Shown here in pieces: positions 1-33,396 of a stretch of 33,396 nt of DNA. The stretch lies in assembly GCA_003167475.1 (NCBI GenBank), contig PMTB01000093.1, positions 1 through 33,396 on the forward strand, in the 5' to 3' direction. The notes below the pieces were generated by a model that was given only the letters and a program-made list of their open reading frames with translations, did no database searches and was not told the origin of the DNA. Source of the stretch: a candidate division FCPU426 bacterium (GTDB taxonomy: Bacteria; Oederibacteriota; PGYV01; Palsa-1178). Made by a program: the position numbers and the translations under genes. Position 1 is the first letter of the stretch; the number at the start of each line of letters is the position of its first letter.

Positions 1-159
1 AAAAGACAAAAGTAAAGTTGTAAGGCAAGTAGGCAAGTAGGCAAGTAAGGCAAGTAAGGCAAGTAAGGCAAGTAAGGCAAGTAAGTTGGCACTACTTAAC
101 AACTTGACAACTTGAAGTCAACTTTACTTTTGTCTTTTGGCTTTTGGCTTAACAACTTA
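1..159. repeat. Dispersed inverted-repeat element, family 1, copy 1 (left end cut by window)
   Basis: Bases 1-20 are the exact reverse complement of 119-138, so the element has terminal inverted repeats, and the window starts inside its left arm. The right arm (123-159) is identical over 37 bases to the reverse complement of 3591-3627 in the second copy. Between the arms lies a short tandem array (21-81) that copy 2 lacks. No coding frame is visible inside. The size and shape resemble a MITE or a long palindromic intergenic repeat. It ends about 20 bases before the ribosome binding site of the first gene. Confidence 0.85.
21..81 (+). repeat. Tandem repeat of 8-9 bp units, seven copies
   Basis: Seven consecutive units of TAAGGCAAG or TAGGCAAG, with lengths 9, 8, 8, 9, 9, 9 and 9, fill the centre of the inverted-repeat element. 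The units are too short and lack spacers, so this is not a CRISPR. It looks like slippage-prone simple sequence, and copy number may vary between strains. Confidence 0.9.
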
Positions 160-189
160 ACAACGACGCATAAATAAAGGAGGCTCTTC

Positions 190-1044
190 ATGGACAACAT
201 TTTTGACCGCAAGGGCGAAACCGCCTGGTGCCCGGGCTGCGGGAATTTCGGGATACGCAATATAGTGCTCAACGCATTGGCGGAGCTGGGTTTAAAACGC
301 GAAGAGGTTGTTTACGTTTCCGGCATAGGCCAGGCAGCCAAGGCGCCTCAATATTATAATGTAAGTTATTTTAACGGCCTCCACGGCAGGAGCCTGCCTC
401 CGGCGGCCGGGATCAAGTCCGCCAATCCGGGACTCAATGTTATTCTGGAAAGCGGGGACGGCGATATGTACGGCGAGGGAGGGAACCATTTTATACACGC
501 TATCCGCAGGAACCCCAATATAACCGTGATAGTCCATAATAATATGGTTTACGGACTGACAAAAGGCCAGGCATCGCCGACATCAAGGCTTGGTTTTACC
601 ACGCCCATTCAGGTTAACGGCGTTTCGGAAACACCTATAAATCCGCTGGCTTTGGCCATATCGCTTGACGCCTCCTTTGTGGCGCGCGGAACGGCCGGCG
701 AGCCGGAACTGACAAAAGAGATAATAAAAAAGGCGATACAACACAAGGGGTTTGCCCTTGTCGATGTTTTTCAGGCCTGCGTATCGTTCAATAAACTCAA
801 TACGCACAAATGGTTCAAGGAACACACTTACAAACTTGAGGACAATTATGACCCGAAGGACAAAGTAACGGCTTTCAAGCGCGCCCTCGAAGAGGACCCG
901 ATGCCTTTGGGAATTTTCTACGTGAATGAAAACAAGCCGGTGTTCGAGGATAACCTGGCTGCCTATAAATCAAGCAGGGAACCTTTGTACAAGAGGACAA
1001 CGGATATGACGAAGATAGCTGAACTGCTTGAAGCCAAAAAATAA
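190..1044 (+). CDS. 2-oxoacid:ferredoxin oxidoreductase, beta (thiamine-diphosphate) subunit
   Basis: Cytoplasmic catalytic subunit that decarboxylates a 2-oxoacid to its acyl-CoA and passes electrons to ferredoxin. The 284-residue length fits the stand-alone beta subunits. Visible features are WCPGCGN near the N-terminus (Cys14 and Cys17), the thiamine-diphosphate/Mg motif [12 protein letters not shown] followed by [15 protein letters not shown], and a later QACVSFN carrying the further conserved Cys. The start is fixed by AGGAGG at about 178-183. The alpha/gamma subunit is expected just upstream, outside the window. A peroxiredoxin gene follows after 24 bases. The substrate (pyruvate, 2-oxoglutarate or branched-chain oxoacid) cannot be decided from this subunit alone; the overall look is closest to the 2-oxoglutarate/general 2-oxoacid type. 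Confidence 0.93.
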
Positions 1045-1068
1045 TTTAAAATTATCGAGGAGGAAAAA

Positions 1069-1536
1069 ATGGCAAGAATCAAAGTAGGGGAAAAGTTCGG
1101 GGATTTTACATTGAAGAACCAGTTGGACCTGGAAGTCAACACAGAGGGGCTGGAAGACAAAAAGATTCTGCTCTCCTTTCACCCGCTTGCGTGGACATCA
1201 GTTTGCGCGAAGCAAATGCAGTCGCTTGAGGATTATTACGAGGTATTTGAGGAGCTTAACACTGTTCCGCTCGGGATATCCATTGACACGTCTCCTTCGA
1301 AAAAAGCATGGGCGGAAAGCCTCGGGATAGAAGAACTTGACCTGCTGGCGGATTTTTGGCCGCACGGCGGGATAGCCGCAAAGCTCGGGATATTCCTTGA
1401 AAAATTCGGTTTTTCCGAGAGGGTAAACATCATTCTTGACGAGCAGAGAAAAGTCATATTCATGAAAGTATACCCGATGAAGGAACTGCCTGACGTAAAG
1501 GAACTTGTCGCGTTTTTGAAAAACGGGTCCAAGTAG
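1069..1536 (+). CDS. Peroxiredoxin (AhpC/TSA family), 1-Cys type
   Basis: Thiol peroxidase that reduces hydrogen peroxide or organic peroxides. It has 155 residues and a thioredoxin-like fold. The peroxidatic motif PLAWTSVC places the catalytic Cys at residue 46, with Pro39 and Thr43 or Ser44 in the usual spacing. The later GFSERVNIILDE supplies the expected conserved Arg. Cys46 is the only cysteine, so there is no internal resolving Cys: it either uses an external thiol partner or forms an intermolecular disulfide. The start is set by GAGGAGG at about 1057-1063. The gene sits 24 bases after the ferredoxin oxidoreductase gene and is likely co-transcribed. A role in protecting oxygen-sensitive iron-sulfur enzymes is inferred from this position. 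Confidence 0.92.
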   Translation: MARIKVGEKFGDFTLKNQLDLEVNTEGLEDKKILLSFHPLAWTSVCAKQMQSLEDYYEVFEELNTVPLGISIDTSPSKKAWAESLGIEELDLLADFWPHGGIAAKLGIFLEKFGFSERVNIILDEQRKVIFMKVYPMKELPDVKELVAFLKNGSK

Positions 1537-1594
1537 GATCCAATTGCCAATTACGAATTACAAATTAAACATAAAAAAACACCGGGAGAGAACA

Positions 1595-2011
1595 ATGAAA
1601 AAAATTACGATGTTGTTTGCGTTGCTTTTTTTGGTTTGTTTTACCGTATCGGCACATCCGCCCAGCGATATTATCATCACTTTTGACCTGGTTAACAGCA
1701 CTGTTACGGCCAAAATAATGCATGACGTAAAGGACGTTAAGGACCACTATATAGCGCAGGCGGTCATTACGGTGAACGGGAAAAAGGCAATAACCCAGTC
1801 CTGCACCACCCAGACAAGCAATGAGTCCCAGACTTTGGTATATGTCATACCGGGCCTGAAAGTCGGCGATGTGGTGTCTGTTGACGCGGACTGCGTCAAG
1901 TTCGGGGACCTCACAAAAGAGGCCACCGTCAAGGAAAGTAAGGCATCGACTGTGAAATCGAATAATCCTGTCCCGGTAAAAATGTCAAAACCTGCGGTAA
2001 AGGGGAAATAA
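1595..2011 (+). CDS. Exported small protein, possibly superoxide-reductase-like fold
   Basis: A 138-residue protein with a clear signal peptide (MKKITMLFALLFLVCFTVSA, cleavage before HPPSD). The ATG at 1595 with GGGAGAG at 1584-1590 is preferred; an in-frame TTG at 1544 would put 17 polar residues before the signal peptide. The mature part is beta-rich (KITF/TVTAKIM/VITVNGK pattern). It contains HDVKDVKDHYI, which recalls the HxxxxxHYI region of desulfoferrodoxin/superoxide reductase proteins. The full set of iron-ligand histidines is not evident, so enzymatic activity is not claimed. Two cysteines (in SCTTQ and DADC) could form a disulfide. It lies between a peroxiredoxin and a nitroreductase, with only 2 bases to the latter, suggesting a redox-related operon. 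Confidence 0.7.
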   Translation: MKKITMLFALLFLVCFTVSAHPPSDIIITFDLVNSTVTAKIMHDVKDVKDHYIAQAVITVNGKKAITQSCTTQTSNESQTLVYVIPGLKVGDVVSVDADCVKFGDLTKEATVKESKASTVKSNNPVPVKMSKPAVKGK

Positions 2012-2013
2012 CA

Positions 2014-2583
2014 ATGGATGTAAAAGAAGCAATAGAAAAAAGAAGGGCATACAGGTCCTTCGAACCGGTTGAAATAACCGATGAAATGCTGAAGGAACTC
2101 GGCACGGCCGCGCAGCTTATGTGCTCATGCAACAACAACCAGCCGTGGAGGTTTGTATTTGTCCGTTCCAAAGAAATGCTTTTTAAGATGAGGGAGGCTT
2201 TCAATAAAGGGAATGCATGGGCATTTGAAGACTCGCTGATAATCGCCGTATTCGGAAAAAAGGAAAAGGACTGCAATATACAGGAAAGGGAATATTATCT
2301 TTTTGACATAGGATTGGCGTCAGCCGCCATAATACTGCGCGCGACCGAGATGGGGCTTGTTGCGCACCCGATAGCCGGGTACTTGCCCGAAAAAGCCAAA
2401 GAAATACTCGGCATCCCGGCGGAAAACATGCTGATAACCCTGATTAATGTCGCGAAAAAATCGGACAAGATCAACCCGGTCATGAGCGAAAAGCAGATTG
2501 CGCAGGAAAATGAACGGCCATTGCGCAGGAAGCTTGAGGAAATATATTCAGTGGATGTTTTCAGCGCCGAACTGGATAAATAG
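2014..2583 (+). CDS. Nitroreductase family FMN oxidoreductase
   Basis: A 189-residue flavoprotein of the nitroreductase fold. Typical marks are the N-terminal KRRAYRSF (FMN phosphate binding), the segment CNNNQPWRFVFV, and the C-terminal half with GLASAAIILRATEMGLVAH. Members reduce nitro groups, quinones, flavins or other electrophiles with NAD(P)H; the physiological substrate cannot be deduced. The ATG lies two bases after the preceding stop, and the ribosome binding site AAGGGGA lies inside the end of that gene, so translation is probably coupled. It is likely the last gene of the redox cluster that starts at 190. Confidence 0.9.
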   Translation: MDVKEAIEKRRAYRSFEPVEITDEMLKELGTAAQLMCSCNNNQPWRFVFVRSKEMLFKMREAFNKGNAWAFEDSLIIAVFGKKEKDCNIQEREYYLFDIGLASAAIILRATEMGLVAHPIAGYLPEKAKEILGIPAENMLITLINVAKKSDKINPVMSEKQIAQENERPLRRKLEEIYSVDVFSAELDK

Positions 2584-2624
2584 GAACTTTAAAAATTATA
2601 CGGCCTTAAAAGCCGGTGATAAGC

Positions 2625-2727
2625 CACGTCCGTTGCGGCTGGGAATTTCTTTATGGATTGGACGCCCGGTATTATAAAGGTTTTAGTGGCGCCAGCCATA
2701 AAGAAATCCCCAGCCACAACGGACGCG
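2625..2727. repeat. Long inverted repeat (32 bp arms, 39 bp loop)
   Basis: Bases 2625-2656 and 2696-2727 are reverse complements with three mismatches. The arms read through CCGTTG(C/T)GGCTGGG and end in TTTCTTTATGG at the loop side. The RNA or single strand could form a long hairpin. It has no T tract on either side, so it is not a classical terminator. It fills most of the gap between the nitroreductase gene and the following beta-barrel gene. Its ATG at 2653 should not be taken as a start codon. Confidence 0.85.
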
Positions 2728-2760
2728 GGAAGGATTCACTATATTATTGAGGGGGAAAAG

Positions 2761-3519
2761 ATGAAGAAACTGGTATGGATGGCGGTTTTATTTCTAGCCT
2801 GCGCCGCAGCGCGGGCCGAGCAGTTTGAAAATCCAATGTTAAATATGACGGTGCCTTCCGGACTGGAGAGCGGGCAATCGTATCTGATGATAAATGTAAA
2901 GCCGGCACAGACTCTCCGGGATTATCCCAAGGACGACCTGTACGCTATTTTAGATAAAGGCGTAAACGCGGGGATTGAATTCAGGTATATGGCGGGTTTG
3001 AATATTGAGGCAAAAGCGGGCTATATAACGGGAAACAGGGAACAATATGCCGGTTTAAGCTACACGCTGCCGGCCCCGAAACTTTTCTTTAATTCGCAGC
3101 TTGATATGCAATTTTTTTCATACAAAGAAAGCCAGGGTTCGAGATATGACCAGAATTTATTTTATTTGCTTTCCCTGCAGTCTGTGCCGTTATTGGACGA
3201 AAGGCTGGCAATCTCGGCTGATCTTGGTTATGACGGTTTTAACGGGCACATAGGGCTCGGGCTGGGCGCGAGCTATGAAATAAGGACCCATGTCAGGGTG
3301 CTTGCCGAATACTACCCGGTATTCAAAGGCGGCGATCCGGGCGCGGTTATAGGAAGCACCGGGTGTTACAGCGTTGGGTTAAAATTTGACACATTCGGAC
3401 ACCAGTTCATTTTCAAGGTTGGCAATTCCGGCGAAATCGGGACGCGAAGGATGATGCTGGGGACTTATACGCAGGATGTGTTTGTGGGGATAACTGTGAT
3501 GAGGCTGATAGCGTTTTAA
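2761..3519 (+). CDS. Putative outer-membrane beta-barrel protein (DUF5777-like)
   Basis: A 252-residue protein with a signal peptide (MKKLVWMAVLFLACAAARA, then EQFEN). The rest is a run of alternating amphipathic strands with many Gly/Tyr/Phe residues, ending in ...FVGITVMRLIAF with a terminal Phe, as in outer-membrane barrels. The C-terminal stretch FGHQFIFKVGNSGEIGTRRM and the closing VFVGI resemble the DUF5777 barrel family as I remember it; that assignment is tentative. The ATG at 2761 follows GGGGGAAAAG, while the upstream in-frame ATG at 2653 lies inside the inverted repeat and gives no signal peptide. No substrate can be proposed. It stands alone between repeats. Confidence 0.72.
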   Translation: MKKLVWMAVLFLACAAARAEQFENPMLNMTVPSGLESGQSYLMINVKPAQTLRDYPKDDLYAILDKGVNAGIEFRYMAGLNIEAKAGYITGNREQYAGLSYTLPAPKLFFNSQLDMQFFSYKESQGSRYDQNLFYLLSLQSVPLLDERLAISADLGYDGFNGHIGLGLGASYEIRTHVRVLAEYYPVFKGGDPGAVIGSTGCYSVGLKFDTFGHQFIFKVGNSGEIGTRRMMLGTYTQDVFVGITVMRLIAF

Positions 3520-3564
3520 GGAATCGTCGGCGTAAAGCATATGTAAATTTTGCATTTGTTGGGT

Positions 3565-3570
3565 TATAAT
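3565..3570 (+). promoter_or_regulatory. Possible -10 hexamer (TATAAT)
   Basis: A perfect TATAAT sits 189 bases before tkt, with no convincing -35 or extended -10. It would place the family-1 inverted repeat in the 5' untranslated region of tkt. Weak evidence. Confidence 0.3.
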
Positions 3571-3590
3571 AGTGGCGTTCACGGCCATGA

Positions 3591-3741
3591 TAAGTTGTTA
3601 AGCCAAAAGCCAAAAGACAAAAGTAAAATTTCAAAGGGTTAAAGTGGTTAAGTTGTAATAACTTTTGGAAGACACTTGCTCTTCCACTTGAACTTCTTCT
3701 TTACTTAACTTTTGTCTTTTGGCTTTTGGCTTAAAAACTTA
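3591..3741. repeat. Dispersed inverted-repeat element, family 1, copy 2
   Basis: Bases 3598-3624 and 3708-3734 form a perfect 27 bp inverted repeat built on TTAAGCCAAAAGCC and AAAAGACAAAAGT. Weaker matching extends outward to 3591 and about 3741. The left arm (3591-3627) is identical over 37 bases to the reverse complement of 123-159. The interior differs completely from copy 1: it lacks the tandem array and has an AT-rich stretch with GACACTTGCTCTTCC. Conserved arms with variable cores suggest a mobile or recombining palindromic element. It ends about 17 bases before the tkt start codon. Confidence 0.88.
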
Positions 3742-3758
3742 ATTTTGAAGGGAACACA

Positions 3759-5765
3759 ATGAAACAAAAAAAGAAAAACATAGACCAGCTCTCAATCGAC
3801 ACGCTAAGGGTATTATCCGTGGACATGGTGGAAAAGGCCAAGTCGGGCCATCCCGGACTGCCCTTGGGCGCCGCGCCTTTTGTGTACACTTTATGGAGCA
3901 GGTTTTTAAGGCAGAACCCGGCAAACCCCAAATGGTACAACCGCGACAGGTTCATATTATCAGCGGGACACGGCTGCGCGCTTTTATATTCGCTCCTTCA
4001 CCTGTCGGGTTTCCAACTCACAATGGACGACCTGAAAGCTTTCAGGCAATACGGTTCCAAAACACCCGGCCACCCGGAATATGGGCTGACGCCCGGGCTT
4101 GAAGCCACGACCGGGCCGCTGGGCCAGGGGTTTGCCATGGGAGTCGGCATGGCCATCGCGGAGCGCGCCATGGCAGGATGTTTCAATAAACCCGGTTTTG
4201 ACCTTATAGACCATTTCACATACGCGGTAGTTTCCGACGGGGACCTCATGGAAGGCATAGCGTCAGAGGCGGCTTCGCTTGCGGGAACACTCAAGCTCGG
4301 CAAGCTCATATATCTTTACGACGACAATGATATTTCCATAGAAGGGAATACTTCCCTGGCTTTCACCGAAAACGTGAAGGAAAGGTTTGATTCTTATGGC
4401 TGGAACACACAGATCATCACGGACGGCAACAATACAAAGGCTGTGGAAGAGGCTATAAAAAAAGCAAGGGAGCACAGGCACAGGCCATCGTTGATAATAA
4501 TAAGGACCCATATAGGTTTTGGATCGCCCAAGCAGGACGACGCTTCGGTTCACGGCGAGCCGCTGGGATGGGACGCCGCCAGGAAGACAAAGGAATATTT
4601 CGGATTTGACCCGGAAAAAAGTTTTTACGTGCCGCAGGAAGTCACTGACAATTTCGCGAAGATGGGAAAAAAATGGGCGCATGAAGAGGCCGCATGGGAC
4701 AAACTGTTCAATTCGTATAATAAAGCGTACCCGAAAGAGGCAAAACTGCTTGAAAAATACGTCTCCGGGCACATAAACAGGAACTTAAAGGACAACCTTC
4801 TCCCTTTTAAAACGGAAGAGGGGCCCATGGCCACCAGGACAGCATCGGGAAAAATAATGAACCAGATCGAGATCTACATGACGGAATTCATCGGCGGCTC
4901 GGCGGACCTGGCGCCTTCCACCAAAACGATGCTTAACGGTCACGGCAGTTTCGGCATAGCCGGCATGGTTGAACGCAACCTGCACTTTGGCGTGAGGGAA
5001 CACGCCATGGGCGCCATTGTGAACGGCATGGCATTGCATAAAGGTGTCATACCGTATTCCGCGACGTTTTTGACATTCTCGGATTACATGAGGCCGGCGA
5101 TCAGGCTGGCAGCGCTTATGAAAACGCATTCGATATTTATTTTTACCCATGACTCCATAGGACTTGGGGAGGACGGGCCAACGCATCAGCCCATTGAGCA
5201 CTTAAGTTCTTTGAGGCTGATCCCGGGACTCACAGTCATCAGGCCCGCGGACGCCAATGAAACTGTGGGAGCATGGTATTATGCCATAGTGACAAAGAAA
5301 CCCATAGTGCTGGTCTTTACCAGGCAGGACCTTCCCGTAATAGATGAAAAAAAATACAATGTTGTTGAAAACACCCGGAATGGCGGTTATATATTAAATG
5401 ACTGCGCAGGCCGCTCCGAGATACTTCTTATCGCCACCGGGTCGGAAGTGCAGCTTGCCATTGGGGCATATGAAAAATTGACGGCCAAAGGCATTAAAGC
5501 CAGGGTCGTTTCCATGCCGTCATATGAGATATTCATGGCCCAGCCCGACCAGTACAGGGAATCGGTCATACCTTCAAATGTTAAAAAAAGGCTTATCATA
5601 GAAGCCGGTTCCACTCCTTTTTGGAGGGGACTGGCCGGCGATTTTGGCGACGTCCTTGGCGTCGACACATTCGGAGCGTCGGCTCCGGGGAAAGTTGTAA
5701 TGGAAAAATACGGTTTCACGGTGGACAACACGGTAGCCAGGGCCGTGAAACTGCTGGATAAATGA
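3759..5765 (+). CDS. tkt: Transketolase
   Basis: Thiamine-diphosphate enzyme moving two-carbon ketol units between sugar phosphates in the non-oxidative pentose phosphate pathway. At 668 residues it matches the usual full-length single-chain form. Visible marks include [41 protein letters not shown], the cofactor motif [14 protein letters not shown] with its downstream DDNDISIEG, the pyrimidine-domain segment [14 protein letters not shown], and [11 protein letters not shown]. The ATG at 3759 has GAAGGGA just upstream. It is the first gene of a cluster with gnd, zwf and pgl, although a repeat element separates it from gnd. All catalytic regions look intact. Confidence 0.97.
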
Positions 5766-5788
5766 AAAGTATTTTTAAGAGTGGCGCC

Positions 5789-5918
5789 GTCATTGCGAGG
5801 AGCGAGATTTTCAGCGACGAAGCAATCTCTGTACTTTTGTAGGACCGGTATTAAGATCTTATCGGTGGAACTGAGATTGCTTCGTCGGCATGAAACTAAT
5901 GCGCCTCCTCGCAATGAC
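5789..5918. repeat. GTCATTGCGAGGAG repeat element, copy 1 (short form)
   Basis: It starts with GTCATTGCGAGGAG and ends with the complement CTCCTCGCAATGAC. A second, inner inverted repeat is formed by CGACGAAGCAATCTC and GAGATTGCTTCGTCG. Three other copies occur at 24558, 25989 and 27250. Relative to the copy at 25989 this one is inverted: its left arm (TTTCAGCGACGAAG) is that copy's right arm. It fills the tkt-gnd gap and creates a spurious in-frame extension upstream of the true gnd start. Confidence 0.92.
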
Positions 5919-5969
5919 GACGCAACTATTAGACGTCGCAACATTAGTAAAAAATGGGAGGTACTTTAT

Positions 5970-6941
5970 ATGCAGATAGGGATGATCGGCCTCGGCCGGA
6001 TGGGCGCCAATATGTCGCGCAGGCTCATCAAGGACAAACACGATGTTATCGTTTATAACCGGACACTGGAAAAGTCATTGAAACTTGAAAAGGAAGGCGC
6101 CACAGCCGCCGCCACCATAAATGAGTTTGTAAAAAAAATGAAAGCGCCAAGGCTCGTCTGGATAATGCTTCCGGCCGGCGATGTGACAAAAAAACAGATA
6201 CAAGACCTGATACCTTTGCTTGAAAAAGGCGATATTATTGTGGACGGCGGCAACAGCAATTATAAGGACGACATCTTACGTTACGGAGAATTGAAAGAAA
6301 AGGGGATCTTATACCTTGACGCCGGGATATCCGGCGGTATATGGGGATTGAAAAACGGATACGCGACAATGGTAGGCGGGGATGAAGAAGTTTTCAAGTA
6401 TGGCGAGCCAATATTCAGGTCCCTTGCGCCTGCGGACGGTTATATGTACTGCGGAAAAACAGGAGCCGGGCACTTCGTTAAAATGACGCATAACGCTATA
6501 GAGTACGGGTTGATGGAAGCGTACGGCGAGGGTTTTGAGATCCTCAAAGCCTCGCAATACGGCGCGGACCTGGATTTAAGCGGCGTGGCCAAAATGTGGA
6601 ACGCCGGATCGGTCGTGAAATCATGGCTTCTTGAACTGCTTATAGACGTCTTTAAGGACGCCCGGGAACTTGAACAGATACAGGGCTATGTGGAGGACTC
6701 GGGCGAAACGCGCTGGGCGGTGAAGGAAGCGCTTGATACGGGCGTCGCGGCCGACGTTATCACCACCGCGCTTTATAAAAGGTTCAATTCCAGGCAGAAG
6801 GACACATATTCGAATAAGGTCACGGCCGCCCTGCGAAATGAGTTTGGCGGCCATAAGGTGGCCTTCGAGGGCGAGAACGTAAAAACTTTTTCAGCCGGTT
6901 CCGGGCATATAAGACACGCCGAAGCCGACAAGAGAAAATAA
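5970..6941 (+). CDS. gnd: 6-phosphogluconate dehydrogenase, decarboxylating (short form)
   Basis: Oxidises and decarboxylates 6-phosphogluconate to ribulose 5-phosphate, the third step of the oxidative pentose phosphate branch. It has 323 residues, matching the short type (about 300 residues) rather than the roughly 470-residue classical enzyme. The N-terminal Rossmann motif is [15 protein letters not shown]. The substrate region [11 protein letters not shown], then [21 protein letters not shown], and the catalytic segment [20 protein letters not shown] are all present. The start ATG is preceded by GGGAGG at 5956-5961; an earlier in-frame start would run through the repeat element. zwf begins one base after the stop, so the two are almost certainly co-transcribed. 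Short forms are often NAD-dependent, which is family knowledge and not shown here. Confidence 0.94.
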
Positions 6942-6942
6942 A

Positions 6943-8484
6943 ATGGAATTCAAACCAAGCATAGAACTCAAAGTGTCCGGTGTCTGCGAACTGTCAAAAG
7001 CAGGCCCGTCCGGAGTGGTCATATTCGGGGCTTCCGGAGACCTTGCCGGCAAAAAGCTTATCCCGTCATTTTTTAACCTTGTGAATCTCGGGAGCGTACC
7101 CGGCAATTTTTTTATCCTTGGCGTCGGCCGCACCGTATTGGATGATGATTCATTCAGGGCAAAGGTCAGGCTGGCCGTGTTCGCAGCCGGGGAAAGAAAT
7201 GAAAGCCTCATAAATAATTTTTGCTCAAAATGTTTTTATGCGCACGGCGATTACGCGGACCCAACAGCATATAAAAGCATCGGGGACAGGCTCGGCGCGC
7301 TTGAAAAAACCTTTTCGACGGCCGGAAACAGGGTCTTCATACTCGCGATACCGCCGACTCTCTACAAGACGGTCGTGTCGAATCTCGGGAAAAGCGGCCT
7401 TATGGAAAAAGGCAGGATTGAAGGCCCGTTCCACAGGCTTATGGTTGAAAAACCGTTTGGGCGGGACTTGGAGAGCGCAAAGGATTTAAACAATGAGATC
7501 CTCAAATATATCGACGACACCCAGGTGTACAGGGTGGACCATTACCTCGGTAAAAATACGGTGCAGAACATACTTGTCTTCAGGTTCGCCAACGCAATAT
7601 TCGAGCCTGTCTGGAACAATGAGTACGTGGACCACGTGCAGATAACTGTCGCCGAGGCGGCGGGTGTTGAGAACAGGGCGGGATATTTTGAGGAAGCGGG
7701 CATGATACGCGACATGCTGCAAAACCATATACTTCAGTTGGTTTCGCTTGTCGCTATGGAGCGGCCCAGGACGCTCGACTCGGAGGAAATAAGGGATTCG
7801 AAAAAAGATGTCATAAACTCCATACGGCCTTTTGATCTCGATAAAATTTATGAGAATATACTAAGGGGACAGTATAAGGAAGGTTTCATAGGCGCGCGCA
7901 AGGTGCCGGCTTACACCTCTGAACCCGGCGTCGGGGAAAAATCATGCACCGAGACTTTTTTCGCTGTAAAACTTTCCGTAGACAATAAAAAGTGGAAGGG
8001 TGTGCCTTTTTATGTCAGGTCGGGTAAAAGAATGTCAAAAAAATATTCCGCGATAACGGTTGTTTTTAAGCCTGTTAAGGACCATATTTTCAGCGATGCA
8101 GGCACAGATCCCCAGCCTAACGCCCTTACATTTTACCTCCAGCCGCAGCAGGGGGTATCCATTAAGTTCATGGCCAAAGTCCCTGGCTCAAAAATGTGCC
8201 TGTCGCCCCTGGACATGGATTTCAATTACAAGGACAAGTTCGGCTCCGACATAGCGGATGATTACGGCACCATAATACTGGACTGCATGCTCGGGGACCA
8301 GACGCTTTTCTGGAGAAAGGACGGCGTGGAAGCGTCATGGAAACTTTTAACGCCTGTCCTGCATAAGTGGGAATCATGTTCTTTGAATGAAAAGAACAGG
8401 ATGTTGCATTTTTACGCCGCAGGCACAAACGGGCCCAAAGAGTCGGATGAATTCATCAGGAAAGACGGCCGTGAATGGATCTGA
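6943..8484 (+). CDS. zwf: Glucose-6-phosphate 1-dehydrogenase
   Basis: Catalyses the entry step of the oxidative pentose phosphate pathway, converting glucose 6-phosphate to 6-phosphogluconolactone with reduction of NAD(P). At 513 residues it is close to the family's usual length. The nucleotide-binding motif [18 protein letters not shown] lies near residues 29-46. The substrate and catalytic signature [14 protein letters not shown] follows mid-chain, and [10 protein letters not shown] precedes it. The C-terminal half carries the conserved DYG...[12 protein letters not shown] segment. The ATG is one base after the gnd stop. There is no strong separate ribosome binding site, which fits translational coupling to gnd. 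Confidence 0.97.
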
Positions 8485-8517
8485 ACTTGTCTTGCTGGTT
8501 TTGATCCGATCCGCGTA

Positions 8518-8559
8518 CGGAACGCATATCCAGCTCTGCAGGACTTCGTATGCGTTCCG
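8518..8559. repeat. Hairpin-forming inverted repeat between zwf and pgl
   Basis: CGGAACGCATA (8518-8528) is the exact reverse complement of TATGCGTTCCG (8549-8559), with a 20-base loop. There is no T tract, so it is not a standard terminator. It could be an mRNA processing or stability element inside the operon, or another small dispersed palindrome. Its ATG at 8550 is in frame with pgl but is not the preferred start. Confidence 0.7.
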
Positions 8560-8585
8560 CCGCCGGCTTTTCTAACGGGGAAACA

Positions 8586-9305
8586 ATGAAAAAAACAATT
8601 ACAGAATTCAGGGATATTAATGAACTCAGCTCCGCCGCCGCCGGCTACGTTTATGCCGCGGCAAAGGCCGAGGTCAAAAGAAAAGGTTATTTCACTCTTG
8701 CCCTGTCCGGCGGCAAAACCATAATCCCTTTCTATAAAAAGCTCGTCAGGGAAAAGATGCCCTGGAAAAAAACCTATATATTCTGGCAGGACGACAGGTT
8801 CGTCAAATACTCCCACAAAGACAGCAATGTCAGGCTTGTATTCGACAACCTGATATCCCCCGCAAAAATCCCATTTGACAATATCTACCCCGCGCCGGCC
8901 CATGATAATTTCGCTCCAGCGCATAAGGCTGCATGGGTTTATGAACTTATAATAAGGCAGGTATTCAAACATTTACGGCCGGGCAAAGCCATGCCGTCGT
9001 TTGACCTTATTATCGGCGGCATGGGGGATGACGGCCACACAGCCTCGCTTTTCCCCGGGGACGTAAAAGCACTCAATGAAAAAACAAAGCTGATAACATC
9101 GGTCAAGGCCCCGAAATACGCGGCGATCAGGGAACGCATAACCATGACACTGAAACTTATGAATAAAGCGAAGAATATACTGATGCTCACCGAAGAAAAA
9201 GGAAGGGAAGCAGTTTTAGAGCGTGTCCTGAAAGGCGATAAAAGATACCCGGCCGCGCGCCTGAACCCAAAAGAGCGCCTGACGTGGATGATAGCAAAAA
9301 CTTAG
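8586..9305 (+). CDS. pgl: 6-phosphogluconolactonase (DevB type)
   Basis: Hydrolyses 6-phosphogluconolactone to 6-phosphogluconate, linking zwf to gnd. The 239 residues are typical. Family marks are LALSGGKTIIPFYKKL near the N-terminus, the segment WQDDRFVKYSHKDSNVRL, and FDLIIGGMGDDGHTASLFPGD containing the probable catalytic His. The ATG at 8586 is preceded by ACGGGGAAAC. An in-frame ATG at 8550 would add residues unlike the family and lies within a hairpin. It completes the oxidative branch with the two genes just upstream. Confidence 0.95.
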   Translation: MKKTITEFRDINELSSAAAGYVYAAAKAEVKRKGYFTLALSGGKTIIPFYKKLVREKMPWKKTYIFWQDDRFVKYSHKDSNVRLVFDNLISPAKIPFDNIYPAPAHDNFAPAHKAAWVYELIIRQVFKHLRPGKAMPSFDLIIGGMGDDGHTASLFPGDVKALNEKTKLITSVKAPKYAAIRERITMTLKLMNKAKNILMLTEEKGREAVLERVLKGDKRYPAARLNPKERLTWMIAKT

Positions 9306-9344
9306 CATTCAAGACTAAAAACTTATGACCGGGGGTGGCTTTAA

Positions 9345-9641
9345 GTGGCGAAAGACGAAAAGGAAATAGTGGAAATGATCGTGAAGTACAACGCGCATAA
9401 AGGCGGGGCAAAAGGCGAGTGGTATGTGGGAGCGGCCAAGGACCCGAAAAAAGACCTGTTCAAGACCCATGGCGTGATAAAGGAAAAGGATTTCTGGGTG
9501 TACGATTTTGCAGTTGACGTACAGGAACTCGGCCGAGCCATGGACAAGTTGCTTATGATGGGCTACGACGGCGAAGCCCCGAAAGCCTATGATGGACTTG
9601 GGTTTTATGTTTACCAAAAAAGGCAGCATACAAAGGAATGA
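9345..9641 (+). CDS. Small uncharacterised protein with GIY-YIG-like motif
   Basis: A 98-residue soluble protein with a GTG start behind GGGGGTGG. The centre reads GEWYVGAAKDPKKDLFKTHGV, which resembles the YVG-T-x-P-x-R-LF-x-H pattern of stand-alone GIY-YIG-like small proteins. The C-terminal GLGFYVYQKRQHT also recalls those proteins. The Arg of the nuclease motif appears to be Lys/Asp here, so catalytic activity is doubtful. No signal peptide or membrane segment is visible. It lies 39 bases after pgl on the same strand, so it may share that transcript. The resemblance is from memory and is not a database result. Confidence 0.6.
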   Translation: MAKDEKEIVEMIVKYNAHKGGAKGEWYVGAAKDPKKDLFKTHGVIKEKDFWVYDFAVDVQELGRAMDKLLMMGYDGEAPKAYDGLGFYVYQKRQHTKE

Positions 9642-9669
9642 TAAAGGGAAATATAATGTTTTTGTATGT

Positions 9670-9770
9670 GTAGCCGCAACCTTTAGGTTGCGGATTTTGT
9701 TCTGCCGGTGTCAGCATTAATACCGTTGCTACGATCCAAACAAGATCCGCAACCTAAAGGTTGCGGCTAC
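9670..9770. repeat. GTAGCCGCAACC repeat, double-hairpin form
   Basis: Bases 9670-9695 and 9745-9770 are perfect 26-base reverse complements. Each arm is itself a hairpin (CCGCAACC, TTTA, GGTTGCGG). The result is a nested, cruciform-capable structure with a 49-base spacer. A one-hairpin relative occurs at 16961-16994. The rest of the 391-base gap 9642-10032 is AT-rich, with no coding frame I can support and one weak promoter candidate near its right end. Confidence 0.9.
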
Positions 9771-9956
9771 ATAATCAAAACTAAATACGCGCATTTAAAA
9801 TTTTTTTTGCGGAGAAAAAATAATGTTAATTGCGATGAAAGATGGGGCCGGGTCTTGATCTGATACTTGATAAAATATAGTCCGTCTCCGGAGCGCCGCA
9901 TAATTTCCGGCAAATGGCGGCCGTCTAATGAGGATTTCAAATCTATAATATAACAA

Positions 9957-9984
9957 TTGACAATATTGCGCGCAGGAGTATTGT
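9957..9984 (+). promoter_or_regulatory. Candidate promoter for the methyltransferase gene
   Basis: TTGACA at 9957-9962, a 16-base spacer, then TATTGT at 9979-9984. The -35 is perfect but the -10 is poor (four of six). It lies 48 bases before the start codon at 10033, a sensible distance. Moderate to low support. Confidence 0.4.
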
Positions 9985-10032
9985 AACTATCTGGCGTTTA
10001 TAAAAGACGTAATCCTGACAGGAGGAATAATA

Positions 10033-10638
10033 ATGAGCACATTTGACGGCAGGGCAAAGGCCTGGGACCAGCCTGATAAGATAAAACTCTCAATCGCGAT
10101 TTCCATGTGTATGACCGGGGTTTTGAATCCGGATAAAAAAATGACCGCTGTGGATATAGGCGCGGGAACAGGGCTGGTCACTATTGAGTTCGCAAAGCAT
10201 GTAAAAAGCGTCACGGCCATGGATTCCTCGGAGGGCATGCTTGCGGTGCTCGGGGAAAAAATAGGGTCCAATAAAATAAAAAATATAAAGACCGCGGTTT
10301 TTGACGCTGACAAGGACGAGCCGGGCATAGAACCGGTCGATATTGCGGTAAGTTCCATGGCCATGCACCATGTCAAAGACACCGCTGCTTTCGCCAAAAA
10401 AGTTTATAAAATGCTTAAAGTCGGCGGACGTATGGCCATTGCCGACCTGGAAAAGGAAGACGGGACTTTCCATGGCGAGGATTCCGCGAGCGTCAAGCAC
10501 CATGGATTTGAAAGGCCCGGGCTTGAAAAAAAATTCAAGGCAGCCGGGTTCAAGAACATAAGGTTTTCAACCGCTTATGAAATACCAAGGGGGAAAAAGA
10601 AGTACCCGGTATTCCTCATGATAGGGGAAAAGAAATAA
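10033..10638 (+). CDS. Class I SAM-dependent methyltransferase
   Basis: A 201-residue cytoplasmic enzyme of the Rossmann-like methyltransferase fold. Motif I is VDIGAGTGLVTIEFA (residues about 40-54). The acidic end of strand 2 is AMDSSEGML, motif II/III follows as IAVSSMAMHHVKD, and LKVGGRMAIADLEKEDG is the usual motif near strand 5. This layout matches the UbiE/Methyltransf_11-like group. The substrate cannot be deduced. The start is well supported by AGGAGG at 10020-10025. The next gene, a YeiH-type membrane protein, begins one base after its stop, so the two form an operon. Confidence 0.9.
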   Translation: MSTFDGRAKAWDQPDKIKLSIAISMCMTGVLNPDKKMTAVDIGAGTGLVTIEFAKHVKSVTAMDSSEGMLAVLGEKIGSNKIKNIKTAVFDADKDEPGIEPVDIAVSSMAMHHVKDTAAFAKKVYKMLKVGGRMAIADLEKEDGTFHGEDSASVKHHGFERPGLEKKFKAAGFKNIRFSTAYEIPRGKKKYPVFLMIGEKK

Positions 10639-10639
10639 C

Positions 10640-11644
10640 ATGGCTTGGATAAAGGAAAATATCAAAGGTATATTGCTTTCTTTCGTAATCGCATTGACTG
10701 CGGTTTTCCTCGGTATGTTGGTTCCCATAGTGGGAGGGGCTGTTTTCGGGATCTTGCTCGGTATATTATTCGGCAACACCATAGGCAGGCCCGACGGCAC
10801 CGCGCATGGTATACAATTCACCTCCAAAAAAGTCCTGCAGTGGGCCATCATAGCCCTTGGCGGGGGTTTAAGTTTAAAGCAGGTACTTGCCACCGGAATG
10901 ACATCGCTATACGTTATGATATTTACCCTGTCGGCCGCGTTTATCACCGCGTATCTTTTTGGGCGGCTGTTGAAAGTACCGCTTAAACTTACCAGCCTCA
11001 TAGGCATGGGCACTGCCATTTGCGGCGGCTCGGCAATCGCGGCTATTTCACCTATAATCGAGGCGGAGGACCAGGACATAGCCTACGCAATATCCACGGT
11101 CTTTATGTTCAATGTAATCGCCATAATAGTTTTTCCCGCGCTCGGCCATTTGATGGGCTTGAGCCAGCACGGTTTCGGGCTGTGGGCGGGCACCGCTATT
11201 AACGATACGTCATCGGTGGTGGCGGCCGCCTACAGTTACGGCAATGACGCGGGCGCTTACGCAACAATAGTGAAATTGACGCGCACGACAATGATAATAC
11301 CCATATCGCTTATATTCGCTGCGGTCGTATTTTTCAACCGTGAAAAAGACGCTGAAAAAAAACATGTCCATTACAGTTTCGTAAAGATATTCCCATGGTT
11401 CATCCTCTGGTTCCTCGCGGCCTCCCTGCTCAATACAACCGGGATAATCGGCCCTGACGCCGCGAAATTCTGCACAGAAGCCGGAAAATTCATGATAGTC
11501 CTCGCATTGTCCGCGATCGGCCTGCATTCGGACTTTAAGAAAATGATGAAAACCGGTCTTAAGCCGATGCTGCTCGGGCTCATAGTGTGGTTTGCGGTAG
11601 CATTGACCGGCATAATGGTCCAAAAGCTCACCGGACAGCTTTAA
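10640..11644 (+). CDS. YeiH/UPF0324 family membrane protein (putative sulfate exporter family)
   Basis: A 334-residue inner-membrane protein with about ten hydrophobic segments. The conserved marks of the family are visible: ALGGGLSLKQ, GMGTAICGGSAIAAISP, and WAGTAINDTSSVVAAAYSYG followed by ATIVKLTRT. The family is described as a putative sulfate exporter group, but transport substrates are largely unproven. Its start follows the methyltransferase stop by one base. A short GCAGCTTGCTGC palindrome lies after the stop in the 58-base gap to the convergent gene, but no T-tract terminator is seen. Confidence 0.9.
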   Translation: MAWIKENIKGILLSFVIALTAVFLGMLVPIVGGAVFGILLGILFGNTIGRPDGTAHGIQFTSKKVLQWAIIALGGGLSLKQVLATGMTSLYVMIFTLSAAFITAYLFGRLLKVPLKLTSLIGMGTAICGGSAIAAISPIIEAEDQDIAYAISTVFMFNVIAIIVFPALGHLMGLSQHGFGLWAGTAINDTSSVVAAAYSYGNDAGAYATIVKLTRTTMIIPISLIFAAVVFFNREKDAEKKHVHYSFVKIFPWFILWFLAASLLNTTGIIGPDAAKFCTEAGKFMIVLALSAIGLHSDFKKMMKTGLKPMLLGLIVWFAVALTGIMVQKLTGQL

Positions 11645-11702
11645 TAATTTGTGGGTTAAATTCCAAGCAGCTTGCTGCGGGGTAGTTTATTCCGGGGCAA
11701 TA

Positions 11703-13157
11703 TTATTTTTTCACCATATAAATAACTTTTACCTTCATTTTTTTCCCGGCAGGCAGGGTTATATACCCGTCTTCCGCGCTGAAATCCTTCCAGTCTTTGC
11801 CGTCTATGTCCACGCTTTTTATGACGACAGATTTGTCTTCCAGCAGGCTTACATACATTTTTTCTCCGGATGAATCCGCGCTCGGGTTAAAATACAGGGT
11901 GGCTTCGGTTTTGTTGACGTACAGGCTCAGGTAAAGGTATGAGAAGAGGCACTGTTCCATGGAATGATACGCTGATTTATAGGAATCGGCTTTTTTGCGC
12001 GACATGGGTTTTCCGTCGCGCGTGAGCTCGGCGTAGCATTCCCCGTTCTTTTTATCCAGGAAATTTTTGTCCCAGAACTGCGCGCATTTTACGAACTTAT
12101 CGAGATATTTGTTGTCGCGGGTGTTGTTGAACATATTGAGCATCAGCATATTTCCCTCTTCCTGCGTCCACCAGTCCTTCTGGTCCTCGTAACTTTTAGG
12201 GTCGTCCGCCAGAAATCTGAAGTACCAGCCGCCGTATTTATTGTCCCACATGTATTTCATCTGGGCCGCGGCAATTTTTTGCGCCGTTTCGAGGTACTTT
12301 TTATCCCCGGTCAGGTTATACATGCGCATCATGATCCAGCCTGTCTTCAGGTTATGGCCGACCCAAAGGTTTGATTCGGTCCGGGTCCAGTCCTGCGAAA
12401 ATGTTTCGCCCACAGAAGAAGTTTTTGGGTCCACCATGTGCGCGGCGTCCGCGTTGGCCGCGGCTTTTAAGTCTGCGAGGATTGCCGGGTCTTTGGTGGC
12501 CATGTAATAATAGAGCAGATAGGCCGTGAAGGTGTCTATCTGCGAATTGAATGATTTATTGGTCGTGACAATTTCCCAGCCATTGCCCACGGACGCGTAA
12601 TAACCGCCGTATTCTTTGTCCCAGGCTTTTGTCTGCATGAGTTCATGCGTTTTTTTGACATAAGAAAATGCGTCCTTGTCGCGGGTGACCAGGTAATAAA
12701 ATACCGGGCCGAGGCTGCCGTAGGTCTCGTCAAAAAGGTTTTTATTACCGGAGTCGGGTTCATTGGACTCATCCACATTGGTATGCCAGCCGCCGTTCTC
12801 CTTGTCAAAGCAGTACTGCCCCAAAAAGTCCATGCCGTGTTTCGCGAATTCAAGGTATTTATCGTCGCCCGAAAGCATATAGGCCGCGCAGAAGCCGTAT
12901 ACAATACGCGAATTCATGCGGGTGTATTTGTTGCTTGAAGGGGAGACTGTGCCGTCTTCTTCCACGTCGGTAAAAAATCCGCCGTTGTCCTTATCAATGG
13001 TCTTTTCCCAGAACGGTATGAGGTTGTTTATCGCCTGCGACTGCCAGTAGGCAGGGGCATTGACATCAGCCTGCGTAGAGGCATGTATGGTTGGAACCGC
13101 GGAAAAAATAACAATGAAAGTCAATAAAGTGAAGATCCTGCGTGCGGGGTTTATCAT
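11703..13157 (-). CDS. Exported AGE-family (N-acylglucosamine 2-epimerase-like) protein
   Basis: A 484-residue protein with an N-terminal signal peptide ending near IHAS (residue 27). The body is an (alpha/alpha)6-barrel of the AGE type with repeated NGGF/NGGW elements: DKDNGGFFTDV, DKENGGWHTNV, NKYGGWYFR. Later come DWWTQEEGNM and a YHSMEQC segment like the conserved His region of AGE enzymes. After about residue 420 there is an extra beta-rich tail. AGE proteins are usually cytoplasmic sugar epimerases or isomerases, so export here suggests a glycan-processing role in the periplasm or outside the cell. That is an inference. The start is backed by AAGGAG on the minus strand. It is transcribed alone, convergent with the YeiH-like gene. 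Confidence 0.85.
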   Translation of the reverse strand: MINPARRIFTLLTFIVIFSAVPTIHASTQADVNAPAYWQSQAINNLIPFWEKTIDKDNGGFFTDVEEDGTVSPSSNKYTRMNSRIVYGFCAAYMLSGDDKYLEFAKHGMDFLGQYCFDKENGGWHTNVDESNEPDSGNKNLFDETYGSLGPVFYYLVTRDKDAFSYVKKTHELMQTKAWDKEYGGYYASVGNGWEIVTTNKSFNSQIDTFTAYLLYYYMATKDPAILADLKAAANADAAHMVDPKTSSVGETFSQDWTRTESNLWVGHNLKTGWIMMRMYNLTGDKKYLETAQKIAAAQMKYMWDNKYGGWYFRFLADDPKSYEDQKDWWTQEEGNMLMLNMFNNTRDNKYLDKFVKCAQFWDKNFLDKKNGECYAELTRDGKPMSRKKADSYKSAYHSMEQCLFSYLYLSLYVNKTEATLYFNPSADSSGEKMYVSLLEDKSVVIKSVDIDGKDWKDFSAEDGYITLPAGKKMKVKVIYMVKK

Positions 13158-13299
13158 TTAAGCTCCTTAAAAAAGTATTTGTTGTGCCGGTTTAATATAA
13201 AAACAACAGCCTATATTAATAAAACGGACATTAAACAGGAACGTTGCAAAAAAACGGCCCGCCCGGATAGTAAGTCCAAAGCGACATAAATTGTCAGAT

Positions 13300-13329
13300 T
13301 TGACAAAACCCTTTTCGGTGAAGTATACT
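13300..13329 (+). promoter_or_regulatory. Strong sigma-70-type promoter
   Basis: TTGACA at 13300-13305, an 18-base spacer, then TATACT at 13324-13329. It reads rightward into the small Arg-rich protein gene at 13394, leaving a leader of about 55 bases. It is also divergent from the AGE-family gene, whose start lies 143 bases to the left. It is one of the best promoter matches in the window. Confidence 0.75.
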
Positions 13330-13393
13330 TATAGTGTAGGAAAGAGGGACAAGCGAAACGCAGGCTGGACCAATAAGAAAGGCGGTGAGTTAT

Positions 13394-13582
13394 ATGTCCG
13401 CTTACAATGACAGAAGGACCGGAAAAGACAGGAGAGAGGGCGACCGCCGCTGGCTCGGGACTTTTAAGGATTTTGTGAAAGATGATAATACAGGTACCGG
13501 GTTGGGAAAGCGGAATTTGGGGCGCAGGTTGCATGAAGACAGAAGAGCGAAACACAATTCCTTAAGTAATATGGGTTTTTAA
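13394..13582 (+). CDS. Small Arg-rich protein with DRR motifs
   Basis: A 62-residue, strongly charged protein. The N-terminus has a run of DRRTGKDRREGDRR, and a second cluster (LGRRLHEDRR) occurs near residues 45-54. Such (G)xRRSGKDRR motifs occur at the ends of various bacterial proteins, but the function is unknown to me. No signal peptide or membrane segment is visible. The ATG at 13394 is preferred because GGCGGTGAG sits just upstream; a GTG at 13385 is an alternative. A near-consensus promoter lies about 65 bases upstream, arguing that this short frame is a real, well-expressed gene. It could bind nucleic acid or a phosphorylated ligand; that is speculation. Confidence 0.6.
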   Translation: MSAYNDRRTGKDRREGDRRWLGTFKDFVKDDNTGTGLGKRNLGRRLHEDRRAKHNSLSNMGF

Positions 13583-13736
13583 TTAAAAAACTTCCCAAGG
13601 CCGCCGTACAGCCAGGGGACGAGGGAAGATATCGTCTGGAAAAAAGTCCATCAATAGCGGAAATACAACCTGTGTAAACAACCTCCCTGGGCATATATTA
13701 TAAATGGAAACAAAATATATGTTATGGGAGAAAAAA

Positions 13737-14552
13737 ATGAAAAAAATGAATTTACTTGTCCTGGTCCTATGCATGATGCCTTTGGGATTGGCCGCGGAAG
13801 ACGCAAAACAGGGTGTTGCCCAGGATCAGGCTATTGTTACGCCGCCGGTTGACGCGCAGGAAAAAGCTGCGGACACCCAGTTCTTTAGCATGAGACTTGA
13901 TGTGGATTATACATCCGTAAATATGAAACAGGCCAATGACTCGATGAACGCCGCTTATAACATCAATAAATTCGGATCAGCCATCATAGGCACGCTGGAT
14001 ATGGGTTTTGTCGTTAATTCGTTTTTGACTGCAGGGCCGAAAGCAGGGTATTTATACTGCTTTCCCGCGTCTTACGAGCGTAATTACGCCGGGCCGCTTA
14101 ATTTCAAGACAGTCATGGACGCTTCCCTGATACCTCTTGAAGCAGGCGCGACATTGAAGTTCAACCTGGCTGATACCTCGGTATCAATAAGCACGGGCGC
14201 TTACGCCGGAGTCGGGCTGGCCCACGTGGCAAACAGCGTCGACGTCACCAACGCGGCGAGCCAGAAAGTAAGTTATGTCCAGCCATTTGACGGATTCGGG
14301 TTTTGCGGCGAATTAAACGCGGCAATTGAATTGAAGCTTTCAAAAGGGATAGATTTTAATATAAACGGCGGTTACAGGCTCGCGAATATAGATTATGTGA
14401 CCCAGTCCAAAGACGTCCATTACACTTTTGACGGTATCACAACCACGCAGATAGGCAGCAAAGGCCTGGCTTTAAGGGACGCGGGAAATACCAATGTTCC
14501 TTTTGATTTTTCCGGCTTGAATATCGGAGTTGGAATAAGCATGGGGTTTTAA
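13737..14552 (+). CDS. Putative outer-membrane beta-barrel protein
   Basis: A 271-residue protein with a signal peptide (MKKMNLLVLVLCMMPLGLAA, then EDAKQG) and a Gln/Asp/Ala-rich linker of about 30 residues. The remainder is a set of alternating strands. It ends in GLNIGVGISMGF, a C-terminal Phe typical of outer-membrane barrels, and GAYAGVGLAHV and NGGYRLANIDYV are further strand-like parts. The ATG at 13737 follows GGGAG with good spacing; the in-frame ATG at 13704 would put charged residues before the signal peptide. No substrate or partner is evident. It shows no clear sequence kinship with the barrel gene at 2761. Confidence 0.72.
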   Translation: MKKMNLLVLVLCMMPLGLAAEDAKQGVAQDQAIVTPPVDAQEKAADTQFFSMRLDVDYTSVNMKQANDSMNAAYNINKFGSAIIGTLDMGFVVNSFLTAGPKAGYLYCFPASYERNYAGPLNFKTVMDASLIPLEAGATLKFNLADTSVSISTGAYAGVGLAHVANSVDVTNAASQKVSYVQPFDGFGFCGELNAAIELKLSKGIDFNINGGYRLANIDYVTQSKDVHYTFDGITTTQIGSKGLALRDAGNTNVPFDFSGLNIGVGISMGF

Positions 14553-14579
14553 CTCAAATCCCAGCAAAGGAAGAGAACT

Positions 14580-14618
14580 TGTAGTCGCAGGCCTACGATC
14601 CATCGGCCTGCGCCTACA
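14580..14618. repeat. Hairpin-forming repeat (GTAG-CGCAGGCC type)
   Basis: Bases 14580-14593 and 14605-14618 are reverse complements with one mismatch, around an 11-base loop. The outer TGTAG and inner CGCAGG recall the GTAGCCGCAACC repeat family, so it may be a relative. The remainder of 14553-14802 shows no gene and no terminator with a T tract. Confidence 0.7.
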
Positions 14619-14802
14619 GAAGGTAAATGAGATAAGGCAAAATATCCGAATGGCATCGACCAAATAACCTCCCAACGTCCCACCTCTTTTATATTGCATC
14701 CAAAAACACAAAATGTTAATATTATTCCGATATAAGAAAATCCGGGATAATCACGCCTCGTTTTGCCGCATCATTATGCCCGGGAAAATATAGGGGGGTA
14801 AT

Positions 14803-15585
14803 ATGAAAAAAAGGTATAAGCTTGGATGTTTGAGGGACAAAAAAGACAACCGTGACCACCTGATGCGGGCTTACCTGACGGTGAAAAAAATCCCGTCAAA
14901 AATCGACTACACTCAGGCCATGACGCCGGTGCGCGACCAGGGGGACGAGGGGACTTGCGTGGCGTTTTCAACCGTTGCCGGGATGAAGGAGTACCAGGAA
15001 CAGCAGGACTGGAAAAAGTACATGGAGTTATCTCCACGGTTCCTATACTCCGAATGCAAAAAGATCGACGGCTCCCCTGATTCCGAAGGGACCAATATAA
15101 GGTTTGCCATGCAGGTGTTAAAAGGGCTGGGTACATGCAGGGAAAGTTTCTGGCCGTACATCCCGCACCAACAGGACAAGCCCAAAACCGGGGCAAAGGC
15201 GGACGCCGCCAAATTCAAAGAACTATCATATGCCAGGATACTTGACCTGGACGAGCTGCGCATGGCCATCGCGCAAAAAGGCCCGTGTGTTATAGGCGTT
15301 GAAGTTTACCAGGGAATGATGGATACCAAAACAGGCAAAGTGCCTATGCCAAAAGCGGGTGAACAGGTCTTGGGAGGCCACGCCATATGCGCGGTGGGTT
15401 ATGACGACACGACAAAACTGGTCAAATTCAAGAATTCATGGACGGAAAAATGGGGGGACAAAGGTTACGGATACCTGCCGTACGCATATATAAATAAGTA
15501 CATGATGGACGCATGGAGTTCCGTGGATATAAAGGACGCAAACCCGATGACGATAGAAAAGGTTTTAAAATATTCACAGGGTTAG
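14803..15585 (+). CDS. Papain-like (C1 family) cysteine peptidase, no signal peptide
   Basis: A 260-residue protease of the papain fold. The catalytic set is visible: Gln46 (oxyanion hole) and nucleophile Cys52 in RDQGDEGTCVAFS with the canonical six-residue spacing, His193 in LGGHAICAVGYDD, and Asn211 in KFKNSWTEKWGDKGYGYLPY. The Trp that usually follows the nucleophile (CWAFS) is Val here. A short N-terminal stretch with RDKKDNRDH stands where a propeptide would be, and no signal peptide or membrane segment is seen, so it is likely cytoplasmic or exported by another route. The ATG is preceded by GGGGGG about eight bases upstream. Its target is unknown, and the flanking genes encode envelope proteins. 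Confidence 0.9.
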   Translation: MKKRYKLGCLRDKKDNRDHLMRAYLTVKKIPSKIDYTQAMTPVRDQGDEGTCVAFSTVAGMKEYQEQQDWKKYMELSPRFLYSECKKIDGSPDSEGTNIRFAMQVLKGLGTCRESFWPYIPHQQDKPKTGAKADAAKFKELSYARILDLDELRMAIAQKGPCVIGVEVYQGMMDTKTGKVPMPKAGEQVLGGHAICAVGYDDTTKLVKFKNSWTEKWGDKGYGYLPYAYINKYMMDAWSSVDIKDANPMTIEKVLKYSQG

Positions 15586-15612
15586 ATTTAGAATGTTTTT
15601 GAATTTGATCGC

Positions 15613-15670
15613 GTAGGGGCGGACTCACGCTACGCGTGACTTCGCATGTGCCCACCCGCTGCGGGCCCGC
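15613..15670. repeat. TGTAGGGGCGGA repeat family, partial copy
   Basis: GTAGGGGCGGAC begins at 15613. The following 50 bases align, with scattered differences, to the reverse complement of the right half of the 20866-20983 copy: shared (A/G)CTC(A/G)CGCT, GCGTGA(C/T)TTCGC and CCCGC. It lacks the matching second half, so it is a partial or degraded copy. It lies between the peptidase gene and the SGNH hydrolase gene. Confidence 0.75.
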
Positions 15671-15690
15671 AAGAAGAGCGAGGCTTTTTA

Positions 15691-15699
15691 TGTTATAAT
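15691..15699 (+). promoter_or_regulatory. Extended -10 promoter
   Basis: TGTTATAAT provides a perfect TATAAT with the TG of an extended -10 element, 34 bases before the SGNH hydrolase start codon. No good -35 lies 17 bases upstream, which extended -10 promoters can tolerate. It begins just after the repeat copy at 15613-15670. Confidence 0.55.
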
Positions 15700-15732
15700 A
15701 ACACACATAAAAAACCTGAATATGGAGGACGT

Positions 15733-16944
15733 ATGAAAAAAAGAGCCGCAGTTCTGCTATTATTCGCTATCCTGCCTTTCATCCTGAACGCCGGGAACAC
15801 CGATAAAAAAAGTTTCCTTGACCGGCTAAAAATACTGCTTGGCGGGCCGAAGATAGCGCCCATGGAGCTTATCAGCAGGAATGTCCCCGCTTTTACAAAC
15901 GACGATTGCGGCGGCAAGGCTCCCGCATCCATGGCAAACAACGCCGACTATGGGGACGAGTGGCGCGCCTGCGCGAAACCCGGCGGCAAAAAACCCGTCT
16001 GGCTGGCTTATGACCTGTCAAAAGCACCGGATGAAAAACGCTCGGACATCCTGCTCGTATGGTACAACGAGGACACTTCCCCCTATGAGCACGGCCTTAT
16101 AACGGCCATAAAAAATCCGGGATACAACAACCCCGGTGATTTCAGCATCGAGCTCAATATGGCCCCGGGAGGGGCTGTGCCGGACAAGGGTTGGCTTAAG
16201 TATGTAAGCATCGGAAATAACGGCGACCATTCGGGGCAGTACAGGATCAGGATGAAAGGATGCAACTGGGTCAGGTTCACGGCCTACGGGTCGGACGGCA
16301 CAAAAGGCAATGAAGGCATTGCTGTGAATATGGATGTTTACGACGCGTCAAAAGGCGCCGAAGACGACTGGATATTCATAGGGGACTCGATAACGCAGAT
16401 GGCTATGAACCACGGCTATTTTGAATGCAAGGCGGGCAAAGGCACATTCGCGGAATTGATAAATAAACATAATGAAAAATATTTTCCTGTCCAGGAAAAT
16501 GGCGGCACAGGCTATATGACCAGCGCTGACGGCGCCAAAAATATTGAAAGATGGGCCGCGTCATTTCCCGGCAGGTTTGTGGTTTTGAGTTACGGCACCA
16601 ATGACGCGTGGAGCGGAATGGCCCCGGCGGAATTTTACGGTAATTATGAAAAAATGGTAAAAACCGTCCTGGCTGCCGGAAAGATCCCGGTCATTCCCAG
16701 GACAATACCATGGTCGTCAAGCCAGAAGCAGATACAGTTGAACGGCGCGATACTGGACAGGGAAATACAGAGGCTTTTCAGGGCATATCCGTCCATAATA
16801 AAAGGCCCGGACTTCAGGAAATATTTCAATGAAAATCCGAAATTGCTATCGTCTGACGGAGTTCATCCGGCCGGGCCTGACGGGCTTTTTATGTACAGGA
16901 AGTTATGGGCCGAATCGGCAATTAAGCAAGTGTACGGCAGGTGA
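15733..16944 (+). CDS. Exported SGNH/GDSL-type hydrolase
   Basis: A 403-residue protein with a signal peptide (MKKRAAVLLLFAILPFILNA). Residues about 40-200 form a beta-rich accessory region, possibly a carbohydrate-binding-like domain (judged only from its pattern). The SGNH hydrolase domain follows: block I IGDSITQM (Ser219), a block II Gly in ENGGTGY, block III YGTNDAW (Asn290), and block V SSDGVHPAG (Asp375, His378). All four signature residues are present, so it is likely active as an esterase, perhaps deacetylating or deacylating a surface or dietary glycan. The start at 15733 follows TGGAGGAC. The domain order suggests an exported carbohydrate esterase; the substrate is unknown. Confidence 0.88.
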   Translation: MKKRAAVLLLFAILPFILNAGNTDKKSFLDRLKILLGGPKIAPMELISRNVPAFTNDDCGGKAPASMANNADYGDEWRACAKPGGKKPVWLAYDLSKAPDEKRSDILLVWYNEDTSPYEHGLITAIKNPGYNNPGDFSIELNMAPGGAVPDKGWLKYVSIGNNGDHSGQYRIRMKGCNWVRFTAYGSDGTKGNEGIAVNMDVYDASKGAEDDWIFIGDSITQMAMNHGYFECKAGKGTFAELINKHNEKYFPVQENGGTGYMTSADGAKNIERWAASFPGRFVVLSYGTNDAWSGMAPAEFYGNYEKMVKTVLAAGKIPVIPRTIPWSSSQKQIQLNGAILDREIQRLFRAYPSIIKGPDFRKYFNENPKLLSSDGVHPAGPDGLFMYRKLWAESAIKQVYGR

Positions 16945-16960
16945 CGGTTCCGAATTAGTT

Positions 16961-16994
16961 TATGTAGCCGCAACTTTCAGGTTGCGGCTACATA
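16961..16994. repeat. GTAGCCGCAACC repeat, single-hairpin form
   Basis: A perfect 14-base inverted repeat (TATGTAGCCGCAAC / GTTGCGGCTACATA) around a six-base loop. It has the same core as the double-hairpin element at 9670-9770. No T tract follows, so termination is uncertain. It sits between the SGNH hydrolase and lipoprotein genes. Confidence 0.9.
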
Positions 16995-17021
16995 GGTAAA
17001 AAGAAAGATACAGGAGGATAT

Positions 17022-17807
17022 ATGAAAAAAATATTGGTAACCGCTGTTACGGCTTTGTTTCTGACCGGCTGCGCCGCGAAGTATTCTCTCAGGCACGAGT
17101 TCCCGAAAACATACGAATACGACAGGCTTTACTCGGCCGCAATGCTGGCTTTAAATGACAGCAACTTCGGTTTGACCGAGCACAATAAGGCCGACGGCGT
17201 CATAGCGGGGCAGGACCTTAAGGATTCCTATTTTGACCTTAACGCAGGCGTATTCATCGTGCTGCCGTGGGTGGGCGCGGCCGGCAGGCATCCGTTGATA
17301 TCGGTGGTCCTTGTAAAGGCGCAGGAAAAAATCCTCATGAGCGCGGCGGAGATAACTTCGGGCTCGCTGAAAAACACGCTTCCTGATTTTCTGGATAGAA
17401 TCGAATATTTTTACTCAAGATTTGACGGCAAGGAAACTGCCGTACCGCCGGGATCCGCCCCCGCGGCCCGGCCCGGAACCCCTGTACAAGACCGTGAGAC
17501 TGCCATAGTTGCGCCCGCAAAGAAAATGCAGGCAAATGTGAACTGGGATAACAGCGTGGGCCTTTCGCTGCGTAATACGGGCAAGGATGACTGGAAAGAC
17601 CTGGCGATTACCGTTGAATACGGCTCAATATTGGAAACAAAGGTTTATACCTATAAGGCGGTATCGTTGAAGGCCGGGGAACTTTTGACAATCAAAAAAA
17701 GTCTGTTCAGGTCGGAAGATAACGGTGAGATCAAAAGAAATGACATGCCCAAGATCTCGCTTCAGTGCGGGTTTGAAGACGGGACGGAAGGCGGATTTTC
17801 CAATTAA
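17022..17807 (+). CDS. Putative lipoprotein of unknown function
   Basis: A 261-residue protein whose N-terminus MKKILVTAVTALFLTGC carries a lipobox (LTGC, lipidated Cys17), so it is probably anchored to a membrane on the periplasmic side. Residues about 20-130 form an alpha/beta domain, with a segment (YDRLYSAAMLALNDSNFGL) reminiscent of small lipoproteins that handle envelope complexes. A Pro/Ala-rich linker (around residues 142-165) joins it to a C-terminal beta-rich domain (VNWDNSVGLSLRNTGKDDWKD...) that looks Ig-like. I do not recognise the family. AGGAGGATAT precedes the start. It is on the same strand as the exported hydrolase, with a hairpin between them. Confidence 0.75.
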   Translation: MKKILVTAVTALFLTGCAAKYSLRHEFPKTYEYDRLYSAAMLALNDSNFGLTEHNKADGVIAGQDLKDSYFDLNAGVFIVLPWVGAAGRHPLISVVLVKAQEKILMSAAEITSGSLKNTLPDFLDRIEYFYSRFDGKETAVPPGSAPAARPGTPVQDRETAIVAPAKKMQANVNWDNSVGLSLRNTGKDDWKDLAITVEYGSILETKVYTYKAVSLKAGELLTIKKSLFRSEDNGEIKRNDMPKISLQCGFEDGTEGGFSN

Positions 17808-17830
17808 GGTATAAAAGCCGGACATAGGAT

Positions 17831-17847
17831 GGCGCATGATATGCGCC
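17831..17847. repeat. Short hairpin after the lipoprotein gene
   Basis: GGCGCAT, a three-base loop, then ATGCGCC, located 23 bases after the lipoprotein stop. No T tract follows. It adjoins the repeat copy that starts at 17863 and may belong to it. Confidence 0.5.
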
Positions 17848-17862
17848 GCTACGCTTCGTTCT

Positions 17863-17940
17863 TGTAGGGGCGGATGCAATCCTGAGCCCGCCATGAGCCT
17901 GTCGAATGGCCTTTCGAAGGATAATCCGCCACGCCGCGGG
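17863..17940. repeat. TGTAGGGGCGGA repeat family, diverged copy
   Basis: It begins with TGTAGGGGCGGA, as in the copy at 20866, and ends with GGATAATCCGCC ACGCC, which can pair back only loosely. The middle holds CCTGTCGAATGG and CCTTTCGAAGG. It is a diverged copy or a related element and occupies the space just left of the fur promoter. Confidence 0.6.
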
Positions 17941-17974
17941 CATTCAAAACCAGCCGAATCAATTTAAAAAAACA

Positions 17975-18003
17975 TTGACAAAACCACAACTGTATAGTAT
18001 ATT
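17975..18003 (+). promoter_or_regulatory. Promoter of the fur-feoAB operon
   Basis: TTGACA at 17975-17980, exactly 17 bases, then TATATT at 17998-18003. The last bases of the -10 overlap the first bases of the palindromic operator, so transcription would start inside the palindrome near 18010. Confidence 0.8.
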
Positions 18004-18030
18004 GATATTGAGACACAGTATCAATATCAA
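18002..18030. promoter_or_regulatory. Palindromic operator, likely Fur-type autoregulatory box
   Basis: TTGATATTGA and TCAATATCAA are perfect 10-base arms separated by nine bases. The site begins in the -10 hexamer and ends directly against the GGAGG ribosome binding site of the fur-like gene. The AT-rich TGATAT/ATATCA arms resemble known Fur-family boxes. Binding here would block transcription initiation. The DNA palindrome would also be transcribed in part. Confidence 0.75.
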
Positions 18031-18039
18031 GGAGGCTTT

Positions 18040-18462
18040 ATGGATTCTTCAGGGATGCTTAAAAGTTACATAGAAAAGAAAGGCCTTAAAAAGACATCGG
18101 AACGGGCGGTTATGCTCGAGATAATCAAGAAAATACCGGGTCATTTTGACGCAGAGGGGCTTTTGTCACAGGTAAACAGGAATAATACAAAGGTATCCAG
18201 GGCTTCGGTATACCGTACCATAAAACTTTTTGCCGAAGCCGGTATTATCAAGGAATCCCTGCTGCGAGGGGGCAGGAAAGTATATGAATACGGGCCTGAA
18301 AAGACGCACCATGACCATATGATATGCGTCAAGTGCGGAAAATTATTCGAGTTCAGCGACCCCATGATAGAGAAGCACCAGGAAGAGATATGCAGGAAGC
18401 ACAGGTTCCAAATGACAGGGCATAAACTGGAGATACAGGGAATATGCAACTCGTGCAAATAA
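18040..18462 (+). CDS. Fur family metal-dependent transcriptional regulator
   Basis: A 140-residue DNA-binding repressor of the Fur superfamily. The N-terminal winged helix spans residues about 5-80 (KKTSERAVMLEIIKK ... VSRASVYRTIKLFAEAGII). The dimerisation domain carries the metal-binding HHDHMICVKCGK and a second CNSCK pair at the C-terminus, giving a structural Cys4 zinc site plus the His-rich sensing site. Fur, PerR and Zur cannot be told apart by motif alone. The feoA and feoB genes directly downstream (19-base gap to feoA) favour an iron sensor. A perfect promoter and a palindrome in its 5' region suggest autoregulation and co-regulation of iron uptake. GGAGG precedes the ATG. Confidence 0.93.
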   Translation: MDSSGMLKSYIEKKGLKKTSERAVMLEIIKKIPGHFDAEGLLSQVNRNNTKVSRASVYRTIKLFAEAGIIKESLLRGGRKVYEYGPEKTHHDHMICVKCGKLFEFSDPMIEKHQEEICRKHRFQMTGHKLEIQGICNSCK

Positions 18463-18481
18463 TTGACCCGGAGGTGTTTAT

Positions 18482-18727
18482 ATGAAAATGTCAGATCTCA
18501 AACCAGGCGACAAGGGTACCGTATTAAAGGTGGAACATATGGGCGAGACCACGGGAAGGCTGATGGACCTGGGGCTGCATAAGGGCGCGTCATTTAAAGT
18601 CGTGCGCAAGGCCCCGCTTGGCGACCCCATGGAGATAAAACTCAGGGGCACGCTGCTGGCGTTAAGGATGAAAGAAGCGGAAAGTGTGGTCGTGGAAAAA
18701 GAGATCCCTGCCGCAAAGGAGAAATAA
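18482..18727 (+). CDS. feoA: Ferrous iron transport protein A
   Basis: A small cytoplasmic SH3-like protein of 81 residues that supports FeoB. The family pattern is seen in MKMSDLKPGDKGTVLKV, then GRLMDLGLHKGASFKVV, APLGDPMEIKLRGTLLALR and a closing VVVEKE. It is preceded by GGAGGTG, begins 19 bases after the fur-like gene and ends one base before the feoB start codon. The three genes clearly form an operon. Its exact biochemical action on FeoB is not settled in the literature. Confidence 0.95.
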   Translation: MKMSDLKPGDKGTVLKVEHMGETTGRLMDLGLHKGASFKVVRKAPLGDPMEIKLRGTLLALRMKEAESVVVEKEIPAAKEK

Positions 18728-18728
18728 T

Positions 18729-20870
18729 ATGGTGAAAAAATTGAAAAGTATGACCATAGCCCTTGCCGGCAATCCCAATTCAGGCAAGACGTCGCTTTTT
18801 AACGCGATAGCCGGGACCCACCTTAAGGTCGGCAACTGGGCCGGCGTCACGGTCGAGCGGTATGAGGGATACGTGAATTATAAGGATTACAGGATAAAAC
18901 TTGTTGACCTGCCCGGGACTTATTCGCTCAACGCCTATTCCCCCGAAGAAACTGTCGCCCGGGATTTTATAGCCGGAAAGCAGGCTGATATAATAATAAA
19001 CGTTGTGGACGGCACAAACCTCGAGAGGAACCTGTACCTCACGCACCAGCTTATGGAGCTTGAGCCCGAGATGGTCATAGCGCTGAATATGTACGACGAG
19101 GTGCAGAAAAGCGGGATAACCATAGATTTCAAATACCTCCAGAAACTGCTGGGCTGCCACATAGTGCCGGTAAGCGCCGCTACAAAGAGCGGGATAGATT
19201 CCCTGCTTGACCATGCGGTGAGGGTTTATGAGAAAAAAATATCCATCGCGAAGAACAAGATCTTTTACAGCGAAGTTGTCGAGGAAGCCATATCAAAGGT
19301 AAAGGCGCTCATTGAGACGGACACAGCGCTTACGGCGGCCTATGGCGCCAGGTGGCTGGCTGTGAAACTTTTCGAGAACGACGAGGCGGTCTATAAAATG
19401 CTCAGGGAAAAACCGGTGTGGATGCGCCTTGATGGAAAGCTTGGGCCCATACTTGCCGGGTTGGAAACGGCGATACAGGGAAAGATACCGGAGAGGATAC
19501 TCGAGGATAGGTATGCTTTCGTAAGGGGCGCCATAAAAGAGACGGTGAAAGCGCCCAATGAAGGCAAAGTAACAATGACCGACAGGATAGATTCCGTGCT
19601 GATAGGAAAATACACCGGCCTGCCGATATTCCTGCTTATCATGTGGCTGATATTCCAGGTGACATTCACACTCGGCAAGGTGCCGATGGGCTGGATAGCG
19701 GCGTTTTTTAATTTTGCCGGGGCGCAGGCCTCAGTGCTGCTGCCCGCGGGAAATATACGCTCCATAGTGGTCGACGCGATCATAGCGGGAGTGGGAGGCG
19801 TTGTCGTATTTATACCCAATATACTCCTGCTTTTTTTGGGATTATCCTTTCTTGAGGCCACGGGATATATGGCCCGCGCCGCGTTTGTTGTGGACAAGGT
19901 GTTCCATAAGATCGGCCTGCACGGAAAATCATTCATACCCATGGTCACCGGTTTCGGCTGTTCCGTCCCTGCTTTTATGGCGTGCAGGACGTTAAAGAGC
20001 CGCAGCGACCGGCTGGCAACCATGATGGTCATACCGTTCATGAGCTGCGGCGCGAAGCTCCCGGTGTATATACTCCTGATAGGGGCTTTTTTTCCTGTGC
20101 AAATGGCCGGGAATATCCTCTTCGGGGTATATTTGTTCGGGATACTCGTGGCCATACTTTCCGCCAAACTGTTCAAATCGACGATATTCAGGGGGCAGTC
20201 CGAGCCTTTCGTAATGGAGCTGCCGGTTTACAGGATGCCGTCCATACAGAGCGTACTCATGCAGATGTGGCTTAAGGCCTGGATGTACATAAAAAAAGCC
20301 GGGACCACCATTCTTGCCGCGTCGCTTATAATTTGGTTTGCGGCGAATTATCCCGTCAATAAGGCGCTTGAAAACACGATGAACGCGGACGCTGTTTTAC
20401 AAAGCGCGGGTAAAAGCCCCGTGGAAAAAAGCGTTATAATGGAAAAATATAAAAATGAATACGCTGCCGCGCGGCTTGAGCACTCTTTTGCTGGCATGAT
20501 TGGAAAGGGATTCGAGCCGGTCCTGAAGCCGCTGGGTTTTGACTGGCGTATCAACACCGCGCTGGTGTCAGGCCTGGCGGCAAAGGAAATAGTTGTGTCG
20601 ACCATGGGCACCATATATTCCATGGGGCAGATAGGCCATGAGACCGGCGGGCTTGTGAACAGGCTCAGGCAGGACAAGGCATACAACCCGGCTGTCGCGC
20701 TTTCGCTGATAATTTTTGTCCTGCTCTACGTCCCGTGCCTGGCCGCGACCGCTGTGTTCCATAAGGAAGCCGGGGAATTAAGGATGACCATTTTTTACAT
20801 AGCATACGCAATGGCGACGGCCTGGGTAATGGCGTTTATGGTTTACAGGGTGGCGCTGTTGTTTTTGTAG
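18729..20870 (+). CDS. feoB: Ferrous iron transport protein B
   Basis: Inner-membrane ferrous iron importer with an N-terminal G domain, 713 residues. G1 is GNPNSGKT (residues 14-21), G2 includes Thr41, G3 is DLPG (60-63), G4 is NMYD and G5 is VSAATKSG. The membrane part has two Gate repeats, marked by GFGCSVPAFMACRTL and SCGAKLPVYILL, whose Cys residues line the presumed iron path. The ATG at 18729 lies one base after the feoA stop, with AAAGGAG inside the end of feoA. The stop codon TAG (20868-20870) is part of the TGTAGGGGCGGA repeat, so the last codons border a repeat insertion. No feoC is seen downstream. Confidence 0.97.
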   Translation: MVKKLKSMTIALAGNPNSGKTSLFNAIAGTHLKVGNWAGVTVERYEGYVNYKDYRIKLVDLPGTYSLNAYSPEETVARDFIAGKQADIIINVVDGTNLERNLYLTHQLMELEPEMVIALNMYDEVQKSGITIDFKYLQKLLGCHIVPVSAATKSGIDSLLDHAVRVYEKKISIAKNKIFYSEVVEEAISKVKALIETDTALTAAYGARWLAVKLFENDEAVYKMLREKPVWMRLDGKLGPILAGLETAIQGKIPERILEDRYAFVRGAIKETVKAPNEGKVTMTDRIDSVLIGKYTGLPIFLLIMWLIFQVTFTLGKVPMGWIAAFFNFAGAQASVLLPAGNIRSIVVDAIIAGVGGVVVFIPNILLLFLGLSFLEATGYMARAAFVVDKVFHKIGLHGKSFIPMVTGFGCSVPAFMACRTLKSRSDRLATMMVIPFMSCGAKLPVYILLIGAFFPVQMAGNILFGVYLFGILVAILSAKLFKSTIFRGQSEPFVMELPVYRMPSIQSVLMQMWLKAWMYIKKAGTTILAASLIIWFAANYPVNKALENTMNADAVLQSAGKSPVEKSVIMEKYKNEYAAARLEHSFAGMIGKGFEPVLKPLGFDWRINTALVSGLAAKEIVVSTMGTIYSMGQIGHETGGLVNRLRQDKAYNPAVALSLIIFVLLYVPCLAATAVFHKEAGELRMTIFYIAYAMATAWVMAFMVYRVALLFL

Positions 20871-20983
20871 GGGCGGACCCATGTGTCCGCCCGCTGTGGG
20901 GTTTGATTTGCCGGGTTCCGGCGTATAAACCGCGACGGGCGGACACATAGCGAAATCACGCAAAGCGCGAGCCCGCCCCTACA
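20866..20983. repeat. TGTAGGGGCGGA repeat family, full copy overlapping the feoB stop
   Basis: It begins TGTAGGGGCGGAC and ends GCCCGCCCCTACA, giving outer inverted repeats. Inner pairs include GGCGGAC...GTGTCCGCC and CGGGCGGACACAT. Related sequence is found at 15613 and 17863. The feoB TAG codon is bases 3-5 of this element. The rest of the gap 20984-21119 is AT-rich leader with no visible gene. Confidence 0.88.
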
Positions 20984-21119
20984 GGAACATTTCTAATCAC
21001 GGTAGTTTTGTTTTTACGTAAAATTGGAAAACCTTCTTGAATCCAAACAAACCTTTTTTTTAATTCCAGGTTATGCTATATTATCAAAATGATTTAAAAA
21101 CACTCTCAAGGAGAACAAC

Positions 21120-22292
21120 ATGAAAAACCTCACGATTTACAACCCGGTAAAGATACACTTTGGCGCAGGAGAGATAGAAAACGCCGGGCACCTGGCCAAA
21201 TCCCTGGGTAAAAAAGCCGTGATTGTCACCGGCAAAAGTTCAACAAAAAAAACAGGCCTTCTTGACAAGGTCGTCAAACTTCTTGAAAAAGAAGGCGTCA
21301 AGTCCGTTGTTTACGCCGGCGTAACTCCAAACCCGAAGAACACCGAAGTTGAGGAAGCCGCAGCCCTTGCCGTAAAGGAAGGTTGTGATTTTGTCATAGG
21401 CTTGGGGGGAGGGTCGGCCATGGACGCGGCAAAGGGCGTAGCTGTGGTTGCCGGAAGCGGCGGGAAATTGTGGGACTACATAGGGATGCCGGGAAAAAAA
21501 GCAAAGGACATAGGAAAATCGCTTCCGATAATATTGATACCGACATTGTCTGCCACGGGTTCAGAAGGCAATCCGGCGGCTGTGTTTTCAAATCCCGTAT
21601 TAAACCAGAAAGCGGCCATTTACAACCCGGATAAGATATTTCCCGCGATTTCAATTGTGGACCCTGACCTCACATTGAGCGTGCCGCCGAAACAGACTGC
21701 CGAAGGCATCATAGACGTCGTCATGCACGTGCTTGAGGAGTACTTAACCGGCGAAATTGACTGCGATATGCAGGACAGGTTTACTGAAGGCATAATACTT
21801 ACCTGCATGGAGCAGGGCGTTAAAGCCATAAAAAATCCCGGCGACAAACACGCCAGGGCGCAGATAGCGCTCTCGAGCACGGTCGCGCTGCAGGGCCTTC
21901 CTAATTCAGGCAGGGCAGGAGCCTGGGTGGTCCACCCGCTTGAGCACGCAGTTACGGCTTTTTATGACAACATAGCTCACGGAGCGGGGATAGCGGCAAT
22001 ACTTCCGTCGTACCTGAAATATCTTGGAGAGGTTAAGCCTGATAAAGTGCATCAGCTCGCGGATAGGCTGTTTGACGCGCCAAAAGACATAAAAGGCGAA
22101 CTGAAAACGGCTTTCTGTATAGAAAACATAAGGAAGTTTATCACGGATATCGGGCTTTCTGACAATTTCAAGGACCTCGATATCGGCATGGAAAACATGG
22201 AAAAGTTCGCGGACAAAGTGATAGAGGTCGGGGGACTGCCGTGGAAGCTTGACAGGGAACGGCTGATACAGATATTTAAGGACGCTTTTTAG
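21120..22292 (+). CDS. Iron-containing alcohol dehydrogenase
   Basis: A 390-residue NAD(P)-dependent, Fe-type (group III) dehydrogenase, of the kind that interconverts aldehydes and alcohols in fermentation. Visible parts are the N-terminal FGAGEIENAG, the nucleotide-binding FVIGLGGGSAMDAAKG, and LIPTLSATGSEGNPAAV. The metal ligands lie in IIDVVMHVLEEYL (Asp and His) and HPLEHAVTAFYDNIAHGAGIA (two His). The pattern resembles butanol-dehydrogenase-like enzymes, but the substrate is unproven. AAGGAG precedes the start. The last 81 residues recur as a separate truncated copy at 23416-23661. A hairpin terminator follows at 22430. Confidence 0.95.
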   Translation: MKNLTIYNPVKIHFGAGEIENAGHLAKSLGKKAVIVTGKSSTKKTGLLDKVVKLLEKEGVKSVVYAGVTPNPKNTEVEEAAALAVKEGCDFVIGLGGGSAMDAAKGVAVVAGSGGKLWDYIGMPGKKAKDIGKSLPIILIPTLSATGSEGNPAAVFSNPVLNQKAAIYNPDKIFPAISIVDPDLTLSVPPKQTAEGIIDVVMHVLEEYLTGEIDCDMQDRFTEGIILTCMEQGVKAIKNPGDKHARAQIALSSTVALQGLPNSGRAGAWVVHPLEHAVTAFYDNIAHGAGIAAILPSYLKYLGEVKPDKVHQLADRLFDAPKDIKGELKTAFCIENIRKFITDIGLSDNFKDLDIGMENMEKFADKVIEVGGLPWKLDRERLIQIFKDAF

Positions 22293-22429
22293 AATGTGCG
22301 TAACCGCCTTATTTGCACAGATGGCGCACGTTTCGCCATTTCCCGTCACCGGAAGGTAGTTATAGATGTTTTATACCATTTCTCTTGTGGGGTGCGATTG
22401 CGCCGCCACCCTGCCTAAATACATACAAG

Positions 22430-22468
22430 ACAAGAACCAGCCGGACATTTAGTCCGGCCGGTTCTTGT
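22430..22468. terminator. Probable bidirectional terminator
   Basis: Bases 22430-22446 and 22452-22468 form a 17 bp stem with one mismatch and a five-base loop. It is GC-rich at the loop side (GCCGGAC / GTCCGGC), with A- and T-rich flanks. It lies between the rightward alcohol dehydrogenase gene and the leftward BON gene, so it could stop transcripts from both sides. The rest of 22293-22492 shows no convincing gene. Confidence 0.7.
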
Positions 22469-22492
22469 AATATAATTAAAATAATTTGTTAT

Positions 22493-23260
22493 TTATTTGA
22501 TCTTTTCTATTGTTATCATGTTCACGACGCTCTTAACACCGTCTATATCGTTAACAAGTTTTGCCGCCTTATCCTTTTCAGCCTGGTTCTTCGCGATACC
22601 TGAAAGCGTGACCACGCCCTTATCTGTTGAAACTTTTGCATCCAGCTTGCTTGTTGAACGGTGAAACGCCAGTGTCATCTTTGCCTGTGCCGTGACAGAC
22701 GCGTCGTCAATACTTTTGCCTAAATTTATTTTTTCGTCTTTTTCGGCCCGCAGTACCTTCATCTCATTTTTTACATCCTTTACGCCTTCGACATCTTTCG
22801 CGTATTCTTCTATCAGTTCTTTCTGTGCCTGCGTGTTTGTTATGCCCTTAAGGGTTACTATGCTATCCTTAACATAAACTTCAGTTCTGCCGTCCCTTAC
22901 GCTTGAATGGAACGTGAGGAGTGTTTTTATTTTCAGTCCAAGCCATGTGTCTGAAATTACATCCGTACTTGCGCCTTTGTATTCCAGTTTGTTCTCTACG
23001 CGTTTGACGCCCGGAAGCCCGGATACCGTGTCGTTGGCCAGCGACTTATGAAATTCCTGTGTTACCGTTCCGGTCAATGTTACAACGCCTTTTTTGGAAT
23101 CAATTCTGATGTCATCCCCGTTAAGGTACGTTTTAAAAACATAAGATTTCTCAGCCGATGATTTGATACGGTCATCGGTGGTGGATGCAAACAAAGACGC
23201 TCCCGCCGCGAACAAAACTGCCAGAACCGTTAGAACCACTACAGAACAAAACTTTTTCAT
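22493..23260 (-). CDS. Exported protein with three BON domains
   Basis: A 255-residue protein with a signal peptide (MKKFCSVVVLTVLAVLFAAGASLFA). Three tandem BON domains follow, at residues about 29-94, 103-170 and 184-252. Each has the typical core (KKGVVTLTGTV, KDSIVTLKGIT, DKGVVTLSGIA) and a closing GVxxVxN. BON domains are thought to bind phospholipid or interfaces and appear in OsmY-like periplasmic stress proteins. The ATG is preceded by AGGAGG on the minus strand; an in-frame ATG 60 bases upstream would precede the signal peptide. It lies between the intact alcohol dehydrogenase gene and its truncated copy. Confidence 0.9.
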   Translation of the reverse strand: MKKFCSVVVLTVLAVLFAAGASLFASTTDDRIKSSAEKSYVFKTYLNGDDIRIDSKKGVVTLTGTVTQEFHKSLANDTVSGLPGVKRVENKLEYKGASTDVISDTWLGLKIKTLLTFHSSVRDGRTEVYVKDSIVTLKGITNTQAQKELIEEYAKDVEGVKDVKNEMKVLRAEKDEKINLGKSIDDASVTAQAKMTLAFHRSTSKLDAKVSTDKGVVTLSGIAKNQAEKDKAAKLVNDIDGVKSVVNMITIEKIK

Positions 23261-23302
23261 TTCAATTCCTCCTAGTTTTTTTGTCATGTCTTCCACCTGT
23301 GT

Positions 23303-23331
23303 TTGACAGCCTGATTGCATATGACTATATA
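23303..23331 (+). promoter_or_regulatory. Near-consensus promoter pointing into the alcohol dehydrogenase remnant
   Basis: TTGACA at 23303-23308, exactly 17 bases, then TATATA at 23326-23331, reading rightward. It is 55 bases before the ATG of the truncated alcohol dehydrogenase frame, and it lies in the leader of the leftward BON gene. It may be the kept promoter of a lost gene, or a site serving an unrecognised short RNA. Confidence 0.55.
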
Positions 23332-23385
23332 GGATAAATATTACACCGGCGAGGAAATTTTGCGTATACTTGGATTCCTCATATA

Positions 23386-23661
23386 ATGGACTTTATTCCG
23401 TCGCGAAATTTCGAAGTGCACCAGCTCGCGGACAGGTTGTTTGACGCGCCAAAAGATATCAAGGGCGAACTGAAAACAGCTTTTTGCATGGAAAATATGC
23501 AGAAGTTTATCACGGATATAGGACTTTCCGATAATTTCAAGGACCTTGATATCGGCATGGAAAATATGGAAAAGTTCGCGGACAAGGTAATCGAGGTCGG
23601 GGGTTTGCCGTGGAAACTTGACAGGGAACGGCTTATACAAATATATAAAGACGCTTTTTAA
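23386..23661 (+). pseudogene. Truncated second copy of the iron alcohol dehydrogenase (C-terminal 81 residues)
   Basis: From VHQLADRLFDAPKD at 23416 to IQIYKDAF at the stop, this frame repeats the last 81 residues of the dehydrogenase at 21120, with only four amino-acid changes (two Ile to Met, Arg to Gln, Phe to Tyr). About 25 further codons differ only silently. The similarity ends sharply at about 23413. The first ten residues (MDFIPSRNFE) are unrelated and have no ribosome binding site. The nucleotide-binding half and the iron ligands are missing, so it cannot be an active dehydrogenase. It is best read as the remnant of a tandem paralog that lost its 5' part. A small expressed peptide is possible but not supported by a Shine-Dalgarno sequence. 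Confidence 0.85.
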
Positions 23662-23699
23662 AGGCTGTGTACCTTCATTGGTTGCGTTCGATAGTTCCT

Positions 23700-23795
23700 A
23701 CGCCTTTGCAATATTACAAGCGGGGCGAAGGACTTGTGAGCAGATTGAACAGATTGAGCAGGTTGATTTAGCAAGCTTGGTAGGTATTATAATAG
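23700..23795. repeat. Diverged direct repeat, first copy
   Basis: The stretch matches 23935-24028 in order: CGC(C/T)TTGCAATATTA(C/T)AAG, GGGGC(G/A)AAG, GAGCAG, then GATTTAGCAAGCT and GGTAGGTATT. Differences and small gaps are frequent. No protein frame is conserved between the copies. It fills part of the 526-base gene-free gap 23662-24187. Confidence 0.7.
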
Positions 23796-23836
23796 GGCAC
23801 TTCTTGTTCCTGCCTTTTCCGCTTTAGAATTTGTAG

Positions 23837-23856
23837 AGAGGGGGCTTGCCCCCTCT
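23837..23856. repeat. GC-rich hairpin in the gene-free gap
   Basis: AGAGGGGGC, two bases, then GCCCCCTCT, a perfect nine-base palindrome between the two direct repeats. The minimal two-base loop would open further in RNA. It has no T tract. The gap 23662-24187 otherwise holds only the direct repeats and a promoter. Confidence 0.6.
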
Positions 23857-23934
23857 AAACAGGGACGGGGGAAATACGCTGGTTTGAGATCAATGTCTAT
23901 TGCTGCGGGCTTGGTCACTCGCATGCTCGTGACG

Positions 23935-24028
23935 CACGCCCTTGCAATATTATAAGTGGGGCAAAGGGCATGAGAGAGGTGAGCAGTAGAGAGTAGATTT
24001 AGCAAGCTCGGTAGGTATTGTATTATAG
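23935..24028. repeat. Diverged direct repeat, second copy
   Basis: Second copy of the sequence at 23700-23795, in the same orientation, starting ACGCCCTTGCAATATTATAAG and ending in GGTAGGTATTG and TATTATAG. Together the copies bracket about 140 bases with the GC-rich hairpin. It may be the trace of an old duplication. Confidence 0.7.
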
Positions 24029-24117
24029 AAGGACAAAGCCACTTAATAAAACGCATTGGGAACCTGATTGGTTCAAAATTCGGGATTTGTTATTATGTAT
24101 TTGTCTTATAGCGATAA

Positions 24118-24145
24118 TTGACATTTTTAACAAAAATGCTATACT
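24118..24145 (+). promoter_or_regulatory. Promoter of the SpoIIAA/STAS-like gene
   Basis: TTGACA at 24118-24123, a 16-base spacer, then TATACT at 24140-24145, 42 bases before the start codon at 24188. Both hexamers are near consensus. Confidence 0.7.
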
Positions 24146-24187
24146 CACCATGCTTGCAAAACACTAAATCATACGGAGTTAAAAAGC

Positions 24188-24547
24188 ATGGACAGGGTGA
24201 GGTTCAGGGAATTTGAAGGAAAGAAAATCATAGTGATGGACATTGACAACTGCTCAATAGAGGAGTTTGAGGCGGTTCTGGTCACATCAGCCGAAATGAT
24301 ACGCAAAGAACCGCTTGGTTCAGTGCTCTCCCTTGCCGCCGGCGGAAACGGCACCCCGATATTTACAAACAGGGAGATGTTCGCGGAATACCTGAAATTA
24401 AATGCGCCGCATATCAAAGCGTCCGTCGTATCGGGCCTGCCAAAGATGAAAGCCGCCTTGTTCCAGGCCGTTGTTTTTATCACCGGAAGGCAGTTGAAAA
24501 TGTTTGATACTATGGAAGAGGCTTTTAACTGGCTGGTAGAGCAGTAA
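24188..24547 (+). CDS. SpoIIAA/STAS-like small protein
   Basis: A 119-residue soluble protein. The alternating strand/helix pattern (KKIIVMDIDNCS, AVLVTSAEMIRKE, GSVLSLAAGG) and the ending FDTMEEAFNWLVEQ resemble SpoIIAA-like/STAS-like domains, which often end in a similar FxxxEEAxxWL segment. Such proteins act in anti-sigma partner switching or lipid binding, but this stand-alone member has no kinase or sigma factor beside it. The Ser usually phosphorylated in true anti-anti-sigma factors cannot be placed with confidence. It has its own promoter and no convincing operon partner. The function is unknown. Confidence 0.65.
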   Translation: MDRVRFREFEGKKIIVMDIDNCSIEEFEAVLVTSAEMIRKEPLGSVLSLAAGGNGTPIFTNREMFAEYLKLNAPHIKASVVSGLPKMKAALFQAVVFITGRQLKMFDTMEEAFNWLVEQ

Positions 24548-24557
24548 ACCGTCGGCC

Positions 24558-24795
24558 GTCATTGCGAGGAGCCGTTCTTGGTTTATGGCGACGAAGCCTG
24601 CAGTCCATGGAACATGGAAATCTCAGTTCCACCGATAAGCTCTGTTTGTGAAGAACCTGTGTTGCTCCGCAGGCTTTGATTGAGACCAGATTGCCATGAA
24701 CCACTCGCAAGCTCGGGTTCATGGCGCGCTTCACCAGAGTAGAGCCTGCCATGTACCTGAGCTACTGCGAATGGTACATGGCTCCTCGCAATGAC
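24558..24795. repeat. GTCATTGCGAGGAG repeat element, copy 2 (long form)
   Basis: It starts GTCATTGCGAGGAG and ends CTCCTCGCAATGAC. Its right 135 bases (24661-24795) differ from 27330-27464 at a single base. Inside that part are two 10 bp hairpins with near-identical stems: GCCATGAACC/GGTTCATGGC (24693-24725) and GCCATGTACC/GGTACATGGC (24748-24782). It separates the convergent SpoIIAA-like and oxidoreductase genes and fills most of the 284-base gap. Confidence 0.93.
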
Positions 24796-24831
24796 AATCA
24801 GCCGTAATACACTATGAATATCTTATTATCT

Positions 24832-25938
24832 TTAAATATATTCTTTGTTGAACTTCTGTATCCCTTTTTCCTTCTTCCACCACATCTTAAAAGGCGTTGT
24901 TATCTTCTGCGCTTTTCCTGTTTTTGACGCGAGGTATGCCTTGTCCATCACTTCCATTATATGCAGGCTCTGCTGCGCGTTATATACCGGCTGCGTGCCT
25001 GAGCGTACCCAGCCTATGAACTTGCCCATGATATCGTCCTCGGCCTCAAATTTCGGGAAATTGTCCGGGATATAACAGTCGTCAAAATTCCTGAAGGCGG
25101 TTTTTTTACCGGATATCTTGTGCTTTGTTTTCACTATAAGCGGCTGGTTGTCCGCGTTAATATAAACCGCTCCGTGCCTTCCGTAAATGGCCGTGTAATT
25201 CTCGTAATGGGTATGCGCCCAGGAGGCTTTGATGGTGGCGCAGACATTGTCCGCGAATTCAAGTATCATGAAAGCGTTGTCGTCCACGCTGGGGCGGATC
25301 TTATCGCCGTTGGGTAGCAGCCTTTTTGGCAAAAGCATATTGACGACGGCCGATACCTTTTTAACCGGCCCCATTATGGATATAAGCCGTGACAGGGCAT
25401 AACAGCCCACGTCAATTACGGCCCCGCCTTTTGCTATTCTTTTATCATAGTACCAGTTATTCCTCGGCGGGCCTGAAACCGAAAGTTCGGCGTGCCCGGA
25501 GAGTATCTTTCCGATATATTTTTCCCTGACAAAATCAAGGGCGCGCAGATAATGCGGGTAATGGTCAAAAGGCAGGCCCATCATGAGTTTTTTGTATTTT
25601 TTTGAAGCTGCCGCCATTTTTTTAGCCTCGGCAAATGTCGTGGCGATTGGTTTTTCCACTAGCACGTGCGCCCCGGCTTTCATGCAGGCGATTGCGTGTT
25701 CTGCGTGCAGCGAGTGGGGGGTGGTGATGACCACACAATCGGGTTTTTCCGTTTTCAACATCATATGGTAATCGTCATAAAACCTCTGTATACCGTATTT
25801 TTCAGCTTTGGTTTCCGCGTTCTTTTTGGTCCTGGAATAGATCCCGCAAAGGTGGAGCGCCTTTAGTTTTTGCGACATTACGATGAAGCGGTCGGATATT
25901 TCGCCGGCGCCGAGAAAAGCGACTTTTAATTCTTTCAT
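24832..25938 (-). CDS. Gfo/Idh/MocA family oxidoreductase
   Basis: A 368-residue NAD(P)-dependent enzyme of the glucose-fructose oxidoreductase/inositol dehydrogenase superfamily. The N-terminal Rossmann motif is VAFLGAGEISDRFI. The catalytic Lys motif is in GAHVLVEKPIATTFAEAKKMA. The C-terminal alpha/beta domain carries GGAVIDVGCYALSRLISIMG, as is usual for the family. Members oxidise or reduce sugars, cyclitols or their derivatives; the substrate cannot be told. No signal peptide is visible. AGGGAGG precedes its ATG on the minus strand. It is a single-gene unit, flanked on both sides by GTCATTGCGAGGAG elements. Confidence 0.92.
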   Translation of the reverse strand: MKELKVAFLGAGEISDRFIVMSQKLKALHLCGIYSRTKKNAETKAEKYGIQRFYDDYHMMLKTEKPDCVVITTPHSLHAEHAIACMKAGAHVLVEKPIATTFAEAKKMAAASKKYKKLMMGLPFDHYPHYLRALDFVREKYIGKILSGHAELSVSGPPRNNWYYDKRIAKGGAVIDVGCYALSRLISIMGPVKKVSAVVNMLLPKRLLPNGDKIRPSVDDNAFMILEFADNVCATIKASWAHTHYENYTAIYGRHGAVYINADNQPLIVKTKHKISGKKTAFRNFDDCYIPDNFPKFEAEDDIMGKFIGWVRSGTQPVYNAQQSLHIMEVMDKAYLASKTGKAQKITTPFKMWWKKEKGIQKFNKEYI

Positions 25939-25988
25939 TTGGAACCTCCCTGTATTTTTTTGACGGCAGATGCCGTATGCGGAGTGCT

Positions 25989-26119
25989 GTCATTGCGAGG
26001 AGGCGCACTTGGCTTATGCCGACGAAGCAATCTCTGTTCTTTGATAAGCCTTGAAACACGGGCTTCTGCAAAAAGACAGAGATTGCTTCGTCGCTGAAAG
26101 TCGTGCTCCTCGCAATGAC
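25989..26119. repeat. GTCATTGCGAGGAG repeat element, copy 3 (short form)
   Basis: Same outer inverted repeat and inner CGACGAAGCAATCTC/GAGATTGCTTCGTCG stem as the copy at 5789, but in the opposite orientation. It starts 50 bases upstream of the oxidoreductase start codon on the minus strand, so it probably lies in or near that gene's promoter or leader. Confidence 0.92.
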
Positions 26120-26310
26120 AGACAACGCAGGGTGTTTAAACAGGAGTTATTATAATATAACAATGTTACAATTCATATAATAAAAGTATTTATAATGAGG
26201 AATTATTGAAACGTGAAAGGGGTTTGCATCCTGTTCCTGGAACTATTTTGCCTTGTTCATTGCCAATTCCTGTGATATCATTAATAAAATATCTTATAGG
26301 AGGCTTTTCA
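26120..26310 (+). other. AT-rich leader region before rubredoxin
   Basis: This is the remainder of the 372-base gap after the repeat. It is AT-rich, with several TATAAT-like strings (26150-26210) and a small palindrome GTTATTATAATATAAC at 26145-26160. No coding frame or clear -35/-10 pair can be chosen with confidence. The rubredoxin ribosome binding site AGGAGG lies at 26298-26303. Confidence 0.4.
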
Positions 26311-26472
26311 ATGAATAAATGGGAATGTTCTGTCTGTGGATACATCTATGACCCGGCAAAAGGCGACCCTGACGGCCATATAGCGCCAGGCACGCCTTTT
26401 GACAAAATACCCGCTACGTGGGTATGCCCCGAGTGCGGCGCAGCCAAGGCTGATTTCACAGAATTAAAGTAA
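26311..26472 (+). CDS. Rubredoxin
   Basis: A 53-residue electron carrier that binds one iron through four Cys. The ligands are in [12 protein letters not shown] (Cys6, Cys9) and [13 protein letters not shown] (Cys39, Cys42), and conserved aromatic residues are in place. The length is typical. The ATG follows AGGAGGC with good spacing. In anaerobes rubredoxin often feeds peroxide- or superoxide-reducing proteins, which would suit the redox genes at the left end, though they are not adjacent. A TVP38-like gene starts three bases after its stop, so they are co-transcribed. Confidence 0.97.
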
Positions 26473-26475
26473 TCA

Positions 26476-27210
26476 ATGAAAAAAACAATAAAGTATATAA
26501 TAGCGGCGTGTTTTTTGGCCGCGGTTATATACATCCTGATATTTTCCCAGGCGTCCAAATACATTTTTGACGCCCACAGCCGGAATTTATTTATGGAGCA
26601 GTTCACTGTTTATATGCTGCAGATGGGAAATCTTGCCCCGGTTATCTTTATAGGTTTCTACGCGCTTTGCGTCCTGTTTTTTGTGCCGGCAAGCATACCA
26701 ACTTCGATCGGAGGGCTTGTATTCGGAGAGTGGTTCGGGTTGCTTTACAACATTGTAGGGGCCATGATTGGCGGGATGCTTTCGTTTTTTCTTGCCAGGT
26801 ATTTGCTCAGGGATTTTGCGATAAAACTGCTTACGATCGGGCACTTTAAAACCCTGGATGACAAGGTCGAGGAGCACGGATTTTCGATCATGGTCTATCT
26901 TAGGCTGCTTTTTGTGCCTTATACCTATCTGAGTTTCGCTTCGGGATTGTCAAAAATCCGTTTAAGCCAGTTTTTCTGGGGGACACTGGCGGGCATTATA
27001 CCCGGCCTGGCAGTGGTTACTTTTTTTGTAACGGCCATAAAAGAACTTTGGACCACGTACAAAACGCCCATGGATTTTTTTAGGTTCAATATAATATTTC
27101 CGATGGCGCTTTTCATATTTTCCTTCTTCATACCGGTGATCATGAAGCACTTCAAGAAGAAGTTCAATGTGACAAAGGAAATAGAGGAAGAGGCAAACCC
27201 GCTGGAATAG
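26476..27210 (+). CDS. TVP38/TMEM64 family (DedA-like) inner-membrane protein
   Basis: A 244-residue membrane protein with about five or six hydrophobic segments. The family core is visible: FVPASIPTSIGGLVFGEWFGLLYNIVG, then GGMLSFFLARYLLRD and MVYLRLLFVPYTYLSFASGLSKI with a conserved Arg in a membrane-adjacent turn. These proteins are linked to lipid scrambling or membrane homeostasis, but their role is often unknown. It lies three bases after rubredoxin. That pairing is odd, because one is a soluble redox carrier and the other a membrane protein. A repeat element follows its stop. Confidence 0.88.
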   Translation: MKKTIKYIIAACFLAAVIYILIFSQASKYIFDAHSRNLFMEQFTVYMLQMGNLAPVIFIGFYALCVLFFVPASIPTSIGGLVFGEWFGLLYNIVGAMIGGMLSFFLARYLLRDFAIKLLTIGHFKTLDDKVEEHGFSIMVYLRLLFVPYTYLSFASGLSKIRLSQFFWGTLAGIIPGLAVVTFFVTAIKELWTTYKTPMDFFRFNIIFPMALFIFSFFIPVIMKHFKKKFNVTKEIEEEANPLE

Positions 27211-27249
27211 GCGGCGGAGGATTGTGCATGTAGTTTTTGGGTTAATTTT

Positions 27250-27464
27250 GTCATTGCGAGGAGCCGTTTTTGGTTTATGGCGACGAAGCAATCTCTGTTC
27301 CACGATAAGTTCTGTTTTAAACGGCCCGCGTTGCTCCGCAGGCTTTGATTGAGATCAGATTGCCATGAACCACTCGCAAGCTCGGGTTCATGGCGCGCTT
27401 CACCAGAGTAGAGCCTGCCATGTACCTGAGCTACTGCGAATGGTACATGGCTCCTCGCAATGAC
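27250..27464. repeat. GTCATTGCGAGGAG repeat element, copy 4 (long form)
   Basis: Same architecture as the copy at 24558, with the two inner hairpins, and 134 of 135 bases identical in the right part. The left part differs by having CGACGAAGCAATCTC like the short copies. It takes up most of the 291-base gap between the TVP38-like gene and the ABC operon, ending only 37 bases before the ABC ATPase start codon. Confidence 0.93.
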
Positions 27465-27501
27465 GGTAACACCGTCATAAGTCATGAAAAAACGGTGACC
27501 C

Positions 27502-28227
27502 ATGATAAAACTTACAAACCTTAAAAAGAATTACGGCACTTTCACCGCCGTAAAAGAGATAAACCTTGAGATAGGCAAAGGCGAGGTTTTTGGTTTCCTC
27601 GGCCCCAACGGCGCGGGTAAGACCAGCACCATAAAAATGATGACCGGACTAACCTCGATTACTTCCGGGGACGCGGAAATAGACGGTATAAGCATCAGGA
27701 AGAACCCCGTGGCCTACAAGAAACAGTTCGCCCTTATACCCGACAAACCGTATATGTTCGAGAAACTGCGCGGGATCGAGTATATGGAATTTATAGCCAA
27801 CCTCTACCAGGTTGAAAGGCCCGAGTTCAAAAGGCTGCTGGACAAATACGCGCCGAGGTTCGGTGTGGACGAGTACGTTAACGACTTCATAGAAAGCTAT
27901 TCCCACGGCATGAGCCAGAAACTGCTCATAGTGGCGTCGCTTATACATTCCCCGAAAGTCTTTATACTCGACGAACCCATGGTCGGGCTTGACCCGCGCT
28001 CCATGAAGGTGCTGCGCGACGAGTTCAAAAAATTATCAAAAGAGGGAATGACGGTCTTTATGTCCACCCACTCGCTGGACACGGCCGAGGAGGTCTGCTC
28101 CACGGTCGGCATCATAGACCACGGCAACATACTCGAGTGGGGCAACCTTAAAGACATAAAGAAAAAGACGAAAAACACGAAACTTGAGGACCTTTTCTTC
28201 GAACTCACGGAACCGGTAGAAAAATGA
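27502..28227 (+). CDS. ABC transporter ATP-binding protein
   Basis: A 241-residue ATPase subunit. Walker A is GPNGAGKT (residues 34-41), the signature motif is YSHGMSQK (about 133-140), Walker B is VFILDEP (153-159), the D-loop is GLD, and the switch His is His190 in MSTHSLDTAEE. The signature has SHGM instead of SGG, as in a number of ABC-2 type exporters. The ribosome binding site is weak (CGGTGA). Its stop overlaps the permease start by four bases (ATGA), so translation is coupled. The two subunits form an exporter-type transporter of unknown substrate, and a glycosyltransferase follows. Confidence 0.94.
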   Translation: MIKLTNLKKNYGTFTAVKEINLEIGKGEVFGFLGPNGAGKTSTIKMMTGLTSITSGDAEIDGISIRKNPVAYKKQFALIPDKPYMFEKLRGIEYMEFIANLYQVERPEFKRLLDKYAPRFGVDEYVNDFIESYSHGMSQKLLIVASLIHSPKVFILDEPMVGLDPRSMKVLRDEFKKLSKEGMTVFMSTHSLDTAEEVCSTVGIIDHGNILEWGNLKDIKKKTKNTKLEDLFFELTEPVEK

Positions 28228-29873
28228 AGGACCTGGCCTGGCTCATCAGGTTTTACTTTACGCAGTTCGTGAACAAGCTCCTGCACCCGACAAAGGAAAA
28301 CGTCATAAAGAACCTGCTCGTGCTTGTTTTCGCGGCAATGTTTTTTCCCATTGTATACCAGCTCTTTTTCTTCATTTTCAAACATTTTTATTCCGTTCCC
28401 ATCATAGGGGGGCTGCTGGTGAACAAACTTATCAGCACCTTTTTCCTGACGTTTTCTGTGATGATAATCCTCTCCGCCATTGTGGCGGCCATACCCGTGC
28501 TGTATTTGAGCCACGACATGGATTTCCTGTTTTCTTCGCCCTTAAAGACCGAGACCATATTCGCGACGCAGTGCGTTAAAGTGACCTTCGGCGCGAGTTG
28601 GATGATAATACTCATGGGTATACCCATTTTTGCGGCGTACATGGCTGTCATGAAAATATCCTTAGGCGTTTACTTTTTTATACTGCTCTCTCATATTCCG
28701 TTTTTTATTTCTTTGGCTTCAGTGGGGATACTTGCCACCGTGCTGCTTGTGCGGTTTTTCCCGGCCGAGAATGTCAGGAATATGGCCATAGCCCTGAGCG
28801 GCATATTCGCGGTCGTATTCATCATATACTTCAGGATGCTTCAGCCCGAGAAATTAACCGGCGCGGGCGTGGACCAGGTGAGTGATTTTATAAAAAATCT
28901 GCGCACCCCGGACGCGTGGTGGATGCCTCACGCTTATTTTGTAAGCATAGTGAAGAAGGCCGCCATGGGCGGGGTTTACGGCGGTTTGTACGATTTTTTT
29001 TATTTTCTATCCTCCAGCCTGCTTATACTGACGTCCGTGATTACCGCCTCCAAATACCTGTATTTCGAGGGTTATGGGAAAAAGGGGGCGAGACGCAAGG
29101 AAAGGCCGCTCTCCCCGGACTACAAATACATAAAGCACCACATGTTCACGGCCCAGTCCTTAAAAGACGGAAAATACCTGCTCAGGGACACATCGCAGTG
29201 GATACAGGTGGTTTTTTTGGCCGGCATAGTTTTCATATATCTTTTCAACCTCTACAAACTTCCGGCGGAGCTATTCGGCCTTAAGGATTTTATATTTTTT
29301 CTCAATATCGGTTTCATAGGAATGGTGCTCGCGGCAGTGGGAAGCAGGTTTGTCCTGCCCGTCATCTCAACAGAGGGCAATGGTTTCTGGATATTCAAGA
29401 CCGCTCCCGTCACAATGGCGCGCTATGTGATGTATAAGTTCCTGGTGTACTCGGTGCCGCTGATCCTGACAGGGCAGCTTGTCGCGGTCATATCCATAAA
29501 CATACTAAAGCCCGGGCAGTTCGTGAACTACCTGACCATGTATTCGACTTTTTTCATAACCCTTGTGATTGCCTCGGTGGGTATCGGCTTTGGGGCGTAT
29601 TTTGCCAATTTCAATATAAAAAATCCCGAGGACCTGATAACCGGCGCCGCGGGGCTTGCCTATATGTTTTTGTCTTTCATGTACGTTGCGCTTGTTCTTT
29701 TTATAGAGGCCGGGATAGTGAAGGATTATTACATGGCGCAGCTTGTAAGGGCGCAGGTCTTCAAGCCTTTCAGTTATATGCTCAATTACGCCCTGATCAT
29801 GATAACGGCGCTGGCCATATCGGTGCCGGCATTGCTCTCGGGTATAAACAAATTAAAGAAAATGGAGAACTAA
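28224..29873 (+). CDS. ABC-2-like transporter permease
   Basis: A 549-residue polytopic membrane protein with about twelve hydrophobic segments. A cytoplasmic linker near residues 285-310 (KKGARRKERPLSPDYKY) splits it into two halves. This layout is like the large ABC permeases that work with a single ATPase. It overlaps the ATPase gene by four bases. The next gene, a glycosyltransferase, starts one base after the stop. Export of a lipid, glycan or similar envelope compound is possible, but substrate evidence is absent. No family-specific motif could be named. Confidence 0.85.
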   Translation: MKDLAWLIRFYFTQFVNKLLHPTKENVIKNLLVLVFAAMFFPIVYQLFFFIFKHFYSVPIIGGLLVNKLISTFFLTFSVMIILSAIVAAIPVLYLSHDMDFLFSSPLKTETIFATQCVKVTFGASWMIILMGIPIFAAYMAVMKISLGVYFFILLSHIPFFISLASVGILATVLLVRFFPAENVRNMAIALSGIFAVVFIIYFRMLQPEKLTGAGVDQVSDFIKNLRTPDAWWMPHAYFVSIVKKAAMGGVYGGLYDFFYFLSSSLLILTSVITASKYLYFEGYGKKGARRKERPLSPDYKYIKHHMFTAQSLKDGKYLLRDTSQWIQVVFLAGIVFIYLFNLYKLPAELFGLKDFIFFLNIGFIGMVLAAVGSRFVLPVISTEGNGFWIFKTAPVTMARYVMYKFLVYSVPLILTGQLVAVISINILKPGQFVNYLTMYSTFFITLVIASVGIGFGAYFANFNIKNPEDLITGAAGLAYMFLSFMYVALVLFIEAGIVKDYYMAQLVRAQVFKPFSYMLNYALIMITALAISVPALLSGINKLKKMEN

Positions 29874-29874
29874 A

Positions 29875-31020
29875 ATGGACCTTACCGGAAAACGGGTGAT
29901 AGTGGCGGGACATGTGACCGAAGTGTACGGCCCGGTGCAGGCGCTGCGCAATTATCTTATTAACAGGACGGGGGAACTTATTTACATCACACATCCTTTC
30001 TCGTATTCCAAACTTCCAGGCAGCGCCGCGGAATTTTACGAAAAAGGCAAAGTCGAAAAGACCGTGAAGGGCCATAAGCGCGGGGCGAACCAGATGCTGC
30101 AATGGGTGAAGGATATGCTATTCAATATGACATTTGTAATGGGGTTAAAAACAAAGACGGACATATTTGTGGCAATAGACAACTTAAATGCCCTCACTGC
30201 CATCCTTCTCAAATGGCTCGGCAAAGTGGATAAGGTCGCGTACTATATAATAGACCATACTCCCAGGCGGTTTGAAAACCCGTTCTTTAACTGGTTCTAC
30301 ACCTCGATTGACGGCTTCGCGTGCAGGCATAGCGACTATATATGGTCGCTTTCAAAAAGGATAGCCGAGGCAAAAAACACCAAGTTCAAGCTTAAAGGCA
30401 CGAACAATCTGGTGGTCCCTGTGGGTGTGGAACTGGATAAGGTTGACAGGTTCACCGTAGAGGAAAAGGTCGCGAAAAAGACCATGATTCTCATGTCCAT
30501 GCTTGACGCCACAAAAGGAGTACAGCTTCTGATAGATTCCATGGAGGATATAATAAAGGAAGTGCCGGAAGCGGAACTCCTTATAATAGGAACGGGCCCG
30601 TACGAACAAAACCTCAAGGACCAGGCGAAAAACTTGAAATTGGAGAAAAATGTGAAGTTCCTTGGGCTTATGGACCACGAGTCGCTTTTCAAGTTCATCC
30701 CGCACCACAGGATAGGCATGGCGCCGTATATAAATGATTCGAATAATTACTCATGGTACGCGGACCCGACAAAGCCAAAGGAATACCTGGGCTGCGGCCT
30801 GCCCCTGGTCATCACGGATGTGCCGTGGATAGCGGAAGAAGTTGCGGCCAGGCCCATGGGAGTGGTATGCAAATACGAGCGCGCCTCTCTGGCAGCCGCG
30901 TGCGTTAAAATGCTTAAAGACGATGATTTTTACAGGCTTTGCCTGAAAAATTCCATTGAATTCGCCTCGGGGCTTTCATGGACCGGGATTTATGACAGGG
31001 TGTTTGAGGAAATGAAATAG
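29875..31020 (+). CDS. Glycosyltransferase (GT4-like)
   Basis: A 381-residue GT-B-fold enzyme. The N-terminal half starts GKRVIVAGHVTEVYGPVQALRNYL. The C-terminal half holds the donor-binding features: MLDATKGVQLLIDSM, ELLIIGTGPYEQNLKDQAK, VKFLGLMDHESLFKFIP, and the late YADPTKPKEYLGCGLPLVIT with its acidic/Gly pattern (PxKxxEY-x-GxGxP) typical of family 4. It would transfer a sugar from a nucleotide donor to an unknown acceptor, at the cytoplasmic side. It starts one base after the permease stop, so the three genes form one operon: a possible make-and-export unit for a glycosylated envelope compound. Confidence 0.88.
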   Translation: MDLTGKRVIVAGHVTEVYGPVQALRNYLINRTGELIYITHPFSYSKLPGSAAEFYEKGKVEKTVKGHKRGANQMLQWVKDMLFNMTFVMGLKTKTDIFVAIDNLNALTAILLKWLGKVDKVAYYIIDHTPRRFENPFFNWFYTSIDGFACRHSDYIWSLSKRIAEAKNTKFKLKGTNNLVVPVGVELDKVDRFTVEEKVAKKTMILMSMLDATKGVQLLIDSMEDIIKEVPEAELLIIGTGPYEQNLKDQAKNLKLEKNVKFLGLMDHESLFKFIPHHRIGMAPYINDSNNYSWYADPTKPKEYLGCGLPLVITDVPWIAEEVAARPMGVVCKYERASLAAACVKMLKDDDFYRLCLKNSIEFASGLSWTGIYDRVFEEMK

Positions 31021-31098
31021 CGTAAAAAACTGAATGGACCGGGTGCGTTTGAAGTTTGCCGGTATATAAATTTTGTCGTCCGGAATTTTGCAATCGGT

Positions 31099-31127
31099 TT
31101 GACGAAAAACAGTTTTTTTGATATACT
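31099..31127 (+). promoter_or_regulatory. Promoter of paralog 1
   Basis: TTGACG at 31099-31104, exactly 17 bases, then TATACT at 31122-31127. The -10 side (TTTTGATATACT) matches the promoter of paralog 2, so the two look like duplicated promoter modules. The start codon follows 33 bases later. Confidence 0.72.
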
Positions 31128-31160
31128 CGAAATAGATACAAGACGGCTCAAAGGGGATAT

Positions 31161-31838
31161 ATGAAAAAAACATTCATTTACTTTATGACAATCATTTTTA
31201 CGGCAACGGTCAACCCGTCCGTGGTCTTCTCATATCAAAATACGGCTCAAAGCAATCAGAACGACTCCATGCAGCAGATGCTTCAGGATATGCCGCAGGA
31301 TGACGTTCCGACGCCTGTCAGCACGCCCGTGAAGAAAATCAAGACTGTTCTCCCCGGCAATCCGGCCGCAGGGAGTCCGGCGGTTATTCCAAAGGCGCCT
31401 CAAAAATATACAAAGCCGGCAGCATACACCCTGCCTCCGCTGCCTGATGACGCAACCGGTGAAAATCCCAAAACCAAGGCGGATAGTTATTCAAATAACC
31501 AGTTTTTTGCTCAGGACCTGTGCATAACGGCAAAAAGAGACGCGGAAAAAGACAATGGCGGATCATTTTGGATGTGGGCCGGCTTGGGCTGCCTTGGAAG
31601 CGTAGCCGGGTCCATATTGGGCATTGTTGCGATTATTTGCGGATATGCAATATCCATGCCTGTCCCGGTTTACAGGATATTGGGAAAATCATCGGATTAT
31701 GTAAATGAATACACATCCTGTTATCAGGAATATACCAGATCGGCAAACGGTAACTCCGCATTAGTAGGATGCTTAGCTCCATATGTCCTGGCGCTGGTTG
31801 CTGTCGGGATATACCTCATTTCTACGAACCAGCTTTGA
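31161..31838 (+). CDS. Exported/membrane protein of unknown function, tandem paralog 1
   Basis: A 225-residue protein with a signal-like N-terminus (MKKTFIYFMTIIFTATVNPS, likely cut near VFS). A Pro/Gln/Lys-rich linker spans residues about 25-115. A conserved core of about 100 residues follows: CITAKRDAEKDNGGSFWMW, GLGC (Cys144), a hydrophobic stretch (about 146-170), PVPVYRILGKSSDYVNEY, CYQE (Cys187), VGC (Cys204) and a last hydrophobic stretch. The core is shared with the next two genes. No function is recognised. The charged loop between the two hydrophobic stretches holds the most conserved motif. The ATG follows AAGGGGA. It has its own promoter. I recall similar uncharacterised proteins from other uncultured bacteria but cannot check this. 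Confidence 0.75.
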   Translation: MKKTFIYFMTIIFTATVNPSVVFSYQNTAQSNQNDSMQQMLQDMPQDDVPTPVSTPVKKIKTVLPGNPAAGSPAVIPKAPQKYTKPAAYTLPPLPDDATGENPKTKADSYSNNQFFAQDLCITAKRDAEKDNGGSFWMWAGLGCLGSVAGSILGIVAIICGYAISMPVPVYRILGKSSDYVNEYTSCYQEYTRSANGNSALVGCLAPYVLALVAVGIYLISTNQL

Positions 31839-31881
31839 GCTTTTCACCGGAAGTAAGGGGGCAATTGTTTGATTTGTTGGA

Positions 31882-31910
31882 TTGACGGGAAAATCGGGTT
31901 TTGATATACT
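31882..31910 (+). promoter_or_regulatory. Promoter of paralog 2
   Basis: TTGACG at 31882-31887, 17 bases, then TATACT at 31905-31910, nearly the same arrangement as the promoter at 31099. It is 36 bases before the start codon. Confidence 0.72.
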
Positions 31911-31946
31911 TGATATCATTGACGCTAAATTTCAGGGGGTGGAAAA

Positions 31947-32537
31947 ATGAAAAAAACATTCATATATTTTTTAATCTGCATTATCTCAATGACCGCCAAT
32001 CCGGTTGTCCTTTTTGCGTTCAGTAATAACACACAGTCAAAACCAGTCAAAAGTGATGTGCAGCCGACAAAACCGGCAGCGGATGAAGATCCACCGCTGC
32101 CCGGGGAAGTACCGCAGAATACTCCAACTGAGTACAAACCAGCCGGTTATCCAAACAGCCAGCAGGTTAATTCTCAGGAAAATATATGCGCTCTGGCGAA
32201 AAAAGACGCCAAGTCCGATAACGGCGGGTCATTTTGGATGTGGTCAGGGCTAGGGTGCGCTTCGGGGATTGTCGGGTCTCCTTTACTTGGGATTGTTGCC
32301 ATAATATGCGGTTATAATATTTCTATGTCCGTACCGTCAAATCGTATCATAGGAAAGTCTTCATCATATGTTAAAGACTATGTTATGTGTTACCAGGAAG
32401 AAACAAGGTCGGAAAATGGCGGATCGGCAATAGTGGGATGCGTTGGGAGTGCTTTGGTTTATTTGGCCGTAATTGCCGTATATTACATCATGTTTGCCTC
32501 TATTATGAGTTCCGCGGTTTCAACTTCAGTTTACTAA
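31947..32537 (+). CDS. Exported/membrane protein of unknown function, tandem paralog 2
   Basis: A 196-residue protein, clearly paralogous to the preceding gene: both start MKKTFIYF, and both have the core CxxAKxDAxxDNGGSFWMW, GLGC, IVAIICGY, the (V)PxNRIxGKSxxYV loop, CYQE, NGxxAxVGC and a last hydrophobic segment. The linker (residues about 28-78) is again Pro/Lys-rich but unrelated in detail. Cysteines at 81, 104, 148 and 165 correspond to the paralog's 121, 144, 187 and 204 and could form two disulfides in the periplasm. It ends ...SSAVSTSVY, like the third paralog. GGGGGTGG lies before the ATG. The function is unknown. Confidence 0.75.
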   Translation: MKKTFIYFLICIISMTANPVVLFAFSNNTQSKPVKSDVQPTKPAADEDPPLPGEVPQNTPTEYKPAGYPNSQQVNSQENICALAKKDAKSDNGGSFWMWSGLGCASGIVGSPLLGIVAIICGYNISMSVPSNRIIGKSSSYVKDYVMCYQEETRSENGGSAIVGCVGSALVYLAVIAVYYIMFASIMSSAVSTSVY

Positions 32538-32571
32538 GTCAGCTTAAAACAGCTTAAAACATGAAATAATA

Positions 32572-32600
32572 TTGACAAAATATCAAACATTTGATAAGGT
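32572..32600 (+). promoter_or_regulatory. Candidate promoter with internal palindrome, paralog 3
   Basis: TTGACA at 32572-32577 is a perfect -35. At 17 bases the -10 is poor (TAAGGT, 32595-32600). In the spacer, TATCAAA and TTTGATA (32581-32596) form a perfect 7-2-7 palindrome, suggesting an operator. Unlike the two promoters before it, this one is not a copy of the TTGACG/TATACT module. Confidence 0.45.
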
Positions 32601-32645
32601 ATTTTTACAGGGTATTATGAATCTATTAAAATTAGGAGGATTACG

Positions 32646-33050
32646 ATGAAGAAATTTGGACTTGTACTGCTTGTAGTAGCATTACTTGCAACATGCGCGC
32701 CTGTTTTGACACTTGCTTATTCGACCGGAGGAGACGCTTGCGGCCAGGCAAAGACTGATGCAGGAATCGACAATGGAGGAATGCATTGGATTTGGTATGG
32801 GGCTGGTTGCCTTTTTCCGGTCATTGCTATTCTTGGCGGTTTTTTGATACCAATGCCGGTACCCGCTAACAGAATTATGGGAAAATCAGCTGAGTATGTA
32901 ACAAACTACACCCAGTGCTATCAGGAACAGACAAAAACGGACAATGGAATGGCTGCAATATGGGGAACCGTAACAGCCGGAGTATTATACTGTGCAGTAT
33001 GGATTTACTATGCATTTGTTGTGGTTTCAGTCGCTTCAACAGTATATTAA
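32646..33050 (+). CDS. Exported/membrane protein of unknown function, tandem paralog 3 (short)
   Basis: A 134-residue member of the same array, lacking the Pro-rich linker: a signal-like segment (to about residue 25, LAYS) leads straight to the core, CGQAKTDAGIDNGGMHWIW, GAGC (Cys55), a hydrophobic stretch, PMPVPANRIMGKSAEYV, CYQEQTKTDNG (Cys91) and a last hydrophobic stretch ending VASTVY. The Cys matching paralog-1 Cys204 is missing (WGTV instead of VGC), although a Cys occurs later at 116. It is the minimal version of the family and so defines its core. The ATG follows AGGAGG at 32635-32640. A terminator hairpin follows. The function is unknown. Confidence 0.75.
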   Translation: MKKFGLVLLVVALLATCAPVLTLAYSTGGDACGQAKTDAGIDNGGMHWIWYGAGCLFPVIAILGGFLIPMPVPANRIMGKSAEYVTNYTQCYQEQTKTDNGMAAIWGTVTAGVLYCAVWIYYAFVVVSVASTVY

Positions 33051-33083
33051 TTCATCTAAATAAAAATTAGAAATATTCTCTTG

Positions 33084-33116
33084 CTAAAGTGGGGCTCTAA
33101 CAAGGGCTCCACTTTA
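33084..33116 (+). terminator. Probable terminator after paralog 3
   Basis: CTAAAGTGGGGC (33084-33095) pairs with GCTCCACTTTAG (33106-33116), with one G-U pair, around an 11-base loop, and is followed by TTATTTT. This is the best classical terminator in the window. Confidence 0.75.
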
Positions 33117-33136
33117 GTTATTTTAGGAGGAATAAT

Positions 33137-33396
33137 TTGAAAAAAATTATTTTAGCTTTTTTTATTTTCACCGTCAGTTGTCATACTGTCCATGCCGGAA
33201 ATTTAGCTTTTAATTTCTATAAAGAGTCTTATGAATCCGGGCAGGTGGACAAAACAGGCGGGTTCCTATACATGAAAGTCGGGACCCAACCCCAGGAGAC
33301 CGTATTTTATTTTCATATTACTTTTCCAGTCAACCAGATCCTTGAATTTACCAAAAAAGAAACGCAAATATATTACCCTGATGAAAAAAAAGCCAT
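33137..33396 (+). CDS. Exported protein, partial (cut by window end), possibly LolA-like
   Basis: The frame starts with TTG at 33137, behind AGGAGG at 33125-33130, and is still open at the window end (86 codons). It begins with a signal peptide (MKKIILAFFIFTVSCHTVHA, then GNLAF). The mature part reads GGFLYMKVGTQPQETVFYF, then QILEFTKKETQIYYPDEKKA. A beta-strand set closing with 'the value ... is written, YYPD' recalls the lipoprotein carrier LolA, where a similar (K/L)xxxYxP phrase occurs. The evidence is thin because the C-terminal part is missing. TTG as start is unusual, but no in-frame ATG gives a signal peptide. Confidence 0.5.
   Translation, partial: MKKIILAFFIFTVSCHTVHAGNLAFNFYKESYESGQVDKTGGFLYMKVGTQPQETVFYFHITFPVNQILEFTKKETQIYYPDEKKA

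Follow-up and report, generated by a model that had tools for sequence, protein, structure and literature searches.

The 3' end of an iron-containing alcohol dehydrogenase (Fe-ADH) gene occurs twice on a contig of a candidate division FCPU426 bacterium (PMTB01000093.1, positions 1 to 33,396; we refer to these 33,396 nucleotides as the window)—once in an intact gene, and once as a 5'-truncated fragment beyond a gene with BON domains. With moderate confidence, we read the fragment as what remains of the resident Fe-ADH 3' end following one acquisition of related DNA. The features needed for the argument are, in order along the window:

21120..22292, + strand: intact Fe-ADH gene, 390 aa (Pfam Fe-ADH, 2.7e-52; ADH_Fe_C, 3.9e-28).
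22430..22468, no strand: 17-bp inverted repeat between the convergent ADH and BON genes, a probable bidirectional terminator.
22493..23260, - strand: OsmY-like gene; its product has a hydrophobic N-terminal leader and three BON domains (Pfam BON, 3 stretches, 4.5e-46).
23414..23414, no strand: junction where the ADH homology starts, with an abrupt end of homology; a proposed illegitimate or circle-closure join.
23414..23661, + strand: 5'-truncated ADH tail, 81 codons plus stop; the proposed displaced resident 3' end, which would now be a pseudogene fragment.
23662..24030, + strand: genus-specific repeat DNA abutting the fragment stop, first a single shortened copy of a hairpin repeat with a 32-bp head, then a second, partial unit.
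24188..24547, + strand: gene of 119 aa, the marker for the resident side (70% identity in the congener, L003/L038; 38% in L040).

The truncation of the second copy is seen directly. The initial annotation had noticed that the tail of the dehydrogenase at 21120 recurs beyond a BON gene on the opposite strand, and this is confirmed: the last 81 codons of the gene recur without gaps at 23416-23658. At the DNA level the homology extends over 247 bp (22045-22291 against 23414-23660) with 87.9% identity and no gaps (BLASTN E ~1e-79); its right edge is the stop codon, its left edge is abrupt at 23414, and a BLASTN comparison of both copies gave no trace of ADH homology upstream of that position. The fragment corresponds to about the last fifth of the ADH gene, sits 1.37 kb downstream of the matching end in the intact copy, and contains neither indels nor internal stops. 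No second copy of 23261-23413 was found in the bacterium's own genome or in three relatives. The best PDB match of the intact enzyme is 1vlj, an NADH-dependent butanol dehydrogenase (1.8e-67). Upstream of the Fe-ADH gene, at 18040-20870, are genes for a Fur-like regulator, FeoA, and FeoB, in the same order as in the congener, which suggests an iron-linked neighborhood.

The bias towards silent differences between the copies is also seen directly. The copies differ at 30 bases over the 81 sense codons that they share, and these differences fall into 25 silent codons and four replacements (I334M, I337M, R338Q, and F386Y in ADH numbering)—the initial annotation had counted about 25 silent and four amino-acid changes, and our recount gives the same figures. 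The stop codons differ as well (TAG/TAA), a silent change outside the 25; third positions hold 25/30 of the base differences, and 23/30 are transitions. Random mutation of the ADH tail sequence would yield 72-80% replacements, depending on the transition bias. A fragment branch that had been neutral since the split would be expected to carry ~20-70 replacements, as computed for the 8-18 silent changes possible on that branch, and the total seen is four (P ~1e-5 or less); the 95% upper bound on the neutral share of the branch is ~0.13-0.44, and near 0.2 if the silent changes are split evenly. A recent tandem duplication with one drifting copy was rejected, as replacements lie far below the neutral share.

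When the congener serves as outgroup, 10 silent changes but no clear replacement map to the intact ADH branch, and the clearly polarized replacements, I334M and R338Q, both fall on the fragment branch. The earlier proposal that the copies diverged as two full-length selected genes, one of them truncated later, is supported by the silent bias, the neutral-drift calculation, and this polarization; that no more than roughly 15-45% of the fragment branch can have been neutral argues that both copies diverged within selected genes and that the truncation is recent. The four replacements, with the clear ones on the fragment branch, fit long selection and then a short time as a fragment.

Two related loci were compared, one in the congener (L003/L038, apparently the same record) and one in another genus of the family (L040). 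In both genomes a single ADH gene is followed directly by the 119-aa gene, at 143 and 108 bp, respectively, and the genes downstream of the 119-aa gene are also the same; in the window, 1.9 kb separate the ADH stop from the 119-aa gene, with the BON gene and the ADH tail in between. This ancestral adjacency is seen directly, as is the absence of the BON gene from the relatives: the congener has no match to it, the rest of the family and order have weak (27%) or no matches, and its nearest relatives, 54% and 49% identical, are in another family of the phylum. The BON gene appears, on these matches, to have been acquired in this lineage. Its match to the OsmY model is below the cut-off, and its start is probably 23260, an ATG preceded by AGGAGG, rather than 23320. 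The 119-aa gene has no Pfam or NCBIfam match and is fast-evolving, yet it stays beside ADH; it carries a conserved promoter-like site, TTGAC(A/T)-TATACT.

Because the relatives lack the BON gene and have ADH beside the 119-aa gene, and because no stand-alone tail was found in the other genomes searched, it is most reasonable to treat the BON insertion and the duplicated ADH end as a single change in this lineage. The term "tandem paralog", under which the fragment had been annotated, is supported as regards selected divergence at full length; it is not supported as regards tandem paralogy, the ancestral locus having had one ADH directly before the 119-aa gene. An old duplication in situ fits less well than import—the second tail came with a BON gene that is absent from relatives.

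Which of the two tails is resident must be considered separately. The tails are 88% identical to each other and each is 79% identical to the congener, whose state is shared at 11 sites by one and 10 by the other, a tie; they split after the congener branched off, and strains of one species are normally less far apart than these two tails. Compared with the congener intergenic region, the 3' flank of the fragment matches solely in the stretch that immediately precedes the 119-aa gene; the corresponding flank of the intact copy shares similarities of just 8-13 bp with that region. The fragment flank consists of repeats abundant in the bacterium's own genome, which agrees weakly with the fragment being the resident end; we infer this polarity by parsimony.

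In the import that we prefer, the incoming DNA would have come from another lineage of the genus, carrying the 3' part of its own ADH gene and then the convergent BON gene. Homologous recombination inside the resident ADH would have produced a complete hybrid gene, resident in its 5' part and switching to donor sequence for its 3' end at some point from ~22045 onwards; the other end would have been joined without homology, through homology-facilitated illegitimate recombination (HFIR) if the incoming molecule was linear, or through one crossover if it was a small circle bearing an ADH end truncated on its 5' side. A displacement of 1.37 kb would have carried the resident 3' end downstream past the BON gene, still beside the 119-aa gene, and this end may now be an untranslated relic. 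From the arrangement of the locus we infer the donor, the recombination route, and that the intact gene is a hybrid: the BON region, absent from relatives, has ADH homology at its border—an insertion without resident homology beside a homologous anchor—and the duplicate has diverged as two selected lineages (25 silent changes against four replacements), as an import scar should. Import is favored because the junction lies inside a gene, with no second illegitimate join needed, and because the tails split after the congener at a distance above usual within-species variation. However, when the intact ADH is compared with the congener in a sliding window, the profile is flat and shows no mosaic step, although silent sites are near saturation there; illegitimate closure is also rare in published experiments (PMC3240628). 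A ComEC match in the genome is weak and below cut-off, and argues neither for nor against natural uptake.

The main rival to import is an origin from in-genome paralogs, which we regard as possible but rather unlikely: the ADH gene would have been duplicated in tandem after the congener branched off, both copies would have been under selection, and a BON insertion with deletion would then have cost the second copy its 5' four-fifths. The silent bias and the order of the copies fit this origin too, and there are other paralogs of the dehydrogenase family in these genomes, ~33% identical; however, it needs three events (duplication, long selected coexistence, and insertion with deletion), no relative has two close ADH copies, and no remnant of a second ADH 5' part was found between 22293 and 23413.

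Site-specific integration at the ADH 3' end is improbable. In Escherichia coli, the element e14 in icd brings a mostly silent-changed 3' end, and the old end is displaced as a pseudogene; here, an element bringing an ADH 3' end of its own would have made the gene whole again and shifted the resident end away, and all of it but the BON gene would later have been deleted. The geometry is the same, with an intact gene whose end carries silent changes, then cargo, then a displaced end. In contrast to e14, no integrase, prophage genes, or attachment core were found—an integrase, an excisionase, and an att-like repeat are all missing in 22293-23413, where the only gene is BON—and a shared end of 247 bp is longer than one would expect of an attachment site.

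An assembly chimera is quite improbable. Two co-occurring strains or species of the metagenome would have supplied, respectively, a path from an ADH copy to BON and a path from ADH to the 119-aa gene, falsely joined. The assembly is a draft (281 contigs, 87% complete), the tails differ like those of two species, and there is no independent record of the junction, for which a search with the exact junction 20-mer gave no match; against this, the reported contamination is low (0.3), no shared sequence of a length that could confuse an assembler lies at the 23414 join, and the flank of this join occurs only once in the genome. The ADH protein gave nothing in viral contigs.

The repeat directly after the fragment stop has a 32-bp head, AGGCTGTNNACCTTCATTGGTNNCGTTCGATA, and then hairpins ending GCAATATTATAA. 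There are 15 copies of this repeat in the bacterium's own genome, nine of them on one 24-kb contig; the congener has three, and 15 other relatives have none (copies were located at L063/L064 on contig C101, L065, L066, L067, and L070); most of the 15 start within ~10 nt of stop codons, in the orientation of the gene, and full copies fold into hairpins. The 24-kb contig carries mixed genes—an MFS pump, serpin-like, ankyrin-like, LacI-like, and others—and its layout is similar to that of a cassette array. A candidate integron integrase behind the repeat array was discarded, the only matches being tyrosine-recombinase-like and far below cut-off, as in all control genomes, and an Rfam scan of the whole window returned nothing. 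A dispersed palindromic intergenic repeat (cattgcgaggagc...cgcaatgac) occurs at 24558-24795, 27250-27464, 25986-26121, and 5776-5931, in copies up to 94% identical. Since the repeat abutting the fragment stop also follows gene ends along the 24-kb contig, the ADH tail could be the end of a gene in a genus-specific, repeat-delimited, cassette-like array in which the repeat acts in gene capture; we judge this highly improbable.

Lastly, the fragment itself may be asked for a function. The initial annotation had pointed to a near-consensus promoter at 23303-23331 reading into the fragment, and had suggested that the C-terminal piece might still be selected. The site (+ strand), read directly, is TTGACA-17-TATATA, lacks the -7 T, and is unlisted by the promoter scanner; with four promoter-like sites in the region against 4.3 (sd 2.3) in shuffles, it is not above chance. 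The fragment covers only positions 115-194 of the ADH_Fe_C profile, with a Pfam score below cut-off; it takes in no more than the final part of the helical C-terminal domain and lacks the nucleotide-binding domain and metal ligands of a group III iron-containing ADH, all of the ligands presumably lying upstream of this part. None of the possible starts of the fragment has a Shine-Dalgarno sequence, and the other genomes searched contain no comparable fragment; continued selection is thus not borne out, and the fragment most likely has no role. That 23386-23661 encodes a small protein of 91 aa which is expressed and under selection is scarcely credible: the frame is open without indels and the replacement rate is low, but the Shine-Dalgarno that most neighboring genes have is missing, the piece lacks a cofactor site and metal ligands, the clear replacements are on its own branch (10 silent and none replaced on the intact branch), and no other stand-alone copy occurs among the genomes searched.

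DNA import from a close relative is an ordinary route of bacterial genome change, and the general process is known; the value of this locus is mainly that of one clean case in an uncultured lineage, where silent-change counts combined with synteny can tell a gene-import scar apart from a duplicate that drifts. The preferred import also predicts that an apparently intact metabolic ADH gene is a hybrid. Both halves of the proposed route have published counterparts. In E. coli, single crossovers of circles lacking part of the homologous lacZ end gave duplications of 109-950 bp (PMC3240628); as in those HFIR and single-crossover duplications, foreign DNA would have entered here via one homologous anchor. 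In contrast to them, the present event is reconstructed from one genome, with the donor, the anchor limits, and any 3-10 bp microhomology at the illegitimate join unseen, and the copies differ by 12%. An HFIR-like route has also been proposed for the shifted-back 3' ends of effectors in Vibrio cholerae T6SS clusters (PMC5361080). There, and in Rhs "orphan" 3' ends, a new 3' module comes in and the old end is shifted downstream, as we propose for this locus; the V. cholerae cargo consists of effector-immunity modules (PMC5361080), whereas the present case involves a metabolic enzyme together with a BON gene.
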